Assembly (NCBI GenBank): GCA_016178705.1
Contig: JACOST010000014.1
Location: 186,001 to 250,000 of the forward strand
Length of the DNA: 64,000 nucleotides
From: Deltaproteobacteria bacterium
Lineage (GTDB): Bacteria; Desulfobacterota; Binatia; HRBIN30; JACQVA1
Direction: 5' to 3'
Position numbers and translations under genes: made by a program. Under the pieces are notes generated by a model. That model made no database searches, was not told the origin of the DNA, and saw only the letters and a list, made by a program, of their open reading frames with translations. Shown here one piece after another: positions 1-64,000 of the stretch; position 1 is the stretch's first letter; every line of letters begins with the position of its first letter.

Positions 1-1
1 T

Positions 2-799
2 GTCAGCACCCACCACCCGTTCGCCGATGCCTTGTCGTTTGTCGACCCGACCAGCTTCGCTATCGGCTCGAAGATCGACTTCGGCGTCGCGTTGCCACAG
101 GGTGTCGCGGTCAGTGCAAACAGTGCACGGGTGTACGTGACGGACGCCCCGGTTGGATTTGTCTCGATCATTGATCCGTCGGCCGGGTCCGTCATCGGCT
201 CCGTTGGTGTGGGAATCTATCCGCGCGGGATCGCCCTCACATCGGATGGGACGCTGGCATACGTGGCGAACGAGGCGTCGCGCTCCGTGTCCGTCATCGA
301 TACGGAGACGATCACAGTCGCGCGCACGATTTCGTTTCCAAACTATCCCGTCGATGTCGCGATTGCCGATCTCCGCGCGCGAACATGCGTTGGCGACGCA
401 CCCTGTACGGCGACGCCGACGTTCACCACGCGGCCGACACACTCCGCAACACCAACGCCAACGGTGACACTGGGAGTCCCGTGTTTTGGCGGCATCACTT
501 GCACGCCGATGGGTACGTCAACGAGGACACCCACCGCCACGGTGACGCACACCCGTACGCCGTGCCCGGCTGGGTCCTTCGCCAGCTGTACGTATCCCAG
601 CAGCAGCCCCGACTGCGGGGCGGATACCCGATGCGAATGCATCGCGTGCCCGCAGTGCCCGCCAAATCAGGTCCGACCTTTCGGGCTCGGCGACTGTCTC
701 TGCATCCGCGAGCCCACTCCGACTGTACAGCCGCCCGCCACGCCACGGGCTACTCCCACACCAACCAAGATATCGCTCGCGTCAATGGGAGTTGCATGA
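2..799 (+). CDS. Exported YVTN-type beta-propeller protein, C-terminal part (5' end outside window)
   Basis: The reading frame is open to the left window edge, so the start is missing. The first ~115 visible codons carry beta-propeller repeats of the YVTN type (YPRGIALTSDG, AYVANEASRSVSVID), the kind found in surface 40-residue-repeat proteins. A Thr/Pro-rich low-complexity stretch follows, then a cysteine-rich patch (CGADTRCECIACPQCPP) and a second Thr/Pro tail. The stop overlaps the next start as ATGA, so the two genes are probably co-translated. Export is inferred from domain type and tail; the signal peptide would lie upstream. Specific function unknown. Confidence 0.75.
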   Translation, partial: VSTHHPFADALSFVDPTSFAIGSKIDFGVALPQGVAVSANSARVYVTDAPVGFVSIIDPSAGSVIGSVGVGIYPRGIALTSDGTLAYVANEASRSVSVIDTETITVARTISFPNYPVDVAIADLRARTCVGDAPCTATPTFTTRPTHSATPTPTVTLGVPCFGGITCTPMGTSTRTPTATVTHTRTPCPAGSFASCTYPSSSPDCGADTRCECIACPQCPPNQVRPFGLGDCLCIREPTPTVQPPATPRATPTPTKISLASMGVA

Positions 800-1806
800 C
801 GGCTTCGTGGATTTCCCGAAGCCGGTTGCTGCGCTCGCGGCATGTGCTTGCGACCGCACTATTCGCGCTCCTCGTCGGTTGCGGCGGCAGTGGCAGCGGT
901 GCGCTGCCGACGCCCTCGCCGACGTTACTGCCGACCGCGTCGCCAACGATGAGCGCGCCGACCCCGACCGTATCCGCAACGCCGAGCAACACCGCAGCGC
1001 CCACGGACTCGCCGACTCCAACGCCCACCTGCGCTCCGACCGGCACGCCGTATCACAGCGATGACTGCCAATCGTGTCCTACAATTCGTGAAGGCTGCTA
1101 CGCCTCGGCGTGCGGCCAATGTATCCCGAACCCGACGTTGACACCGACACCGAAGGGTCCGACGCCTTCACCTACCTGCGCAGGGATCATCTTCGCGTTC
1201 TGCCCGGGCGATACCTGCGGCCCGTGCTGCATGTGCGAAGCGACCACTACGCCGACGCCTCCGGGCAAAGTGACCAACACGCCGGGTGCCACCCCGCTGC
1301 GAACGCCGGTGTGCGCTGGACCGTGCCCCGACCTCGTGGCGAGCCAAGTTGGCTTGTTCTCCTTTTACGGTTGCATCGTTTCGTTCAGTGATTGGTTGGC
1401 TCTTCCGCGCGATGTGCGGGTGTGCGTCACCAATTTTGGCAATGCCGCGGCCGGGTCGTTCCATGTTTCGGTCGGACCTCCGGTCTCGACCGTCTTGACG
1501 GTGAACGGGCTCGCGGCCGGCGGTTCCTCATGCATGACGTTCCCGCACGGAAGCGAATTTCCCAGGCTCGACGTGTTCGCCGATTCCCTCAACGAAGTCG
1601 ACGAGAGCGACGAGTCGAACAACAAGGCCGCCTACGCCCCGACCGGAACGCCGCCGACTATATGTACCCCGACGCCCACCCCTCCGGCGTCGCCTCCAAC
1701 CGTCACGGCGACGGCGACTCGATCAGGGGGCACGCCCACCTCCACACCAACGATCACGCCGACTCCGACGAAGACACCCTCGCTGATTCCCGCGGCCTTC
1801 ATCTGA
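796..1806 (+). CDS. Thr/Pro-rich lipoprotein with a CARDB-like domain
   Basis: A protein of 336 aa starting at the ATG that overlaps the previous stop. The N-terminus has a basic region, a hydrophobic core and a lipobox ending LLVGC (cysteine near residue 36), so it is predicted to be a lipoprotein. Thr/Pro/Ser linkers alternate with cysteine-rich blocks (DDCQSCPTIREGC; CPGDTCGPCCMC). Residues ~175-280 resemble a CARDB adhesion-type beta-sandwich: they start PDLVASQV and end with the typical NEVDESDESNN. A Thr/Pro tail closes the protein. Probably a surface or secreted adhesion or structural protein; no catalytic motif is visible. Confidence 0.7.
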   Translation: MTASWISRSRLLRSRHVLATALFALLVGCGGSGSGALPTPSPTLLPTASPTMSAPTPTVSATPSNTAAPTDSPTPTPTCAPTGTPYHSDDCQSCPTIREGCYASACGQCIPNPTLTPTPKGPTPSPTCAGIIFAFCPGDTCGPCCMCEATTTPTPPGKVTNTPGATPLRTPVCAGPCPDLVASQVGLFSFYGCIVSFSDWLALPRDVRVCVTNFGNAAAGSFHVSVGPPVSTVLTVNGLAAGGSSCMTFPHGSEFPRLDVFADSLNEVDESDESNNKAAYAPTGTPPTICTPTPTPPASPPTVTATATRSGGTPTSTPTITPTPTKTPSLIPAAFI

Positions 1807-1814
1807 TTCGGTAG

Positions 1815-1854
1815 GGCGGGCGGCTCGCCCGCCGTGCAGGCAGGGACGCCTGCA
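1815..1854. repeat. Tandem GC-rich hairpins after the lipoprotein gene
   Basis: Two perfect 7-bp stems lie just after the stop at 1806: GGCGGGC/GCCCGCC (loop 5) and TGCAGGC/GCCTGCA (loop 6). No T-tract follows, so this is not a standard intrinsic terminator, but it could slow polymerase or protect the mRNA 3' end. The following 1857-2002 contains only low-information sequence and no gene. Confidence 0.5.
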
Positions 1855-2002
1855 CCCACCAGGACTCTTCCTTCGTGCCCTTCGTGTCTTCGTGGTGAAC
1901 TCCGTTCGGCCGCGTTGCTTCTGCGCTGAACCGGCCTCTGCACCGGAAGACGCAATCACTATCGTCGGCGCGCGCCAGAACAATCGGAAAGGGATCCGGC
2001 GC

Positions 2003-2314
2003 TCAGTCGGGGATCTCGACTTCGACGTGGTCCCCGACGATAGCGGCGGCGTAGACGGCGACGCCGCGCGTAGCGGGGCCGCGCTCGACGGCACCGGTTT
2101 GCAAGTTGAAACATGAGCCGTGCGTGCGACAGGACACGCGGCCATCATTGATCAAGCCGTCATGCAGGGGAAAGCCGCGATGCGGGCAGACGTTGTCGAT
2201 TGCAAAGACGTCGGTGCCAACCCGGAAGATCGCCAGGCGCCGCGCCCCAACGTTGACGGCGATGCCGCGCCGCTCGGGAAAGTCGGCGACAAGTCCAATC
2301 ATGACGCGAGACAT
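2003..2314 (-). CDS. Rieske [2Fe-2S] ferredoxin
   Basis: A protein of 103 aa. The cluster ligands are all present as C43-x-H45 (CPH) and C62-x2-H65 (CRTH), separated by 16 residues, in the usual small Rieske ferredoxin context (DNVCPHRG, SCRTHGSCF). There is no transmembrane segment, so this is a soluble electron carrier of the NirD/ring-oxygenase ferredoxin type. The start at 2314 was chosen because homology begins there; upstream codons are low-complexity Arg-rich sequence. It stands alone with no oxygenase or reductase next to it, so its partner is unknown. Confidence 0.85.
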   Translation of the reverse strand: MSRVMIGLVADFPERRGIAVNVGARRLAIFRVGTDVFAIDNVCPHRGFPLHDGLINDGRVSCRTHGSCFNLQTGAVERGPATRGVAVYAAAIVGDHVEVEIPD

Positions 2315-2352
2315 CGGAGAGTTGTTGGCGTTCGTGCCTGGCCGGTGACTCT

Positions 2353-2388
2353 CGCGACGGGTCCGCACCGTAGCGCGGACCCGTCGCG
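2353..2388. repeat. 14-bp perfect inverted repeat in divergent intergenic region
   Basis: Arms at 2353-2366 and 2375-2388 (CGCGACGGGTCCGC and its exact complement) are separated by 8 nt. It lies 39 bp upstream of the Rieske gene start, inside the 460-bp gap 2315-2774. It could be an operator, an mRNA hairpin or a repeat relic; no T-run follows. The rest of that gap holds the dispersed repeat at 2559-2691 and otherwise nothing recognisable. Confidence 0.6.
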
Positions 2389-2558
2389 CCCCCCTCAGAG
2401 CCCCGCGCGCGCCTGCCAAGCAGCGTGAACGCGGAATTGCTTCGTTGATGGCGATGTGTTCGGCACTGCTCGACCAAGTCGGTGGCCGCAATTAGCACAG
2501 CAGCAAAGCCGTCAGCAAGGAAAAACTTCTTCGTCGGATGTTCGGCCAGCATCAGTGG

Positions 2559-2691
2559 CCCCTCGATACGCAGCCCTTCGATACGCGACCTTCGGCGGCT
2601 ACTCAGTGCCGCTACTCGGGGAAGCGGTTTCTTTCTCGGCGAATTCAATACCCGTTTGCCCGAGTAGATCGCGAAGCGATCGTATCGAGGG
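2559..2691 (+). repeat. Dispersed MITE-like repeat, copy A
   Basis: A 133-bp element that begins CCCTCGATACG and ends with its inverse complement CGTATCGAGGG. It has internal sub-repeats (CCCTTCGATACG; CTACTCGGGGAAGCGGTTTC; CGTTTGCCCGAGTAGATCGC). Copies of the same layout are at 5276-5408 (same orientation) and 36578-36708 (opposite orientation). Terminal inversion, constant length and lack of coding capacity fit a MITE or REP-like non-autonomous element. Confidence 0.8.
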
Positions 2692-2774
2692 CCTACTTGT
2701 GCAAAGTCCATCGTCGGTGCTACTCGGAGCCGGCGCGCGAACTCACGCAGGCAACGACCCCAAAGGAGATATGC

Positions 2775-3611
2775 ATGGATGCGTTCAAGGACCGAGTGGC
2801 GGTCATCACCGGTGGCGCCGGCGGGATTGGCCTCACCATGGCGCGAGCGTTTGCCGCGCGCGGCGCGAAGCTGGTGCTGGCCGATCTCGACGAGGCAGCG
2901 CTGCAGCGGGCGACCACCGAGCTGACCACCGCCGGGGCCGCGGTGCTCGGAGTCCGAACCGATGTGACCAAGCTCGCCAGCGTGCAGGCACTGGCCGAGG
3001 CGACGACGCAGCGCTTCGGTGCGGTCCACATCGTCTGCAACAACGCCGGCGTCGCCACCTTTGGTGAGATCTGCGAGTCGACGCATCAGGACTGGGAGTT
3101 CACGATGAACGTGAACTTCTGGGGCGTGGTGCACGGCGTCGAAACCTTTGTGCCTCGGCTGATCGCGCAAGGCACCGGCGGCCACATCGTCAACACCGCG
3201 TCGATGGCGGGGTTGGTCGGCATGCAATGGCTGGGCATCTACTGCGCTTCGAAATTCGCGGTGGTCGGGTTGACCGAAGCGCTGCAGCGCGAGCTCAAGC
3301 CGCGCGGCATCGGCGTCAGCGTGCTGTGCCCGATGATCGTCGCCACCAATATCAATCAGAACTCGGTGCGCATGCGTCCCACCGAGCTGCGCAACCCGGG
3401 CGAGCAACCCCTGCTGGAGAACGGCGCACCGGTCGATGTGCCAGACGGCGCAATGAAGGGCGGCACCATCGCGCCCGAAGAAGTCGCCCGCCGCGTCGTG
3501 CGCGCGATCGAGCGCAAGGACCTCTACATTCTTACGCATCCGGAGCAACGCGAGTTCCTGCGGCGGCGAGCCAAGAGACTCGATGCGATGTTCGAGGAGG
3601 GGACCTGGTGA
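2775..3611 (+). CDS. SDR family NAD(P)-dependent oxidoreductase
   Basis: A protein of 278 aa. Classical short-chain dehydrogenase features are present: the TGGAGGIG cofactor loop (residues 12-19), NNAG (89-92), and the Ser143, Tyr156-x3-Lys160 catalytic set (YCASK). The C-terminal part is longer than in a minimal SDR and ends in a basic helix. The ATG at 2775 is preceded by AAAGGAG at good spacing; the ATG at 2771 is out of frame. The stop overlaps the next SDR start as GTGA, indicating translational coupling. Substrate unknown; likely a hydroxyl/keto conversion on a lipid, alcohol or xenobiotic. Confidence 0.88.
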   Translation: MDAFKDRVAVITGGAGGIGLTMARAFAARGAKLVLADLDEAALQRATTELTTAGAAVLGVRTDVTKLASVQALAEATTQRFGAVHIVCNNAGVATFGEICESTHQDWEFTMNVNFWGVVHGVETFVPRLIAQGTGGHIVNTASMAGLVGMQWLGIYCASKFAVVGLTEALQRELKPRGIGVSVLCPMIVATNINQNSVRMRPTELRNPGEQPLLENGAPVDVPDGAMKGGTIAPEEVARRVVRAIERKDLYILTHPEQREFLRRRAKRLDAMFEEGTW

Positions 3612-4375
3612 ACGATCTATTTTCGATTCAAGGCAAAGTGGCCGTCGTCACCGGCGGTTCACGTGGTATCGGGCTGATGATCGCGCGCGGCTTCGTCGAA
3701 CACGGCGCGAAAGTGTACATCGCGTCGCGCAAGCAAGCGGATTGCGACAAAGTGGTCGCCGAGTTGTCGCCACACGGCCCCTGCGTGGCAATTGCCGCCG
3801 ATCTCTCGACCGAGGCGGAGTGCAATCGCCTGGCGCAAGCGATCGCCGCGCGCGAGTCTGCCGTGCACATCTTGGTGAACAACGCCGGCGCCAACTGGGG
3901 CGCGCCGTTGGAGGAGTTTCCGGATTCGGCGTGGGACAAGGTGTTGGCGCTCAACGTGAAGGGTGTCTTTCATCTTACGCGCGCCTTGCTGCCGCAGCTC
4001 AAGCAGGGCGCGCGGCCCGGCGATCCGGCGCGCGTCATCAACATCGGGTCGATCGACGGATTGAAAGTCCCGCTACTGGAGACCTACGCGTACTCGGCCA
4101 GCAAGGCTGCCGTGCATCACCTGACGCGCGCGTTGGCGATGAAGCTGGCCAGCGATGGCATTACGGTGAACGCAATCGCGCCCGGTCCGTTCGAAAGCAA
4201 GATGATGGCAGTGACGCTCGATCGCTTTCGCGACGCCATCGTTGCGTCGTGCCCGCTGGGTCGTATCGGCGAACCGGAAGACATGGCCGGCACCGCGATC
4301 TTCCTCGCTTCGCGCGCCGGCGCTTACATCACCGGTGCCGTGTTGCCGGTCGACGGCGGCATCTCGACACGCTGA
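3608..4375 (+). CDS. SDR family oxidoreductase, 3-oxoacyl reductase-like
   Basis: A protein of 255 aa with a GTG start overlapping the preceding TGA. Motifs: TGGSRGIG (15-22), NNAG (91-94), Ser148, Tyr162-x3-Lys166 (YSASK), and the C-terminal signature ITGAVLPVDGG typical of FabG/RhlG-like beta-ketoacyl or acetoacetyl reductases. The full classical SDR fold is present. It forms a two-gene unit with the SDR before it. The reductase role on a 3-oxoacyl or similar ketone is family knowledge; the real substrate cannot be read from sequence. Confidence 0.88.
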   Translation: MNDLFSIQGKVAVVTGGSRGIGLMIARGFVEHGAKVYIASRKQADCDKVVAELSPHGPCVAIAADLSTEAECNRLAQAIAARESAVHILVNNAGANWGAPLEEFPDSAWDKVLALNVKGVFHLTRALLPQLKQGARPGDPARVINIGSIDGLKVPLLETYAYSASKAAVHHLTRALAMKLASDGITVNAIAPGPFESKMMAVTLDRFRDAIVASCPLGRIGEPEDMAGTAIFLASRAGAYITGAVLPVDGGISTR

Positions 4376-4384
4376 GCGACACAT

Positions 4385-5212
4385 TCACCGCGGGCGTGCC
4401 TTGGCCTTGTCGCGCGCGGCGGCGATGGTCGTCGCCGGCACCGGGTCCCAGCGCGCGGCGCCCTTGCGGAACAGACCGGGCAGCAAGGCTTTGAACAAGA
4501 ACACCCAGCGCAGTGATTTGGGTACGGTCATCTCGTGGCGCTTCTTTTCGATGCACTCGAAGACCGCGTCGGAGATCAGGCTCGGCGGATATTTCTTGCC
4601 GCGATAGCGCACCGGTGCTTCGGACGCGGCTTTGTCCCAAATCTCGGTGTCGATCGGGCCGACGTGAATGACAGCCGGATGAATGTTCGAGCCGACGAGA
4701 TCGAGCCACAAGCCTTCGGTGAATCCAGTGAGCGCGAACTTTGAGGCGGCATAGACGGTTTCGCGCGGCGGCGGGATCTTCCCCGCGCCCGACGAGATGT
4801 TGATGATGTAGCCTTCGCCCTGGCGCAGCATCGCCGGCAGCGCGGCGACTGTGAGATACGCCGGTGCGAGAAAGTTCACCCGCATCGTGTAGTCAATGTC
4901 TTCGGGCGTCACATCGAAGAATTGCTTGTGCTTGGGAATGCCGGCGTTGTTGACCAGGATGTCGAGCCGACCGAATCGTTCGACGGCGCGCGCCACGACC
5001 GCTTCGGCGAACGCTCGCTCGGCGAGATCACCGACGCATGACTCCACCTCGACACCGACCGCGCGGCACTGCACGGCGACCTCTTCCAAGAGTGCCGCGC
5101 GTCGCGCGGCGAGCACCACATGCGCGCCACGGCGCGCGAAGTCGAGGGCGATCTGCTTGCCGATGCCCGACGACGCGCCGGTGATCAGCGCGACTTTTCC
5201 GCGATAGTCCAT
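4385..5212 (-). CDS. SDR family oxidoreductase with C-terminal extension
   Basis: A protein of 275 aa, convergent with the SDR pair. Motifs: TGASSGIG (11-18), NNAG (88-91), Ser140/141, Tyr154-x3-Lys158 (YAASK). After the SDR core a hydrophobic patch (LRWVFLFKALLPGLF) and a basic tail suggest membrane association, as in SDRs acting on long-chain or steroid-like substrates. The start at 5212 (MDYRGKVALITG) is where homology begins; codons upstream of it belong to the repeat at 5276-5408. Substrate unknown. Confidence 0.88.
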   Translation of the reverse strand: MDYRGKVALITGASSGIGKQIALDFARRGAHVVLAARRAALLEEVAVQCRAVGVEVESCVGDLAERAFAEAVVARAVERFGRLDILVNNAGIPKHKQFFDVTPEDIDYTMRVNFLAPAYLTVAALPAMLRQGEGYIINISSGAGKIPPPRETVYAASKFALTGFTEGLWLDLVGSNIHPAVIHVGPIDTEIWDKAASEAPVRYRGKKYPPSLISDAVFECIEKKRHEMTVPKSLRWVFLFKALLPGLFRKGAARWDPVPATTIAAARDKAKARPR

Positions 5213-5275
5213 CCGTGTCCCTTCAAGCACAGGGCAGGAAGGCGAGTAAAGGCGCGGGCGCACAAAGACTCGCCG

Positions 5276-5408
5276 CCCCTCGATACGCCGCCCTTCGATA
5301 CGAAGCCTGCGGCGTCTCCTCAGTGCGACTACTCGGGGAAGCGGTTCCTTTCTTGAGGAGCCCAATGTCCGTTTGCCCGAGTAGATCGCGAAGCGAGCGT
5401 ATCGAGGG
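5276..5408 (+). repeat. Dispersed MITE-like repeat, copy B
   Basis: Same length, orientation and ends as copy A (CCCTCGATACG...CGTATCGAGGG), with the shared internal blocks CTACTCGGGGAAGCGGTT and CGTTTGCCCGAGTAGATCGC. It fills most of the 277-bp divergent gap between the third SDR gene and the phosphatase gene. Copies A and B flank the three SDR genes as direct repeats. Confidence 0.8.
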
Positions 5409-5489
5409 CCTTCTTGAGTCTCCGCCGACTTTGCGTTGAATTCCTTTCCTCGGAGTGAGATTAAAGGAAAGCCAGAAAGAGGAGCGTGC

Positions 5490-7406
5490 ATGGAGCGTGT
5501 CTGCGGGCCGGAGCGATCGGGTGGGCAGGGGCTGGATCCGAACCAAGACGAGTCGGGCGATCGCGCGATTCTCGCGTTGCTCACCGATCCCCACGTGCAC
5601 GAGCACATGGACCTGGCCATCACCTGCCGCGGCGACGCGTATGAAGTCTGGGCGCAGCGCGGCATGATCCGCTTTCAGCGTCTGCTCGCCAACGGACATT
5701 TCGAGTACAAGGTGATCGAGCAGATCGGCAACAACCCGATTGCCGATCAGCGCCACACGCCGATCGCGACGTGTGCGGAGGAACTATCCGCCGCCGCCGC
5801 ATCGGGACATCCGACCGAAGACGTCAACCATGCGTTCATCGAACCGTCGCAGGTCAGTTATCCGTACGCGTACGAACGCATCGCGCAACTGTTCGACAGC
5901 CCCAACGCGCCGGACATCGTGGTCAGCGCGAAGGCTTACGCGTTCGGACTCCAAGCCGGTCAGCACGGCGCACTCGACATCGTGCAGTCGCGTGCGCCGC
6001 TGGCGTTCGCCGGGCCCGGCATCAAGCCCGGGCTCTACGAGTCCGCGCCGCGCCACGTCGACATCGCCCCGACGGTTTGCCGACTGATGCGTTTTCCGTT
6101 GATCGACGGCAAGGACGGTACCGGCCGCACGGCGGGCGAGCGCGGTGTTGCGGCCGACGTGTATCTCAAACGACAGGATGGGCGCGTGCTCGACGAGATC
6201 GTCGATACGAGCGCCAAACCCGAACGGGTCTACTTCGTCATCTTCGACGGCCTGAGCAACAGCGAGCTGCGCCACCTGCTCGACACCAACGATGCAATCA
6301 TCACTAATCTGCGCCGGCTCCTCGATCGCAGCGCGCGCTTCGTCTACGGCTCGACGGTGAACTTTCCGTCGATCACCTGGCCGAGCCACAGCACCATCTT
6401 CACCGGCGCATACTGCGGCCATCACGACATCGTGAACCCGAGTTACTACGACCGCGCCGCGCGGCAACCGCTCGCGCCGCAAGGCCAGGGCGTGCAAACC
6501 GAACGCTATCTCGGCGACGGCGTCGAGACGCTGTACGAGGCGTTTCATCGCGTGCTCGGTCCCGCGGCATTCACGGCGAACATCCATGAGCCGCAGGGAC
6601 GTGGCGCCGATCACGCCGCGCTGGAGCGACGCATCGTCGGTCCGCGCGATCGCATGAAGGCGCTCACGGCGGAGTTCGGCGCGGCGATTCATCCACGCTA
6701 CCTCGCCGACGGCCACGAAGGGGTGCAGCGCGAAGCCGTGCTCGACACGCGCGGCATGGCCCAGCTCTTTGTGCTCTTCGACGACCCGTCGCACCCACTG
6801 CCTGTGCTGGTTGCGCACGAGTTCGCGCTGACCGACGGCGCCGGCCACGACTACGGCCCGCACGGTAGCGGTCTGCGCACCGCGATCGCCGAGACCGACA
6901 CGCGCCTCGGGCATGTTCTCGACATGCTGGAAGCGAAAGGCCTGGTCGATTCGACCCTGTTCGTCTTCACCAGCGATCACGGCATGGCGGCGCAGGACGT
7001 GAGCTTGCGCGCCAACCCCGCGCGGCATCTCGAACGCATCGGCATGAAGACGGTGACCGGCGAGCCGATGATTTGGCTGCGCGATCTCGCGGTGGAAGTC
7101 GCACCGGCGCCCGACGGCCGCACCGCGCGGGTCACCGTGCTCGACAACGACGCGGATCAATCCGGCGAGCAGCCACCGATCAAGAACGCCGAGGTGATCG
7201 TCCACACGCATGCGGACAACGTCATCGCCCGCTTGCAGACCACCGACGCCGGCGTCGCGGGCTTTGCCACGCCGCCCGACATCGAACCGTCCGCCATCGC
7301 CCTGTCCGTTCGTCACCCCGACTACAACCCGCGCCATCTGCGCCTCGACGGCACGCGCATCGGCATCGATCTGCGCGAGCAGTTGTACGGGAACCGCACC
7401 GGTTGA
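5490..7406 (+). CDS. Alkaline phosphatase superfamily (NPP-type) hydrolase with apparently permuted motif order
   Basis: A protein of 638 aa. The start at 5490 follows GAGGAG. From residue ~245 it shows the NPP phosphodiesterase order: FDG (Asp253), a Thr296 nucleophile in ITWPSHST, DGAGHDYGPHG (Asp449, His453) and SDHGM (Asp496, His497). The last metal-binding His motif expected after these is not found there. It appears in the N-terminal half instead: QHGALD (His159) followed by PLAFAGPG and DIAPTVCRLM, which normally close this fold. Residues ~575-625 look like a small Ig-like carboxypeptidase-regulatory domain. No signal peptide is visible. Likely cleaves phosphate mono- or diesters. Confidence 0.8.
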   Translation: MERVCGPERSGGQGLDPNQDESGDRAILALLTDPHVHEHMDLAITCRGDAYEVWAQRGMIRFQRLLANGHFEYKVIEQIGNNPIADQRHTPIATCAEELSAAAASGHPTEDVNHAFIEPSQVSYPYAYERIAQLFDSPNAPDIVVSAKAYAFGLQAGQHGALDIVQSRAPLAFAGPGIKPGLYESAPRHVDIAPTVCRLMRFPLIDGKDGTGRTAGERGVAADVYLKRQDGRVLDEIVDTSAKPERVYFVIFDGLSNSELRHLLDTNDAIITNLRRLLDRSARFVYGSTVNFPSITWPSHSTIFTGAYCGHHDIVNPSYYDRAARQPLAPQGQGVQTERYLGDGVETLYEAFHRVLGPAAFTANIHEPQGRGADHAALERRIVGPRDRMKALTAEFGAAIHPRYLADGHEGVQREAVLDTRGMAQLFVLFDDPSHPLPVLVAHEFALTDGAGHDYGPHGSGLRTAIAETDTRLGHVLDMLEAKGLVDSTLFVFTSDHGMAAQDVSLRANPARHLERIGMKTVTGEPMIWLRDLAVEVAPAPDGRTARVTVLDNDADQSGEQPPIKNAEVIVHTHADNVIARLQTTDAGVAGFATPPDIEPSAIALSVRHPDYNPRHLRLDGTRIGIDLREQLYGNRTG

Positions 7407-7434
7407 CGAAGAATCAAGGCGTCAGGAGAGCCGT

Positions 7435-7842
7435 ATGACCCAGCGCAAACCTGCCGGGCAAACGTGGGAGTCGTGGATCGAACAACAGGTCCGGGCAGCG
7501 CAGCAAGACGGGCAGTTCGACAATTTGTCGGGAAAGGGAAAACCGATCCCCGGACTCGATGGTCCGCACGATCCGATGTGGTGGCTGAAGGATCTTGTCC
7601 GACGCGAGAAGGTCTCCGATGTCCCTGCTGCGATGGCGATTAGAGTGAAGGTCGAGCGCGAGATCGAGAAGCTGTGGACGCTCACCCGCGAAGCCGACGT
7701 GCGTGCTCGCATCGCTGCGCTCAACCGGGAAATCGCCAAGGTCAACCGTACGACGGTGTCCGGACCGCCGACGAGTCTTGGGCTGCTCGACGCGGAAGCA
7801 ATCGTGCGCCAATGGCGCGAGCGGCAAGTATCGACGCGCTAG
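7435..7842 (+). CDS. DUF1992 (DnaJ-homolog subfamily C member 28 domain) protein
   Basis: A protein of 135 aa. The core WIEQQVRAAQQDGQFDNLSGKGKPIP is the DUF1992 signature, a domain also found in DNAJC28; it spans nearly the whole protein. It is preceded by GGAGAG and starts 28 bp after the phosphatase gene. Its 3' end overlaps the next gene by 31 bp. The molecular function of the family is not established. Confidence 0.85.
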   Translation: MTQRKPAGQTWESWIEQQVRAAQQDGQFDNLSGKGKPIPGLDGPHDPMWWLKDLVRREKVSDVPAAMAIRVKVEREIEKLWTLTREADVRARIAALNREIAKVNRTTVSGPPTSLGLLDAEAIVRQWRERQVSTR

Positions 7843-8255
7843 CCTTCGTCGCCGAACACGGCGTCGTCCTCGAATCGGCGCGCGGGCCGGTGCCGAATCT
7901 GGCGCAGGCAATCGCCGGCGAACCGATTCGCGGCAGTTGGTGGGGGCATCCACGCGGCAACGCCATCCACAACGCGACCTGTGCGGTGCGCGACTCACCT
8001 GATGTGCTGGTCTGCCGCCTGATCGGCGGCAAGATCACCTACGTGCACCGCCGGCTGTGGCCGGCATTGGTGCGGTTGGCGTCGCAGTTCAAGCCGGCGC
8101 AACTGGCCGCGATTCGTGAACAGCATACCGCGAGCGGCAAACACCGCGTCGTCACCACCACGTTCCCGCGCTGGGTGACCCCGGAGATTCGCGCAGCAGC
8201 CGCGCGATTGTCGAAAGAAGCAGCGAGGCAGTTGTTGGGCGCGGCTATTTCTTGA
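7812..8255 (+). CDS. Hypothetical protein, basic, 147 aa
   Basis: The start at ATG 7812 lies inside the 3' end of the DUF1992 gene (31-bp overlap), and the 3' end overlaps the convergent threonine aldolase gene by 11 bp. The sequence is compact and protein-like ([55 protein letters not shown]), with alternating Arg/Trp/Pro clusters. No family recognised with certainty; the basic, Trp-rich make-up could suit nucleic-acid binding, but that is speculative. Coding status is supported by codon pattern and absence of stops. Confidence 0.6.
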
Positions 8256-9258
8256 GCGCGTCGCCGATGCGGGTGAGCGCCTCGTCGATGTCGGCGGTCG
8301 ACACGTCGAGATGGGTCACCGCGCGGAACACCTGCGCACTAACTGGATTCATCAAGAGCTGCCGAACGCTGATCGAGCGCAGGAACTCCATCGTGTTGTT
8401 GACGTGGAAGAGCACGATATTGGTTTCCGGCGCCGGATCGACGACGAGCCCGAGCCGCGTCAGCCCGTCCGCCAAGCGGCGCGCGTTGCGGTGATCGTCG
8501 GCGAGTCGGTCGACATGATGTTCGAGCGCGTACAACCCCGCCGCGGCGAGAATGCCCGCTTGCCGCATGCCGCCGCCGTACATTTTGCGGAAGCGATGGA
8601 CGCGGTCGATGACCTCGGCCGAACCGCACACCAGCGAGCCGATCGGCGCGCCGAGACCCTTCGACAAACAGAACGACACCGTGTCGAACGGTTCGGCCCA
8701 TGTCGCCGCGGGGATGCCGCTGGCCACCACGGCGTTGAACAGGCGCGCACCGTCGAGGTGCAACTTCAAGCCGTGTGCGCGCGCGGCCGCGACCACGCGT
8801 TGGAGTTGCTCGAAGGGGAACACCCGACCACCGGCGGTATTGTGGGTGTTCTCGATCGCCACCACCGTCGTCGGCGCATAGTGATGATCGCCAGGACTGA
8901 CACCGGCGTGAACGTCGTCGGCGTCGAACACACCGCCGCTTCCAATGCTCCGGGTCTGCACACCGGCCAGCGCGGCGGCGGCGCCCGACTCGTATTTCAG
9001 AATGTGCGCGCCGTCGCTCGCCAGCATCACCTCGCCGTGATGGGTCAGCGCGCGGATCGCGAGTTGATTCGCCATCGTGCCCGACGGCACGAAGATCGCG
9101 GCTTCCTTGCCGAGCCGTTGCGCCGCGACCCGTTGCAGCTCGTTGACGGTGGGATCTTCGCCGTAGACGTCGTCGCCGACTTCGGCGCCGGCCATGGCCG
9201 CACGCATCGCCGGCGTCGGCTTGGTGACCGTGTCGCTGCGCAGATCGATCGTCTTCAT
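8245..9258 (-). CDS. ltaE: Low-specificity L-threonine aldolase
   Basis: A protein of 337 aa, PLP-dependent fold type I. It cleaves L-threonine/L-allo-threonine to glycine and acetaldehyde. Family landmarks: N-terminal [29 protein letters not shown], the glycine/serine loop [18 protein letters not shown] (cofactor-ring Asp) and the PLP Schiff-base lysine in CLSKGLGAP. Length matches the family. The ATG at 9258 gives the canonical N-terminus. No operon partner is evident. Confidence 0.93.
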
Positions 9259-9325
9259 GGCGCGGCATCATAGCGCGCTGCGGGTCCGACCAGAACCCCA
9301 CTGCCGGCGAGCGTGAAGGAACCGC

Positions 9326-10759
9326 TCAGAGAAGCGCCGAGTCGTGAGACACCACGCGTGTCCCAGCAACCGCAGACTCGTTCCCCACCAAGCTGGGAAG
9401 GTGCACGCGCACCTGCGCCAGCAGCTCTTCGTCGGAGATCGACGTCGTACGCTCGTGCCGGTACTGGTCGTCGACCCACTCGGTGATGTGCTTCACCGCA
9501 TCGGACTTCTTGTCCACTCGCGCCGTCGCCGGGATATGGAAGTACGAGTTGATCCACCACGACACGCCGGCGGTGCCGGAGGTTTTGTCGATGGCTACAC
9601 GCGGCGGCCGGCCGAGCACGGCGGTGGTGTCGAAGACGTTGTAGATCTCTTCGTCCTTCAGCAACCCGTCGGCGTGAATCCCGGCGCGGGTGACGTTGAA
9701 GTCGCGCCCGACGAACGGATAGCTCGGCGGAATGCGATAGTTCAGTTCGCGTTCGAAGTACTCGCCAATCTCAGTGATAACGGACGTGTCCATGCCGTTC
9801 GCGTCGCCGGTGAGCGAAATGTACTCCATCACCAGCCCCTCGACTGGCGGATTGCCGGTGCGCTCGCCGAGGCCAAGCAGGGTGCCGTTCGCGTACATGC
9901 AGCCGTACAGCCACGCGGCCGACGCGTTGGCGAGCACCTTGTGGAAGTCGTTGTGCCCGTGCCACTCGAGACAGTCGGACGGCACACCGCACTCGCGCCG
10001 CAATCCCTGAATCAGCTTGGGGACGCTGCGCGGCAGGGCCACGCCGGGCAGCGGCACGCCGAAACCGAGCGTGTCGCAGACGCGGATTTTGATCGGCATG
10101 CCGCTCGCCTCGCTCAGCCGCATCAGCTCGCACACAAATGGTGCGACGAAGCCGTAAAAGTCCGCCCGCGTCGCATCTTCGAGATGGCAGCGAATGCGCA
10201 CGCCGGCATCGAGCGCGGCTTGCACGATGCGCAGGTAGTCATCAAGCGCCTCGCGCCGCGTCTTCTTCAGCTTGCGGAAGATGTGGTAGTCGGAGCACGA
10301 AGTGAGAATGCCCGTCTCTTCGAGCCCCATCTCCTTGACCAGGCGAAAATCCGACGCCACCGCGCGAATCCATCCTGTCACCTCCGGAAAGCTATACCCG
10401 AGCGCCAGACACTGCTCGACCGCCGCGCGGTCGACGTCGGAGTAGAGAAAGAACTCCGCTTGGCGGATGATTCCGTTCGGCCCGCCGAGGCGATGGAGCA
10501 TGCGATAGAGATCAAGGATCTGCCGCACGGTGTAGGGCGGCCGCGCCTGTTGGCCATCACGGAAGGTCGTGTCGGTGATGTAGAACGCCGGCGCGGGGTC
10601 GAGCGGTTCCGTCGAGCCGTCGAGCACGATGCGTGGTGGCGCGTCGTACGGAAACATCTCGCGCAACAAGTTGGGCTCATCGACGTCCTGCAGCGCGAAA
10701 CCGCTCGCAACCGGAGACGCCCCGGCGCGTCGTGCACCGTTCGTGTGTTCTGCGATCAT
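9326..10759 (-). CDS. Homocitrate/2-isopropylmalate synthase-family enzyme (possible Re-citrate synthase)
   Basis: A protein of 477 aa of the DRE-TIM metallolyase/HMGL-like family. Motifs: DTTFRDGQQ near residue 65 (catalytic Arg and metal Asp), HLEDATRADFYGF and EWHGHND (metal-binding HxH), and GERTGNPPVEG. The family condenses acetyl-CoA with a 2-oxoacid. No leucine-feedback LeuA-dimer domain is seen at the C-terminus. The short non-regulatory C-terminus and the FRDGQQARPPYT motif recall homocitrate synthase-like enzymes, some of which act as Re-citrate synthases. The ATG at 10759 follows GGGAGG; the TTG at 10765 is less likely. Confidence 0.8.
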   Translation of the reverse strand: MIAEHTNGARRAGASPVASGFALQDVDEPNLLREMFPYDAPPRIVLDGSTEPLDPAPAFYITDTTFRDGQQARPPYTVRQILDLYRMLHRLGGPNGIIRQAEFFLYSDVDRAAVEQCLALGYSFPEVTGWIRAVASDFRLVKEMGLEETGILTSCSDYHIFRKLKKTRREALDDYLRIVQAALDAGVRIRCHLEDATRADFYGFVAPFVCELMRLSEASGMPIKIRVCDTLGFGVPLPGVALPRSVPKLIQGLRRECGVPSDCLEWHGHNDFHKVLANASAAWLYGCMYANGTLLGLGERTGNPPVEGLVMEYISLTGDANGMDTSVITEIGEYFERELNYRIPPSYPFVGRDFNVTRAGIHADGLLKDEEIYNVFDTTAVLGRPPRVAIDKTSGTAGVSWWINSYFHIPATARVDKKSDAVKHITEWVDDQYRHERTTSISDEELLAQVRVHLPSLVGNESAVAGTRVVSHDSALL

Positions 10760-10837
10760 CGGCAACCTCCCACATCGCCACCGCGGGCGCGCGCCTGGCG
10801 CGCTCGGTTGTGTCCGCCGTGGCCTGCTTTGTGGTCG

Positions 10838-10865
10838 ATACTATCGCTGATCAATACATTGTCAA
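10838..10865 (-). promoter_or_regulatory. Sigma70-type promoter with overlapping palindrome
   Basis: Reading the minus strand, a perfect TTGACA (-35, plus-strand 10860-10865) is followed after 16 nt by TAGTAT (-10, 10838-10843), ~80 bp upstream of the homocitrate synthase-like gene. A 10-bp palindrome TCAACGTTGA overlaps the -35, and a wider TATCGCT...AGCGATA inverted repeat (10842-10848/10871-10877) spans the promoter, so a repressor site is plausible. The surrounding AT-rich stretch stands out sharply from its GC-rich neighbours. Confidence 0.55.
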
Positions 10866-10885
10866 CGTTGAGCGATAAATCAATA

Positions 10886-12232
10886 TTAGGACGAAACCGG
10901 CTCGCCGGCGGCGGCTGAAAACGCGGACTGTCCCGTGGTTTCGAGGACGCGCTGCCAAATCGGCCCGTCCGGATCGAGTTGCCGCCGGCTGGCCACCGCG
11001 AGCGGAATCGGCACATGCGTCAGTTGCTGATTCCAGAAGCCGACCATCATGTTCGTGCGGCCGCTCATGCCCGCGTGCACCGCGTGTTGGCCGAGCGCGA
11101 GACAGAATTCCGCGTCCATCGAGTTCGCCGGCTGGCTGCGAATGCTGTAGCTCGGATCGAGATAGCGGACGGTGACCTCGGCGCCGCGCGCGGCGAAGTG
11201 CTGCGCGATTCGTTCCCTGAGAAACGGCCCAACGTCTTTGAGCTTCACATTGCCCGAGGCGTCATGCGCGCCACCCGGCTCGTGAATGAGCTCTTGCCCC
11301 GCGCCTTCGGCGACCACGATGACGGCATGGTGTTTCCGCTCGAGCCGGCGCTCCAGGGCCTGAAGCACTCCCGCCTCGCCATCCAGCGCGAACGGTGCTT
11401 CCGGCACCAGGCAGAAGTTGACGTCGCAGCTCGCCAGCGTGGCATGCGCCGCAATGAAGCCGGCCTGCCGACCCATCAACTTCACCAGGCCGACGCCGTT
11501 CCATGCCCCGAGCGCTTCTTGATGCGCGCCGTTGATGACCATACGCGCGGCCTCCACCGCGGTGGCGAAGCCGAAGCTGCGCGTGATCCATTGAATGTCG
11601 TTGTCGATGGTCTTCGGAATCCCGATCACACCGATGCGCTCGCCGCGACGCGCGATCTCCGCACTCAGCGCCGCCGCGCCCTTCAGGGAGCCATCACCGC
11701 CGATGACGAAGAGAATTCCGATGCGCCGCCGCACCAGCGTGTCAACCATGTCGCTGACTGCTTGCGGTCCGCGCGACGATCCCAGCACGGTGCCGCCGAA
11801 CTCGTGAATGCGGTCCACCATTGCTGGCATCAACGACAGCGGCTCTTGCGCGTTACGCGCCAGGCCGGCGTAGCCGTAGCGAAAGCCGAGGACGCGCCCG
11901 ACGCCGAAACTGTAGGTGAGGGTCAACACGATCGCGCGAATGACGTTGTTGATCCCCGGGCACAAGCCACCGCAGGTGACGATGCCGCAGGTCAGTGCTT
12001 TGGGATCGAAGAACACTTGCCGCCGCGGTCCAGCCGGTTCGAACGCCGGCGGTGATTGCCCGGATCGCAGGTAGGGCTCCAAGTCCGCCACGTCCGCCGA
12101 GAGCAACACTCGATGGGCTTCGTCCACAAAGGGCATTCCGCTGCCGAGCAGCGCGCACGGGACAGTGCATGGGCCGAGTGTGGAAACGATCAGTTCGTCG
12201 GCAGTCGGGAACGTCATGGCGGACACTCTCAT
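10886..12232 (-). CDS. pfkA: 6-phosphofructokinase (long, plant/spirochaete-type)
   Basis: A protein of 448 aa. Motifs: GGLCPGINNVIRAIV (nucleotide site), GGDGS with Gly where PPi-enzymes carry Asp (favours ATP), PKTIDNDI with catalytic Asp, and MGRQAGFIA. This combination and the ~450-aa length match group-III ATP-PFKs rather than the 320-aa E. coli type. It phosphorylates fructose-6-phosphate in glycolysis. The ATG at 12232 has GAGGTGAG upstream; the ATG at 12217 is an alternative. The ATP versus PPi call is family inference. Confidence 0.88.
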   Translation of the reverse strand: MRVSAMTFPTADELIVSTLGPCTVPCALLGSGMPFVDEAHRVLLSADVADLEPYLRSGQSPPAFEPAGPRRQVFFDPKALTCGIVTCGGLCPGINNVIRAIVLTLTYSFGVGRVLGFRYGYAGLARNAQEPLSLMPAMVDRIHEFGGTVLGSSRGPQAVSDMVDTLVRRRIGILFVIGGDGSLKGAAALSAEIARRGERIGVIGIPKTIDNDIQWITRSFGFATAVEAARMVINGAHQEALGAWNGVGLVKLMGRQAGFIAAHATLASCDVNFCLVPEAPFALDGEAGVLQALERRLERKHHAVIVVAEGAGQELIHEPGGAHDASGNVKLKDVGPFLRERIAQHFAARGAEVTVRYLDPSYSIRSQPANSMDAEFCLALGQHAVHAGMSGRTNMMVGFWNQQLTHVPIPLAVASRRQLDPDGPIWQRVLETTGQSAFSAAAGEPVSS

Positions 12233-12380
12233 ACCACACTCACCTCGCTCCGAAAGAAATCCGAGCGCGGAGGCACGCGCCGAGAGCAATCCGTGTAATC
12301 CGCGCAATCCGTTGTAAAGCTTCTGGACGCGATCGCTCCGTTGTTCGGTGTCGCAGCGGATGCTATCGCCACGAGCGGTG

Positions 12381-13256
12381 ATGCGGCTCCGATTGCACAC
12401 ATTTGCCGACAGCGCCCGCGGCGCGCGCGACCTCGCCACCCACCTGGGCACGGCGCCTCCGGCGCTTGTCGAGGTTCACCGCTTTCCCGACGGCGAGACG
12501 CTGGTGCGCGTCGCCGCGCCGGTTGCACGCCATGCCGTGCTGGTGCGATCGCTGTTCGATCCGAACACGAAACTAATCGAGACCGTGCTCGCCGCCGACG
12601 CCTTGCGCCGCAGCGGCGCACACACCGTAACGTTGGTGGCGCCGTACTTGCCGTACATGCGCCAAGACGCCGTCTTCCGTGCCGGCGAACCGATCTCGCA
12701 ACGCGTGATCGGCTCGCTGCTGCGGCGTGCGTTCGATCGCGTGCTCACCGTTGAGCCGCACTTGCACCGGACGCGGCACCTCGCGGAGACCTTCGGTCGC
12801 GGCGCGCGCGCTCTCTCCGCCGCGCCGGTATTGGCCGAGTGGCTACGGCGGGCCGAGGGCGACATCCTGATCGTCGGACCGGACAGCGAATCGGAGCCGT
12901 GGGTGCGGGCAATCGGGCGTGCCGCGCACCGGCCGTGGGTCTTCGGCTCCAAGCAACGACTGGCCGATCGTTCGGTCCGCATTCACTTTCCGCCATTGCC
13001 CGCGACCACGAGGGCGGTGATTGTCGACGACATCGCCAGCAGCGGCGCCACGCTCGCCGTCGCCGCGCGGGCGCTGCGGCGCGCCGGTATTCGCACCGTC
13101 GACGCGATCGTCGTGCACGCGATCTTCACGCCCGGCGCACTGGCGCGGATTCGCGCGGCCGGGGTACGCCGGATCGTCTCGTGCGACACCGTGCCGCACC
13201 CGACCAATCGCATCGCGACGGCACCGCTGTTGGCCGCCGCGCTGGCCGCTCGCTGA
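12381..13256 (+). CDS. prs: Ribose-phosphate pyrophosphokinase (short, archaeal-like PRPP synthase)
   Basis: A protein of 291 aa, about 25 residues shorter than classical bacterial Prs. Motifs: VAPYLPYMRQD (ATP-site region), VEPHLH (metal/ATP loop) and the PRPP loop VIVDDIASSGATL. The catalytic core is intact, but some flexible-loop and allosteric-region segments are reduced, as in archaeal class III-like enzymes. It diverges from phosphofructokinase and is followed 58 bp later by an AMP phosphorylase-family gene, indicating a nucleotide-ribose metabolism unit. The ATG at 12381 is preferred; the TTG/GTG upstream is possible. Confidence 0.85.
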   Translation: MRLRLHTFADSARGARDLATHLGTAPPALVEVHRFPDGETLVRVAAPVARHAVLVRSLFDPNTKLIETVLAADALRRSGAHTVTLVAPYLPYMRQDAVFRAGEPISQRVIGSLLRRAFDRVLTVEPHLHRTRHLAETFGRGARALSAAPVLAEWLRRAEGDILIVGPDSESEPWVRAIGRAAHRPWVFGSKQRLADRSVRIHFPPLPATTRAVIVDDIASSGATLAVAARALRRAGIRTVDAIVVHAIFTPGALARIRAAGVRRIVSCDTVPHPTNRIATAPLLAAALAAR

Positions 13257-13314
13257 TCGCAGCGCGCCCTGGTCTGTGGATTTGCAGTCGACGATCAGCC
13301 ATAAGCCACCAGCC

Positions 13315-14820
13315 ATGTTCCGACTCAAGCATCTGCAGATTGACACGCTGAGTGAGCACGTGGTGTTCATTCACGAAGCGGCCGTACGCGCCGGTAATCT
13401 CGGCTTGCAACCGCTCGATCGTGTGCATGTCGTCGGCGATGATCCCGCCGGCGGACCGCCGCGTGAAGTCACCGGCATCCTCAACTTCTGCCGCGATGCG
13501 CTGGTGGCGCACGACGAGATCGGCTTGTCGGACGTGACCTTCCGCGATCTCGGTCTGCCCGACGGCGCCGCCGTGCGCGCTACCATTGCGCCGGCCCCGC
13601 GCAGCGTCGACTTCGTGCGTCGCAAGTTGCGCGGCAAGCGGCTCGACCGCGCGGCGTTCGACGCGATTCTCACCGACGTCGTTCAACACCGCTACTCGAA
13701 GGTCGAGCTGTCGATGTTCGTGCTCGCCTGCGCGTTGCAGACGCTCGACCTCAGCGAGACCGTTGACCTGACGCGGGCGATGATCGCCGCCGGCACCACG
13801 CTCGACTTCGGCCCCGGGCCGATCGTCGACAAGCACTGCATCGGCGGTGTGCCCGGGCACCGCACCACGATGGTGGTGGTGCCGATTCTGGCTGCGCTCG
13901 GTTTGACGGTGCCGAAGACGTCGTCGCGCGCGATCACCAGCCCCGCCGGTACGGCCGATACGATGGGCGTGCTCGCTGAGGTCGCGCTTTCACCGGCACG
14001 CATCCATCAAGTGGTTGAGCAAGCCGGCGCGTGCATCACGTGGGGGGGCGCGCTCGATCTCGCACCAGCCGACGACATCCTCATCACCGTCGAGCGGCCG
14101 ATGGAGATCGACACCGAGGTGCAAATGGTGGCCTCGATCTTGTCGAAGAAGAAGACCGCGGGCGCGACACATGCCCTGATCGACATTCCCGTCGGTCGGA
14201 CGGCGAAGATTCGATCCATGCCGGCGGCAGAGCGCTTGGAGGAACTCTTTCGCGCGGTGGCGAAGGAGATCAATCTGCGACTCGAGGTGGTGATTACTGA
14301 GGCGCACGGACCGATCGGCTGGGGCATCGGGCCGCGGCTCGAAGCACTCGACGTGCTCGCGGTGTTGCGCCGCACACCCGGCGCGCCGACCGACTTGCGC
14401 GAGAAGTCACTCTATCTCGCGGCGCGCATTTTGGAGATGGTCGGCAGCGTGCCGCCTGCGGGCGGCTATCGCGCGGCGCAGCAGGCCCTGGATTCCGGCG
14501 CGGCCGAACAGGCGCTCGATCGCATCGTGGCGGCGCAAGGCGCGCGTGAGTTCCCGCCCGAGGCGCCGTACCGCCACACGGTGACGGCGGCTGGCGACGG
14601 CCACATTCGCGCGATCGACTGCTGGGAAATCGCACGGGTCGCCAAACGCGCCGGCGCGCCCGCCCACGCCGCGGCCGGGGTGCGGCTGCTGCGCACGGTA
14701 GGCGACGTCGTCGCCACGGGCGAGCCGTTGTTCGAAATCCATGCGCAAAGCATGGCGCAGCTCGATTTCGGACGCACGTACGCTGCCGCGCATCCCGACA
14801 TCTTTTGCTTCGGGTTCTAA
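13315..14820 (+). CDS. AMP phosphorylase / thymidine phosphorylase family protein
   Basis: A protein of 501 aa, matching the ~500-aa AMP phosphorylase branch rather than the 440-aa thymidine phosphorylase branch. It has an extra N-terminal domain (residues 1-85), then the pyrimidine-nucleoside phosphorylase core: DKHCIGGVPGHRTTM, SSRAITSPAGTADTMG and KKKTAGATH. AMP phosphorylases convert NMP plus phosphate to ribose-1,5-bisphosphate plus base. Pairing with PRPP synthase supports nucleotide salvage. No ribose-1,5-bisphosphate isomerase or RuBisCO is present in this window. The stop abuts the next start. Confidence 0.85.
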   Translation: MFRLKHLQIDTLSEHVVFIHEAAVRAGNLGLQPLDRVHVVGDDPAGGPPREVTGILNFCRDALVAHDEIGLSDVTFRDLGLPDGAAVRATIAPAPRSVDFVRRKLRGKRLDRAAFDAILTDVVQHRYSKVELSMFVLACALQTLDLSETVDLTRAMIAAGTTLDFGPGPIVDKHCIGGVPGHRTTMVVVPILAALGLTVPKTSSRAITSPAGTADTMGVLAEVALSPARIHQVVEQAGACITWGGALDLAPADDILITVERPMEIDTEVQMVASILSKKKTAGATHALIDIPVGRTAKIRSMPAAERLEELFRAVAKEINLRLEVVITEAHGPIGWGIGPRLEALDVLAVLRRTPGAPTDLREKSLYLAARILEMVGSVPPAGGYRAAQQALDSGAAEQALDRIVAAQGAREFPPEAPYRHTVTAAGDGHIRAIDCWEIARVAKRAGAPAHAAAGVRLLRTVGDVVATGEPLFEIHAQSMAQLDFGRTYAAAHPDIFCFGF

Positions 14821-16350
14821 ATGACCCCGCCGCCCCGCCGCCGGCTTGGCGCGTTGCTGCTGGTCATTGCCGGTGCCATCGGCTGCATCCATCTCTATGG
14901 ACGCGACTCGATCGATGAGGGCGACAATCTCGCCGCCGGCATGCTGATCGCGCGCGGCTGGGTGCTGTACCGCGACATCTTCTCACACCACTTCCCATTC
15001 GCGTACTATTGGAGCGCACTAGTCGCCGCGTTGTGCGGGCCATCGCTGCTGGCATGGCGGCTCTCGCAGTTGCTGTTTCAACTGGCTGCGTTTGGCACCG
15101 CGATGTGGCTGACGCCGTTCCCAATCGCGATCGGCATCGCCGCCGTCGTGTGGCGAGCGCTGTCGCCGGCCAATCTCAGCAACATGGTTCTGTACCACAA
15201 CTTCACCGCGGCGGCGTTGCTGCTGGTCGGCACGCTGACGGTGGCGATCGCGAGCGGCTCTCTACGCCCCGATCGCCGCCACCGCGCGGCACTCAGCGTC
15301 GGCGCGATCATCGCGATACTCTCCGATCCACTCGCGGTGTATCCCGTGCTGCTCAGCCTCGCGGTGCTCGCGCTGACTGCGGGCGCCCGCTTCAGCCTGC
15401 GCATCGGCGTCGCGGTGGCCGCCGCGATGGCGCTAACCGCGGGCTACCTGTGGGGCAGCGGCGCGCTGGGTGCGTTCACCCACGACGTCCTACGTTTCAA
15501 CGCAGAGGTGTATGCGAAGTATACCCGCGTCGATCCGTTTCCGCTGTGGCGCACCGCGCAAGTTGCAGCGACCGGACTCGATGTGTTCGATGCGCGGTGG
15601 CGCAATGTCTCGCTGGCGTTGCCGCGCCTGATCGAACCGGACCGCTGGATCTTCACCGGCTTGCTGTTGCGGCTGGCGGTGATCGGCGCGAGCGCGATGC
15701 TGGTACAGCGCCGGCGCGTGACCGCCGCGATCTATCTTTACCTGTTTGCGGCGCTGCTCCTCGCCGGCATCGGCGACGAGCGCTTCCGCGCCAACGCGTT
15801 CGTGCTCGTGGCGTTGTTTGCCGCGGGCGGGTTGGTCTCGGGCGAGTGGCGACGCGACGCGGCCGCGCCGCGGGCCGCGACTCGCGGCGTCCTCGCGGTG
15901 ACGCGCCTGGTGGTCGCGGCGATGCTGCTGTGGGTGGTCGCGAGCGATCTCCGCGTGAGCCTCACCCATGTCGACCGCTTGAGTTACGCCCACAACTTCG
16001 GCGACTACGAGCAGCGAGCCGGGACGATCACCCGCTGGCGCTGTGACCGCGACGACGTCGCTCTCGCCTACTACCCGGCCGATCCGCTGATGCACGTCTT
16101 CACCGGCATGCCGCCGGTGTCGCGCTATCTGTTCATGCTGCCGTGGGTCGCCGAGGTCGGCCAACCGGACGTGTTGGCGAGCTTGCCGACCACCGATGCC
16201 GTCGTGTCGATCGATCTCTCCGGCGACGTGTGGGGTTATCGCACGCGCGACTATCTCGCACCGATGGTGCAGTTTCTCGACACGCGCTACGTGAAAGTTG
16301 CAGACGGGCTGTGGGTGTCGCCGCGGCTCGCGCATGGCTGCGCGCAGTAG
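14821..16350 (+). CDS. Multi-pass membrane protein, GT-C glycosyltransferase-like
   Basis: A protein of 509 aa starting at the base after the previous stop. An N-terminal hydrophobic helix is followed by the loop SIDEGDNLAAGMLIARGWVLYRDIFSHHFPFAYYW, whose acidic D-E-x-D after the first helix is the hallmark arrangement of PMT/ArnT-like GT-C enzymes. About ten hydrophobic segments follow, then a soluble C-terminal region. Probably transfers a sugar from a polyprenyl-phosphate donor at the membrane; acceptor unknown. The link to the nucleotide genes upstream may be only transcriptional. Confidence 0.7.
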   Translation: MTPPPRRRLGALLLVIAGAIGCIHLYGRDSIDEGDNLAAGMLIARGWVLYRDIFSHHFPFAYYWSALVAALCGPSLLAWRLSQLLFQLAAFGTAMWLTPFPIAIGIAAVVWRALSPANLSNMVLYHNFTAAALLLVGTLTVAIASGSLRPDRRHRAALSVGAIIAILSDPLAVYPVLLSLAVLALTAGARFSLRIGVAVAAAMALTAGYLWGSGALGAFTHDVLRFNAEVYAKYTRVDPFPLWRTAQVAATGLDVFDARWRNVSLALPRLIEPDRWIFTGLLLRLAVIGASAMLVQRRRVTAAIYLYLFAALLLAGIGDERFRANAFVLVALFAAGGLVSGEWRRDAAAPRAATRGVLAVTRLVVAAMLLWVVASDLRVSLTHVDRLSYAHNFGDYEQRAGTITRWRCDRDDVALAYYPADPLMHVFTGMPPVSRYLFMLPWVAEVGQPDVLASLPTTDAVVSIDLSGDVWGYRTRDYLAPMVQFLDTRYVKVADGLWVSPRLAHGCAQ

Positions 16351-16362
16351 CCGCCAACGACG

Positions 16363-18918
16363 ATGACCGTTCACGCGGCGCTCCAACCACCGATCGATGC
16401 GCAATCGCTGTCGGGTCTGACGCAGGCCGAAGCCGCCCGCCGCTTGGAGGCCGATGGCTTCAACGAGATCCCGGCGCAAAATCGGCGCAGCGCGGTGGCG
16501 ATGGTGGCGGGCGTATTGCGCGAGCCGATGTTGCTCCTGCTGCTCGCGACTGGCGCCATCTATCTCGCGCTCGGCACGCTCGGCGAGGCGCTCATGCTGC
16601 TGGTCGGCGTATGCCTCGTCATCGCCATCGAACTCTACCAGGAGCACAAGACCGAGCGCGCGCTCGAAGCCTTGCGCGATCTGACCAGCCCGCGCGCACT
16701 CGTCATTCGCGATGCTCAGCCGCAGCGCATCCCGGGCCGCGAGGTGGTGCGGGGCGACCTCTTGATCCTGTCGGAGGGCGACCGCGTGCCGGCCGATGCG
16801 GCGCTGCTATCGGCGACCCACCTCTGGGTCGACGAATCTCTGCTGACAGGGGAGTCACTCCCAGTGCGCAAGTCGGCGCACACTGAGGCGGCAACGTTTG
16901 AACCTGGCGACGAACCGGACCTCGTCTACTCCGGCACGCTGGTCACACGTGGCCACGGCATCGCTCGGGCTGAGCAGACGGGCATGCAGACCGAGATCGG
17001 CAAAGTCGGCCGCCGCCTTCAGAGCCTCGAATCGGGTGACACCCTGTTGCGCGCGGAGATGAAGCGCATCGTTCGCATCTTCGCCGTGCTGGGGATCGGT
17101 TTGTGCGTGGTGGTGAGCCTGCTCTACGCACTGACCATCGGCGGTTGGCTGCGGGCCTCGCTGGTCGGCATCTCATTGGCGATCTCGATGACACCGGAAG
17201 AATTTCCCGTCGTGCTGGCGGTATTCTTCGCACTCGGCGCGTGGCGCATGTCGAAGCGCCGCGTGCTGACGCGGCGCGCGCAAGCCATCGAAGCGCTCGG
17301 CGCGGTGACCGTGCTGTGTGTCGACAAGACCGGCACGCTCACGCTCAATCAGATGTCGGTGACTCGTTTGGTCGCGGATGAAGAGGCCGTCGAACTCGTC
17401 GACGGCCGGCAACAGGTTCCCGAGCCGTTTCATGCGCTCGCCGAGTTCATGTTGCTGGCGAGTCAACGCGATCCGTTCGACCCCACCGAGTTGGCGCTCA
17501 AGCGCTTCGCCGGCGACGCCCTCGCCGACACCGAGCATCTGCACGGCGACTGGCAATTGGTGCGCGAGTATCCGCTCTCCAACGAGTTGCTCGCGCTCTC
17601 GCACGTGTGGCGTGCGCCCGACGCTACGGAGTACGTCATCGCGGCCAAGGGCGCCCCCGAAGCAATCGTCGACCTCTGCCACGTGAACGCGGCGCAGGCG
17701 GTCGCGATCGCACACAAGGTCACCGGTCTTGCCGAGGACGGCCTGCGCGTGCTCGGCGTCGCGCGCGCCTACTTCCGTCAGACGACCTTGCCCGAGCAAC
17801 AGCACGACTTTGACTTCGAGTTTCTCGGACTCGTCGGGTTGGCCGATCCGGTGCGCGCCACGGTGCCGCGCGCGATTCGCGAGTGCTACGACGCCGGCAT
17901 TCGCGTCGTCATGCTGACCGGCGACTACCCCGGCACGGCGCAGAACATCGCCCGCCAGATCGGGCTGGCGGAGTGGCAAACGGTGTTGACCGGCGCTGAG
18001 CTGCAGGCGCTCGACGAGGCGGAGCTGGCACGACGTATTCCGCACGTGAACGTGTTCGCGCGTATCGTGCCGGAACAGAAGCTGCGCCTCGTCAACGCGC
18101 TCAAGGCAACCGGTGCGGTCGTCGCGATGACCGGCGATGGAGTCAATGACGCGCCGGCGCTCAAGGCCGCGCACATCGGGATCGCGATGGGCGGGCACGG
18201 TACCGACGTCGCCCGCGAGGCTGCGGCCATTGTGTTGCTCGACGACGACTTCTCGTCCCTTGTCGAGTCGGTCCGAATGGGTCGGCGTATCTACGACAAC
18301 CTCAAGCGGGCGATGGCATACATCTTCGCGGTCCACATCCCGATCGCGGGCGCCGCCCTGGTGCCGCTGCTGCTCAAGTGGCCGTTAGTCTTGCTGCCGG
18401 TGCATCTCGTCTTTCTCGAACTGATCATCGACCCGGCGTGCTCGCTCGGCTTCGAGGCCGAGCAGGAAGAGGTCGACATCATGACCCGTCCGCCGCGCAA
18501 CCAGCATGAACTGATGTTCACCCGCAAAATGATCGGGCGCGGTTTGTTGCAAGGGCTCGGCATCCTGGTCACGGTGCTGCTGGTCTTTGGCTGGGCGTTG
18601 CGCCACGACCGGGGCGAGCGGGCGGCGCGCGCGCTGATGTTCGCCACGCTGATCGTCGCCAACCTCGGCTTGATTCTGATCAACCGGTCGTGGTCACGCA
18701 CGATCGTGCAGGTCGCGCAGTCACCGAATCGCGTGCTGTGGTGGGTCGGCGGCGCGGCGCTCGCGCTGATGATTCTGGTGCTCACCGTTCCGGGTTTGCG
18801 TGATCTATTTCAGTTCGCACCGCTGCGACTCGGCGACTGGGCGCTGTGCCTGGCCGCGGGGGTCGCCAGCGTGGCGTGGTTCGAAGTGGCCAAGCTATGG
18901 TCGCGGGCTACTGCGTGA
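16363..18918 (+). CDS. Cation-transporting P-type ATPase (P2-like)
   Basis: A protein of 851 aa with the complete P-type layout: N-terminal cation ATPase domain, TM1-2, actuator domain with LTGES, TM3-4, phosphorylation motif DKTGTLT (Asp321), nucleotide-binding region with KGAPE, hinge TGDGVNDAPALK, and six C-terminal TM segments. The TM4 ion-site motif is MTPEEFPVV rather than the PEGLP of Ca2+-ATPases, so the transported ion is uncertain. There is no heavy-metal CxxC N-terminal domain. It starts 12 bp after the membrane protein gene, apparently in the same operon. Confidence 0.9.
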   Translation: MTVHAALQPPIDAQSLSGLTQAEAARRLEADGFNEIPAQNRRSAVAMVAGVLREPMLLLLLATGAIYLALGTLGEALMLLVGVCLVIAIELYQEHKTERALEALRDLTSPRALVIRDAQPQRIPGREVVRGDLLILSEGDRVPADAALLSATHLWVDESLLTGESLPVRKSAHTEAATFEPGDEPDLVYSGTLVTRGHGIARAEQTGMQTEIGKVGRRLQSLESGDTLLRAEMKRIVRIFAVLGIGLCVVVSLLYALTIGGWLRASLVGISLAISMTPEEFPVVLAVFFALGAWRMSKRRVLTRRAQAIEALGAVTVLCVDKTGTLTLNQMSVTRLVADEEAVELVDGRQQVPEPFHALAEFMLLASQRDPFDPTELALKRFAGDALADTEHLHGDWQLVREYPLSNELLALSHVWRAPDATEYVIAAKGAPEAIVDLCHVNAAQAVAIAHKVTGLAEDGLRVLGVARAYFRQTTLPEQQHDFDFEFLGLVGLADPVRATVPRAIRECYDAGIRVVMLTGDYPGTAQNIARQIGLAEWQTVLTGAELQALDEAELARRIPHVNVFARIVPEQKLRLVNALKATGAVVAMTGDGVNDAPALKAAHIGIAMGGHGTDVAREAAAIVLLDDDFSSLVESVRMGRRIYDNLKRAMAYIFAVHIPIAGAALVPLLLKWPLVLLPVHLVFLELIIDPACSLGFEAEQEEVDIMTRPPRNQHELMFTRKMIGRGLLQGLGILVTVLLVFGWALRHDRGERAARALMFATLIVANLGLILINRSWSRTIVQVAQSPNRVLWWVGGAALALMILVLTVPGLRDLFQFAPLRLGDWALCLAAGVASVAWFEVAKLWSRATA

Positions 18919-18984
18919 GTGTCGCGCGGGATCGCGCCCGACTGGGACTGGCGGGCGGCGCGCGGGTTTGGGAGAATCCTCAGC

Positions 18985-20349
18985 ATGGCGATCCAGTCGT
19001 TCAACCCGGCAACCGGCGTCGTGTTCAAACGCTTCGCTCCGCACACGTCCGCGCAAATCGACGCGGCACTGGTCTCCGCGCAACGCAGCTTCCGGCAGTG
19101 GCGCGACGTTCCAATCGCGGAGCGCGGCCGGCTGATGCAGCGGGTGGCGGCGATCTTGCGCAGCGATGCGTCCCGTTTTGCGCGGTTGATCACGCTCGAA
19201 ATGGGCAAGCCCATCACGCAAGCAACTGCGGAGGTCGAGAAGTGCGCTTGGGCCTGCGAATACTTCGCGAGTGAAGCGCCGCGGCTACTTGCCGACGAGC
19301 CGATCGTGACCGACGCCGCGCGCAGCATCGTCGAGTTCGATCCACTCGGCGTAGTGCTGGCGGTCATGCCGTGGAATTTCCCCTTCTGGCAAGTATTCCG
19401 CTTCGCGGCGCCGGCGCTGATGGCCGGCAACGTCGGCGTACTCAAACACGCGTCGAACGTGCCGCAGTGTGCGCTCGCCATCGCGGCGGTGTTCCGTCGC
19501 GCCGGCTTGCCGAAGGGTACGTTCCAGACGCTGTTGATCGAGTCCCGCCGCGTCGCCCGGGTCATTGCCGACCTGCGCATCGCCGCCGTGACACTCACCG
19601 GCAGTGAAGCGGCGGGTGTTGAGGTGGCCACGGCGGCGGGCACGCATCTCAAGAAGGTGGTGCTGGAACTGGGCGGATCGGATCCGTTCATCGTGCTGCG
19701 CGACGCCGACCTCGATCGCTGCTGCGCCAGCGCCGTACAGGCGCGCACGATCAACTCGGGTCAGAGCTGCATCGCGGCCAAACGTTTCATCGTCGAGCGT
19801 GCCGTTGCCGGAGAGTTCACCGATCGGTTCACCGCGGCGATGGCGGCGCTGCGTGTCGGCGATCCGCTGGATGAAACGACGCAAGTCGGCCCGCTGGCGC
19901 GTCCCGACCTAGTCGACGAGGTAGACCGGCAGGTCCGTCAGTCGCTGCGCCGCGGCGCCACGCTATTGACTGGCGGCACACGCCTCAGCCGCACCGGCTG
20001 CTTCTATCCGCCGACGGTGTTGGCACGCGTCCGTAAAGGAAAGCCGGCTTACGATGAGGAAGTGTTCGGCCCGGTGGCGAGCGTAATTGTTGCGCGCGAC
20101 GCGGACGATGCCGTGCGCCTCGCTAACGATACTCGCTTCGGGTTGGGCGCCAGTCTGTGGACTCGCGATGTCGAGCGCGCGCAGCGACTTGCGCGGCGAC
20201 TGGAGGCTGGCCTCGTGTGCATCAACGAGATGGTGAAGTCCGACCCGCGCCTGCCCTTCGGCGGCGTGAAGAAGTCGGGCTATGGGCGCGAGCTGGGCGC
20301 GTATGGGATCAAGGAGTTCACCAACATCAAGACGGTGGTCAGTGCGTAG
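18985..20349 (+). CDS. NAD(P)-dependent succinate-semialdehyde dehydrogenase-like aldehyde dehydrogenase
   Basis: A protein of 454 aa, the length of the Sad/YneI branch. It begins IQSFNPATG, typical of that branch. Catalytic residues: Asn in MPWNFPFWQ, Glu228 in LELGGSDP, and nucleophile Cys262 in NSGQSCIAAKR; the C-terminal PFGGVKKSGYGRE is conserved. It oxidises an aldehyde such as succinate semialdehyde to the acid. It follows the P-type ATPase by 66 bp and converges on the cytochrome gene. Exact substrate inferred from subfamily only. Confidence 0.88.
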   Translation: MAIQSFNPATGVVFKRFAPHTSAQIDAALVSAQRSFRQWRDVPIAERGRLMQRVAAILRSDASRFARLITLEMGKPITQATAEVEKCAWACEYFASEAPRLLADEPIVTDAARSIVEFDPLGVVLAVMPWNFPFWQVFRFAAPALMAGNVGVLKHASNVPQCALAIAAVFRRAGLPKGTFQTLLIESRRVARVIADLRIAAVTLTGSEAAGVEVATAAGTHLKKVVLELGGSDPFIVLRDADLDRCCASAVQARTINSGQSCIAAKRFIVERAVAGEFTDRFTAAMAALRVGDPLDETTQVGPLARPDLVDEVDRQVRQSLRRGATLLTGGTRLSRTGCFYPPTVLARVRKGKPAYDEEVFGPVASVIVARDADDAVRLANDTRFGLGASLWTRDVERAQRLARRLEAGLVCINEMVKSDPRLPFGGVKKSGYGRELGAYGIKEFTNIKTVVSA

Positions 20350-20369
20350 CGTCTTGTCCCAGGATCAAG

Positions 20370-22874
20370 CTAGGGACACGCAGTTAAGGCGATGTTCACC
20401 GCCGCAATGATTTCCTCTACGGTGATCTCTCCGTCTCTGCCCGCGTCACCTTCGGGACAGGTCGAAAGCGGAGTGAGGCCGAGGGCAATATTGACCATAG
20501 TGATGAGTTCCTCGACTGTTACTTCAGCGTCTCCGTTGCAGTTGCCGACACAAGGGACGGGAGTTTGTGTGAGTGTTGCTGTGATGGTGGCTGTGAGAGA
20601 TTGAGTTGGCGTCGGCGACTCAGTCGGAGTACTCGTACCGGTGAGGGTCGCCGTCGCCGTCGCGGTGGAACTTGCGGTCGGTGTTGCAGTCGGCGTTGGC
20701 GTCTGTGTCGGCGTTGGTGTCGCTGTTGGCAGAGCCGTTGGTGCGGCATGTATACCGGTGGCCGCCGCGGCCAAGCGCGCCTTGGTGAAATACGGTGCAC
20801 CGTTCGCCGTGGGGTTTCCCTTTACGGTGACCGCTGCGCCGGAAACCGTCGTGACCGCCGGGTAGGTCAGATATACCGTCGTCCCCGATACCTTGGCGAT
20901 GATGGTCTTGAAGTCGGCTCCCGCCACGCCGGCTCCGGCGATCTCAACCTCTTTGCCGGAAGCGAAGCCGGTGGCATCTGCAACCGTGAGGGGATTGATG
21001 GTCGCCCCGTCGGTGGATCCCGCCGTGATGGATCCGGTGGTCGTGACGTCATCGCGCGACACTCCGCCGCCGTGGCACTGCCCGCAGGCGTTGTCGAGGT
21101 CGATCCAGACAGCATCAGCATAGGTGTCGTCAGGAGCGGTGTTGGAGAGGTTTACATTCTTGGCGGACGCCGCCGCACTCGCACCGTTCACAGGGTAGGC
21201 GTATGTGTAGTCGCCATAGATGGAGTAGGACGGGTCGGTGTTTATCCTCCACACGTGCCTGATGCCAGGAGGCTGATGGCAGGTGGAGCAGGCGCTCGAC
21301 GGATCGGTGGCAGCATCCTGCAACGGCGTGCCCGGTCCGGCCACGTGATTGATGTGCGAAGGGTCGACCTGCGGACTGATGGTAGCGGTTGAACTGGAAT
21401 GGCAATCCGTGCACGCCACTTTCACGCTCTTGCTCATGCCCGCTACGTTCTCGTTCAGAGGCTCGTGAGCGTCGTGGCAGGTAACGCAGGAACCAGCCGC
21501 GCGGTCAGAAATTCCCTTCAAGTCGATCTTCGCGGCCTGCGCGAATTTGCTGGCGTACAACGAGTTCGTCACACCATTTAGATTCATCGTGCCCGGGCTG
21601 CACTCGGTCGGCGCGCCGGGGGCGTATGGCGTGATGCTGCCGCCATACCCATTGATGGCGTACGGTGGGCAACCCAATTGGCCCCATGTCCCTGAGAACT
21701 TCGCGTGCGGGCTGTTGAGGAACTCGGGTCCGTCGGGATGATGCGCGAACCCGTCAGGCTGCTGTTGCTTGTTGGTAAACGGTGTCGCCGCGTTGGTATT
21801 GGCCGCGTAGCCGTTCTGATTTGCGTTTGCCCTCGGGGCCGTGTCGCTTTCCATTCGGTGGCACGTCATGCAAGCGGCAATGATGTCGCCGCCAGTCGTC
21901 GAGGCTGTCGGCCACGTCGAATGGTGACCGTCTGCCGCAACGTGGCACCGCGAGCACTGAATGCCCCACTGGTCCCAGGACGAAACGTCGGTGGCGGAGT
22001 CTCCCGCTGTGGAGGGTCTGAGAAGTAAGGTGCCGCTGCCGACTGCCGTCAGGGTTTTGAAGTCCACGGTCGGGAAATCACTCTGAGGGTGTTTGGTGCT
22101 GATGTCGTCCGCCGTGTGATTGGCCGTCCACCCGGTCGTATGGCAACGACCACACTTATAGGGTTGGCTGCCGCGCTCGATCATCGGCGGACCGCCTTCA
22201 AGACCCGCGCCGCCGTAGATCCAGTAGAGCGGTTGGGTGGTCGACGCGATCCATACGTAGCCGGTCGCACCGGTGGACGGCTTCTTTGCGGCTTCGCAAA
22301 TGGCTTGGGTCGGATAGTTCAAAGGATAGCCGGCGTTGCCATTCCCCATTACCGGAGACTCGCAATCTGGGCATGCGGCCAGGTCTGGAAGATCATCTGA
22401 GCCGACCGCTCCGCTTGGGTCCTTGGCGCAGTAGCCCGTCGTTACCGAGCTGGGAGCAGCGCCGATGCCGGTCGTCCAGTCGACGGGCATCGTGGGGTAA
22501 AGTTCCTGTATCCAGAGTGAGAGAAAGGATCCATCGGTGCCGACTGAAGCTTGGGTCGAATCCCCTAAATACGGATGGGTGGTGTCAACGCCGGGCATTG
22601 TCCATTTGGCCCCGTCGGCCGGCCTCGACATGTTTTTGTGTCCGCCCAAGAGATAGCTCGACGTGTCGGAAGCGATGCCGCCAGGTTTGTGGCAAAAGAG
22701 GCAGTTGTCATAGCCCGAGCCGAGGCTCGTCGGCAGATCCCAGCCGCCGGTGGTCGCATTGTGAGTGGCCCCGTCAGTGTTGAACACTGCTGCCGCAGCG
22801 GTGACTGAGTAGATCAGCGGCAGCGCCAGCGTCAGAAACAGTCGTGCGAACCGCGTTCCGATGTTTGACTTCAT
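20370..22874 (-). CDS. Octaheme c-type cytochrome with Thr/Pro linker and dockerin-like EF-hand tail
   Basis: A protein of 834 aa. It has a signal peptide (basic start, hydrophobic core, AAAA before the mature part). Eight CxxCH heme sites are readable: CLFCH, CGRCH, CSRCH, CMTCH, CVTCH, CTDCH, CSTCH, CGQCH. A region near 650-735 with GSTDGATINPLTVADATGF looks like a beta-domain. A Thr/Pro/Ser linker then leads to two calcium-loop repeats (CNGDAEVTVEELITMVNIAL; GRDGEITVEEIIAAVNIAL) with paired cysteines. Secreted or periplasmic electron-transfer role inferred. Start ATG 22874 chosen because the signal peptide begins there. Confidence 0.85.
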   Translation of the reverse strand: MKSNIGTRFARLFLTLALPLIYSVTAAAAVFNTDGATHNATTGGWDLPTSLGSGYDNCLFCHKPGGIASDTSSYLLGGHKNMSRPADGAKWTMPGVDTTHPYLGDSTQASVGTDGSFLSLWIQELYPTMPVDWTTGIGAAPSSVTTGYCAKDPSGAVGSDDLPDLAACPDCESPVMGNGNAGYPLNYPTQAICEAAKKPSTGATGYVWIASTTQPLYWIYGGAGLEGGPPMIERGSQPYKCGRCHTTGWTANHTADDISTKHPQSDFPTVDFKTLTAVGSGTLLLRPSTAGDSATDVSSWDQWGIQCSRCHVAADGHHSTWPTASTTGGDIIAACMTCHRMESDTAPRANANQNGYAANTNAATPFTNKQQQPDGFAHHPDGPEFLNSPHAKFSGTWGQLGCPPYAINGYGGSITPYAPGAPTECSPGTMNLNGVTNSLYASKFAQAAKIDLKGISDRAAGSCVTCHDAHEPLNENVAGMSKSVKVACTDCHSSSTATISPQVDPSHINHVAGPGTPLQDAATDPSSACSTCHQPPGIRHVWRINTDPSYSIYGDYTYAYPVNGASAAASAKNVNLSNTAPDDTYADAVWIDLDNACGQCHGGGVSRDDVTTTGSITAGSTDGATINPLTVADATGFASGKEVEIAGAGVAGADFKTIIAKVSGTTVYLTYPAVTTVSGAAVTVKGNPTANGAPYFTKARLAAAATGIHAAPTALPTATPTPTQTPTPTATPTASSTATATATLTGTSTPTESPTPTQSLTATITATLTQTPVPCVGNCNGDAEVTVEELITMVNIALGLTPLSTCPEGDAGRDGEITVEEIIAAVNIALTACP

Positions 22875-23061
22875 GCCGCTTGCGCCTTTCACCGCTTGGA
22901 GCACCCCGCCCGCTGTCATTCGAAGACGGTGCTCATGCATCGATGCCAACCTGCGGAAAGCTCGGGAGCAATGTGGATGCCGCATTCGGAGCAGTAGGAT
23001 TGACGGCCGCACGGCGTGAAGCGCGGCGGAACGTTCCACATTTTGCCAGTGCGAAATGCGA

Positions 23062-23085
23062 AACTTTCCTTGCCGTGGGAAAGTT
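23062..23085. promoter_or_regulatory. Perfect 8-bp inverted repeat between cytochrome and sensor kinase
   Basis: AACTTTCC and GGAAAGTT are separated by 8 nt, centred ~67 bp upstream of the kinase start and ~200 bp upstream of the divergent cytochrome start. The dyad, its AT content in a GC-rich gap and its position make it a candidate operator. It lacks the Fnr/FixK half-site TTGAT. Nothing else was recognised in 22875-23151. Confidence 0.4.
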
Positions 23086-23151
23086 GCCTCGTCGCAGGGT
23101 GCCCCGGGCTTCCCGTGCAAAGCCCCCCGGCGCCGTGCTAGCTGAGCATCT

Positions 23152-24696
23152 ATGCCGGACACGAAGGCCACGTCGGCCACCGCTCGTCTACGTCAGCAAA
23201 TCGTCGAGCGCGAACGGGCGGAGAACGCGTTGCGCGAAAGCGAAGCGCGCGCCCGGGCGATCTTGGATACCACCGTCGACGGCATCGTGACCATCGACGA
23301 ACTCGGGTTGGTCGAATCCTTCAATCCCGCGGCCGAACGGCTGTTCGGCTACGCCGCCGCCGAGGTGATCGGGCGCAACATCAAGCTGCTCATGCCGGCG
23401 CCGTACGACGACGAGCACGACGACTACCTGACCGCGTATCGTCGAACCGGGTCGAGGAAGATCATCGGCATCGGCCGCGAGGTGATGGGATTGCGCAAGG
23501 ACGGCACGATCTTTCCCATGGATCTCGCCGTCAGCGAAACGCAACTGAGCAGCCGGCGGATCTTCACCGGAACCGTTCGCGACATCAGCGCACGCAAGGA
23601 GGCCGAGAAGCAGCTACGTGAGCTGGCCGCCATCGTCGAGTCGTCGGACGATGCCATCATCAGTAAGACATCCAACGGCACCATCGTCAGTTGGAACGCC
23701 GGCGCCGAGAAAATGTACGGCTACTCCGCCGACGAAGTGCGCGGCCGTTCGATCGCGATCATCGTGCCCCCCGAACGCCAGGACGAAATGCCACGGTTCC
23801 TCGACCGTATCCGCCGCGGCGAAGTCATCGATCACTATGAGACTGTTCGCGTGCGCAAGGGCGGCAAGACGATTGCCGTGTCGGTGACCATCTCGCCGAT
23901 CAAGGACGCGCACGGCACGGTGATCGGGGCCTCGGCCATCGCGCGCGACATCAGCGAGCGCAAGCGCAGCGAGGCGATGATGCAGGAACTGCAGAAGCAG
24001 GCGCGGCAACGCGATCGGCTGGCGGACATTGGGGCCATTACCGCCCAGATCGTCCACGATCTCGGCAATCCGCTGGCGGGCGTGTCGATGCAAGCGCAGC
24101 TCATCCTGCGTCGCGCCCAACGGGACGGACAGCAGCCGCTCAGTTCGATCCTGAAACCAGCCGAGCGTATCGTCGCCGAGGTCCATCGGCTCGACGGACT
24201 GGTCAAAGAGTTCATGGAGTTTTCGCGCGAGCAGCGCCTCGATCTGAAACCCGTCAACTTGCCGCGCTTCCTTGCCGCGGTGATCGAAATGTGGCAGCCC
24301 CTGGCCTCCGCCCGCGCGATCGCCATCACCCTCGATGTGCCCGCTGCCGTACCCTCGATCACGGCAGACGAAGAGAAGCTCCACCGCGTGTTCGAGAACT
24401 TGGTGAAGAACGCCATTGAGGCCATCGATCACGGGCCCGGCCGTATCCGGATCGTCGTCACTCCGCTCGACGCCGACCGGGTGCGCATTTCGGTCGCCGA
24501 CACCGGGCCTGGCATTCCCGAAACGGTGGAAGCGTTTCGCCTATTTGAGACGACCAAGCCACAGGGCAGCGGCCTCGGGCTGCCGATTGTAAGGCAAATT
24601 GTCATCGCGCACGGTGGGGGCATTGGATTTGCTCCCGCAGAACCGCAGGGAACGGTTTTTCATGTCGAGCTGCGGATCCGAGGACCCTTCACATAG
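23152..24696 (+). CDS. PAS-PAS sensor histidine kinase, FixL-like
   Basis: A protein of 514 aa. Soluble: no TM segment. The order is an N-terminal coiled coil (10-35), PAS-1 (~36-155), PAS-2 (~160-275), dimerisation/phospho-acceptor helix with His in IVHDLGNPLAG, and a HATPase with NAIEA, DTGPGIP and GSGLGL. PAS-1 contains HDDY (His89) and IIGIGRE (Arg109), spaced 20 residues as the heme-ligand His and O2-sensing Arg of FixL. It is followed 8 bp later by a receiver protein that is probably its phosphorylation partner. It diverges from the octaheme cytochrome, whose expression it might sense or control. Confidence 0.88.
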   Translation: MPDTKATSATARLRQQIVERERAENALRESEARARAILDTTVDGIVTIDELGLVESFNPAAERLFGYAAAEVIGRNIKLLMPAPYDDEHDDYLTAYRRTGSRKIIGIGREVMGLRKDGTIFPMDLAVSETQLSSRRIFTGTVRDISARKEAEKQLRELAAIVESSDDAIISKTSNGTIVSWNAGAEKMYGYSADEVRGRSIAIIVPPERQDEMPRFLDRIRRGEVIDHYETVRVRKGGKTIAVSVTISPIKDAHGTVIGASAIARDISERKRSEAMMQELQKQARQRDRLADIGAITAQIVHDLGNPLAGVSMQAQLILRRAQRDGQQPLSSILKPAERIVAEVHRLDGLVKEFMEFSREQRLDLKPVNLPRFLAAVIEMWQPLASARAIAITLDVPAAVPSITADEEKLHRVFENLVKNAIEAIDHGPGRIRIVVTPLDADRVRISVADTGPGIPETVEAFRLFETTKPQGSGLGLPIVRQIVIAHGGGIGFAPAEPQGTVFHVELRIRGPFT

Positions 24697-24703
24697 ACCC
24701 ACA

Positions 24704-25069
24704 ATGGTTCTGCTCATGGACGACGACGAGGGGTTCCGCGGTGCGCTGGCCGAGAACCTGCGCGACGACGGCTACCATGTAGTAGAGTTCAGTGGCGTCC
24801 ACGAACTGCCGCCGCTGCCAACGCTCGGAGAAATCCGCGCGGTGGTGACCGACTACGACATGCCCGGGACTGATGGACTGACGTTCGCGGAGACCTTTCA
24901 CGCGCAGTACCCCGCGATCCCCATCATCATGGTGACCGGCTATCCCACTCCGAACCTCCAAGCGCGCATCGAAGCGCGGGGCTTCGTATCGCTCCTGCGC
25001 AAGCCGCTCGACTACGGCGAGCTGCAGACCCTGCTCGGTCAGCTTGTTGCCCCACCCGCTTGTAGTTAA
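24704..25069 (+). CDS. Single-domain response regulator (receiver)
   Basis: A protein of 121 aa, consisting only of a CheY-like receiver domain. The acidic pocket (MDDDEGF), phospho-acceptor Asp in VVTDYDMPG, the switch Thr in MVTGY and the Lys in LRKPLDY are all present. No output domain, so it acts by protein interaction or in a phosphorelay. The start at 24704 follows the kinase stop by 8 bp; an in-frame ATG at 24662 inside the kinase gene is an alternative. Probably the cognate partner of the FixL-like kinase. Confidence 0.85.
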   Translation: MVLLMDDDEGFRGALAENLRDDGYHVVEFSGVHELPPLPTLGEIRAVVTDYDMPGTDGLTFAETFHAQYPAIPIIMVTGYPTPNLQARIEARGFVSLLRKPLDYGELQTLLGQLVAPPACS

Positions 25070-25179
25070 CCCAGAGGTGACAGAACATGGGTGGTGGGGT
25101 CGCAGTTTGCCCGCACCAGTTGCGCGGTCGGGGAGGGTTCCAACGTGCCATTCTTACCGTCATTGAGAAATGAGGTTTT

Positions 25180-25251
25180 GGGAGGGCGAGGCTCCCGCCG
25201 AGCCGCCGCACCATCACCGCGCCAGCGGCTCGCCGGAAGGCTCGCCCTCCC
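25180..25251. repeat. 72-bp inverted-repeat element in the 25070-25432 gap
   Basis: The ends are perfect 11-bp inverted repeats GGGAGGGCGAG/CTCGCCCTCCC, with a nested inner pair around CCGAGCCGC/GCGGCTCGCC. Non-coding, cruciform-capable, REP/MITE-like. The remaining ~290 bp of this 363-bp gap contain no recognisable gene or promoter. Confidence 0.6.
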
Positions 25252-25432
25252 AGATTCGCCCACCGATCTATTGTCACATCAGGGTTCGCTGTTCGACACG
25301 AGCGCACTTCTCACAACTTGGAAGGACGCGGCGATCGAATCCTCGTAGCGGTCGTCCACCGCACCGCACGCCGCTGGCAGGGCATTTGCGACAGTGCAGG
25401 CGAGAGCGCACGCGCCACGACGGGAGGACACG

Positions 25433-25912
25433 ATGAAGGTCGAACAAATCATGAAACGACCGGTCAACACCTGTACCCCTCGCGACACACTCAACACCGC
25501 CGCCAAGATCATGTGGGACCACGATTGCGGCTGCGTCCCGATAGTCGAAGACGGGCGCTTGGTCGGCATGCTGACGGACCGGGACATCTGCATGGCGGCA
25601 TACACCCAAGGCGCGCCGCTCACTGGCCTCGAAGTGTGGAAGGCGATGAGCAATGTGGTCCACATCTGCCGGCCAAGCGACACCCTAGCCGTGGCAGAAC
25701 GATTGATGCAGACGCACGGCATTCGGCGCCTGCCCATCGTCGACTCAGATGGTCGCCTCGTCGGCCTGTTGTCGCTCAGCGACATCGCACTGGAAGGTGT
25801 GCGCGAGCGCAGCGGCAAGGCCAAACGGCAAATCAGTGCCGACGAGGTGGCCCGTACGCTGGGAAGCATTTGCGAACCCCGCGAATCGACCAGTCTCGCG
25901 ACCGCGGCCTGA
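25433..25912 (+). CDS. CBS-domain pair protein
   Basis: A protein of 159 aa with a strong GGGAGG upstream of the ATG at 25433. Two tandem CBS motifs: residues ~8-62 (VEQIMKRPVNTC ... VPIVEDGRLVGMLTDRDI) and ~75-130 (HGIRRLPIVDSDGRLVGLLSLSDIA). Such stand-alone pairs bind adenine nucleotides and act as energy or stress sensors. It sits at the head of a run with a universal stress protein and RNA-repair genes. Partner unknown. Confidence 0.9.
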   Translation: MKVEQIMKRPVNTCTPRDTLNTAAKIMWDHDCGCVPIVEDGRLVGMLTDRDICMAAYTQGAPLTGLEVWKAMSNVVHICRPSDTLAVAERLMQTHGIRRLPIVDSDGRLVGLLSLSDIALEGVRERSGKAKRQISADEVARTLGSICEPRESTSLATAA

Positions 25913-25935
25913 GCGCCGCGGCAGAAGCGGCGACC

Positions 25936-26850
25936 ATGCGCGCAACCGAGTTGTTACACGTGTTGGTATTGGCGGGCGGGGACGGCACGCGGCTGCAAGA
26001 GCTAACGCGCGAGCTGACCGGCGCGCCCATTCCCAAGCAGTATTGCCGACTGCTCGGCGAGCGCTCGTTGTTAGAAGAGACAGTGGAGCGCGCGCGTCAC
26101 ATAGTACCGCCGGCGCGAACCGTGGTCGTTATCAATCACGATCATCTGCCGATCGTCGGCGAACAGTTGCGCGGCGTGCCGCCGCACAACATCTTTGTGC
26201 AGCCCTGTGGTCGTGATACCGGCCCCGGGTTGCTGTTCGCCTTACGCCAGCTCGCACAGCGTGATCGGACCACCATCGTGGCGATGATGCCGAGCGACCA
26301 CTATGTCGGCGACAACCGAGCCTTTGCCGCCCACGTTGAGCACGCCGCGCAGATTGTCAGAGCGCATCCGCGCAAAGTCGCCGTGCTGGGAATCCGTCCC
26401 GACCGGGCCGAACCCGGGCTCGGCTACATCATGCCATCGACGCGCGTGCGTGGTGTGGCGAACGCGTTCCGGGTGGCGGCATTTCAGGAGAAGCCGACGG
26501 CCGAGTCTGCCAGGAAGCTGATCGAGAACGGCGCGCTGTGGAACTCGTTTGTCCTGGTCTTCCGAGTCGATCGCATGCTGGAACTGATTGAGCAGGCCGC
26601 GCCATGCGAAACCGCCCGCTTGCGCGCAGCGACAGAAAGTCCTCACGACCTCGCCGCAGGGTACCGCGCGCTGGCGCCATGGAACTTCTCGACTCAGGTC
26701 TTGGCCCGCATCACCGAACATCTCGTCGCCGTCCGCGTCGACGATATTCATTGGAGCGATTGGGGCACGCGGGAATCGATCGAGCAGACGCTCCACGCAC
26801 TCAGACGCGTGCCGCCGTGGCGCACGCACGCGCAACCGCACGCGGCGTAA
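25936..26850 (+). CDS. Mannose-1-phosphate guanylyltransferase-like nucleotidyltransferase
   Basis: A protein of 304 aa. It has the sugar-nucleotide transferase loop LAGGDGTRLQELT (residues ~12-25), PKQYCRLLGERSLLEET, the PSDHY metal site, and FQEKPT/NSFVLVFRV characteristic of ManC-type GDP-mannose pyrophosphorylases. It lacks the C-terminal mannose-6-phosphate isomerase domain of bifunctional ManC. It probably makes GDP-mannose or a related NDP-sugar for glycans. It starts 23 bp after the CBS gene. Confidence 0.82.
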   Translation: MRATELLHVLVLAGGDGTRLQELTRELTGAPIPKQYCRLLGERSLLEETVERARHIVPPARTVVVINHDHLPIVGEQLRGVPPHNIFVQPCGRDTGPGLLFALRQLAQRDRTTIVAMMPSDHYVGDNRAFAAHVEHAAQIVRAHPRKVAVLGIRPDRAEPGLGYIMPSTRVRGVANAFRVAAFQEKPTAESARKLIENGALWNSFVLVFRVDRMLELIEQAAPCETARLRAATESPHDLAAGYRALAPWNFSTQVLARITEHLVAVRVDDIHWSDWGTRESIEQTLHALRRVPPWRTHAQPHAA

Positions 26851-26873
26851 CGTCCAGAGGGGACACCAGAGCG

Positions 26874-27410
26874 ATGCCGAAGGGAAAAGGACTGATCCGC
26901 AGCTTGAACCGGCAGGGTACGCGCCCGGACAAGACGCCGCGCGGCGCGGTCAAGGCTGCGCCGTTGGCGGATCCGACCGTATGTCAACGCTGTGGGGCGA
27001 TCTACGCGCACCGCACGTGGCGGCGCAATCACAAGGCCACCATGGCGCTCTTCGATCGCGCCGCGTGGACGGTGTGCCCCGGCTGCCAGCAAGTCGAAGC
27101 CGGGCAGTATTTCGGACGCGTGCTGATCCGCGGCGCGTACGCGCTGGCCAACGAGACCACCTTGCGACAGCGCATCCGCAACGTCGATGCGCGCGCCCGC
27201 GTCACCCAGCCGGAGCGTCGCGTGATTTCGGTCGCACGCGAGGGCGCCGTCCTGGAAGTGCTCACCACTTCGCAGAAGCTCGCGCATCGGATCGTGCACG
27301 AGTTGAAGAAAGCGTTCCGCGGTCGTGCCGCGTACCACTGGTCGGATGACGATGGCAGCCTGATCGCCACCTGGCAACGTGACGACGCACCGCCGGCCCG
27401 TGCGCGCTAG
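26874..27410 (+). CDS. Zinc-ribbon protein, BCAM0308/NMD3-like
   Basis: A protein of 178 aa, preceded by AGAGGGG. Two CxxC pairs (VCQRCGAIY and VCPGCQQ, ~33 residues apart) form a zinc ribbon resembling the N-terminal NMD3 domain; the rest is basic and alpha/beta (VISVAREGAVLEVLTTSQKLAHRIVHELKKAF). The family is of unknown function, but RNA or ribosome binding is plausible from the NMD3 resemblance and from its position just before the stress protein and RtcB-archease genes. Confidence 0.72.
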   Translation: MPKGKGLIRSLNRQGTRPDKTPRGAVKAAPLADPTVCQRCGAIYAHRTWRRNHKATMALFDRAAWTVCPGCQQVEAGQYFGRVLIRGAYALANETTLRQRIRNVDARARVTQPERRVISVAREGAVLEVLTTSQKLAHRIVHELKKAFRGRAAYHWSDDDGSLIATWQRDDAPPARAR

Positions 27411-27428
27411 GCTTCTTGGAGGACAGCA

Positions 27429-27881
27429 ATGACGATCAAACAGATTCTGGTCCCGGTCGACTTCTCTGAGCCCTCGCTGGCTGGACTCGACTACGCGATC
27501 GAATTGAGTCGCACGTTCAAAGCCTCACTGTTGGTTCTGTTCGTCGTCGAAGTCATCTACTACGCCGGCGAAAGCTTGGGGCTGTTACTCGACGACCAGC
27601 GCCGCCGCGCTCGCGCCGATTTGGATCGGTTGGCGGGGGCGCTGGCGAAGCGGCGCGTGAAGTTCGACACGCTGCTCGAAACCGGCTTGCCCGCGCAGGC
27701 GATCGCCGACACCGCGCACAAACGCAAGATCGATCTGATCGTGATGGCCACCCACGGCCGCACCGGCCTGTCGCACATGCTGCTCGGCAGCGTTGCCGAG
27801 CGCGTCGTGCGCACGGCCGCGTGTCCGGTGTTGACGATCCCTACTCACAAGTCCTCCCGCCGCGCCGCGACCAAGCGCTAG
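27429..27881 (+). CDS. Universal stress protein (UspA family)
   Basis: A protein of 150 aa with GGAGG ahead of the ATG. One Usp domain: KQILVPVDFSEPS at the N-terminus and the ATP-binding loop MATHGRTGLSHMLLGSVAERVVRTAACPVLTI, with the G-x2-G-x9-G(S) pattern that marks ATP-binding Usp proteins. It lies 18 bp after the zinc-ribbon gene and ahead of rtcB, consistent with a stress-response transcription unit. Confidence 0.93.
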   Translation: MTIKQILVPVDFSEPSLAGLDYAIELSRTFKASLLVLFVVEVIYYAGESLGLLLDDQRRRARADLDRLAGALAKRRVKFDTLLETGLPAQAIADTAHKRKIDLIVMATHGRTGLSHMLLGSVAERVVRTAACPVLTIPTHKSSRRAATKR

Positions 27882-27955
27882 CGCTCCTATCGGCGTCCGG
27901 AGGATCATCGCGGCGGCGCTTGCTCCGCGGCCCGGCGAGTGCCACGACACAGACC

Positions 27956-29413
27956 GTGGCCGTCCCCAAAAGTATCCGACGCATTGCGGACAGTGTGTGG
28001 GAGGTGCCGCTGACGCTGCGGCCGGGGATGCGTGTGCCGGTACGCATCTGCGCCACCGAAGCGTTGCTGCACGCGATGGACGACCAGGTGTTCACGCAGG
28101 CGGCGAACGTCGCCACACTCCCCGGCATCGTCGGCGCCAGCTTCGTCATGCCCGATGCGCACTGGGGCTATGGGTTCCCCATCGGTGGCGTCGCCGCGAT
28201 GGATCCCGCAACCGGCGTGATCTCGCCCGGCGGCATCGGCTTCGACATCAATTGCGGCATGCGGTTGGTGCTGACCGACCTCACGCTCGAAGAGGTGCAG
28301 CCGAAACCGCGCACGCTGATCGACTTACTCTACGAGCGCGTGCCGACCGGTGTCGGTTGCCGCGGGTTCGTGAAACTGTCGCAGTCGGAATTCGCCGAGG
28401 TGCTCGAGCGCGGTGCCGGCTGGTGCGTGCGCAACGGGTACGGCACCGCCGATGATCTCGCGCGCACCGAAGAGCATGGCTGCTTACGCGGCGCCGATGC
28501 CTCCTGTGTCAGCCCGCGCGCCATCGAGCGCGGCTATCAGCAGATCGGCACCCTCGGATCGGGCAATCACTACTTGGAGATTCAGGTCGCGCGGCCGGAA
28601 CACGTCGTCGACGCGCCGCTGGCCGCACAGCTCGGGATCACACAGCCGAATCAGATCGCGGTCATGTTTCATTGCGGCAGCCGCGGCTTCGGTCACCAGG
28701 TAGCGAGCGACTACCTGCAGATCTTCTTGCACGCGATGAAGACGAAGTACGGATTGGAAATCATCGATCGCGAACTCGCGTGCGCCCCATTCATGTCGGA
28801 CGAAGGGCAGCGGTACTTCGCAGCCATGCAGTGTGCCGCCAACATGTCGTTCGCCAATCGCCAGGTGATCCTCCACCGCATCCGCGAAGTGTTCGGCCAC
28901 GTGTTCGGTCGTGACCCGAACGATCTCGGCCTGCGCATGGTGTACGACGTGGCGCACAACACCGCCAAGCTTGAAGACCACGTCGTCGACGGCACGCGGC
29001 GACAGCTGCTGGTGCATCGCAAAGGGGCGACGCGCGCGTTCGGACCCGGCATGGCCGGCTTGCCGCCCGAGTATCAGCAGACCGGGCAACCGGTGATCAT
29101 CGGTGGGAGCATGGAAACGGGGTCGTACTTACTGACCGGCCTGGCAAGCGGCGCCGACACATTTTTCAGCACCGCGCACGGCAGCGGCCGCACCATGAGC
29201 CGAACGAAAGCGAAGAAGTCGTACCACGGCCGCGAGCTGCAGCGCAGCATGGAGGCGCGCGGCATCTACGTGCGCACGGCGTCGTATGCCGGCCTCGCCG
29301 AGGAAGCCGGCGGCGCTTACAAAGACATCGACGCCGTGGTCGAGGCCACCGAGCGCGCGGGCCTGAGCCACGGGGTGGTCCGCTTCACGCCGATCGGCAA
29401 CGTCAAAGGCTGA
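27956..29413 (+). CDS. rtcB: RNA-splicing/repair ligase RtcB
   Basis: A protein of 485 aa. It joins RNA 2',3'-cyclic phosphate or 3'-phosphate ends to 5'-OH using GTP and Mn2+. Motifs: PDAHWGYGFPIGG, SPGGIGFDINCGMRL (metal Cys/Asp), GTLGSGNHYLE, MFHCGSRGFGHQ, HNTAKLE and the AHGSGR loop whose His takes GMP. Length is standard. The start is uncertain: GTG 27956 gives the usual N-terminus, but no clear ribosome site precedes it and the frame stays open upstream into the usp gene. It is followed 8 bp later by archease, its activator. Confidence 0.93.
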   Translation: MAVPKSIRRIADSVWEVPLTLRPGMRVPVRICATEALLHAMDDQVFTQAANVATLPGIVGASFVMPDAHWGYGFPIGGVAAMDPATGVISPGGIGFDINCGMRLVLTDLTLEEVQPKPRTLIDLLYERVPTGVGCRGFVKLSQSEFAEVLERGAGWCVRNGYGTADDLARTEEHGCLRGADASCVSPRAIERGYQQIGTLGSGNHYLEIQVARPEHVVDAPLAAQLGITQPNQIAVMFHCGSRGFGHQVASDYLQIFLHAMKTKYGLEIIDRELACAPFMSDEGQRYFAAMQCAANMSFANRQVILHRIREVFGHVFGRDPNDLGLRMVYDVAHNTAKLEDHVVDGTRRQLLVHRKGATRAFGPGMAGLPPEYQQTGQPVIIGGSMETGSYLLTGLASGADTFFSTAHGSGRTMSRTKAKKSYHGRELQRSMEARGIYVRTASYAGLAEEAGGAYKDIDAVVEATERAGLSHGVVRFTPIGNVKG

Positions 29414-29421
29414 ACGCTCGC

Positions 29422-29862
29422 ATGCCCTACGAGTACGTCGAAGACGGCGTCACCAGCGACGTCACGTTCCACGCGTGGGGACGCGACCTCGACGAACTCT
29501 TCGCCGCCGCGGCCGACGCGACGGCGAATGTGATGGTGGCCTCACTCGATTCCGTTCGCCCGCTGGTCAGCCGCACGGTGTCGCTGAGCGCAGACGCGCT
29601 CGACCTCCTCCTGATGCGCTTGCTCGACGAACTCATCTTCTACAAGGACGCCGAGGGCCTGCTCCTCCGCGCGTGCGGGGTCCACGTCACGGCGACGGAC
29701 AACACTTCTCACCTCCCTCAGCTGACGGCGGAGTTACGCGGCGAACCGATCGACCTCACTCGCCATGAGATGCTGGCTGACGTAAAGGCGGTCACCCTCC
29801 ACGGACTGCGGGTCGAAGTAGTCGAGGGCGCTGCTCATGCTCGTGTAACGCTGGATGTGTGA
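29422..29862 (+). CDS. Archease, RtcB activator
   Basis: A protein of 146 aa, full length for the family. It opens YEYVEDGVTSDVTFHAWG, with the conserved acidic residues for Ca2+/Mn2+ binding, and contains LLMRLLDELIFYKDAEGLLL and a C-terminal KAVTLHGLRVE block. Archease speeds RtcB guanylylation and broadens its NTP use. Its 3' end overlaps the convergent small gene by 71 bp. Together with rtcB it forms the RNA-repair module. Confidence 0.92.
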   Translation: MPYEYVEDGVTSDVTFHAWGRDLDELFAAAADATANVMVASLDSVRPLVSRTVSLSADALDLLLMRLLDELIFYKDAEGLLLRACGVHVTATDNTSHLPQLTAELRGEPIDLTRHEMLADVKAVTLHGLRVEVVEGAAHARVTLDV

Positions 29863-30211
29863 GCACCCGCCGGGCTTGTCGGCGCTCCCATTGCCGCAGA
29901 CCCTGGCGGAGGAAATCCGGATCGAGGTCCAACGCATGACAGAGGTTCTCGAAGGAAAACGGTTCGCTCTGATCGCGATGCCAGATCCACTCGTCGGCGT
30001 CGATCGCCAGCCGTCGCTGTCCGCGATTGTAGACGAAGCGATATTTCTGGAAGCAATGGATCGCGTCTTCGAGCACTGCGAGCATGAGTGCACGCTCCCC
30101 GGTGGCCACTTCGCCGCGCCGCGCGAGCAGTTGCACCGGAAGAAGCAAGTCGGGCTCATGTTCGAGCCCACGTCCAACTGTGATTGATTCGGTCACCGCT
30201 CTACGAGTCAT
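29792..30211 (-). CDS. Conserved hypothetical protein, 139 aa
   Basis: The core GERALMLAVLEDAIHCFQKY followed by IDADEWIWHRDQSEPFSFENLCHALDLDPDFLRQGLRQW resembles a small family common in Deltaproteobacteria-type genomes, sometimes found beside regulators; its function is not known. It looks all-helical and soluble. The ATG at 30211 is chosen; the frame is open to 30322, but those codons look non-coding. The 3' end overlaps archease antisense, so the last ~25 residues may be a frame extension. Confidence 0.65.
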   Translation of the reverse strand: MTRRAVTESITVGRGLEHEPDLLLPVQLLARRGEVATGERALMLAVLEDAIHCFQKYRFVYNRGQRRLAIDADEWIWHRDQSEPFSFENLCHALDLDPDFLRQGLRQWERRQARRVLTHPALHEHEQRPRLLRPAVRGG

Positions 30212-30515
30212 GACGATCGCCAGCAAGTGCAAGCCCTGCGCCACGGCTCCTTCATCCGTTTCAGGTCGGCGGCGCGCCCCGTTGATTCCTAATGATGACA
30301 GTTCACGTACGTAATATCCCAACTGTGAGTAAGGATAGACGCGGCATTGCCCCTAGGGTGTGAGCTGCGTCAGCTCGATAAGAAATGTGCGACAGGGCGA
30401 ACACAGTAGCTACGCCATGCTCACATCAGAAGCAGCAAGGCGCTACGCTGCCGAGCAAAGCAGCACCGTTCACGAAAGCGTGCAGGGTCGCGCTGCGAGT
30501 GAGATCGGTGCGCGC
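30212..30515. other. Intergenic stretch without recognisable gene
   Basis: 304 bp between the small conserved gene and the hybrid kinase gene, both on the minus strand. It holds a small hairpin GAGCTG-CGT-CAGCTC at ~30362 and an AT-richer patch with ACGTACGT at ~30304 that could belong to a promoter for the small gene. Weak plus-strand reading frames here lack protein-like composition. Confidence 0.5.
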
Positions 30516-32006
30516 CTACTTCGTGGCGGGCGCTGGGCCTTCCGACTCGTCTTCGGCATGCGGGATGGTCGCGATCACGATGGTGCCGCGCTCGGGCACA
30601 CCGTGGATGGTGACGTCGCCACCGAGGTGCAGCGCGCGCTCGCGCATGCCGAGCAGGCCGAGCGCGTTGGGATCAAGCCGCGCGGCATCACTAATCCCGA
30701 TGCCATCGTCGGCCACATTCAGGTAAACGCGCCCCGCCTCGTCGCGGAGCACCACGCGGACGTGCGTGGCGCTCGCGTGCCGGGCCACGTTGGTCAACGT
30801 TTCTTGAAAGATGCGGAACAATGCTGTGGCGGCCAGCTGTGGTACCTGGTTGCATCCCGGATTCATCTCCAGCACGCAGCGAATGCCGGTGCGCGCTTGG
30901 AACTCTCGCGCTTGCCACTCGATGGCGGCGGGCAAGCCGAGGTCGTCGAGGACTCCCGGTCGCAAGTCGCTGGCGATGCGACGAATCGCGTGAATGGTCG
31001 AATCGATGTGACGTCCCATCGCGTCGATTCGAGTGCGCACGTCGTCGGTTTCGGATGCCGGCGGCAGACCACGGCGCAGCAACGCCAGGTCGATCTTCAA
31101 GGCGGTGAGTGCCTGCCCCAGTTCGTCGTGTAGCTCGCGCGCGATGCGGGCGCTCTCGTCGTCACGCACGTGCTGGAGTCGCCCGGAGAGTGCCCGCAGT
31201 TGCTCTTGCGAGCGCTTGAGGTCGCTCTCGCCGGATTTGCGCTCGGTGATATCGACTGCCGAACCGATGAAACCGCTGAGCGTACCGTCGGCCTCGAGGC
31301 GCGGAGTCCCCGAGGTCAGCAGCCAGCGATAGGTGCTGTCGGCGCGGCACGCGCGGTATTCGACCGTGAAGCTCCGCCGCTCATTGAAGGCGTCGACGGA
31401 GGCTTTCAGTAGACGCTCACGGTCGTCGGGATGAACGGCCGTGAGCCAGCCTTCGCCGAGTTCTGCCTCTAGCGGGCGGCCAGTGAATTCCGTCCACCGC
31501 TGATTCAGATAGATGCAGCGCCCATCTGAGCCGGTGACCCAGATCATTACCGGCGCGGTATCGGCCATCAGGCGGAAGCGTTGCTCGCTCTCGCGTAAGG
31601 CGGCCTCGGCGCGCCGATGCGCCCGGCGCACCTCGGCCTCGTGCAGCTCGCGCTGCACGGCGGGCACCAGTCGCGCCAACCGGTGCTTGCTGATGAAGTC
31701 GTGTGCGCCGGCCTTCATGGCACCGACCGCGAATTCCTCGCCAACCTCACCGGAGACGATGATGATCGGCACCTCGCACTGCAGTTCCCCGAGCAATTGC
31801 AAGGCAGCGGGCGCGCTGAGCTGTGGCATCACCCAATCGCAGGTGACGAGATCCCACGATTCAGCCGTGAACGCGGTTCGCAACGCCTCCGCAGTTTCCA
31901 CGCGGGCCGCCGTCGCATCATAGCCGCCGCGCCGCAGCTCGTATAACAAGAGGCTGGCGTCGTCTTCGTTATCTTCGATCAGCAACACTCGCAGCGGTGT
32001 GGCCAT
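30516..32006 (-). CDS. Receiver-PAS-HisKA_3 hybrid sensor kinase
   Basis: A protein of 496 aa, soluble. Receiver domain residues 1-120 (LLIEDNEDD, phospho-Asp in TCDWVMP, VSGEVGE, FISKHRLARL). A coiled linker and a PAS domain (~145-260, with HPDDRERL) follow. The HisKA_3 dimerisation helix has the acceptor His in RIARELHDELGQAL, as in NarX/DesK kinases, and the HATPase has DDGIGI and LGLLGMRERA. It lies 33 bp downstream of the transketolase C-half, in the same minus-strand run. A NarL-type regulator would be the expected partner; none is adjacent. Confidence 0.88.
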   Translation of the reverse strand: MATPLRVLLIEDNEDDASLLLYELRRGGYDATAARVETAEALRTAFTAESWDLVTCDWVMPQLSAPAALQLLGELQCEVPIIIVSGEVGEEFAVGAMKAGAHDFISKHRLARLVPAVQRELHEAEVRRAHRRAEAALRESEQRFRLMADTAPVMIWVTGSDGRCIYLNQRWTEFTGRPLEAELGEGWLTAVHPDDRERLLKASVDAFNERRSFTVEYRACRADSTYRWLLTSGTPRLEADGTLSGFIGSAVDITERKSGESDLKRSQEQLRALSGRLQHVRDDESARIARELHDELGQALTALKIDLALLRRGLPPASETDDVRTRIDAMGRHIDSTIHAIRRIASDLRPGVLDDLGLPAAIEWQAREFQARTGIRCVLEMNPGCNQVPQLAATALFRIFQETLTNVARHASATHVRVVLRDEAGRVYLNVADDGIGISDAARLDPNALGLLGMRERALHLGGDVTIHGVPERGTIVIATIPHAEDESEGPAPATK

Positions 32007-32039
32007 GCGGCTCGAATGCGATGTTGATAACCGGGCGCC

Positions 32040-32957
32040 CTATGCGAGCAGCTCGCGTGCCGCTCGCACGATGCCGTCGGCGTCGATGCCGTGAATGCGC
32101 AAGAGATCGGGATAGGGTTCGACTTCCGTGCAAAATACATCGCGCACGCCCACCCGCCGCAAGCGGCCGACACCCAACTCGGCGATCACCTCGGCGACCG
32201 CGCCACCGAGGCCGCCGATCACCGAGTGTTCTTCGGCGGTAACTAGCCGCCCGGTCTCGCGCGCGGCGCGTTCGATCGCCGTGCGATCGAGCGGTTTGAG
32301 CGTGTGCACGTTGAGCACGCGCGCACTGATGCCGTCGGTTTTGAGCAGGTCATGCGCCGCCAGCGCAGACGCGACTGGCGCGCCGGTGGCGATGAGAGTC
32401 AGGTCTTTGCCCTCGCGCATCGTCACCACTTCGCCGATGCGAAACGGCGCATCGTAGCCGTCGATCGAGCCGAGGAAACCGAGGCGCACGTAAACCGGAC
32501 CATCGCTGGCTGCGGCCGCGCGCACGGCACGGGTGGCCTCGTTCGCATCGGCGGGCGACAGGATGGTCAGCCCCGGGATCGTCCGCAGCAGAGCGATGTC
32601 TTCCATCGCGTGGTGCGTGGCGCCCCACGGCCCGGCTTCGAGACCCGCGAACGGGGCGAGGATCTTCACGTTGTTGCGGTTGTACGCGCAGTCGTCGCGA
32701 ATCTGTTCGAAGCCGCGCATGGAGACGAACGGCGCCATCGCGATCACGAACGGCAGCTTGCCGGCGTGCGCCAGCCCGGCTGCGACCCCGACGAGGTTCT
32801 CTTCGCTGATGCCGACATCAAAGTGGCGCGTGGGGAAGCGTTCGGTGAACGCGCCGACCGGTCCGAAGTCCTGCGTCACCAACACCACGTGGGGGTTGTG
32901 CTCCGCCAGTTCTACCAACACATCGGCCGACGACATGGCTGCGACGTACCCGCTCAT
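32040..32957 (-). CDS. Transketolase, C-terminal subunit
   Basis: A protein of 305 aa covering the pyrimidine-binding and C-terminal domains of a split transketolase. The features SEENLVGVAAGLAHAGKLPFV (catalytic Glu of the Pyr domain), FAGLEAGPWGATHHAMEDIA and VTAEEHSVIGGLGGAVAE are typical of half-size TktB subunits. The ATG at 32957 has AGGAGG directly upstream, preferred over the GTG at 32963. It works with the N-terminal subunit encoded at 33474-34277, from which it is separated by a 505-bp inserted cassette. Substrate (pentose phosphates or a specialised ketol) not determined. Confidence 0.88.
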   Translation of the reverse strand: MSGYVAAMSSADVLVELAEHNPHVVLVTQDFGPVGAFTERFPTRHFDVGISEENLVGVAAGLAHAGKLPFVIAMAPFVSMRGFEQIRDDCAYNRNNVKILAPFAGLEAGPWGATHHAMEDIALLRTIPGLTILSPADANEATRAVRAAAASDGPVYVRLGFLGSIDGYDAPFRIGEVVTMREGKDLTLIATGAPVASALAAHDLLKTDGISARVLNVHTLKPLDRTAIERAARETGRLVTAEEHSVIGGLGGAVAEVIAELGVGRLRRVGVRDVFCTEVEPYPDLLRIHGIDADGIVRAARELLA

Positions 32958-32970
32958 GGACACCTCCTAC

Positions 32971-33475
32971 GATTGCGGATTGGGGAACTCGGAATGCGGA
33001 ATGCGGAGTTCGGAATGCGGAATGTTTGAATGGTGATCATGCGCGTCGTTTGTTTTGTCTAGCGGTCTTGATCGACGAGACGGTCATGGCGACCAGTTCG
33101 TTGGCCTCGGTGAGCAGCGTGGCAACGCGTTCCGGTCGTGCCAGTCGTGATTCGACGAGTAGCTCCATCCAATAGATCGACTCGTGCGCTTCTTCCTCAA
33201 CGACTCCCATCTTCGCCACAAAATCAGCCCTCGACCGTGCGCGACAGGCCGCGCGGTAGTTCGCGCCGACAGAGGTGCCACACCGCAACAGTCGTCTACC
33301 GATCACATCGCCCGTTCGGCCCACCGGCAACTCTTTCACGAGATCGATCACGCGCAGCGCAAACACTCTGGTCCGACGCTGCAACTCAAGGCTAGCCATT
33401 CACTCCGCATTCCAAATTCAGTATCCCAAATTCCGCATTCCGCATTCCCCATTCCGCATTCGGCACTCCGCAATC
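32971..33475. mobile_element. Inverted-repeat-bounded four-helix-bundle cassette
   Basis: A 505-bp segment with perfect 9-bp inverted ends GATTGCGGA (32971-32979) and TCCGCAATC (33467-33475). Each end continues into iterated GGAATGC/GCATTCC units (to ~33033 on the left, from ~33397 on the right), the two arrays being inverse to each other. The only gene inside encodes a four-helix-bundle protein. The right end touches the stop codon of the transketolase N-half; the left end stops just before the Shine-Dalgarno site of the C-half. No transposase is present. Confidence 0.7.
33037..33399 (-). CDS. Four-helix-bundle protein (23S rRNA intervening-sequence/S23 family)
   Basis: A protein of 120 aa. 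It shows the family layout: LELQRRTRVFALRVIDLVKELP, then the signature GTSVGANYRAACRARSRADFVAKMGVVEEEAHESIYWMELL, and a last helix with a basic tail (QNKRRA). The family is encoded in 23S rRNA intervening sequences, and relatives include Avd of diversity-generating retroelements. It forms pentameric, nucleic-acid-binding bundles in known cases. It is the sole gene of the inverted-repeat cassette and is co-oriented with the transketolase operon. Biological role unknown. Confidence 0.88.
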   Translation of the reverse strand: MASLELQRRTRVFALRVIDLVKELPVGRTGDVIGRRLLRCGTSVGANYRAACRARSRADFVAKMGVVEEEAHESIYWMELLVESRLARPERVATLLTEANELVAMTVSSIKTARQNKRRA

Positions 33476-34277
33476 AACCAAGCGCGCTGAGCGTGCGCTC
33501 GACCTCTTCGTCGCTCAGCCACGTGTAGTGCGCGCGTGGCGTGCCTTCGATGCCGGGCACCCCTTTGCCCTTCACCGTGTTGGCGATGATGACGGTCGGC
33601 CCGGAGCGGGCCGGGACGGTGGCCAGGGCCTCGACGATTGCGCGCATGCTGTGACCGTCGATCTCGATCGCGTTCCAGCGGAACGCCCGCCATTTGTCGG
33701 CGAGCGGATCGAGCGGCATGATGCGATCGACCGCTCCGCCGGCTTGGAAGCGATTGTAGTCGACGATCGCGATCAGGTTCTCGGTGGGAAAACGCGGCGC
33801 TGAAAGCGCAGCCTCCCACACGGTGCCCTCTTGTAACTCGCCGTCGCCGAGCAACACCACCGTGCGGGAACCTGATTGGTCGAGCGCTTCGGCGATGGCG
33901 ATGCCGACGCCGACCGACAACGCGTGGCCGAGCGAGCCGGTCGCGAACTCGACCCCCGGCGCCTTGTGGGTCGGATGGCCGGCGAGCCGGCTGCCGGACT
34001 TGCCCGAATTGGCGAGTTCCGACGCATCGATCTTGCCCAGCTCGACCATGCACGCGTGCAGCGCGGTGACCGCGTGGCCCTTGCTCATCAGGAAGCGGTC
34101 GCGCTTCCGCGCCCCGTCTTCGAGCTGCAGGTAATGAAAGAACAGCGCGGCCATAATGTCGGCGCACGACATCGCCCCGCCGAGATGCGCGAAGTACGAT
34201 CCGGCGACGGTGACGATGTGGCGGCGCAGCGTCGCCGCGCGTCGTTCGAGTGCTTGAATGTCCGCCGTGGTGTTCAT
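33474..34277 (-). CDS. Transketolase, N-terminal subunit
   Basis: A protein of 267 aa, the thiamin-diphosphate-binding PP domain of a split transketolase. GSLGHALSVGVGIA, the GDGELQEG...WEA ThDP-Mg motif and VDYNRFQAGG are intact; the N-terminal HIVTVAGSYFAHLGGAMSCADIMAALFF is canonical. AAGGAGGG lies before the ATG at 34277. It partners with the C-half at 32040-32957. It follows the alpha/beta hydrolase gene by 28 bp, within the same minus-strand operon. Confidence 0.9.
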   Translation of the reverse strand: MNTTADIQALERRAATLRRHIVTVAGSYFAHLGGAMSCADIMAALFFHYLQLEDGARKRDRFLMSKGHAVTALHACMVELGKIDASELANSGKSGSRLAGHPTHKAPGVEFATGSLGHALSVGVGIAIAEALDQSGSRTVVLLGDGELQEGTVWEAALSAPRFPTENLIAIVDYNRFQAGGAVDRIMPLDPLADKWRAFRWNAIEIDGHSMRAIVEALATVPARSGPTVIIANTVKGKGVPGIEGTPRAHYTWLSDEEVERTLSALG

Positions 34278-34305
34278 GCGCCCTCCTTCAGATCCGAACG
34301 ATCGA

Positions 34306-35103
34306 TTACGATCCGGAAAACTTCTTGATCGCGTCGACGAAGGCCGCTGGCTTCTCGTACATCACCATGTGCCCGGCCTCGGCGATGGTGTGCAGTTGCG
34401 CGTGCGGGATCAAGCGTCGGAACTCATCGGCGTACACCGGCGGAATGAGCGCGTCGGACGCGCCCCACAACAGCAACGTCTTTGCCTTCAGGCGGTACAA
34501 GCGCCGGTGCAAGCCGCGGTCGGGAATCGGGAAGAGCAGCTTCCCGGCCATGCCGAGGCGACGCGCGTTCTGCACCATGAACTCACCCAGCGCCGTGAGA
34601 TCCTCGAAATTGGCGCCGGCGGTCAGCAGCCGCACGCCGAGGTCGGCGTCGTGAAACAGCAGGCGCGGGATGTCGAACGGCATCATCGCGAACAGATCGG
34701 GAATCTCGTGATCCGCGAGCCACAGCCCCGCCGGGGAGACCAACACCAACCGGTCGACATCATGCGGGCACACCGCCGCCATCTCGGCGGCAATCATGCC
34801 GCCCAGGCTGTGTCCCACCAACAGCGGACGCCGCAGGCCGAGCGCATCGATCACGTCGAAGGTGTGCAATGTCAGGTCGAGCATGTCGCGCAACGCGTCG
34901 TCACCCTCGGACTCGTCGTAGCCCGGCAACATCGGCACGTAGACGCGGAAGTGTTCCATCAAGCCGTCGAGGAAGGCGGTGTCGTTGGGTAGCAGTCCAC
35001 CCGCGCCGTGGAGAAACACCAGCGGTTCCCCACGGCCGCCCTCGTGGACTTGAATACTCGTCCGGCCGCCGGCCGGTTTGATCACGCGCGATTGCATGGC
35101 CAT
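34306..35103 (-). CDS. Alpha/beta hydrolase
   Basis: A protein of 265 aa. Oxyanion-hole HGAGG near residue 33, nucleophile elbow GHSLGG, Asp in LWGASDALIP and His in EAGHMVMYEKP complete the catalytic triad. The layout is close to C-C bond hydrolases, haloperoxidases and esterases, but the exact activity is not determinable. Its start overlaps the LLM gene stop by one base (TAATG), so the two are translated together and probably act on related substrates. Confidence 0.9.
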   Translation of the reverse strand: MAMQSRVIKPAGGRTSIQVHEGGRGEPLVFLHGAGGLLPNDTAFLDGLMEHFRVYVPMLPGYDESEGDDALRDMLDLTLHTFDVIDALGLRRPLLVGHSLGGMIAAEMAAVCPHDVDRLVLVSPAGLWLADHEIPDLFAMMPFDIPRLLFHDADLGVRLLTAGANFEDLTALGEFMVQNARRLGMAGKLLFPIPDRGLHRRLYRLKAKTLLLWGASDALIPPVYADEFRRLIPHAQLHTIAEAGHMVMYEKPAAFVDAIKKFSGS

Positions 35104-36383
35104 TAGCGAGATCCCCTGAGACCGGTGACGCTCTGGCCGCTGAGGCTAGCGCCACCGAGACTCTTCTGCGGCTCACGGCGACCGGCGAGCGGCTTGATCC
35201 AGAAGCGATCATCGTTGGCGTATTCCGGCCACATGTTGCGCAGCTTGGGCATCACCTTCTCGGCGAACAGTTTCGTCGAGTGCCGCGTGACCTCATCCCG
35301 CATGTTGCCCATGTGCAGGAGGCAGAAGACGTGGCCCACGCGCAGCGAGCGAATCATCTCTTCCATCTGCTGGCAGACTGTGTCGGGCCCGCCTGCAATG
35401 ATGTAGCGATCGTCGACCAGCGTCTTCCAGTCCAGGGTCGCGAACATCAGTTGACGCACGGCGCTGAGCTGCGACAGCACGCCGGCCTTGATGGTCTTGA
35501 TCGTGCGATACCCGGGCGCATCGGCGAAGCCGGGAAACACGTGCAAGCAGCGGTTAAAGAAGTACTTGATCGGCTCGGCGTAGAGCTGCTCGGCTTCGGC
35601 GTCGGTCTCGCCGACGCAGACGATCTGCGCGAAGCCGGCGCGATAGGGCGACTCGTCCTTGCCGCGCGCGGCGACACGATTCCAGTAGCCGTCCATCAAC
35701 TCCTTGCCGCGCACGTAGCCGGTGAAGCTGAGGTACGAGTAGTTGTAGTCGTGGTCGAGACAGAAGTCGTAGGTTTCGAGCGAGCCGCCGCCGGGGATGA
35801 AGATCGGCGGGTGCGGCTTCTGAATCGGCTTCGGCCAACAGTTGACGTAGCGCAGCTTGGTATACTCACCGTTGAAGGCAAACGGTTCATTGGCGGCCCA
35901 CGCCTTGATGATGAGCTCGTGCGCTTCGCGATACTTGTCGCGTGTGAGCGCGGGGATTTGGCCGTAGCAGTAGTTGGTGTCCATCGAGGTGCCGACGGGA
36001 AAACCGCCGATGAGGCGGCCGCCCGATAGCACATCGAGCATGGCGAACTCTTCCGCCACCCGCAGCGGCGGATTGTACAGCGCGATGCTGTTGCCGAGAT
36101 CGACCAACGCCGCGCGCGACGTGCGCCGGCTCAACGTCGCCGCCATGATGTTGGGCGATGGCATCAACCCGTAGCCGTTGGCGTGGTGTTCGTTGACGCC
36201 GAGACCGTCGAAGCCGAGTTCTTCCGCGTACTCCAGTTGATCGAGGTAGGTATGGTAGAGGTGATGCCCTTTCTCCGGATCGTAGAGCGAGCTGGGGATG
36301 TCGACCCACACCGAGCGGTACTTCTCGCGGAAGTCGTCGGGCAGATACGGCCACGGCATCAAGTTGAACCAGGTGAACTTCAT
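35103..36383 (-). CDS. LLM-class (luciferase-like) flavin-dependent monooxygenase
   Basis: A protein of 426 aa, TIM-barrel bacterial luciferase-like family. FDGLGVNEHHANGYGLMPSPNI (N-terminal barrel), DVLSGGRLIGGFPVGT and the C-terminal IIAGGPDTVCQQMEEMI are conserved landmarks. The enzymes use FMNH2 or F420H2 to oxidise diverse substrates; which cofactor is used is unclear. The ATG at 36383 follows AAGGAG. First gene of the run LLM-hydrolase-transketolase-kinase, which suggests a catabolic operon. Confidence 0.9.
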   Translation of the reverse strand: MKFTWFNLMPWPYLPDDFREKYRSVWVDIPSSLYDPEKGHHLYHTYLDQLEYAEELGFDGLGVNEHHANGYGLMPSPNIMAATLSRRTSRAALVDLGNSIALYNPPLRVAEEFAMLDVLSGGRLIGGFPVGTSMDTNYCYGQIPALTRDKYREAHELIIKAWAANEPFAFNGEYTKLRYVNCWPKPIQKPHPPIFIPGGGSLETYDFCLDHDYNYSYLSFTGYVRGKELMDGYWNRVAARGKDESPYRAGFAQIVCVGETDAEAEQLYAEPIKYFFNRCLHVFPGFADAPGYRTIKTIKAGVLSQLSAVRQLMFATLDWKTLVDDRYIIAGGPDTVCQQMEEMIRSLRVGHVFCLLHMGNMRDEVTRHSTKLFAEKVMPKLRNMWPEYANDDRFWIKPLAGRREPQKSLGGASLSGQSVTGLRGSR

Positions 36384-36454
36384 GCAATGCTCCTTCTCAA
36401 CCAATCACTCGCTCTCTCACAGTGAGCTTTGCACAAGTGAGCGGACTCCCCTCT

Positions 36455-36533
36455 CGTCATTCCGGCGAAAGCCGGAATCCAGGCTCATGTCCCCACACCC
36501 CCCGCCTGGATACCGGCGTTCGCCGGTATGACG
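36455..36533 (+). repeat. Dispersed palindromic repeat, copy D1
   Basis: Begins CGTCATTCCGGCGAAAGCCGGAATCC and ends with a second hairpin around ACCGGCGTTCGCCGGTATGACG. Each half is a strong stem-loop. A near-identical copy lies at 54584-54658. It occupies part of the 373-bp gap 36384-36756 together with repeat copy C; the rest of the gap is featureless. Confidence 0.8.
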
Positions 36534-36577
36534 GACCCACTGCCGTGAGTTCTAGTGCGAGAGTCAGCGCAAGCAGG

Positions 36578-36708
36578 CCCTCGATACGATCGCTTGGCGA
36601 TCTACTCGGGCAAACGGGTGGTGGACCCCCTGAAAAGAACCGCCTCCCCGAGTAGCCGCACTGAGTGGAAGCCGAAGGCTTCGTACCGAAGGGCGGCGTA
36701 TCGAGGGG
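36578..36708 (-). repeat. Dispersed MITE-like repeat, copy C
   Basis: 131 bp, the inverse orientation of copies A and B: starts CCCTCGATACG, carries GCGATCTACTCGGGCAAACGG, then CCCCGAGTAGCCGCACTGAG, and ends CGTATCGAGGGG. Non-coding; located between the 2OG-oxygenase-like gene and the LLM gene. Confidence 0.8.
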
Positions 36709-36756
36709 CCATTTCATCTGCGGAACCCTCACGGAGAAACCCTGCTGGACGGCGCT

Positions 36757-37743
36757 TCACGCTTCCGGAAATCGAATGTACTCATCCAAAATCAAGCGCG
36801 CGAGCGCATCGTCGTCGGGACGTGCGCTGATGCGGCCACGCTCACGCAAGTCGTCGACGAACGACGCGAGCACCTGCTCGAGCGTGAGGTCGTCGCGACC
36901 GTCGTCGTTGATGCGCGCTTCGTCCTCGTCCGCGTAGCACCACGCCTTCCAGGAAATCGACAGCCGCAGATCGTCCCAGTCGTACACCGCGCGCACCGTG
37001 TCGTCGCGGCGGATGCTCCACCGGGCATCGTCGTCGCGGTGCAGTCGGACGCCAGGCTCGACCATCGGCAAACGCGTATCGTGCGTCGCCACGGCATCAA
37101 CGCCGTGAAAGACCGAATCGGTATCGAGCACGATCGCGGTGTTGCGGCGCACGCTGAGTCGTCGCGGCGGCTGCTCGCGGCCGTCGGGATAGTAGATGAA
37201 CTCTCCCCCTTTGCAGTCGTGGTACCAACTGACTCCCGTTGCGATGTATCGCCGCCAACGCTGAAACAGGCCCGAGTGGTGCATCGCTACCAGCAACCAT
37301 TCAGGAGCCCACGTCCGATTAGCACCGCGGAACTCGGGCACGTCGGTGTGCACCGCCAACTCTTGCCCGGGCACGAGGATGTTGAGGTAGACAATCGCCG
37401 GCCGCACGATGCGTCTGCCGGTGACGTGACGGGCGGCCTCGATGAACTGTGGCAACTGCTGGAAGAACGCGATGGCGGGGAACAGCGGCTCGGCGTAGGC
37501 AAAGGTTTCGCGGAAGTAGTTGGTGCGCGAGGCCAGCGTGCGCACATCGTCGTGTCCCGCACGCGTCCGCACGAAGTTGCGCGCGGCGTCGTAGCGTTGC
37601 GGAATGCCGGCGCCGAAGCCTTCCTGCCGGCGGCCTTCACCGTAGGTCGGGTACGGCGCGTGCGTGCGGACGATGTCGAGCAGTAGGTCCACCTGATCCG
37701 GTCGCAGCAGCGAGTCGAATTCCACGTAGTGAGCAGTCGGCAT
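36757..37743 (-). CDS. 2-oxoglutarate/Fe(II)-type oxygenase-like protein
   Basis: A protein of 328 aa. The facial-triad pattern of double-stranded beta-helix oxygenases is readable: VHTD (His132, Asp134) and a distal VFHGVDAV (His213), with YLNILVPGQEL before the first ligand pair and a later RLSISWKAW strand whose Arg could bind the co-substrate carboxylate. No signal peptide. The substrate is unknown; membership is inferred from motif spacing rather than from a named subfamily. It stands alone, bounded by repeats on both sides. Confidence 0.65.
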   Translation of the reverse strand: MPTAHYVEFDSLLRPDQVDLLLDIVRTHAPYPTYGEGRRQEGFGAGIPQRYDAARNFVRTRAGHDDVRTLASRTNYFRETFAYAEPLFPAIAFFQQLPQFIEAARHVTGRRIVRPAIVYLNILVPGQELAVHTDVPEFRGANRTWAPEWLLVAMHHSGLFQRWRRYIATGVSWYHDCKGGEFIYYPDGREQPPRRLSVRRNTAIVLDTDSVFHGVDAVATHDTRLPMVEPGVRLHRDDDARWSIRRDDTVRAVYDWDDLRLSISWKAWCYADEDEARINDDGRDDLTLEQVLASFVDDLRERGRISARPDDDALARLILDEYIRFPEA

Positions 37744-37869
37744 GCGAGTCAGTCTCCGCGAGTCATCTCCGGAAGGATGTGATGTGCGCTTCCCTTAGCC
37801 CGGCGCGGGCAAGCTTGACAAGAGGTGGGCGTGCCGCGCCGGGATCAGCTTCGAGACATGCGGAGGATT

Positions 37870-37952
37870 TGTCATCCTGAGCCAAAGGCGAAGGATCTCT
37901 CTGTGACTGCGCGGCGAAAAGAGAGATTCTTCGCCTTCGGCTCAGAATGACA
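37870..37952. repeat. 83-bp hairpin repeat in the 37744-38060 gap
   Basis: Arms of ~33 nt (37870-37902 and 37920-37952) are near-perfect inverse complements, built on GTCATCCTGAGCC...GAAGGATCTCT and its mirror, with a 17-nt loop. It belongs to a widespread class of intergenic palindromes. The remaining ~230 bp of this 317-bp gap show no gene; the cyclase gene promoter is presumably at its right end. Confidence 0.7.
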
Positions 37953-38060
37953 CGATGGGCTGATCGGCACGATGGGTGATCGGATTGTTTGCAAGATGCG
38001 CCACTGCCCCCCCACCCGCATGCTGGACGGCGCGCCGATGCGCGGATAAGGGTGGATGCC

Positions 38061-39260
38061 ATGGGCGCTTATCTGCGCGACTTGTTCGTCGACTTCGGCT
38101 GGCGTGATGCCGCCGACATCGCGATCATGACCACGGCGATCTACTACGGCTACCAACGCTTCCACGGTACGCGCGCGGCGCGCGCTCTCGGCGGCTTGGT
38201 GGTGTTGGGGCTGAGTTATCTCACCGCGCAGAGTCTCGGCCTGTTCGTCACCTCGTGGGTCCTCGGCGGCATGTGGGCCGCCGTGCTGTTGTCGGTGATC
38301 GTGATCTTCCAAACCGAAATCCGCGACGTGTTGGAGCAGTTCAATCGACCGGTGTGGCCGTTCGGATCGCGCCGCGCGCTTGCCCAACCCGCCCTGAGCG
38401 CGCTCGCCGACTCAGCTTTCGTTCTGGCGAGCGAGCGCGTTGGCGCGTTGATGGTGATTGAGCGACTGGACAACGTCGCCGCGCGCGTGCGCCGCTCCGG
38501 AATTCGGCTGAACGCCGACGTGAGTGGCGAGCTGCTGGCAGCGATTTTTCATCCGGGCGCGCCGCTGCACGACGGCGCGGTCCGCATTCGCGGCGGCCTC
38601 GTCCTCGACGCCTGTTGCCTGCTGCCGCTATCGGAAGCGACCTCGTTGCCGGTTCGCTACGGCACAAGGCATCGCGCAGCAGTCGGCATCACCGAGCTGT
38701 CCGATGCGCTGGCGATCGTCGTGTCGGAAGAACGCGGTCAGGTGATGGTCGCAGTCGGCGGCACGCTGCAAGCGGTGGCCAATGCGGCGGAGCTGCTGGC
38801 GTGGTTGCGGCAACACACCGAGGCGCCGCAACCGGATGCCGTTACCGACGGCGGCTGGACGGCAGTGGTTCGACACGACTGGCGCCGCAAGCTGGCGGCG
38901 GCCGGCGTGGTCGTGCTCGTGTGGGCAGTGCTGGTAGGTCCGAAGAACGCCGAAGTCGCGATCTCCGCGTCGCTGGTCTATCAGAATCTCTCGTCGGACC
39001 TGCGCATCCAGAGCGTGTCGAACAACGACGTGCTGTTGCGCGTGCGCGGCTCGCGCGAACTGATTCGCTTACTGAGCCCCGACCGCGTCCACGTCGCCCT
39101 CGATCTCCGCGACGCCCAACCCGGCGAGCAGCAAGTCAAGATCGGCCGCGACGCCGTGAGTCTGCCCATCGGCTTACGCTTGGTCGAAGTGAAGCCCGCC
39201 GCCGTGCGCCTGACGTTGGCGGCGGCGGAAAAACGCGCAAGCGGAATGGAGCATCCGTAA
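38061..39260 (+). CDS. cdaA: Membrane diadenylate cyclase fused to a YbbR domain (CdaA-CdaR fusion)
   Basis: A protein of 399 aa. About three N-terminal TM helices (residues ~15-90). The DisA_N/DAC domain (~115-245) carries both catalytic motifs, DGA in PLHDGAVRI and RHR in GTRHRAAVGI, plus VSEERG, so c-di-AMP synthesis from two ATP is expected. A further TM helix (~272-292) leads to one YbbR repeat (~295-390; SDLRIQSVSNNDVLLRVRG, VALDLRDAQPGEQ). In Firmicutes the cyclase CdaA and its YbbR regulator CdaR are separate proteins; here they are one chain. Start ATG 38061 begins the first membrane helix. Confidence 0.88.
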   Translation: MGAYLRDLFVDFGWRDAADIAIMTTAIYYGYQRFHGTRAARALGGLVVLGLSYLTAQSLGLFVTSWVLGGMWAAVLLSVIVIFQTEIRDVLEQFNRPVWPFGSRRALAQPALSALADSAFVLASERVGALMVIERLDNVAARVRRSGIRLNADVSGELLAAIFHPGAPLHDGAVRIRGGLVLDACCLLPLSEATSLPVRYGTRHRAAVGITELSDALAIVVSEERGQVMVAVGGTLQAVANAAELLAWLRQHTEAPQPDAVTDGGWTAVVRHDWRRKLAAAGVVVLVWAVLVGPKNAEVAISASLVYQNLSSDLRIQSVSNNDVLLRVRGSRELIRLLSPDRVHVALDLRDAQPGEQQVKIGRDAVSLPIGLRLVEVKPAAVRLTLAAAEKRASGMEHP

Positions 39261-39385
39261 GCTTCACTGCTGCGATCGAGCGTGTTTGGTGCAACGCACT
39301 CGCCAGTCATCCGCGCGCCCGCGCTGGCGGTGCAGTCGGGACTGGTCGGGCGATAAAGTTTCAATGACTGCCCCCGCTAGATGGG

Positions 39386-39524
39386 GCGCACCTGCTCGAA
39401 AACCGTTCTGACATTCGCACTGCACAAGAGTTGCTCGGTCATCGGGACGTCAGTACCGCGATGATATACATCTACGCCCCTAGTAGGTCGCGGAGTGGGT
39501 GCGGTGCGCAGTCCGGTGGATCGA
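39386..39524 (+). pseudogene. Integron-integrase (IntI) C-terminal relic, frameshifted
   Basis: Codons from 39386 read AHLLENRSDIRTAQELLGH then RDVSTAMIYIYA, matching the end of the tyrosine-recombinase catalytic domain of IntI (DIRTVQDLLGH...DVSTTMIYTH). A +1 shift near 39475-39480 restores LVGRGVGAVRSPVD, the IntI-specific C-terminus (GGAGVRSPLD in IntI1). The catalytic Tyr region is altered and everything upstream is missing. This is a decayed remnant in the 502-bp gap 39261-39762; the rest of that gap holds short hairpins (39682-39702, 39720-39737) but no other gene. Confidence 0.75.
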
Positions 39525-39762
39525 TGTCGGAGCGAGGAGCTGGTCACTGCCGCACAACCCGCGGTGGCGGCGCTACGCAGACCGGCATCGCACGGGGTCG
39601 GCTTCATCGTATTGCCAACCCAAGGGCTTTCGGCCGAAGAGGTTTCCGGTGGTTTGCGCCCCGCGCGCTGCCGGTGCTACGTTGCGAGCCCTGCAACGTT
39701 GGCCGCGCTACACAGACCGGCCGAATACATGTTCGGCGTTGTGAGAGCGGCGCTCCAAGGCC

Positions 39763-40251
39763 ATGTATCAGTTTTCCTTCACAGCCGTCGCTCTGGTTCT
39801 CTTCAGTGGCTTCTTGTTGTTCGCCCGCGGCCTTCTCCCGCCCCGGGGATTCTCCTGGGCGTTGGTGGCATGGGGCGGGGGGATTCTTCTCTTTCATGTC
39901 TTCGGACTCGCTGGGCGTGCCTGCCTTGTGGTTGCCGGTGAAATCGTATCGGCCGAGACCCACTGTGTTGAGCCGTACAACAATCGGTGCGTCACAACCT
40001 ACGAGCTGATCGCGGATTCCGGTACACGGACCGTGTATAGGGCAGCGTCCAACGACCAGGCACTCGATCGTAATCTCGCTGTAGGATCCCGGATCGACAA
40101 GCGTCCTTGGCGACTTGATTACACCGTGGATGGGACCAGCGTCCGCGACTTCCCGTGGGCTCCGTACGTCGCGTTCTCGATAGTGGGTGCATCGATGTTG
40201 GCGTATGGTGGGGCTCGGCTTCATTCGGGGAGGAGCGCCAAGCCCACGTAG
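39763..40251 (+). CDS. Hypothetical membrane protein, 162 aa
   Basis: Two N-terminal hydrophobic helices (residues ~5-28 and 33-58), a ~75-residue extramembrane beta-rich region with two cysteines (HCVEPYNNRC), and a third hydrophobic helix (~135-152). Not recognised as a known family. It lies in the accessory patch next to the integrase relic, with a hairpin just upstream and AAGG before the ATG. It could be a captured cassette gene, but no recombination site was confirmed around it. The 40252-40498 stretch after it contains inverted GCCGCTGAAG copies and no gene. Confidence 0.55.
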   Translation: MYQFSFTAVALVLFSGFLLFARGLLPPRGFSWALVAWGGGILLFHVFGLAGRACLVVAGEIVSAETHCVEPYNNRCVTTYELIADSGTRTVYRAASNDQALDRNLAVGSRIDKRPWRLDYTVDGTSVRDFPWAPYVAFSIVGASMLAYGGARLHSGRSAKPT

Positions 40252-40498
40252 GGCCGAGTCGACAAAATCCACAGATGCAAAGGTGAGAGCGCGAATCAGA
40301 CGCTTCAGGCGACAAGCTGGTGGCTTGCTGGACATCCGCTTCAGCGGCCACGCTGAAAAGACGCGCGCCGCTGAAGCTCTTCGTTCGGCCGGCTGAAGCG
40401 ACACCGCCGTCGCGTCCGGCTCCGCCGCCGAGGAAGTCGAAAGAGCCCGAGGCCGGCGTGGGCACCCGATGATCAGTCCTAGACGATGCGTCGCGGCC

Positions 40499-40771
40499 TC
40501 ACGCTACCTTGTACCCGAGCCGGAGGACCGGAACCTTCATCGTTCGCGCCCGACGCACCGCGGCGACATCGCGAGTAAGCGTCGCAAGGCGGCGCCCGAT
40601 ATCGCCCTTCACCACCCGCTCGCCGCACTGCGGGCACACGCCGGCCGGAACGCCGTCGACTACGAGCAACTTTCCGTTGATCCAAAAGTCCTGCTCGATT
40701 CGTCTGGCCTGCATCGTCTCGCCGCAGGCGTGGCACTTGCCGTAGTCGTACCTCCTCTTGACGTTCGTCAT
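40499..40771 (-). CDS. YgiT-type zinc-finger antitoxin-like protein (second copy)
   Basis: A protein of 90 aa. Two CxxC pairs (KCHACG and VCPQCG) around a ~35-residue beta hairpin (FWINGKLLVVDGVPAG), then a short helical tail, match YgiT/MqsA N-terminal zinc-finger domains. No toxin gene is directly upstream. It is preceded by the duplicated RNase E/G tail (40778-40862), whose frame runs into this gene: an in-frame ATG at 40903 overlaps the previous stop, so a longer fused product is possible. An orphan or re-assorted antitoxin. Confidence 0.72.
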   Translation of the reverse strand: MTNVKRRYDYGKCHACGETMQARRIEQDFWINGKLLVVDGVPAGVCPQCGERVVKGDIGRRLATLTRDVAAVRRARTMKVPVLRLGYKVA

Positions 40772-40777
40772 GTGCTC

Positions 40778-40862
40778 ACTCGGTCGGTGCGGGTTTCGCG
40801 CGGCGGCGGGTGGCGCCGCTGTTTGCTGGCCGTCGCGGTGCGCGCTTTGGCTTTTCGCTCGA
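40778..40862 (-). repeat. Duplicated 3' end of the RNase E/G gene
   Basis: About 85 bp closely matching 41785-41869, the end of the RNase E/G coding sequence. In the matching frame it encodes KPKRAPRRPANSGATRRRAK ending PAPTE-stop, against KPKRSPSRPANSGATRRRAK ending PAPTES-stop in the intact gene. The first ~55 bp have two mismatches; similarity then declines. Same orientation as the intact copy, 1,007 bp away, bracketing the toxin-antitoxin genes as a direct repeat. Confidence 0.8.
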
Positions 40863-40899
40863 CGAGGTGGCCGGCTCCACTGATGAGTTCGGCGCGACC

Positions 40900-41121
40900 T
40901 CACGCGGCATAGCGGATGACTTCGAGTTCAGCCGCACCACCGACGGTGGCGAGAATCTCGTCGACCCGGCTCAACACAGCGTCCTCGATGAGGTACTCGG
41001 TGCAATTCCCGCACTGAAGCACGGGAAGGCTCCTAAGAATGACAATCGCGCGGTCGGTCGTCTTGAAGGGAAGATCGCTCACGACCCGGGTCATTCTTGC
41101 TCCGCAAACTGTGCACTTCAT
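40900..41121 (-). CDS. YgiT-type zinc-finger antitoxin
   Basis: A protein of 73 aa. KCTVCGARM and LQCGNCTEY supply the two zinc CxxC pairs, separated by a beta hairpin, then a helix (DAVLSRVDEILATV). Its start overlaps the end of the DUF4258 toxin frame as ATGA, so toxin and antitoxin are one transcription unit, toxin first. The usual role is binding and neutralising the partner toxin and repressing the operon. Confidence 0.8.
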   Translation of the reverse strand: MKCTVCGARMTRVVSDLPFKTTDRAIVILRSLPVLQCGNCTEYLIEDAVLSRVDEILATVGGAAELEVIRYAA

Positions 41122-41466
41122 TGTGACGTTCTCCTTGTCTTCAGATCGTCATCCCACTCGTCCCGACTTGGTCGGCAGGCGCTGACGACTCTCACATTAT
41201 CCTCCTCGACAGTCGGTCGCAAACAACACGTGAATCGCATCACCGGCGAGTCGCGCCAGCACCAGGTAGCTCGGCAGGTACTTATCGTCCGGATACGATT
41301 CGACGATCTCGTAAGAGTCCACGGCATCGAGAATGATCTGACGCGACACGAAGCGACCTTTGAGGCGGAGGTTCACGTGATAGGTCCACAAGATCCGGCG
41401 AGCGCGAACGCATGCCTGGATGAAGGTGAGGGGATTGCTGGGGAGGGTCCTTTCTGGCGGGTTCAC
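41118..41466 (-). pseudogene. DUF4258-type toxin gene with a single-base frameshift
   Basis: The first 86 codons (from 41466) read YHVNLRLKGRFVSRQIILDA then DSYEIVESYPDDKYLPSYLV and LARLAGDAIHVLFATD, a clear DUF4258 (RelE-like) fold. Then CRGG-stop follows at ~41197. Removing one T near 41209 continues the family C-terminus VEEDNVRVVSACRPSRDEWDDDL to a stop at 41118 that overlaps the YgiT antitoxin start. The gene is therefore interrupted by one extra base; either the toxin is inactive, it is expressed by frameshifting, or this is an assembly error. Confidence 0.75.
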
Positions 41467-41779
41467 GTCAGCTCATCTACCCTTCGTGGCGCAGGCGTCT
41501 AACCTTGAATTGAGCGCATCAACGAATCCGGCAACTGGCGCCAGACTTCGCGTGTCAATACCGGTGCACTCATGCGTGCCTCATACATCCGAACGCGTCA
41601 CGGGTTCAAGGAGCTATGAGGGGTGCCCTCGATGCGAGATCGACCTGCAAGGCCGCCGTCAGAGCCGGTCCGCGGCCCACAAGCGGGGTCAGCCATTGAG
41701 CGGCGGAGTGACCGTCAGCCAGAGACGGCTGCCCCCACCTGAAACTCGATCGACAAACGACCCGTACCCCGAAGCGTCG
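41467..41779. other. Accessory intergenic stretch with an attC-like half-site
   Basis: 313 bp between the toxin start and the RNase E/G stop. No convincing gene. On the minus strand, 41517-41494 reads GCGCTCAATTCAAGGTTAGACGCC, resembling the 3' half of an integron attC ending in the GTTRRRY core (GTTAGAC), 28 bp ahead of the toxin ATG, as at a cassette junction. The matching 5' half (RYYYAAC) was not found within ~120 bp, so the site is partial at best. Confidence 0.35.
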
Positions 41780-43885
41780 CTACGACTCGGTCGGTGCGGG
41801 CTTCGCGCGGCGGCGGGTGGCGCCACTGTTTGCTGGCCGGCTCGGGGAGCGCTTCGGCTTTGCGCTTGATGCGGCGGCTGGCTTGGTCGCGCTATTCGCC
41901 TTCGCACGCGTGGCCGGACGGGCGCGAGCGGTGGTGCTTCGCCGACCGCCGCGTGAACGCTTCCCTGGCGCCGCGGTTTCCGGCGCGTCAACGGTGCCAG
42001 GCTCCTCAACTCGTGCGACCATTGGCGACGGCGGTTCAAGAGCGAAGTGTGCGCGCGGCGACTCCGCCTCGATCCGCGGACGATTCTCATCGGCCACTGA
42101 CTCGCGGTGCAACTGATCCACCCGCGCGGTCCCGACGGAACCCGGCTCCGACGCGAGCGCAATCTGTGCGCCAAGCGCGGCAAACGTCTCGCCGATCGCC
42201 GCCGCTGCTTGCTTGCCGCGGCCACGGCGCCGGCCGCGACCGCGGCGTCGGCGGCGTTGGCCGTTCTCAGACGCGGCGCCGGTTGCGGTCGCCGGCGCAC
42301 CGGCGGGCTTCGCCGCCGCAGCCACCGGCGCTTCGCCATTGGTCGCGACGACGGCTGCCGGCGCAACGTGACCTGGGGCGACGGCCTCGGGCGCGGGCGT
42401 CGCGGGGCGGCGCCGCTCCTCGAACTCGGACTGGTGCGGCATCAGCTTCTCACTCAACGCAACCTGGATGCGCATGCCGTAGCGGGTTTCCAACTGGGCA
42501 ATGTCGACCCGCTTCTGATTCAGGAGGTACACCGCGGCGTCGCGCGGCAACGTCACCTTCAGCCCGGCCAGATCACCCTGCGATACGCGGTTGTGCAGTT
42601 TCCGCAACGCCACGAGTGCGGCCGACTCGGGCGTGCGCACCAAGCCGTGGCCTTCGCACATCGGGCAAGCAGTATAGGTAGCCGCGGCCGCGGCCGGGCG
42701 CAGGCGCTGGCGCGAGACTTCGAGCAAGCCGAAGCGCGAGATGCGGCCGATCTCATGCTTCGCCTTATCCGGGTGCAGGGCGTCGCGCAGCGTCTTCTCG
42801 ATCTCTTGCGCGGCCTGCGCGGCGCGCATGTCGATGAAGTCGATCACGACCAGCCCGCCGAGGTCGCGCAGACGCAGTTGGCGCGCGATCTCCAGCGCCG
42901 CCTCGCGGTTGGTTTTGAACGCGGTGTCTTCTTGATTGCCGCCGCGCACCGAGCCGCCGGAGTTGACGTCGATGGCGGTGAGCGCCTCGGTGCCGTCGAT
43001 GACAATGCTGCCACCCGACTTCAGCGAGACGCGGCGCTTGTAGATCGATTCGATCTGCCCTTCGACGTTGAAGCGCGAGAAGATCGGCTGATCGCCTTCG
43101 TAGAGGTGCAGCGCGTGCGCCTGCGCCGGCATGGCGTGTTGCAAGAAGTCGAGGGCGCGCTGGTAGACTTCCTCGTTGTCGACGAAGATCTCGTTGATGT
43201 CGGGCGTGAAGTAGTCGCGGATGTTGCGCAGCACCAGATCGTGCTCGCGATACACCAGCGCGGGCGCGCGCTTGTCGGTGGCGCTTTGTTGGATAGTATC
43301 CCACAGGCCGCGCAGGTAGCTGAGGTCGCGCGCCAGCTCGTCGGAATCCTGATCGTATCCCGCGGCGGTGCGCACGATGATGCCGCAGCCGGGCGGTGGA
43401 TTCAGATTGGCGATGGCTTGGCGCAACTTGATGCGGTCTTCGCCCTCGATCTTGCGCGAGATCCCGGCGTCTTCGGAACCCGGCAGCAAGACCAGGTAGC
43501 GGCCCGGCAACGAGTAGAAGGTGCTGACCGTAGGGGGTTTGGTCGCGAATTCTTCCTTGACGATCTGCACCATCACCTCTTGTCCGGGCTTGAACAGATC
43601 GGTGATAGTGCGGCGGCGGCCGTTGCCCTCCCCCTGCGCATCGTCAGGCAGATTGCGAAAGCAGACTTCGCCGAGCGGCAGGAACGCATCGCGCTCGCCG
43701 CCGATGTCGACGAAGGCCGCATCGAGCGCCGCATGCACGCGATGGATGGTCCCCTTATAGATGTTGCCTTTGAGGTGTTCGCGGCTGAAGGATTCGATCT
43801 CGAACGATTCGAGGGTACCGTTTTCGATGATCGCCACGCGGTTCTCTTCGGCGTGGGTGACGTTGATGAGCATGACTTTGGACAT
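41780..43885 (-). CDS. rng: Ribonuclease E/G
   Basis: A protein of 701 aa. An S1 RNA-binding domain (~40-120), then the RNase E/G catalytic core: Asp306 in TAIDVNSGG and Asp349 in VVIDFIDMR bind Mg2+, and the zinc-link CPMCEGHG (Cys407, Cys410) supports dimerisation. After ~residue 490 the chain becomes Ala/Pro/Arg-rich and disordered, as in RNase E scaffolds, ending in a basic tail. It processes rRNA and mRNA from 5'-monophosphate ends. The same 3' tail is duplicated 1 kb downstream at 40778-40862. Confidence 0.93.
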   Translation of the reverse strand: MSKVMLINVTHAEENRVAIIENGTLESFEIESFSREHLKGNIYKGTIHRVHAALDAAFVDIGGERDAFLPLGEVCFRNLPDDAQGEGNGRRRTITDLFKPGQEVMVQIVKEEFATKPPTVSTFYSLPGRYLVLLPGSEDAGISRKIEGEDRIKLRQAIANLNPPPGCGIIVRTAAGYDQDSDELARDLSYLRGLWDTIQQSATDKRAPALVYREHDLVLRNIRDYFTPDINEIFVDNEEVYQRALDFLQHAMPAQAHALHLYEGDQPIFSRFNVEGQIESIYKRRVSLKSGGSIVIDGTEALTAIDVNSGGSVRGGNQEDTAFKTNREAALEIARQLRLRDLGGLVVIDFIDMRAAQAAQEIEKTLRDALHPDKAKHEIGRISRFGLLEVSRQRLRPAAAAATYTACPMCEGHGLVRTPESAALVALRKLHNRVSQGDLAGLKVTLPRDAAVYLLNQKRVDIAQLETRYGMRIQVALSEKLMPHQSEFEERRRPATPAPEAVAPGHVAPAAVVATNGEAPVAAAAKPAGAPATATGAASENGQRRRRRGRGRRRGRGKQAAAAIGETFAALGAQIALASEPGSVGTARVDQLHRESVADENRPRIEAESPRAHFALEPPSPMVARVEEPGTVDAPETAAPGKRSRGGRRSTTARARPATRAKANSATKPAAASSAKPKRSPSRPANSGATRRRAKPAPTES

Positions 43886-43972
43886 TCAGATTCTCTCCGT
43901 ACAGGAAGGACAGGGCTGGGCAGACGCGCCAGCTTTACCAAGTCTTGGCGGGCGGTGCTAGGCAGGAACAGG

Positions 43973-44302
43973 CTAAAACTTTCCCATTTTGGGCCGGTCG
44001 GATTCACCGCCCACCAATCGTATGCACTCGGCCTTCTTCGGCGGCGTGCGCGAGCAGTGGATCGAGTTCGTCATCCCGGAGGTGAGCAAGGCGCAGACGT
44101 TGGTGGTGGCCGATTGCACCCCTTCGGCTTCGGTCTGGCCGGTGACGGTCCGACACATCGACTGTCCTTCGAATTCGATGCAGACCGTGCACTGGTAGTC
44201 GCTGACTTGGAAACTGTTGTAGATCACGAGCCCGATGATCGGCGGCAAGAGGACAAGAGCCGCCACAGTTGTCTTACGTAAACCCGTTCGCTTTGGCGCC
44301 AT
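43973..44302 (-). CDS. Hypothetical small membrane-anchored protein
   Basis: A protein of 109 aa. A basic N-terminus and one TM helix (VAALVLLPPIIGLVIYNSF, residues ~12-30) precede a short extracytoplasmic part with five cysteines (YQCTVC, SMCRTV, NVCALL, IHCSR, AECIRL) and a stretch EAEGVQSATTNVCALLTSG. The cysteines could form disulfides. No known family recognised. It lies between the sensor kinase and RNase E/G genes; its start is preceded by a GC-rich 64-bp gap. Confidence 0.55.
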   Translation of the reverse strand: MAPKRTGLRKTTVAALVLLPPIIGLVIYNSFQVSDYQCTVCIEFEGQSMCRTVTGQTEAEGVQSATTNVCALLTSGMTNSIHCSRTPPKKAECIRLVGGESDRPKMGKF

Positions 44303-44366
44303 GAGCGTGCAGCTTATACACGTCGGCGGCCCTGGAGTCAGTCGGGAGCCACCCATAGTCGCGGCG

Positions 44367-47039
44367 TCATATCGGCCCCCGATCATCCGCAGCGTCGCGG
44401 GCGGTTGCGGGCAACGAGACGCGAAACGTCGAGCCGCGCCCGACCTCACTCTCGACCTCGATGGTGCCGCCCAGCGCGGTGAGCAACCGGCGGACGATGT
44501 ACAAGCCCAACCCGGCGCCGCCATAGCGCCCATTCGTTGCCCCGTCCGCCTGGCGAAACGGCTCGAAGATGTGCTCGCGTGCTGCTGGCGGAATGCCGAT
44601 GCCGGTATCGCTCACTTCGAAGGCGACGCCATCGGCGAGCGCCCCAGCGCGGACCCACACGGTCCCTTGTTCGGTGAACTTGAGCGCGTTGCCGATCAAG
44701 TTTTTCAGCACCATCTTGAGCTTGAGCGCATCGGTGTACAGGACCGGCAGACCGCTGGCGACATCCCATTGCAACCGCAGCGACGGCTTGTCGGGCGGCA
44801 CCTGACTCTCGCGCGCCAACTCGTCGGCGAGGGCCGCGATGTCGACCGTGCCGAGCGCCAGCGGCACGTTCTGAGCGTCGAAGCGGCTGAGATCGAGTGT
44901 CGCACTCACCAGGTCGAGCAGCTCGCGCGCGCTCTTGTCGAGCCGTTGAATGGTTTCGACTTGTTCGCCGCTGAGCGGACCAAACGCCTGCTCGATCAAC
45001 AGCGTCCCGTAGCCGATGATGACGTTCAGCGGGCTGCGCAGTTCGTGCGACATGCTGGCGAGGAAGTCCGACTTGAAGCGATTCGCCCGGTCCAATTCTT
45101 CCACCAGGCGCGCGTTCTCCAATGCCAACGACGCGATGTGCGCAATGCCCCGAGCGATGCGATGCTGTCGCGCGGTGAATGGCTCAGTGCGGCCGCGATA
45201 GGCGGCGTGGAGAAAGCCGATGGTTTCGTCACCGCGCCGCAGCGCCTGCAGCAGGTTCTGCGTGAGCCCGGCTTGCGCGGGCAACTGCGCGGCGAGGTGG
45301 TCGGGTCCGGCGTCGTTCGAGGCGAACTCGATCATGCCGTCGCTGCGCAATTGCGCGTGAATGGCGGCTATCGCCACTTCCGGCAGGCGCACCAACCGCA
45401 GCGTCTCCCATTGTTCCGGCGCATCGCCATAGTGCGCGGTCGGGATGAAAAGGGGCTGGTCTGGGTGTTTGAGATTCACGTAGCAACAATCGCAGCCGAG
45501 CGCTTCAGCGGTGAGGCGACACAGTCGATCCAGGAGTACCGGCGTATCGAGCGCCGCGATGAGTTCTTGGCCGATGCCCGCCAGCGCGCCGGCAACTTCC
45601 GCTTCCTCGCGCTGCGCTGCGAAGAGATCGGCTCCTTCCATCGCGACCGCGAGCTGTTGCGCGATGCCGCCGCACAGATCAGCATCTTCGGCATCGAAGC
45701 GCCGGCCGATGGTTCGATCGATGGCGAGGAACACGCCAAGGTGGCGCCCGCGCACCATCAACGGCGCCGCGATGAGCGCGCTGATACGGGGAAAGCGGAC
45801 GCGCAGATCGTCCGGCAAGTCGCCGTTGAGCACCAGCGTCTCACCGCGAGTCACGCGACCGCCGAACGGCACGCCGGGCGGAAATTCCATCTCCTCCGCA
45901 AGCGGCAGGTGCTCGGGAAGAATGCCGCGTTGGGCGATCATCCGGAAGACATTGCGCTGGGTATCCAGATAGAAGGTTGCCGCCGCATCACACGACAGCG
46001 CGGCCGAGGTCAGGGTGTGCACCCGGTCGAGCAGTTCGCGACGATCGAGTGTCGCCGCGACAGTCTTGGCCACGTCCAGCAGCACGACCGTCTTCTGCTC
46101 GGCGCGCTTGCGCGCGGTGAGGTCGCGGAGATTCGCGACCACCCAAGGACCATCCGGAACGTCGACGAGCAGTTGCGCCATCCCTTCGAGCGCGCGCCGC
46201 GAGCCGTCCGCATGCTGCATCCGCAGCTCGATCTGCCTTGGAACCCTGGGCTGCGCCAACACCGCCGCCAGTGCGGTCCTCGCCCGCGCCACTTCGTCCG
46301 CGGGGATGAAATCAAGCGCACTGCGGCCCACCAGTGCGTCAGGACGGTAGCCGAGCATCGGCTCGATCGACGGACTGACATAGCGAATCGTACCATCGAT
46401 ACCGAGGGTGGCGATGACATCGGTGACGTGTTCGATCAGCGACCGAAACAGCCGCTGGTTGCCGGCGCGCGCGGCCTCGTTTCGGGCCAATGCCATGCGC
46501 TGCTGTTCGAACGCGAATGAGACGTAGACCGATGCACCGAAAGTGACGATCATGGCGATGCCGGAGTAGTCCACCAGCGATGCGACGGTGCCGTTCACCA
46601 GCCACAGGTTACCCAGCGCGGCGAGCGCCGCCACAAAGACCAACTCGAGTTGCGCACGCCATCCCCACGGGAGGACCGCCGCTGTCGTCATCATCGCGCC
46701 GATGCTGAGCAGGCGGTAGATGGCGACGTCATGCGACATCGCTCCCGACGCGGCGGTGAGCACAGCGATCGCGCTCAGACTGAGAACCAATACGGTGACC
46801 GCGTGGCCAGCCGCGACCCGTCGTCGTAGCGCCAGCCACGCCCCGGTGACGACGGCGATTTGCCCTGCCTTCAACAGATAGAGAGCGGGAATATCCGGCT
46901 CGCGAAACGCCGCGTTGGCAAACGCGAAGACCAGATTGGACACCAAAATGATGCCGAACACGATCCGTGCGCGTTCAGCCAACAGCTCCCGCGACGCGAG
47001 GGGCGCGGGCTCAGGTTCTTCCGCGTTCCTGGCCGTCAC
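44367..47039 (-). CDS. Membrane sensor histidine kinase with PAS and two GAF domains
   Basis: A protein of 890 aa, GTG start. Six or so TM helices (~25-190) form an MHYT/MASE-like input region; then a PAS domain (~200-320, SLIEHVTDVIATLGIDGTIR), GAF-1 (~330-490), GAF-2 (~500-640, with CDCCYVNL), the HisKA helix with acceptor His in SMSHELRSPLN, and HATPase (NLIGNALKF, DTGIGIP, GGAGLGLYI). No receiver domain. Probably integrates a membrane signal with bound small ligands. No adjacent response regulator gene, so its output is unknown. Confidence 0.88.
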   Translation of the reverse strand: MTARNAEEPEPAPLASRELLAERARIVFGIILVSNLVFAFANAAFREPDIPALYLLKAGQIAVVTGAWLALRRRVAAGHAVTVLVLSLSAIAVLTAASGAMSHDVAIYRLLSIGAMMTTAAVLPWGWRAQLELVFVAALAALGNLWLVNGTVASLVDYSGIAMIVTFGASVYVSFAFEQQRMALARNEAARAGNQRLFRSLIEHVTDVIATLGIDGTIRYVSPSIEPMLGYRPDALVGRSALDFIPADEVARARTALAAVLAQPRVPRQIELRMQHADGSRRALEGMAQLLVDVPDGPWVVANLRDLTARKRAEQKTVVLLDVAKTVAATLDRRELLDRVHTLTSAALSCDAAATFYLDTQRNVFRMIAQRGILPEHLPLAEEMEFPPGVPFGGRVTRGETLVLNGDLPDDLRVRFPRISALIAAPLMVRGRHLGVFLAIDRTIGRRFDAEDADLCGGIAQQLAVAMEGADLFAAQREEAEVAGALAGIGQELIAALDTPVLLDRLCRLTAEALGCDCCYVNLKHPDQPLFIPTAHYGDAPEQWETLRLVRLPEVAIAAIHAQLRSDGMIEFASNDAGPDHLAAQLPAQAGLTQNLLQALRRGDETIGFLHAAYRGRTEPFTARQHRIARGIAHIASLALENARLVEELDRANRFKSDFLASMSHELRSPLNVIIGYGTLLIEQAFGPLSGEQVETIQRLDKSARELLDLVSATLDLSRFDAQNVPLALGTVDIAALADELARESQVPPDKPSLRLQWDVASGLPVLYTDALKLKMVLKNLIGNALKFTEQGTVWVRAGALADGVAFEVSDTGIGIPPAAREHIFEPFRQADGATNGRYGGAGLGLYIVRRLLTALGGTIEVESEVGRGSTFRVSLPATARDAADDRGPI

Positions 47040-47102
47040 GCTGGCGAGCGTAACATAGATTACGGTTGCTCGGTACGGACTATCATTGGGCTAGTGGCCG
47101 GG

Positions 47103-47720
47103 CTAGCGCTCGGCATGCGCAGCCGGCCGCTGCAGGTCCCGTTCGATCACCGCAATAATATTGTCGCTGACGCCGTCGAGGATCTGCGAGTAGAGGTCGC
47201 GCAAGGCCAGAATGCCATCGGCCTGGTCGCGCCCAGTCACCGTGCGGCTCTCATCGACGAATTCCTCGCCGATCACGGAGCCGTCGGCGCTGCGCCGCAC
47301 ATTGAGGTGCAGCGCCAAACGCGCGGTCGCCGCTTGCTCGGTGCTTAACTCGATGGTTTGCACCAAGGCTTCGATGACGTACGGCGGCCGCGGGTTGGCC
47401 TCGCGCCGCACGGTTTCGAAGCGGCCGGTGGCTTCGAGGCGGGAGCGCAAGCCCTGCGCCAGCATGCGCCCGGGTGTCGTGGTCCATTGCAAGTTGCGAC
47501 TCGAGACGACTTCCACCGGTGACTTGCGGATCACCAAGCGCAGATGATCGTATGCCGCGATGCAACTGAAGTCGGGCACCAGGATCGACGGCAGTTGCGC
47601 CCCCTCCTTCTTCGCTGCTGCGGTTGGTCGGATCTCGAAGTAGCGGACCTGCGGCGCACTCAAGCTGCACCCGACCAGCACGATCACGAGCCCGCTCACT
47701 CCCCGCAGCGCGCGCCTCAT
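47103..47720 (-). CDS. ABC-transport auxiliary lipoprotein (PqiC/ABC_trans_aux family)
   Basis: A protein of 205 aa. The lipobox VLVGCSL near residue 18 predicts an outer-membrane lipoprotein. YFEIRPT after the signal and SRNLQWTTTPGRMLAQGLRS are family signatures, as is the GEEFVDESRTVTGRDQADGI region. It is the last gene of the Mla operon, starting right after the MlaD stop with AGGAGG. It probably links the MCE substrate channel to the outer membrane. Confidence 0.87.
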   Translation of the reverse strand: MRRALRGVSGLVIVLVGCSLSAPQVRYFEIRPTAAAKKEGAQLPSILVPDFSCIAAYDHLRLVIRKSPVEVVSSRNLQWTTTPGRMLAQGLRSRLEATGRFETVRREANPRPPYVIEALVQTIELSTEQAATARLALHLNVRRSADGSVIGEEFVDESRTVTGRDQADGILALRDLYSQILDGVSDNIIAVIERDLQRPAAHAER

Positions 47721-48743
47721 CTATTCCTCCTGCTCGGTGGGACGAATCAACAGTGACGGATTCTCGCGAATGGCGCGGGCAAATTCTTCGAGATTCTCCG
47801 CCGTCGCCCGCAAGCTATTCGAGATGCGCCGCACATCCTGGCCCGACGCGCTGAGTACCAACGTGAGTTGATTCATCGTGTCGGTGAAGCTGCGCAGCGC
47901 CGTGCGGACTTCCGCCGACATCTGCTCGGCATGCTCGCCACCCAACATCGTATTGGCCGTCTGCAGCGTGCGGCCAAGCTGATCGACAGCGGTCTGAATC
48001 GGGCCGTCCGCGCGGGTGAGCGTTTGCAGGTTGACGACCACCTTGTGAGTGTCGCCGGCCACCGACGTCACCGCGCCACTGGCATTGCGGATCGCGACCG
48101 CCGCATCGCCGAGATCTGTCATCAGCGGGTTGAGCCGCTCGCTGGCTTTGACGAATGCCGGCATCGCAGTGTCGAGGTTTTCGAGCACGTCCTTGAGCTT
48201 GCCGGTCGCCGACTCGATGTTTTCGAGCGATTGTTTGAGATTGCCGACGCTCTTCGCCTCGGTGAGGTTGAGGATGCGGTTGAGTACTTCATCGGCCTTG
48301 AGCGCGATGTCTTCGGCCTTGCCGGTGATCGTACTGAGCACGGAAGATCCACCGGGAATCTCGCCGCCCGGCGGGACGAGTTCGGCGTCAGCAGTGCCGC
48401 CGGTGATCTCGACAAACATCAACCCGGTGATGCCCGATCCCGACAGTGAGGCGCGCGCGTTCTTTCGAATGGGCGTGCCGTGATCGAGGCTGAGTTCGAC
48501 CGCGACCTTGTCGACGCCGTCGGTGCGCACGCGGAAGGAGTCGATGCGCCCGACGCGCACGCCGAGCATCTTCACCGCGGCGCCGACTTCGAGCCCCGAT
48601 ACGGTTTCGCTGAAGACCGTCGTGTAATAGTCGCGCTGCTGGAGAAATGCCCGGCCCGAGATGATCACCAAGGCGATCAGCAGCAAGCCGAAGGCGATGG
48701 CGATGAAGAGGCCGAGTCGAGCGGTCTGCGCGCGCGTTCTCAT
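47721..48743 (-). CDS. mlaD: MlaD-type MCE domain protein
   Basis: A protein of 340 aa. One N-terminal TM helix (~10-32) then the MCE domain (~38-115: YYTTVFSETVSGLEVGAAVKMLGVRVGRI...SGITGLMFVEIT), followed by a long helical region (LNLTEAKSVGNLKQSLENI...) as in hexameric MCE needle proteins. It binds phospholipid in the periplasm and forms the path to the outer membrane. ATG 48743 overlaps the MlaF stop as ATGA. Longer than E. coli MlaD (~180 aa) because of the extended helix. Confidence 0.9.
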   Translation of the reverse strand: MRTRAQTARLGLFIAIAFGLLLIALVIISGRAFLQQRDYYTTVFSETVSGLEVGAAVKMLGVRVGRIDSFRVRTDGVDKVAVELSLDHGTPIRKNARASLSGSGITGLMFVEITGGTADAELVPPGGEIPGGSSVLSTITGKAEDIALKADEVLNRILNLTEAKSVGNLKQSLENIESATGKLKDVLENLDTAMPAFVKASERLNPLMTDLGDAAVAIRNASGAVTSVAGDTHKVVVNLQTLTRADGPIQTAVDQLGRTLQTANTMLGGEHAEQMSAEVRTALRSFTDTMNQLTLVLSASGQDVRRISNSLRATAENLEEFARAIRENPSLLIRPTEQEE

Positions 48744-49549
48744 GCGGCCGCTCCACGCGCCGCCACCAGGCCCAACGCTTCCGCCATGTTCAAGCCGTGG
48801 CTTGGCGGCGCGACATCTTCGCTGAAGAACCCGTCGATCCACGGATCGCCGAGCGCGCGCACCGCGGCGACGCTGCCGTCGGCTGCGACGGTGCCGTTGC
48901 GCAGCAAGACGACCCGATCGGCGATGCGCTTGACGCTGGCGGGATGGTGCGTGACGACGACGAGCGCGGCGCCGATGTCGTCGCGCAGCCGCACCATCAG
49001 TTCGTCGATCGCCACCACGGTGGCCGGATCGAGGCCCGACGACGGCTCGTCGCAGAACACCAACCGTGGTTCGTGGACCACCGCGCGCGCCAACGCGGCG
49101 CGCTTCTGCATGCCGCCGGAGAGTTCGCGCGGATAGTTGGTGACGGCATCGCCGAGGCCGACCTGCGCGAGGCGCGTGCGCGCCAAGCTACGGATCATGT
49201 CGGGCGTCAGATCGCCACGCTGCGTCAGCGGCAACGCCACGTTCTCTTCGGTGGTGAGCCCGCCCAGCAGCGCGCTGTGCTGGAACAGCATTCCCATCTG
49301 CCGCGCCACTTTTGTCCGCTCGGCCTCGTCGGCGTGCATGAGATCGACGCCCAAGACCCGGATCGTGCCGCGGGTCGGCGTCACTAGTCCGAGCATGGCG
49401 CGCAAGCTGGTGGTTTTTCCGCTGCCGCTGCCGCCAATCAGGCAGACCACTTCGCCGGCGTGGATCGTCAGCGTCAAGCCGTGCAACACGCGGTGTTCGC
49501 CGAATTCGACGACCACGTTCTCGGCTTCGATCAGTGCTTCCTTCGTCAT
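48740..49549 (-). CDS. mlaF: MlaF-type ABC transporter ATPase
   Basis: A protein of 269 aa with complete ABC motifs: Walker A GGSGSGKTT (~39-47), Q-loop in LFQHSALL, signature LSGGMQKR, Walker B LVFCDEPSSGLD and the H-loop VVVTHHP. The phrase GMLFQHSALL is typical of the MlaF/Mkl branch. It powers retrograde (or anterograde) phospholipid transport. ATGA overlaps on both sides indicate a tightly coupled operon. The ~25-residue C-terminal extension (FSEDVAPPSHGLNMAEAL) may contact the permease dimer, as the MlaF C-terminus does. Confidence 0.93.
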   Translation of the reverse strand: MTKEALIEAENVVVEFGEHRVLHGLTLTIHAGEVVCLIGGSGSGKTTSLRAMLGLVTPTRGTIRVLGVDLMHADEAERTKVARQMGMLFQHSALLGGLTTEENVALPLTQRGDLTPDMIRSLARTRLAQVGLGDAVTNYPRELSGGMQKRAALARAVVHEPRLVFCDEPSSGLDPATVVAIDELMVRLRDDIGAALVVVTHHPASVKRIADRVVLLRNGTVAADGSVAAVRALGDPWIDGFFSEDVAPPSHGLNMAEALGLVAARGAAA

Positions 49550-50643
49550 CTCACGAGCGTCTCGATTGTCACGTAGATGCCGTCGACCAAGATGATGAGG
49601 AACAACGACGCCACCACTGCGTTGGTGGCCGCGCGGCCCACGTCCTCGGCGCCGCCGCGCAAGCGCAAGCCGAAGTGGCAGCCGACGCTGACGATCACGA
49701 TAGCGAACAGCACGCTCTTAATCATGCCCGTCATCAAGTCCCACGGCACCAGCGCGCTGGTGAGTTGGGCGTAGAACGCATCGGGCGAGAGATCGAGGTA
49801 GCCGACCGCAATCAGGAAGCCGCCGAGCACGCCGAAGCAGTTGGCGAGCATGGTCAGCGCCGGTACGCCAACCACCGTGGCAAACGCCTTCGGCACGACG
49901 AGATACGGCACCGGGTCGATGCCCATCACGCGCAACGCGTCGATTTCTTCCTCGACCGCCATGGTGCCGAGCTCGGCGGCCATTGCCGAACCGCTGCGGC
50001 CGGCGATCAGGATCGCGGTGATCAGCGGTCCCATCTCACGCAGCACGCCGAGGCCGACCAGATTCGCGATGAAGATGCTGGCGCCGAACTGGCGCAACTG
50101 ATCGGCGGCTTGAAAGGCGGTGACCAGTCCGACCAGGAGCGATACGACGGCGACGATCGGCAAGCCTTCGTTGCCGATCGCGATCGATTCCCGCACGAAT
50201 TGCCCGGGACGCCACGGTCCCCGCCGCAGCAATCGGCAGGCGCTCCAGTACGCCGTATCCGCAATGAGAGAGATGAAGTCGACGCACTGCTCGGCCACGT
50301 CTTCGGCAATCGAACCGAGGAACACGAACAACGAGGAATGGTGTTCGGCGCCTTCGCCGTGCATGTGAGGTGCCGGCAGATGGCTGAGTTCTTCGAGTTG
50401 GGCGGGTGACACGCCGCGCAGTGAGAAGCTGAGCCCGGCCTGCTCGGCGACGGTCTTCAGACTCAAGAGGGCGGCGGCACCGTTAGAGCCGATGGTGGCG
50501 CAGTCACGCAGGTCCACAGCGAGTCCGTGCCGCTGCGTCAGTTCGGCGTGCCCTTGCGCGAGCAAGCGCTTGGCGCCGGCCATCGTCCGCACTTCCGCGG
50601 GCGCCGCCACCGCCGCTTCGTCAGCCCCCGCCTCGCTAGCCAT
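49546..50643 (-). CDS. mlaE: MlaE-type permease with fused N-terminal STAS (MlaB-like) domain
   Basis: A protein of 365 aa. Residues ~1-95 form a STAS domain (RHGLAVDLRDCATIGSNGAAALLSLKTVAEQAG), the role carried by separate MlaB in E. coli. The MlaE permease (~110-360) has GNEGLPIVAVVSLLVGLVTAFQ, the EF-hand-like GRSGSAMAAELGTM loop and EEIDALRVMGIDPVPYLVVPK. So this operon needs no mlaB gene. The start is uncertain: ATG 50643 or 50745. It heads the minus-strand Mla operon and diverges from the carboxypeptidase. Confidence 0.9.
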   Translation of the reverse strand: MASEAGADEAAVAAPAEVRTMAGAKRLLAQGHAELTQRHGLAVDLRDCATIGSNGAAALLSLKTVAEQAGLSFSLRGVSPAQLEELSHLPAPHMHGEGAEHHSSLFVFLGSIAEDVAEQCVDFISLIADTAYWSACRLLRRGPWRPGQFVRESIAIGNEGLPIVAVVSLLVGLVTAFQAADQLRQFGASIFIANLVGLGVLREMGPLITAILIAGRSGSAMAAELGTMAVEEEIDALRVMGIDPVPYLVVPKAFATVVGVPALTMLANCFGVLGGFLIAVGYLDLSPDAFYAQLTSALVPWDLMTGMIKSVLFAIVIVSVGCHFGLRLRGGAEDVGRAATNAVVASLFLIILVDGIYVTIETLVR

Positions 50644-50731
50644 GAGACTCGCGTCGCATCCCGGCGCTTGCGTAGCACAGGACGCGGCGCGGAGCACGCG
50701 CCCGAAACATTGGATGCCATCGGGAAATCGG

Positions 50732-50760
50732 TTTACCCGAGCCATCGTTGCCCCTACAAT
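50732..50760 (+). promoter_or_regulatory. Candidate sigma70 promoter for the carboxypeptidase gene
   Basis: TTTACC (-35, 50732-50737) and TACAAT (-10, 50755-50760) are separated by 17 nt. Transcription would begin near 50767, which disfavours the in-frame ATG at 50759 and supports translation from 50783. Confidence 0.4.
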
Positions 50761-50782
50761 GGCCGCTGTGAGTTCTCCGGCG

Positions 50783-53383
50783 ATGCGGTCAATTTGGCTT
50801 CTCGTCCTGGCGCTGTCGATTGCGCCGGGCGTCTTCGCGCAATCGTACGTCGCCGACGAGCGGCTGCGGGCGAACCGCCTGGCGACGTTGAAGGAGCAAC
50901 TGGGCAATCGAACGGACGCAACGTTCACCCAGGCGCTCGATGCGCTGGTCGCGAGTGACGCACCCGGTACATTGGACGTGTGGGAGCACGCGCTCGCGAC
51001 GACTGACGGCGCGCGCCGGCCTGAGCTACTGCGGCGCTTCGCGGCCGTGCGGGATCGGCTCACGCGCCGCGAACGGATTGCACGCGTCGTGCGCCTGGCG
51101 ACTTCGCGGGCGCAGTTGGCGCGCGTGCAACAAGCGCTCGAAGAACAGGGCGGTCCGCTCAATCTGACGCTGTGGCACACCGATGGCGATCACGTCGTGG
51201 TGGCGCTGTCACCGGCGGCGTACGAGCGTTTGGCTGCTGCTGGTATTGCGGGAGATGTGTTGTTCAATTCCGTGAGCGAGTGGCAGCACGCGCAGCGCAG
51301 AGGCGCCGCGACTGCGGTGCGAATCATGCCGCACTATCAATCGAACGCGGCGGCGAACGACCATCGGGCGCGCATTCTCGTGTTCGATCTCGCTGCCGGC
51401 CCTGTCGATGCGGCGCAGTACCTCCTCGCGGACCACGAGAACGTCGTCGCCCGCAACGACCGCTATCTCGCCTACCTCGACATCGTTCCACGACACCACC
51501 GGCACATCTATCTGCGACAGCGATACCGCCAGCATGGGTTGCGTATCGTCGCCATGTTGCCGGTCGACCGGTTCGACACCGCCGGGCGCCGGTTCTTCCC
51601 GGAGCTGGAAGGATCAGCATTGACGATTGGCAGCGCGGCCAGCCTCGACGGGCAGTTTCATTCGTACGCGGAAGTGGCGGCGGAACTGCAGGATCTCGCT
51701 GCGCGCTATCCCGGTATCGCATCGCTGAGCAGCCTGGGGCCGACGTATGAAGGCCGCGAGATCTGGGCGCTCAAGATCAGCCGTGACGTGACGGTCGACG
51801 ATCCGAACAAGCCCGACGTGCTCTTCACCGGCTGCCACCATGCGCGCGAGTGGATCTCGGTCGAGCCGCCGATGTATTTCGCGCATCGGTTGCTCGATGA
51901 CTACGCGACCGACGACAGCGTTCGGTACTTCGTCGATCATGCCGAGATCTGGATCGTGCCGATCGTCAATCCCGACGGCCTCGCCTACAGCCAGCGCTCG
52001 GCGAATTCGGCCGGCGATAGCGTCCGGTACTGGCGCAAGAATCGGCGACCGATCAGGACCGCGAGCTGCGGCAGCGGTGTCGGGGTCGACCTCAATCGCA
52101 ACTACAACTTCATGTGGCGCCTCGCGAGCGATCGCCCGTGCCCGACGACGTTCGACGATCAGGGCGCCAGCGATGACCCCGGCGACTTCCAACTCTATCG
52201 CGGCCCGAGTCCGCTGTCGGAATTGGAAGTGCAAGCGATCGCTGCACTGACCGCGAACCCGGCGCACAATTTCATCTCCCGCGTCGACTTCCACAACTAC
52301 AGCCAGCTCGTCCTCTATCCGTGGGATTTTGGCACGAGTCCGTCGGCGGATGCGAATACGCAGGCGCAATTGGGTGCAATGCTGGCGCAGCGTCTTTCAG
52401 CGACCAATGGCGTTCACTACACACCCGAGCCGGGGGTAGGCCTGTACATCGCGACGGGCACCTCGGTCGATCACGCCTACGGTGTTGATCATACGGTCGC
52501 TGCCTTCGTGTGGGAGTTACGCCCGGCGTCGTGCTGCTTCTACGTGCCGGAGAACCAAATTGATCCGATCAATCGCGAGAGCTGGAACGGCGCACGTGCG
52601 CTGCTCGATTGGAGTGTCGGCCCACCGTACCTCGTGGATGTGGAAGCGCGCCAGCAGAGCGCCGGCGCGGCGTTCGACGCGGTCGTCTATCAAGCCGGAT
52701 GGAGTGACGCGGTGAACGGCCGCACGTTGTCGGTAGCGAACCTTGCCGGCCAATTGCAACCGGGCCGTTTGCGTCTGACCCTGCATTTCTCGAAGCCGAT
52801 GCCTGCGGGTAGTTCACCGCAAGTGACCCTTGGCCGTATTGCTCCGTTCAACGAAGTAACGGCAACGGTTGTTGCTCCCGGCGAAGGCTGGCAGACGACG
52901 CTCGGCAACGATACCAACAATACCTGGATCGGCGAAGTCGACATCCCCGCCTACGGCGACGGTACGCTGCCGTGGCAACTCGCGGTGCGGGTGCAAGACG
53001 GCGTAGGTTCAGCGCTCGACGCGCAACCCGCCACGATCGCCAACTACGGGTTCGGCAGCGACCACTGGTTGGATGACGAGAGCGGATCCGACCTGCAGCA
53101 CCTCTTGCCAACGAGCGTGAGCCTCGGTCCACTACCCAGCGCGACGGCGACGACTACACGTGTCCCCACACCGACACGGACGCCAACGCGGACGCGGAGC
53201 GCGTCACCGACGCGTACGGCGACGCGCACGCGCCGCCCGACCATCACACTCACCCCGACGTGGACGCGCCGCCCGACCCGAACGCCAACCGCCACGCGCA
53301 CCCGCACATCAACGGCCACCCGCACGCCGAGCGCTACACCAACCTCAACCCGGCGCCCGACGCGCACGCGGACGCCACTGTAG
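50783..53383 (+). CDS. Secreted M14-family zinc carboxypeptidase with Thr/Pro/Arg tail
   Basis: A protein of 866 aa. Signal peptide MRSIWLLVLALSIAPGVFAQ. An N-terminal ~270-residue pro-region/beta-domain precedes the M14 catalytic domain: zinc ligands in GCHHAREW (H-x2-E) and the later DFHNYS His, with substrate residues in VDLNRNYNFMW and the catalytic Glu in FVWELRPA. A ~150-residue beta-sandwich follows, then a ~75-residue Thr/Pro/Arg tail (TRTPTRTRS...). It releases C-terminal residues from peptides outside the cell. The tail ends without a dockerin-like pair, unlike the octaheme cytochrome. Confidence 0.88.
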   Translation: MRSIWLLVLALSIAPGVFAQSYVADERLRANRLATLKEQLGNRTDATFTQALDALVASDAPGTLDVWEHALATTDGARRPELLRRFAAVRDRLTRRERIARVVRLATSRAQLARVQQALEEQGGPLNLTLWHTDGDHVVVALSPAAYERLAAAGIAGDVLFNSVSEWQHAQRRGAATAVRIMPHYQSNAAANDHRARILVFDLAAGPVDAAQYLLADHENVVARNDRYLAYLDIVPRHHRHIYLRQRYRQHGLRIVAMLPVDRFDTAGRRFFPELEGSALTIGSAASLDGQFHSYAEVAAELQDLAARYPGIASLSSLGPTYEGREIWALKISRDVTVDDPNKPDVLFTGCHHAREWISVEPPMYFAHRLLDDYATDDSVRYFVDHAEIWIVPIVNPDGLAYSQRSANSAGDSVRYWRKNRRPIRTASCGSGVGVDLNRNYNFMWRLASDRPCPTTFDDQGASDDPGDFQLYRGPSPLSELEVQAIAALTANPAHNFISRVDFHNYSQLVLYPWDFGTSPSADANTQAQLGAMLAQRLSATNGVHYTPEPGVGLYIATGTSVDHAYGVDHTVAAFVWELRPASCCFYVPENQIDPINRESWNGARALLDWSVGPPYLVDVEARQQSAGAAFDAVVYQAGWSDAVNGRTLSVANLAGQLQPGRLRLTLHFSKPMPAGSSPQVTLGRIAPFNEVTATVVAPGEGWQTTLGNDTNNTWIGEVDIPAYGDGTLPWQLAVRVQDGVGSALDAQPATIANYGFGSDHWLDDESGSDLQHLLPTSVSLGPLPSATATTTRVPTPTRTPTRTRSASPTRTATRTRRPTITLTPTWTRRPTRTPTATRTRTSTATRTPSATPTSTRRPTRTRTPL

Positions 53384-53486
53384 CCGCCGGCGTTCAGCCG
53401 GTTCCAGATAGTGGCTTCGGATTTCCGCTGCGCAAGCAGTCCGCGACGAACTGGAGACAATCTATCCGCTTTGGTAGAAGGTCGGC

Positions 53487-54509
53487 ATGACGGAGACCGG
53501 GATCGTTGTCGATCCGCGCTACCTCGATCACGACACCGGCCGCGGCCATCCCGAACGGCGTGAGCGCATCGCCGTGTTGTTGCAGATGCTCGGCGAACAG
53601 CGCGACCGATTTCACGCGATCGCGCCGCGCGCGGCCACCGGCGAGGAGCTGGCGCTGGTACACGACGGCGCGTTCGTGGAGGACGTCGCCAAGACCCAAC
53701 ACCTCGCCCACTTCGCCTTCGATGCCGATACGCCGGTGTCGCCGCAATCGTACCAGACCGCCTGTCTGGCGGCGGGTGGATTTCTCGCGCTGCTCGATGC
53801 GATCATGGCCGGCAGCGTACACAACGGTTTCGCCTTCGTCCGTCCGCCGGGGCATCACGCCGAGCGCACGCGGGCGATGGGTTTCTGCATATTCAACAAC
53901 GTCGCCATCGGGGCCGAGTACCTGCGCCGCGTCCACGGTCTGTCGCGCGTGCTGGTGATGGATTGGGATCTGCATCACGGCAACGGCACGCAGCATATGT
54001 TCGAGCGCGATCCGGGTGTCCTCTACGTCTCCACGCACCAGTATCCATTTTATCCCGGCACCGGCGCGATGGACGAGTGCGGTCGCAGCGAGGGTGAAGG
54101 CTTCACGGTGAATATCCCCTTCCCTGCCGGCTGCGCTGACGCCGAGTTCGCCGAGGCGTTCACCACCGTGATCGAACCGATCGCACACCAGTTCGAACCA
54201 GAGTTCGTGCTGATTTCCGCCGGCTTCGATGCGCACGCACGCGATCCGCTCGGCGGCTTGGCGGTCACTGAGGCCGGCTTCGATCTGATGACTCGCTCGC
54301 TCCTTGATATCGCCCGCCGCTACGCCAAGGGGCGCTGCGCGGCGATCCTCGAAGGTGGTTACGATCTCACCGCCATCCGCAACTCCTCCGCCACGGTACT
54401 GGACGAACTCGGCGCTGGTGGTGGCGAGATCCATTCGGCCCCAGCCAGCCGCGCGACGGCGATCCTGGAACACGTTCGCAAAATTCAAGGGCGGTACTGG
54501 AAGTGGTGA
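53487..54509 (+). CDS. Histone deacetylase superfamily (class II-like) amidohydrolase
   Basis: A protein of 340 aa. RPPGHHAERTRAMGFC (charge-relay His pair), VLVMDWDLHHGNGTQ (zinc Asp/His), SAGFDAHARDPLGGL (zinc Asp) and EGGYDL are all conserved. Bacterial members deacetylate polyamines, acetoin-related compounds or N-acetyl metabolites. It stands alone 103 bp after the carboxypeptidase; no acetyl-donor partner gene is adjacent. Substrate not determinable. Confidence 0.92.
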   Translation: MTETGIVVDPRYLDHDTGRGHPERRERIAVLLQMLGEQRDRFHAIAPRAATGEELALVHDGAFVEDVAKTQHLAHFAFDADTPVSPQSYQTACLAAGGFLALLDAIMAGSVHNGFAFVRPPGHHAERTRAMGFCIFNNVAIGAEYLRRVHGLSRVLVMDWDLHHGNGTQHMFERDPGVLYVSTHQYPFYPGTGAMDECGRSEGEGFTVNIPFPAGCADAEFAEAFTTVIEPIAHQFEPEFVLISAGFDAHARDPLGGLAVTEAGFDLMTRSLLDIARRYAKGRCAAILEGGYDLTAIRNSSATVLDELGAGGGEIHSAPASRATAILEHVRKIQGRYWKW

Positions 54510-54583
54510 GTCGCCTTGGTTGATGACTCGTCGGAGGTGCCCGTGACCGCGCTTTACCTCAGAAATGGAGCGATATCTCCACG

Positions 54584-54658
54584 CGTCATTCCGGCGAAAG
54601 CCGGAATCCAGGCTCAAGCCCCATGCCCCCATGGATACCGGCTTTCGCCGGTATGACG
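54584..54658 (+). repeat. Dispersed palindromic repeat, copy D2
   Basis: Same unit as 36455-36533: it starts CGTCATTCCGGCGAAAGCCGG and ends in a hairpin around ACCGGCTTTCGCCGGTATGACG. It is followed, like copy D1, by a related block (CACTGCCGGGATTTCTTGTGC). It lies just upstream of the PEBP gene. Confidence 0.8.
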
Positions 54659-54691
54659 AATTCACTGCCGGGATTTCTTGTGCAAAGCCCC

Positions 54692-55267
54692 ATGACCGTA
54701 ACCCGCTGTCGTACGCGGCTTGCAATCCTGACGCTGGTCGTCGGCCTTACGACGCATGCAGCTACCGCTACCGATCCCCAGGAGGCAGATATGGCTCTCT
54801 CGCTCACGTCTTCCGCGTTCACCAACGGCGGAGAGATTCCGCGGATTCACACCTGCGACGGCAACGATGTCTCGCCGTCATTGACCTGGAGCGGCGTGCC
54901 GGCGGGTGCACGCAGCCTCGCACTCATCGTCGACGATCCCGATGCGCCGGATCCAGCCGCGCCAAAGATGACCTGGGTGCACTGGGTCCTGTACAACATC
55001 CCGGCATCGGCTAGCGGACTGCCGCAAGGTGTGACCGCGAACGATCTGCCCGTGGGAACGAAGCAAGGTCTCAACGATTGGAAGCGCACCGGCTACGGTG
55101 GTCCCTGCCCGCCAATCGGCCGGCATCGGTACTTCCACAAACTCTACGCGCTCGACACCGTGCTAGGCGGTTTGGACACAGCGACCAAGGCGCAGCTCGA
55201 GGCGGCGATGAAGGGCCATGTCGTCGCGCGCGCCGAGTTGGTCGGAACCTACCAGCACGCGCAGTAG
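54692..55267 (+). CDS. YbhB/YbcL-family phosphatidylethanolamine-binding-like protein (Raf kinase inhibitor fold)
   Basis: A protein of 191 aa from ATG 54692, with a convincing signal peptide (RCRTRLAILTLVVGLTTHAATA). The PEBP fold shows DDPDAPDP, MTWVHWVLYNIP and the conserved GPCPPIGRHRYFHKLYALD pocket. An in-frame ATG at 54791 carries a strong AGGAGG and would give the 158-aa form, the same size as E. coli YbhB, so a cytoplasmic product is equally possible. The upstream repeat D2 lies between the deacetylase and this gene. Confidence 0.85.
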   Translation: MTVTRCRTRLAILTLVVGLTTHAATATDPQEADMALSLTSSAFTNGGEIPRIHTCDGNDVSPSLTWSGVPAGARSLALIVDDPDAPDPAAPKMTWVHWVLYNIPASASGLPQGVTANDLPVGTKQGLNDWKRTGYGGPCPPIGRHRYFHKLYALDTVLGGLDTATKAQLEAAMKGHVVARAELVGTYQHAQ

Positions 55268-55280
55268 CGACAGCGAGACG

Positions 55281-56216
55281 ATGGGGTTGTCGCGGTACGC
55301 CAAGCTGGCGTGGATCACGCTCGCGTTCAACGTGCTGGTGATCCTGTGGGGCGCGTTTGTGCGCGCGAGCGGATCGGGCGCGGGGTGTGGCAGTCACTGG
55401 CCGTTGTGCAACGGCGAAGTAGTCCCGCGCAGCCCGGCGATCGCGACGCTGATCGAGTTCGGGCATCGGCTCAGCAGCGGCGTCGCGTTGGTGTTGATCG
55501 CCGCCCTCGTCATCGGCGCGTGGCGCGGGTTTCCACGCCGCCATCCGGTACGACTCGGTGCGGCGCTCTCCGGATTCTTCATCGTCAGCGAGGCGCTCAT
55601 CGGCGCGGGACTCGTCCTACTGGAATACGTCGCGCACAACGCGTCCCTGGCGCGCGGCTTCTGGGTCGCCGGGCATTTGATGAACACGTTTCTGCTCGTC
55701 GGGTCGCTCACGCTGACCGCGTGGTGGGCATCGGGCGGAGGCGCGGTGCGACTGCGCGCGCAAGGCGGCGTGCTGGTCATGCTCACGATCGCGCTGCTGG
55801 GAACGCTGGTCCTCGGCGTGAGCGGCGCGGTGACCGCGCTCGGCGATACGCTGTTTCCCGCGGCCAGCTTGGCCGAGGCAGAGGCGCAGACGTTCTCCAG
55901 CACGGCGCATCTCTTCGTTCGGCTGCGGGTGTGGCATCCAGCGCTCGCCATCGCCGTCGGTCTGTGCGTACTGTTTGCCACGCTAACAGTGACAACGGCT
56001 CGGCGCACCGCGATCAGCGCAATGCTCGCGCGTGGACTCGTCTGGCTCTACTTGGCGCAGATCGTCGTCGGCGTTCTCAACGTGTCGTTGCTGGCACCGA
56101 TCGCCGTCCAGATCTTTCACTTGCTGGTGTCGGATCTGATTTGGATCGTGCTGGTCCTGTTCGCGGCGAGTGCGCTTGCAGCGGAGTCGCCGGTTCACTC
56201 GGGAACCGTGCTGTAA
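55281..56216 (+). CDS. ctaA: Heme A synthase, COX15/CtaA family
   Basis: A protein of 311 aa. About eight TM helices; the signature GAFVRASGSGAGCGSHWPLCNG contains the paired cysteines and lies after TM1, and the heme-ligand histidines occur in EFGHRLSSG, VAGHLMNTF, TAHLFVRLRVWHP and QIFHLLVSD. It converts heme O to heme A for aa3-type oxidases. No oxidase or heme O synthase gene is in the window. The 3' end overlaps the convergent amidohydrolase by 22 bp. Confidence 0.92.
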   Translation: MGLSRYAKLAWITLAFNVLVILWGAFVRASGSGAGCGSHWPLCNGEVVPRSPAIATLIEFGHRLSSGVALVLIAALVIGAWRGFPRRHPVRLGAALSGFFIVSEALIGAGLVLLEYVAHNASLARGFWVAGHLMNTFLLVGSLTLTAWWASGGGAVRLRAQGGVLVMLTIALLGTLVLGVSGAVTALGDTLFPAASLAEAEAQTFSSTAHLFVRLRVWHPALAIAVGLCVLFATLTVTTARRTAISAMLARGLVWLYLAQIVVGVLNVSLLAPIAVQIFHLLVSDLIWIVLVLFAASALAAESPVHSGTVL

Positions 56217-57502
56217 ACTGTCGCGAGCTGCGCCATCACGTCTTGCGTGGTGACCGGCCGCAGTTCGCCGGCAATCGGCGGCTTGCCGCCTTGCGACTTC
56301 ACCGACAGATCGACGTTGGGCGACTCGGCGCGCAACGCCTTCACCGTGCACTTCGCCTTCGGCCGGTGCTTGAACGGGTCCGCCATGAAAAACCGCAGCG
56401 CGTTCTCGTGCGTGATCTTGTTGATCTCGGCATCCGACACGCCGTCGCAACTACGCATCAGAATTTCCGGCGAGTGTGGCCACGTGGTGTCGGAGTGTGG
56501 GTAGTCGCACTCCCAAGTCATCGTGTCGACGCCAACCCCGTGTCGGTTCTTCACTCCGACGGGATCGTCGATGAAACACGTGATGACGTGTTCGCGCCAC
56601 ACTTCGCTCGGCTTCTTGCCGCGAAAGTCTTGGTGCGTCCACTTGTGATGATGTTCGTGGACGTAGTCGGCGCGTTCGAGGAAGTACGGAATCCAACCGA
56701 TGCCGCCTTCCGACATCGCGATCTTGATGCCGGGAAAATCCTTCAGCACGCGCGACCACAGCAAATCCGCCGCGGCGTTGACGCACGCGATCGGTTGCAC
56801 CGTGATCATCACGTCGACCGGCGCATCCATCGATGAAAACTTCATCCCAGCCCCCGAGCCGATGTGGATGCAGATGACCGTGCCTTCCTCCGCACACGCC
56901 TTCCAGAACGGATCCCAGTGCGGATTGTGGAAGCTCGGCAAGCCGAGAGCGTCGGGGCTCTCGGTGAAGCTGACCGCGTGGCAGCCTTTCTTCGCCACAC
57001 GCCGCACTTCGGCGGCCATCAACTGCGGATCCCAGAACGGCAGCAACGCGAGCGGGATGAAGCGGCCGGGATAGGTGCCGCACCACTCATCGATGTGCCA
57101 GTCATTGTAGGCTTGCAGCACCACGTGCGACAGGTTGCGATCCGCTTGACGAAAGAACAGCGCGCCACACAAACCGGGAAACGACGGGAAGCACATCGAG
57201 GCGAGCACGCCGTTCACGTTCATGTCGTGGATACGCTCGTGGATGTTGTAGGTACCGGGGCGGAGCTGATCAAACGACGTCGGCTCCATGCCGTACTCTT
57301 CCGGCGGCCGCCCGACGACGGCGTTGAGGCCGATGTTGGGAATCTGCTCGCCCTGCCACACCCAGACGTCGCTGCCGTCCTTCTTGCGCACAACCCGCGG
57401 GCCCTGGGCTTTGTACTGCGCCGGCAGGTGCTGGGCGAACATGTTCGCCGGTTCGACCACGTGATCGTCCACGCTGACTAGAATGAGATCGTCGGCTTTC
57501 AT
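56195..57502 (-). CDS. Amidohydrolase family (Amidohydro_2) metal-dependent hydrolase
   Basis: A protein of 435 aa. TIM-barrel hydrolase: N-terminal SVDDHVVEP metal motif, CIHIGSG His, ISEGGIGW, and late WECDYPHSD with the metal Asp. The family includes decarboxylases of aromatic acids (gamma-resorcylate, ACMS) and hydrolases of xenobiotics; many Deltaproteobacteria-type genomes carry several. ATG 57502 gives the standard start; upstream ATG 57535 is unlikely. Last gene of the glgA-containing minus-strand run. Confidence 0.9.
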   Translation of the reverse strand: MKADDLILVSVDDHVVEPANMFAQHLPAQYKAQGPRVVRKKDGSDVWVWQGEQIPNIGLNAVVGRPPEEYGMEPTSFDQLRPGTYNIHERIHDMNVNGVLASMCFPSFPGLCGALFFRQADRNLSHVVLQAYNDWHIDEWCGTYPGRFIPLALLPFWDPQLMAAEVRRVAKKGCHAVSFTESPDALGLPSFHNPHWDPFWKACAEEGTVICIHIGSGAGMKFSSMDAPVDVMITVQPIACVNAAADLLWSRVLKDFPGIKIAMSEGGIGWIPYFLERADYVHEHHHKWTHQDFRGKKPSEVWREHVITCFIDDPVGVKNRHGVGVDTMTWECDYPHSDTTWPHSPEILMRSCDGVSDAEINKITHENALRFFMADPFKHRPKAKCTVKALRAESPNVDLSVKSQGGKPPIAGELRPVTTQDVMAQLATVYSTVPE

Positions 57503-57569
57503 CGCTGCGTCCTCCCGCGCTGTCGCCCCTCTCATCTAAAGCAGGTCAATCGTTTGATCAAGAGGAATC

Positions 57570-58349
57570 TCAGCTGAACTCGACCGAGAAGCGGATGTTC
57601 TTCTTCGCCATGCCGTCGAGGACGATCTGCGCACCACCGCTGCGCATCATCCATTCGAGGCGATGGTCGCGGTACTCGCGCACGAAGGCCCCCGAATCGA
57701 TGATCGGCTTGAGATCTTGAAACGTCGGCAGGATCTCCATCACCGCGGCGGTACACTTCTGCGCGCTGTCGCGCGCGCTCGTGCGTTCGTGCCAGCGCGC
57801 CAGCGCCGAACCCGCCGCCGGCGGAAAGCCGTTGCCGGTCGCGCCGGTCACGTACGGCCACACCGACAGATCGCCCCACCCGAACTGCTCGCCGTTGAAG
57901 TACGGCCGATTGCCCAACTCGCGTTCCAAGCGCGCATTAATGCCGGCGATCTGCCGGCCCGCCCGCGCGACCAACTGATCGGCGAGCGCGCCGGTGGCGC
58001 GTTCGAACACGCGGATCTCGGCCAGCGCCCAATTGATCGCTTCGTAGTAGGTGTCGCACAGTTCTTCGAGCATGCGCACCCGCGCACGGTCGGCTGCAGC
58101 GGCCGGCAGCATCGCCGGCTTCGGCCACTTGTCCTCGATGTATTCGAGGATAATGGTCGAATCGAAGACCTTCACATCGCCATCCACCAGCGCCGGGACT
58201 TCCAAGCGCGGATTCGCCGCCGCGAAGGCGGCGTCGCCGCCGGCGAGAATGTTGGGCAGCACCGACTCGAATGGGACGTTCTTCTCGTACAGCGCGAGTT
58301 TCACCTTCTGCGCGTACGGCGATAGCGGATGTTCGAACACTTGGATCAT
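57570..58349 (-). CDS. Glutathione S-transferase family protein
   Basis: A protein of 259 aa. A thioredoxin-like N-terminal domain (HPLSPYAQKVKLALYEKNVPFESV; VPALVDGDVKVFDSTIILEYIED) and an all-helical C-terminal domain with the conserved NRPYFNGEQFGWGDLSVWPYV cap. The N-terminal Ser-Pro-Tyr is the probable glutathione-activating region; there is no N-terminal CxxC. GGAGG precedes the ATG. It is co-oriented with the histidine phosphatase, 2 bp away, suggesting a shared operon. Confidence 0.9.
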   Translation of the reverse strand: MIQVFEHPLSPYAQKVKLALYEKNVPFESVLPNILAGGDAAFAAANPRLEVPALVDGDVKVFDSTIILEYIEDKWPKPAMLPAAAADRARVRMLEELCDTYYEAINWALAEIRVFERATGALADQLVARAGRQIAGINARLERELGNRPYFNGEQFGWGDLSVWPYVTGATGNGFPPAAGSALARWHERTSARDSAQKCTAAVMEILPTFQDLKPIIDSGAFVREYRDHRLEWMMRSGGAQIVLDGMAKKNIRFSVEFS

Positions 58350-58351
58350 GA

Positions 58352-58963
58352 TCAGGCCTCCTCAATGCGTACCGGTAGCCGGTACGCGCCATTGTTGTGT
58401 TCCACCAAGACGATGCCGGCGTTGGGAATTGCCGGCGCAACCGGCGCCGCGTCCCACGAGCGCGCAACGTACGCCCACGCCGCCATCAGCACACCGGCAT
58501 GCGCGACGACAACCACGTCGCCGCCGCTCTGAGATCTCGCGAGCCGATCGAGCACTGGCCCGACGCGCGCCTGCACTTCGAGCAGCGACTCACCGCCCGG
58601 CGGCCGCCACTCCCAGCGACGCGTCGGATCGAAGCTCGGATCGTCGCGCACGGTATCGTACGGCTGGCCCATCAACGCGCCGAGGTGTTGCTCGCATACA
58701 TCGGGCTCGATCTCCAGCGGCAGAGCCAGCGCGGCGGCGATGATCTCGCCGGTCTCGCGCGCACGAGCAAACGGGCTCGCAACGACGCACGCCGGCGCGA
58801 ACCGTTTGCGGATCGTGGCCGCCACAGTACGAGCTTGCTCGCGGCCACGTTCGGTCAACGGCACCTCGGTGCTGTGCGTGAAGCGGCGATCGCGGTTGCC
58901 CTCGCTCTCGCCGTGGCGCACCAAGATCAAGCGCCCAATGTTGGTGTCGTTTACTCCAATCAC
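58352..58963 (-). CDS. Histidine phosphatase family protein (phosphoglycerate mutase-like)
   Basis: A protein of 203 aa from GTG 58963, with GAGAGG upstream and a GTGA overlap with the glycogen synthase stop. VRHGESEGNRDRRF supplies the phospho-His, TERGREQA and SPFARARETGEI the second and third motifs, and VAHAGVL the second His. The in-frame ATG at 59098 lies inside glgA and is not used. It could act on a sugar or nucleotide phosphate; the coupling to glgA hints at a sugar-phosphate substrate. Confidence 0.87.
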   Translation of the reverse strand: MIGVNDTNIGRLILVRHGESEGNRDRRFTHSTEVPLTERGREQARTVAATIRKRFAPACVVASPFARARETGEIIAAALALPLEIEPDVCEQHLGALMGQPYDTVRDDPSFDPTRRWEWRPPGGESLLEVQARVGPVLDRLARSQSGGDVVVVAHAGVLMAAWAYVARSWDAAPVAPAIPNAGIVLVEHNNGAYRLPVRIEEA

Positions 58964-60396
58964 GCGACTAACCTCTCGTACAACTCCACATACTGCTGCG
59001 CGCTGCGCTGCCACGAAAAATCGGCGGCCATCGCATTGCGCCGCACCAGGCGCCATTTCGCCGGACGCCGATAGTAGACGAGCGCCGAGTTGATGCAATC
59101 GAGCAGCGCCGCCGGCGTGTACTCGCGAAACTTGAACCCGTTACCCTGCTCGCCGTCGAACTGCGTGATCGTGTCCTGCAATCCACCGGTCGCGTGCACG
59201 ATTGGAATGGTCCCGTAGCGGAGGCTGTAGATCTGATTGAGCCCGCACGGCTCGTAGCGCGACGGCATGAGGAAGAAATCGGCGCCCGCCTCGATCTTGT
59301 GCGCCAGGGCGTTGTCGAAGGTGAACCGCACCGCAACGCGATCGGCGAATCGATCCGCCAGCTCACTGAGCACCGCCTGGTAGCGAACGTCGCCGGTGCC
59401 GAGCACGACGAGTTGCACCGGCTGCGCCAGCAAGCGCGGTAGTGTCGCGGCCAACAGATCGAACCCCTTCTGATCCGCCAGGCGCGAGACGATGCCGAAC
59501 AGCGGCAGCTTCGCATCGACCGGCAGGCCGAAGACGCTCTGCAGGTCCGCCTTGCAGCGCGCTTTGCCGGCGAAACTGCCAGCCGAGTAACGTGCGGCGA
59601 TGTGCGGATCGGTCGCGGGATTCCACTCGTCGTAGTCCACCCCGTTGAGAATCCCGGTGAGCACCGCGTGGCGCGCACGCAGCACCCCGTCGAGTCGATG
59701 GCCGAATGCCGGCGTCTGGATCTCTTCCGCGTACGTGCGACTCACGGTCGTGACGGCATCGGCGAACACGATGCCACCTTTGAGGTAGTTGATCTGGTTG
59801 TAAAACTCGATCTGCTCGGGATTGAAGTAGCGCCGGTCGAGATTCAGCAAATGCCAATCCTCGCCCCAGAACACGCCCTGGTAGGCGAGATTGTGGATGG
59901 TGAGCACGGTCTTCACTGCAGCGAGGGTTGGGTAGCGCGCGGCGTCAGCGCGCAGAAATGCCGGCACCAGCGCGGTCTGCCAATCGTGACAATGGAGGAT
60001 TTGCGGCGGCCCCAGGCGTTCGGCGATCGCGAGCACGGCGCGCGCGAAGAACGCGAAGCGCTCGGCGTTGTCGCTGAAGTCGCCGGCCGGTGTACCGTAC
60101 AACTCGTCGCGATCGAAATACGCATCCGCGCCTGGCAGATAGACCTGCACGCCACTCGGCAGTTCGGTGGTGAGCACGGCGGTCTCAATCGTGCGGCTGG
60201 AGATCGGCACGCTCACCGACCATCCGGTCGGCCGCAGCGGGAACTTGTCGCGATCGATCGCTCGGTAGGCCGGCAGCACCACGCTCACCTCGACCCCCAG
60301 TGTCGTTAGCACCGCGGGCAACGCCCCGATCACGTCGGCGAGTCCGCCGGTCTTCGCCAGCGGCACCGCCTCCGATGCGGCCATCAGCACGCGCAT
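58960..60396 (-). CDS. glgA: Glycogen/starch synthase (ADP-glucose type)
   Basis: A protein of 478 aa, GT5 family. The N-terminal ASEAVPLAKTGGLADVIGALP contains the KTGGL substrate loop, and the C-terminal domain carries GIVSRLADQKGFDLL and MPSRYEPCGLNQIYSLRYG with the catalytic Glu of the E-x7-E motif. It elongates alpha-1,4-glucan from ADP-glucose in the cytoplasm. Standard length. Followed by the histidine phosphatase gene with overlap. No glgB, glgC or glgP in the window. Confidence 0.94.
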   Translation of the reverse strand: MRVLMAASEAVPLAKTGGLADVIGALPAVLTTLGVEVSVVLPAYRAIDRDKFPLRPTGWSVSVPISSRTIETAVLTTELPSGVQVYLPGADAYFDRDELYGTPAGDFSDNAERFAFFARAVLAIAERLGPPQILHCHDWQTALVPAFLRADAARYPTLAAVKTVLTIHNLAYQGVFWGEDWHLLNLDRRYFNPEQIEFYNQINYLKGGIVFADAVTTVSRTYAEEIQTPAFGHRLDGVLRARHAVLTGILNGVDYDEWNPATDPHIAARYSAGSFAGKARCKADLQSVFGLPVDAKLPLFGIVSRLADQKGFDLLAATLPRLLAQPVQLVVLGTGDVRYQAVLSELADRFADRVAVRFTFDNALAHKIEAGADFFLMPSRYEPCGLNQIYSLRYGTIPIVHATGGLQDTITQFDGEQGNGFKFREYTPAALLDCINSALVYYRRPAKWRLVRRNAMAADFSWQRSAQQYVELYERLVA

Positions 60397-60398
60397 GG

Positions 60399-60764
60399 CT
60401 ACGAAATCACCTCGTAGTCTTCGGTGAAGAAAATTGGAGAGTGCGACAGATCGATGAAGCGGCGCTCGTCTTCGAGCAGGGCGCGACCCGCTTCGGCACC
60501 AGCGGGCGTGTGCGTTGCGCGTAGCAACGCCTCACCATCGAACCACAACTCCGCGACTCCATCGTACGGTTCCGGCGCCCCGCGGCTGGCCTGCGCGCCG
60601 GCCGCGACCGGATGATCGATCGCGTGCGCCTGCACGTAGCGCCGAATCCCCAGTGCCGTGGCGTGTTGGCGCACCAGCGGCGCATGAGTCTCGCGCCAAT
60701 AACGTTGAAACTCTTCGCGGGTCAGGTGCGGCATGCGCCGCAAGCAGAACACGAGGTGGATCAT
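60399..60764 (-). CDS. EthD-domain protein
   Basis: A protein of 121 aa. MIHLVFCLRRMPHLTREEFQRYWRETHAPL and GVAELWFDGEALLRATHTP are typical of EthD, a ferredoxin-like fold implicated in degradation of ethers and other xenobiotics. The start at 60764 is the first good ATG; the longer frame upstream is antisense to the beta-lactamase gene. It precedes glgA by only 2 bp, so it may share its promoter with the glgA run. Confidence 0.88.
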   Translation of the reverse strand: MIHLVFCLRRMPHLTREEFQRYWRETHAPLVRQHATALGIRRYVQAHAIDHPVAAGAQASRGAPEPYDGVAELWFDGEALLRATHTPAGAEAGRALLEDERRFIDLSHSPIFFTEDYEVIS

Positions 60765-60915
60765 GACGTCTCTCCGTACGGTGAGCGATGGATAAGGGCT
60801 ACTCTCTTCTATTGATCCTTCGTCGCGGTTGCAACGCACTCGGCAAGACGACCCGCTCATGGTGTGGCGCTTCGCTCGCGGCCGCGCTAAGACCCGCCGC
60901 GAGTCAGGAGTAGCG

Positions 60916-62079
60916 ATGGCGAACGAGGGGCGAGTCGAAGGGGAATACGAGCCGCGCTTCACGCGGGTGCGCGAGGCGTTCGAACGGAACTTTGCCAACG
61001 GGGAAGTTGGCGCGGCGCTCGCCGTCACGCTCGATGGGCGACCCGTAGTCGATCTGTGGGGTGGATACGCCGACGCCGCGCGCACGCGGCCGTGGCAACG
61101 CGACACCATCGTCAACGTCTACTCCACGACCAAGGGGATGACGGCGATCTGCGCGAATCGTTTGATCGAAGCCGGGAAGCTGGATCTGGACGCGCCGGTT
61201 GCGCAGTACTGGCCGGATTTCGCGCAGGCCGGCAAGGCGACGCTGCCGGTGCGCTATCTGCTCTCGCACCAAGCCGGCCTCGCGGCGATCTCGACGCGCA
61301 TTCCAGCGGAGAAGCTCTACGATTGGAACTTCATGACCGCGGCGCTCGCCGCGCAGCAGCCGTGGTGGGAGCCCGGCACGCAGCACGGCTATCACGCACT
61401 GACCTTCGGCTATCTCGTCGGTGAACTGGTGCGCCGTATCGATGGCCGCTCACTCGGCACCTACTTCCGCGACGAAGTCGCGAAACCATTGGGCGTTGAC
61501 TTTCACATCGGTTTGGACGAGCGGCACGACACGCGCTGCGCCGAAATGATTGCGGCGCCGCCGCCACCGAAGGGCGCGCCCAATTTGTTCGCCGCCGTCA
61601 CCGAGAAGCCGGAATCATTGACGGCGAAGGTGTTCGGCAATCCGCCGCTCGGCGCAGCCAAGGTCAACACCCGCGCGTGGCGCGCGGCGGAAATCCCGGC
61701 AGCCAACGGCCACGGCGATGCGCGCGGGTTAGCCCGCGTCTACGGTACGCTCGCGTGTGGCGGCGACCTCGATGGGGTTCACATCCTCAGCACGGAGGCG
61801 ATCACGCGCGCCAACACCGAGCAGGCGTTCGGCACCGACGCCGTGCTCGCACCGCTACAAACGCGCTTCGGCCTCGGCTTCTTTCTCACCCAGCCAATGA
61901 TTCCGTTTGGTCCTAACCCACGCGCATTCGGACATCCCGGCGCCGGCGGATCGGTCGCGTTTGCCGACCCCGACGCCCGCCTCGGGTTTGCCTACGTGAT
62001 GAATCAGATGCAGCAAGGCCTCGCCGGCGACGCGCGCGGGTTCGGTTTGATCTTCGAAGTTTACGAAGCGCTGCAGTAG
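60916..62079 (+). CDS. Serine hydrolase / beta-lactamase family (EstB-like)
   Basis: A protein of 387 aa. The nucleophile S-x-x-K motif is STTKG (~residue 75), the Tyr motif occurs in HGYHALTFG, and the HPGAGG strand replaces the KTG box, as in EstB-type esterases and class C-like peptidases. AGGAG before ATG 60916 fixes the start; the longer frame from 60829 has no homology. No signal peptide. An esterase role is more likely than beta-lactam resistance. It diverges from the EthD gene. Confidence 0.9.
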
Positions 62080-62197
62080 ACCGCGCTGGGCGGAACGAGG
62101 CGGAGCACGGTGCCAGGCAGCTCACGAACGTCCCCGGCTGGCGCTTTCGTCAATGGGCTGGCGGCGACAACCGCGTGCACCTGCGACGCCAACGGCG

Positions 62198-62659
62198 TCA
62201 CCGACGCTCGCGATGTTTGCGAAGCGATTGGCGACGGCGAGCGGTCGTGGCCCAGAATTGCCGTGGGGTGACGATGCGAGTGCCCCGATATTGTTGGAGC
62301 GCAAGGAGGTGCGGATCGCCCGAGATGATCCACGTCGCACTCGCTGCGAGCGCACAGGCCAGGACGCGATCATCGTCGGGATCGGCCGCGATCACCGGCA
62401 CGCACGGTGGCTCCGCGATGATGGTGGTGACTGCCGCGTACGCTTCCAGTACCTCGCCTGCCGACGTGTGCAGCCCTGCCAGGCGAGCGGTGAACTTGGG
62501 GCGCGCCAAGACATCGCGCAACTCGTCGAGCATCGATGGGCTCACCACCAGTCGCAGCGCGCCGACCTCGGCACGGCGCAGCAGGCGATGGGGAAGGCCG
62601 GACCACAGCAGCGCCGACACGCTGACGTTGGTGTCGAGTACGACGAGCTCGCTAGCCAC
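62198..62659 (-). CDS. vapC: VapC-like PIN-domain toxin
   Basis: A protein of 153 aa from GTG 62659. The PIN acidic residues are in [37 protein letters not shown] and [13 protein letters not shown] toxins cleave RNA, commonly tRNA or rRNA. It overlaps the antitoxin gene's 3' end by 8 bp (antitoxin first), the usual VapBC arrangement. It belongs to the larger family of PIN proteins without a strict tRNA-fMet specificity, so its target is unknown. Confidence 0.85.
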
Positions 62660-62894
62660 GACGCCGGCGTTTGGCGGTGCGCACCCGCTGCACCTCGGTG
62701 TCGATTTCTGCCAGCGACGGCCCCTTGGCGGGAGCTCGGGCGACAATCTCGGAGGGTTTCAAGGGTTGCAGGCGCTTCAGCACGATCACATCGCCGTCGG
62801 TCCACACGACCAGTTGACTGGTGCGTGGGAAGTGGCGGCGAATCTCGGTTGGCAGCTTGATCGAACCATCATTGCCGATTGTGAGGGCAATCAT
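62652..62894 (-). CDS. vapB: AbrB/VapB-like antitoxin
   Basis: A protein of 80 aa. The N-terminal SpoVT/AbrB-type swapped hairpin ([20 protein letters not shown] then [18 protein letters not shown]) binds DNA, and the basic, helical C-terminus ([17 protein letters not shown]) wraps the toxin. It probably autorepresses the operon. Its start lies at the truncated 5' border of the RHS gene on the other strand. Confidence 0.85.
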
Positions 62895-62897
62895 ACG

Positions 62898-63947
62898 TTA
62901 CCTCCGCCCCTGCGTGGGCACCGCTTGTACCAGAGCGGGCCGACCGACACCACGCCCGCGGGGACGAACCCGAACACCCGCAACGCCTTCGGCGAGACCG
63001 ACAGCTCCAGCGCCAGCAGCGCGCTCTTCCGTGTGCAATGCGCTCTGCGCGACAACCGCGGACGAATCACCGCAAAGGCCGAGACGATTTCCGACCCTAG
63101 CAGCCAACAGCCTAGCACCCCTTCGACAAGTTCAGGGCAGGCTCCAACAACCTCGTACTCCGTGCTGTATCAGAACCACCTCAACCCGATCGCCGAGCTC
63201 GATGCCGACGGCAGCGTGGTGAGCCGCTTCGTCTACGGCAGCAAGGGCAACGTGCCCGACTACCTGGTGAAGGGCGGCGTGACGTATCGCATCGTGAGCG
63301 ATCATCTCGGCAGCCCGCGGCTGGTCGTCAACGTGTCCGACGGCAGCATCGCGCAGCAGATGGACTACGACGAGTTCGGCAATGTACTGAGCGACACCAA
63401 CCCCGGCCTCCAACCGTTCGGCTTCGCCGGTGGTCTCTACGACCGCGACACCAAGCTCGTTCGCTTCGGCGCCCGCGACTACGACGCCGAGACGGGCAGG
63501 TGGACAGCGAAAGACCCGATTGGGTTCGGGGGCGGGGATGCGAATCTGTACGGCTACGTAATCGACGATCCGCTGAATTGGCAGGACCCGAGCGGGCTTG
63601 AACGCAAGCCGGGGAAAACTCCTCCGGTACGGTGGCCAAGCCTTCCGGAAAACATCGGGGGCAAGAAGCCAGGGTGGAATCCCGATGGATACTGGGAGTG
63701 TCCGCGCGGGAGGCGAGTGACCTGGGACGACCGATCTCACGGCGCTGGCGTCGACCGGGGCCAAGGTCCTCAAGGTGGACACTGGGACGATGAGAGTAGC
63801 GACAACCGTTGGGATGAAAAGGGTAACTTGCTACCGGGAAGCGAGGACCTTGAGTTTTCGGATGACGCCGGTGAGTGGACCGTCCCTGCACCAGGGAAAT
63901 TTCCATGGTGGATACTCGTACCATTTCTGATTCCGGCGCTTCCGTAG
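62898..63947 (+). pseudogene. RHS-repeat protein C-terminal fragment with candidate toxin tip, 5' truncated
   Basis: About 349 codons in one frame. The RHS repeat block ([21 protein letters not shown]) and the RHS core ([93 protein letters not shown]) are clear. After the core a variable 115-residue tip has [13 protein letters not shown] and [20 protein letters not shown], like polymorphic-toxin tips, ending in a hydrophobic tail. The N-terminal shell encoded by a full RHS gene is missing because VapBC sequence begins at 62894. The intact frame downstream suggests only the front was lost. Confidence 0.75.
63118..63141 (+). repeat. Short palindromic intergenic-type repeat embedded in the RHS frame
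   Basis: CCCTTCGACAAGTTCAGGGCAGG type sequence, widespread as an intergenic repeat in many genomes, here sits inside the RHS coding frame without breaking it (it encodes PSTSSGQA). It separates the RHS repeat block from the RHS core. Confidence 0.6.
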
Positions 63948-63986
63948 CTGGGGTTAGGCACGGAACGACAGAACAAAGGGGACCCT

Positions 63987-64000
63987 ATGAGAAAAAAAAG
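63987..64000 (+). CDS. Start of a following gene (truncated by window)
   Basis: ATG at 63987 preceded by AAGGGGAC at good spacing, then AGA AAA AAA AAG. It lies 39 bp after the RHS stop, where the immunity gene for an RHS toxin tip is normally found. Only four codons are visible, so no identity can be given. Confidence 0.4.

Follow-up and report, generated by a model that had tools for sequence, protein, structure and literature searches.

A gene for an S23 protein between inverted heptamer arrays, inserted between the halves of a split transketolase: a probable small mobile DNA element

The two halves of a split transketolase, TktN and TktC, are encoded on the minus strand of the 64,000-nucleotide stretch of deltaproteobacterial DNA analysed here (the window). 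Between tktN and tktC lies a 505-bp unit (32971-33475) that carries a single gene of the S23 family within inverted repeats. How did such a cassette come to lie between two cistrons, and by what means could it move? The locus has the following features.

32040-32957, minus strand: TktC half of transketolase (Transket_pyr and Transketolase_C), the host gene downstream of the insert
32963-32968, minus strand: Shine-Dalgarno-like AGGAGG of TktC, directly outside the insert (compare GGAGGTG at the empty site L041)
32971-33024, minus strand: downstream arm, made of tandem heptamers that read GCATTCC on the coding strand, with the 9-bp inverted end at 32971-32979
33037-33399, minus strand: S23/IVP four-helix-bundle gene of 120 amino acids, from PF05635 and TIGR02436 matches and a structure model
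33401-33475, minus strand: upstream arm, made of tandem heptamers that read GGAATGC on the coding strand, with the 9-bp inverted end at 33467-33475
33474-33476, minus strand: TGA stop codon of TktN, made in part by the cassette end
33474-34277, minus strand: TktN half of transketolase, the host gene upstream of the insert, which lacks about three C-terminal residues compared with the two closest relatives

The ends of the unit form a perfect 9-bp inverted repeat, GATTGCGGA (32971-32979) and TCCGCAATC (33467-33475), which is nested in imperfect arms of 46-55 nt with a complementarity of 74-83%, depending on the register. The arms contain tandem arrays of period 7, with 7.3 copies at 32974-33024 and 9.9 copies at 33404-33472, and the last heptamer unit of the upstream arm supplies a GGAG right before the S23 start. 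With up to two mismatches, GGAATGCGGAATG has 13 matches in the window, 11 of them in the cassette, compared with 2.16 expected. None of 100 shuffles reached 13, and this result, together with the periodicity of S23 flanks relative to control flanks described below, rules out a chance origin of the window repeats. The preliminary description of this DNA, made from its letters, had placed the cassette at the correct coordinates, and its inverted ends, arrays on both sides and single S23 gene are all recovered by repeat and profile analysis.

The encoded protein scores 52.5 bits against PF05635 (cut-off 33.8) and 77.6 bits against TIGR02436 (cut-off 24). Its structure model consists of four helices (pLDDT 93.3) and matches the S23 structures 2rld (E 3.6e-06) and 2gsc (E 4.5e-03), both entries listing five chains; Avd (4dwl, also 8ub7) is among the structural matches. 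According to PMC4990558, the S23 protein of Xanthomonas forms a homopentamer, each subunit being a four-helix bundle. In the genome to which the window belongs (G000, 98% complete), ten TIGR02436 hits correspond to nine genes, one of which is split in two. The profile phrog_3206 matches the protein of one of these (L002) but not the window protein, and the PADLOC defence models gave no match for two S23 proteins.

TktN has matches in 37 of 38 other genomes, many of them with remote transketolases. The cassette is absent from all 12 split-transketolase junctions read after tktN (L041-L052). In the genome with the closest ortholog (G008, TktN 75% identical), tktN and tktC overlap by ATGA without an insert, and in G007 (70% identical) they overlap by GTGA, again without an insert. 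The junction reads ..GTTGGAGGTGAACTCATGAGCGGC in G008, and in the window ..CTTGGT, the cassette and then ..GTAGGAGGTGTCCATGAGCGGG; TktN ends in ..SALG in the window and in ..AALEVNS and ..AALGATP in the two closest relatives. The cassette is an insertion into a junction that is joined in relatives. Judging from these sequences, it probably fell within the last tktN codons, just before the TktC ribosome site nested there. The insert shortened TktN, provided its stop codon and spared the ribosome site of TktC, whose start is the ATG at 32957, with an in-frame GTG upstream at 32963. The preliminary description had considered both the stop codon and the ribosome site intact. The latter holds, as AGGAGG (32963-32968) lies unchanged just outside the insert; the former is incorrect, because the TGA (33476-33474) overlaps the cassette end and TktN is truncated to ..SALG. 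The empty sites that it suggested looking for exist in the two closest relatives, and a discrete inserted unit without a transposase, as it described, is borne out. The cassette is flanked by CTTGGT and GTAGG, with no readable target duplication, the nearest empty sites being just 70-75% identical as protein. By eye, the junction of another genome (G015, L043) contains, after the tktN stop, a short S23-less run of GAGCACG-like heptamers that resembles the arms of another S23 gene of that genome (L093).

Copies with like arms, which had also been proposed as a check, are present at further S23 loci. By eye, six of the eight other S23 genes of the same genome (L002-L006, L008) have inverted 7-letter runs around them, all with different heptamers (GGGGTTA, GAAAGCT, GGGAGAC, GTGAGTC, CAGAGAC and AGGAGTC); L010 is accompanied by a palindromic run, L011 by a longer one that is imperfect. 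We gathered S23 loci from relatives, from a phylum sample, in which S23 is present in 187 of 395 genomes (E 1e-15), and as 80 named loci of many phyla. This sample is non-random, as it comprises the 80 loci nearest to the window subfamily, the 30 best hits of the phylum search and otherwise the best hits of relatives. Two sets were analysed, one of 146 loci and one of 165 loci for arrays, which adds 8 plasmid loci. Both leave out exact duplicates and partial matches (L008, L104, L108, L113, L114, L116, L123, L151, L170, L179 and L212), and the 146-locus set also leaves out loci with less than 200 nt of flank; L010, L011 and L087 were missed by the S23 profile used for the locus set.

S23 genes at large tend to have heptamer arrays as flanks. 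Lag 7 gives the best self-match of the 200-nt flanks in 103 of the 146 loci and lag 14 in another 19 (122 together), whereas lag 7 or 14 is best in 22 of 131 control flanks taken 700 nt away. Mean scores are 31.4 for S23 flanks and 10.2 for controls at lag 7, and 25.3 and 9.7 at lag 14; for all other lags from 3 to 20 the mean never exceeds 12.0. The control 99% level for the lag-7 score (44) is pushed up by a few control-flank arrays and is exceeded by only 7 of the 146 loci. For the inverted-repeat score, 97 of the 146 own flank pairs exceed the control 99% level, compared with 46 of 437 swapped pairs, and 49 loci fail it. At a stricter threshold, arrays occur on both sides of 84 of the 165 loci. 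The two arms agree in at least six of seven unit bases at 66 of these 84 loci but in only 134 of 1,657 swapped pairs under the same selection, which rules out independent slippage on either side. In 60 of the 66 loci the upstream arm contains more G than C, and in three the opposite. Arms have a median length of 31 nt (quartiles 24 and 37-39), or about four to five heptamers. In register they match at a median of 0.857, and at 0.719 when shifted by 7, although the test is weak because the register was preselected as the best; a shift by 7 was equal or better in 3 of 95 arm pairs.

Some loci show other forms. The flanks of L096 consist of 8-mers (TCTTGGGG) instead of 7-mers, and lag 8 is best in 11 of the 146 loci. 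The S23 genes of L008, L098 and L116 are disrupted by stops or frameshifts, with arms still visible at L008 and L098, which thus appear as decaying copies. On plasmids of Planktothrix agardhii (L236-L238), an S23 gene is found within a defence locus, with drmD and a PglX/MmeI gene as its neighbours; it is bracketed by GATTTAC- and GGGATTG-like arrays, which vary in length between strains.

The S23 gene moves with its arms as a unit, and the two diverge jointly. For the 77 loci whose two arms agree in at least five of seven bases, a Mantel test of heptamer distance against S23 similarity gives r 0.49 (p 0.0005). Of the pairs with less than 20% S23 identity, 0.3% have units agreeing in at least six of seven bases; this fraction climbs to 6% at 40-50%, 18% at 50-60%, 39% at 60-70% and 17 of 19 pairs at 70-90%. 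The S23 tree, built without L151, L170 and L179, has 39 phylum changes for 73 rows in 19 phyla (rows lacking a ranked phylum left aside), compared with a mean of 51.9 and a lowest value of 46 in 200 shuffles, and is best read as much transfer plus some vertical signal. In this same tree, a quick one of the named loci, the 11 nearest S23 neighbours of the window gene are spread over Nitrospinota, Thermodesulfobacteriota, Rhodothermota, Hydrogenedentota, Verrucomicrobiota, Planctomycetota, Pseudomonadota and one unranked record. Seven of the 11 have a readable arm unit, which is GGAAT-like (GGAATGC-like) in six, from Nitrospinota, Rhodothermota, Verrucomicrobiota, Pseudomonadota and an unranked deltaproteobacterial record; the exception is L134 (GAAGGCG).

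At one plasmid site, near-identical replicons differ in whether they carry the unit, and a short target duplication accompanies it. In a family of Nostocales conjugative plasmids, an S23 unit of about 0.42 kb lies between two genes in L239 (Trichormus variabilis), L240 (an identical stretch) and L246 (Scytonema NIES-4073), and it is absent from plasmids of about 97% identity, six records matching in two pieces. The empty site reads AAAAAGTAATTAACAAATAA in all five of these six records that were read (L241-L244 and L247), and at the filled site the left side reads GTAATAAA and the right side GTAATTAA. Two variants of the filled site contain a broken S23 remnant (L245, left flank GTAATTAG) and an S23-less hairpin (L249, left flank ATAATTAA). 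The direct repeat at the unit ends measures 5 bp if exact, or 8 bp with one mismatch per left copy. On plasmid2 of Aulosira laxa (L248), a unit 82% identical over 416 bp lies in different surroundings, with the match ending at the arms; by eye, it also cut the upstream gene short and supplied its own stop codon. Compared with empty sites, four plasmid sites show one clean duplication, small target changes at sites 2 and 3 and an ambiguous picture at site 4. At a fifth, L253 (1415-1882), the S23 unit stands in place of 328 bp of a DNA cytosine methyltransferase gene that is whole in L330.

Among congeners, no clean empty site was found for L071 or L092, where the match tables show partial flanks or S23 present as well. 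The Planktothrix plasmids gave no empty site either, all three matching records covering the whole query including S23, and the nrd site of N. edaphicum matched nothing but itself. At L070, L072 and L090, the S23 unit has a long open frame on either side, and the two frames resemble parts of one gene, which at L070 and L072 is DNA methylase-like by eye (DPACGSGHFL-like motif); entry of S23 units into coding sequence may occur too. On a Nostoc plasmid, an S23 gene between nrdB and nrdA (L251:1471-1839) is on the strand opposite to both and breaks the orientation bias of S23 loci given below.

Heptamer arrays also occur away from S23 genes. The window genome contains 28 occurrences of GGAATGCGGAATG and none of its reversed control, and several of these sites are, by eye, short hairpins without S23. 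In 400 kb of contig C28, 22 array segments have period 7 and 15 have period 14, compared with 1, 1, 2 and 4 at periods 8, 10, 11 and 13; periods 6, 9 and 12, with 10, 4 and 12 segments, are multiples of three, as expected of coding DNA. Five inverted array pairs of C28 enclose loops of 20-54 nt, which leave no room for S23. Genomes were called S23-free if they had no match at E 0.001 (seven genomes) or at E 1e-15 (G160, G161 and G162). Two S23-free genomes have 0 and 2 period-7 segments per 100 kb and two S23-bearing genomes 3 and 5; at a looser threshold the values are 1 and 5 against 4 and 5, with G162 and G459 both at 5. Arrays are sparse in these 100-kb samples, which are too small to separate the groups.

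Bursts of arrays are found in few genomes. GGAWTGCGGAWTGCGG occurs in 12 of 148 genomes of the class, and six of them contain at least 16 such arrays (G012 53, G000 28, G045 26, G047 26, G018 17 and G046 16). The three class genomes seen with a GGAWTGC-armed S23 gene (G000, G012 and G018) all fall within these six, while in G045, G046 and G047 (84-88% complete), with 16-26 GGAWTGC arrays, no S23 gene of that heptamer was detected. A query with L092 found 70 places in G005, mostly its CGTGAAC arms; the counts for three congeners were 1, 1 and 4, and no arm was matched there. A dispersed repeat of about 100-130 bp at L071:2300-2430, with many matches across seven genomes of genus g19, is apparently unrelated to the S23 unit.

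We consider it probable that the cassette is a single copy of a small mobile DNA element, one that has no transposase and whose S23 gene lies between inverted tandem 7-mer arrays. We infer that S23 binds the heptamers and drives movement; no catalytic domain for such movement was found. The S23 ring, a pentamer in solved relatives, would bind the four to five heptamers of each arm and keep the ends together, and this arm length suggests one heptamer per S23 subunit. Nucleases and polymerases of the host or of other elements would then cut, copy and insert the unit at the DNA level, aided by S23, which may also move S23-less hairpins in trans. That the two arms mirror each other would stem from one being copied from the other in hairpin replication. 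Where orientation was scored, as judged by the longest open frame, S23 is co-oriented with its upstream neighbour at 103 of 113 loci and with its downstream neighbour at 88 of 108. Sites between co-oriented genes would be retained, since S23 is then transcribed with the operon. The bias may reflect such selection for expression and leaves room for transcription to play a role.

The arrays might instead arise from slippage and hairpin copying, with S23 as a passenger or array-binding regulator that merely persists inside them. The commonness of S23-less arrays fits this proposal, as do published heptamer repeats in Xanthomonas and Nostoc (GGGAATC, GGGGAYT) and in Beggiatoaceae (TAACTGA), which were reported without S23 (PMC4692102, PMC4679880). 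These resemble S23 arms in that they are mostly intergenic, period-7 arrays that form inverted pairs, with 70 and 75 convergent inverted pairs counted in two genomes of Xanthomonas (PMC4692102, PMC4679880); on a term search, the main texts of these papers mention neither S23 nor IVS, and they give the arrays no role as arms of mobile units. In Xanthomonas, 90% of the repeats are described as lying between the same genes in two species, with less change than in control regions and without a general association with mobile elements (PMC4692102); being mostly conserved in place, they do not fit recent movement there. Against a passenger role, the gene inserts with the arms, recurs with them elsewhere and diverges with them across phyla, and we regard this explanation as unlikely.

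The preliminary description had raised RNA-mediated movement as a possibility, and our data disfavour it. By this route, the transcript would fold on its arms, be excised like an rRNA IVS, then be reverse-transcribed and reinserted, with S23 acting like Avd. S23 shares its fold with the Avd protein of diversity-generating retroelements (4dwl, 8ub7), and the co-orientation of S23 with its neighbours would suit such a route. The cassette transcript folds better than 100 of 100 shuffles (z -3.24), so that the arms can indeed pair in RNA as first described, yet this is expected of any inverted repeat of such length. Selection for RNA pairing on the coding strand should favour G.U among arm mismatches, but G.U (106) and A.C (121) are about equally frequent (p 0.35; 101 loci, 3,682 pairs), and there is therefore no sign that RNA pairing maintains the arms. 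No match to the reverse transcriptase profile RVT_1 (PF00078) was found in the 98%-complete window genome, nor in 10 of 26 genomes with at least three S23 matches, three of these ten being single contigs. This rules out a reverse transcriptase as a requirement for a genome to carry S23 units and leaves the RNA route distinctly improbable.

We find it similarly hard to credit that a Y1 (HUH) transposase of the IS200/RAYT type mobilizes the arms in trans. Y1_Tnp (PF01797) matches are present in 23 of the 26 S23-rich genomes and in 2 of 10 S23-free ones, and the window genome has six, with no tie to the cassette; overall mobile-element load confounds this association. Moreover, the single-contig genome G423 has four S23 matches and zero Y1 matches, and the S23-free genome G161 has 11 Y1 matches but no period-7 excess in 100 kb. 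Insertion of IS200/IS605 elements is expected to leave no target duplication, and the 5-8 bp duplication at plasmid site 1 speaks against them. Finally, it is very improbable that the insert has been co-opted by the operon as a stem for processing or regulation that separates tktN from tktC, in spite of its location between cistrons and its strong RNA stem, as it is missing from the 12 split-transketolase junctions read and like units lie in unrelated places, some within genes.

How does a mobile S23 element relate to known systems? MITEs and REP/REPIN elements are small, have inverted ends and lack a transposase of their own. The cassette shares these properties, and S23-less hairpins resemble non-autonomous copies, but the class differs in that its tandem 7-mer arms vary between copies and that no transposase of theirs was identified. 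In diversity-generating retroelements, the likeness is in Avd, which has the same fold as the window S23 protein (TM 0.74-0.79, normalised to the query), and PF05635 is described as resembling Avd (PMC10053308); without an RVT_1 match in its genome, the cassette does not have the reverse transcriptase of such elements.

The closest parallel is with the rRNA intervening sequences of Coxiella and Leptospira, which likewise have an S23 ORF within complementary ends. The Coxiella IVS is described as a selfish sequence of about 0.43 kb in 23S rRNA with an S23 ORF, cut by RNase III at its stem; directly before this ORF it has tandem heptamers (GACAGAT), the number of which varies between strains (PMC4990558). 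IVP ORFs are also reported in 16S and 23S insertions of CPR bacteria (PMC11270868). Those sequences are located in rRNA, whereas the window cassette lies between the protein genes tktN and tktC, so it is not an rRNA IVS; it appears to work like one outside rRNA and, taken as a class of mobile DNA, may amount to more. S23 loci in general have inverted arrays whose heptamer is specific to the locus, and in our best reading the S23-coding rRNA intervening sequences are a special case of the small mobile S23 DNA element. S23 genes joined to inverted heptamer arms outside rRNA were not found in the literature searched, which did not include preprints. A Flavobacterium columnare S23 gene is listed between two unrelated genes (PMC5524665), and 18 IVP genes are reported in cas loci, one of them between cmr3 and cmr2 (PMC3936711).

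Tentatively, and with the balance of evidence still on the other side, one can go further and propose a very widespread, undescribed class that moves with neither a transposase nor a reverse transcriptase, its entire machinery consisting of the S23 ring and the heptamer arms that belong to it. The rRNA IVS and the heptamer repeats of cyanobacteria, Xanthomonas and others would then be offshoots, and the function of S23 would be heptamer recognition. S23 proteins have solved structures yet no known function, and heptamer arrays have repeatedly been reported without a cause; the link between the two gives both a testable role. If it is true, S23 genes within other operons, for example those described in cas loci (PMC3936711), could be insertions rather than functional partners.
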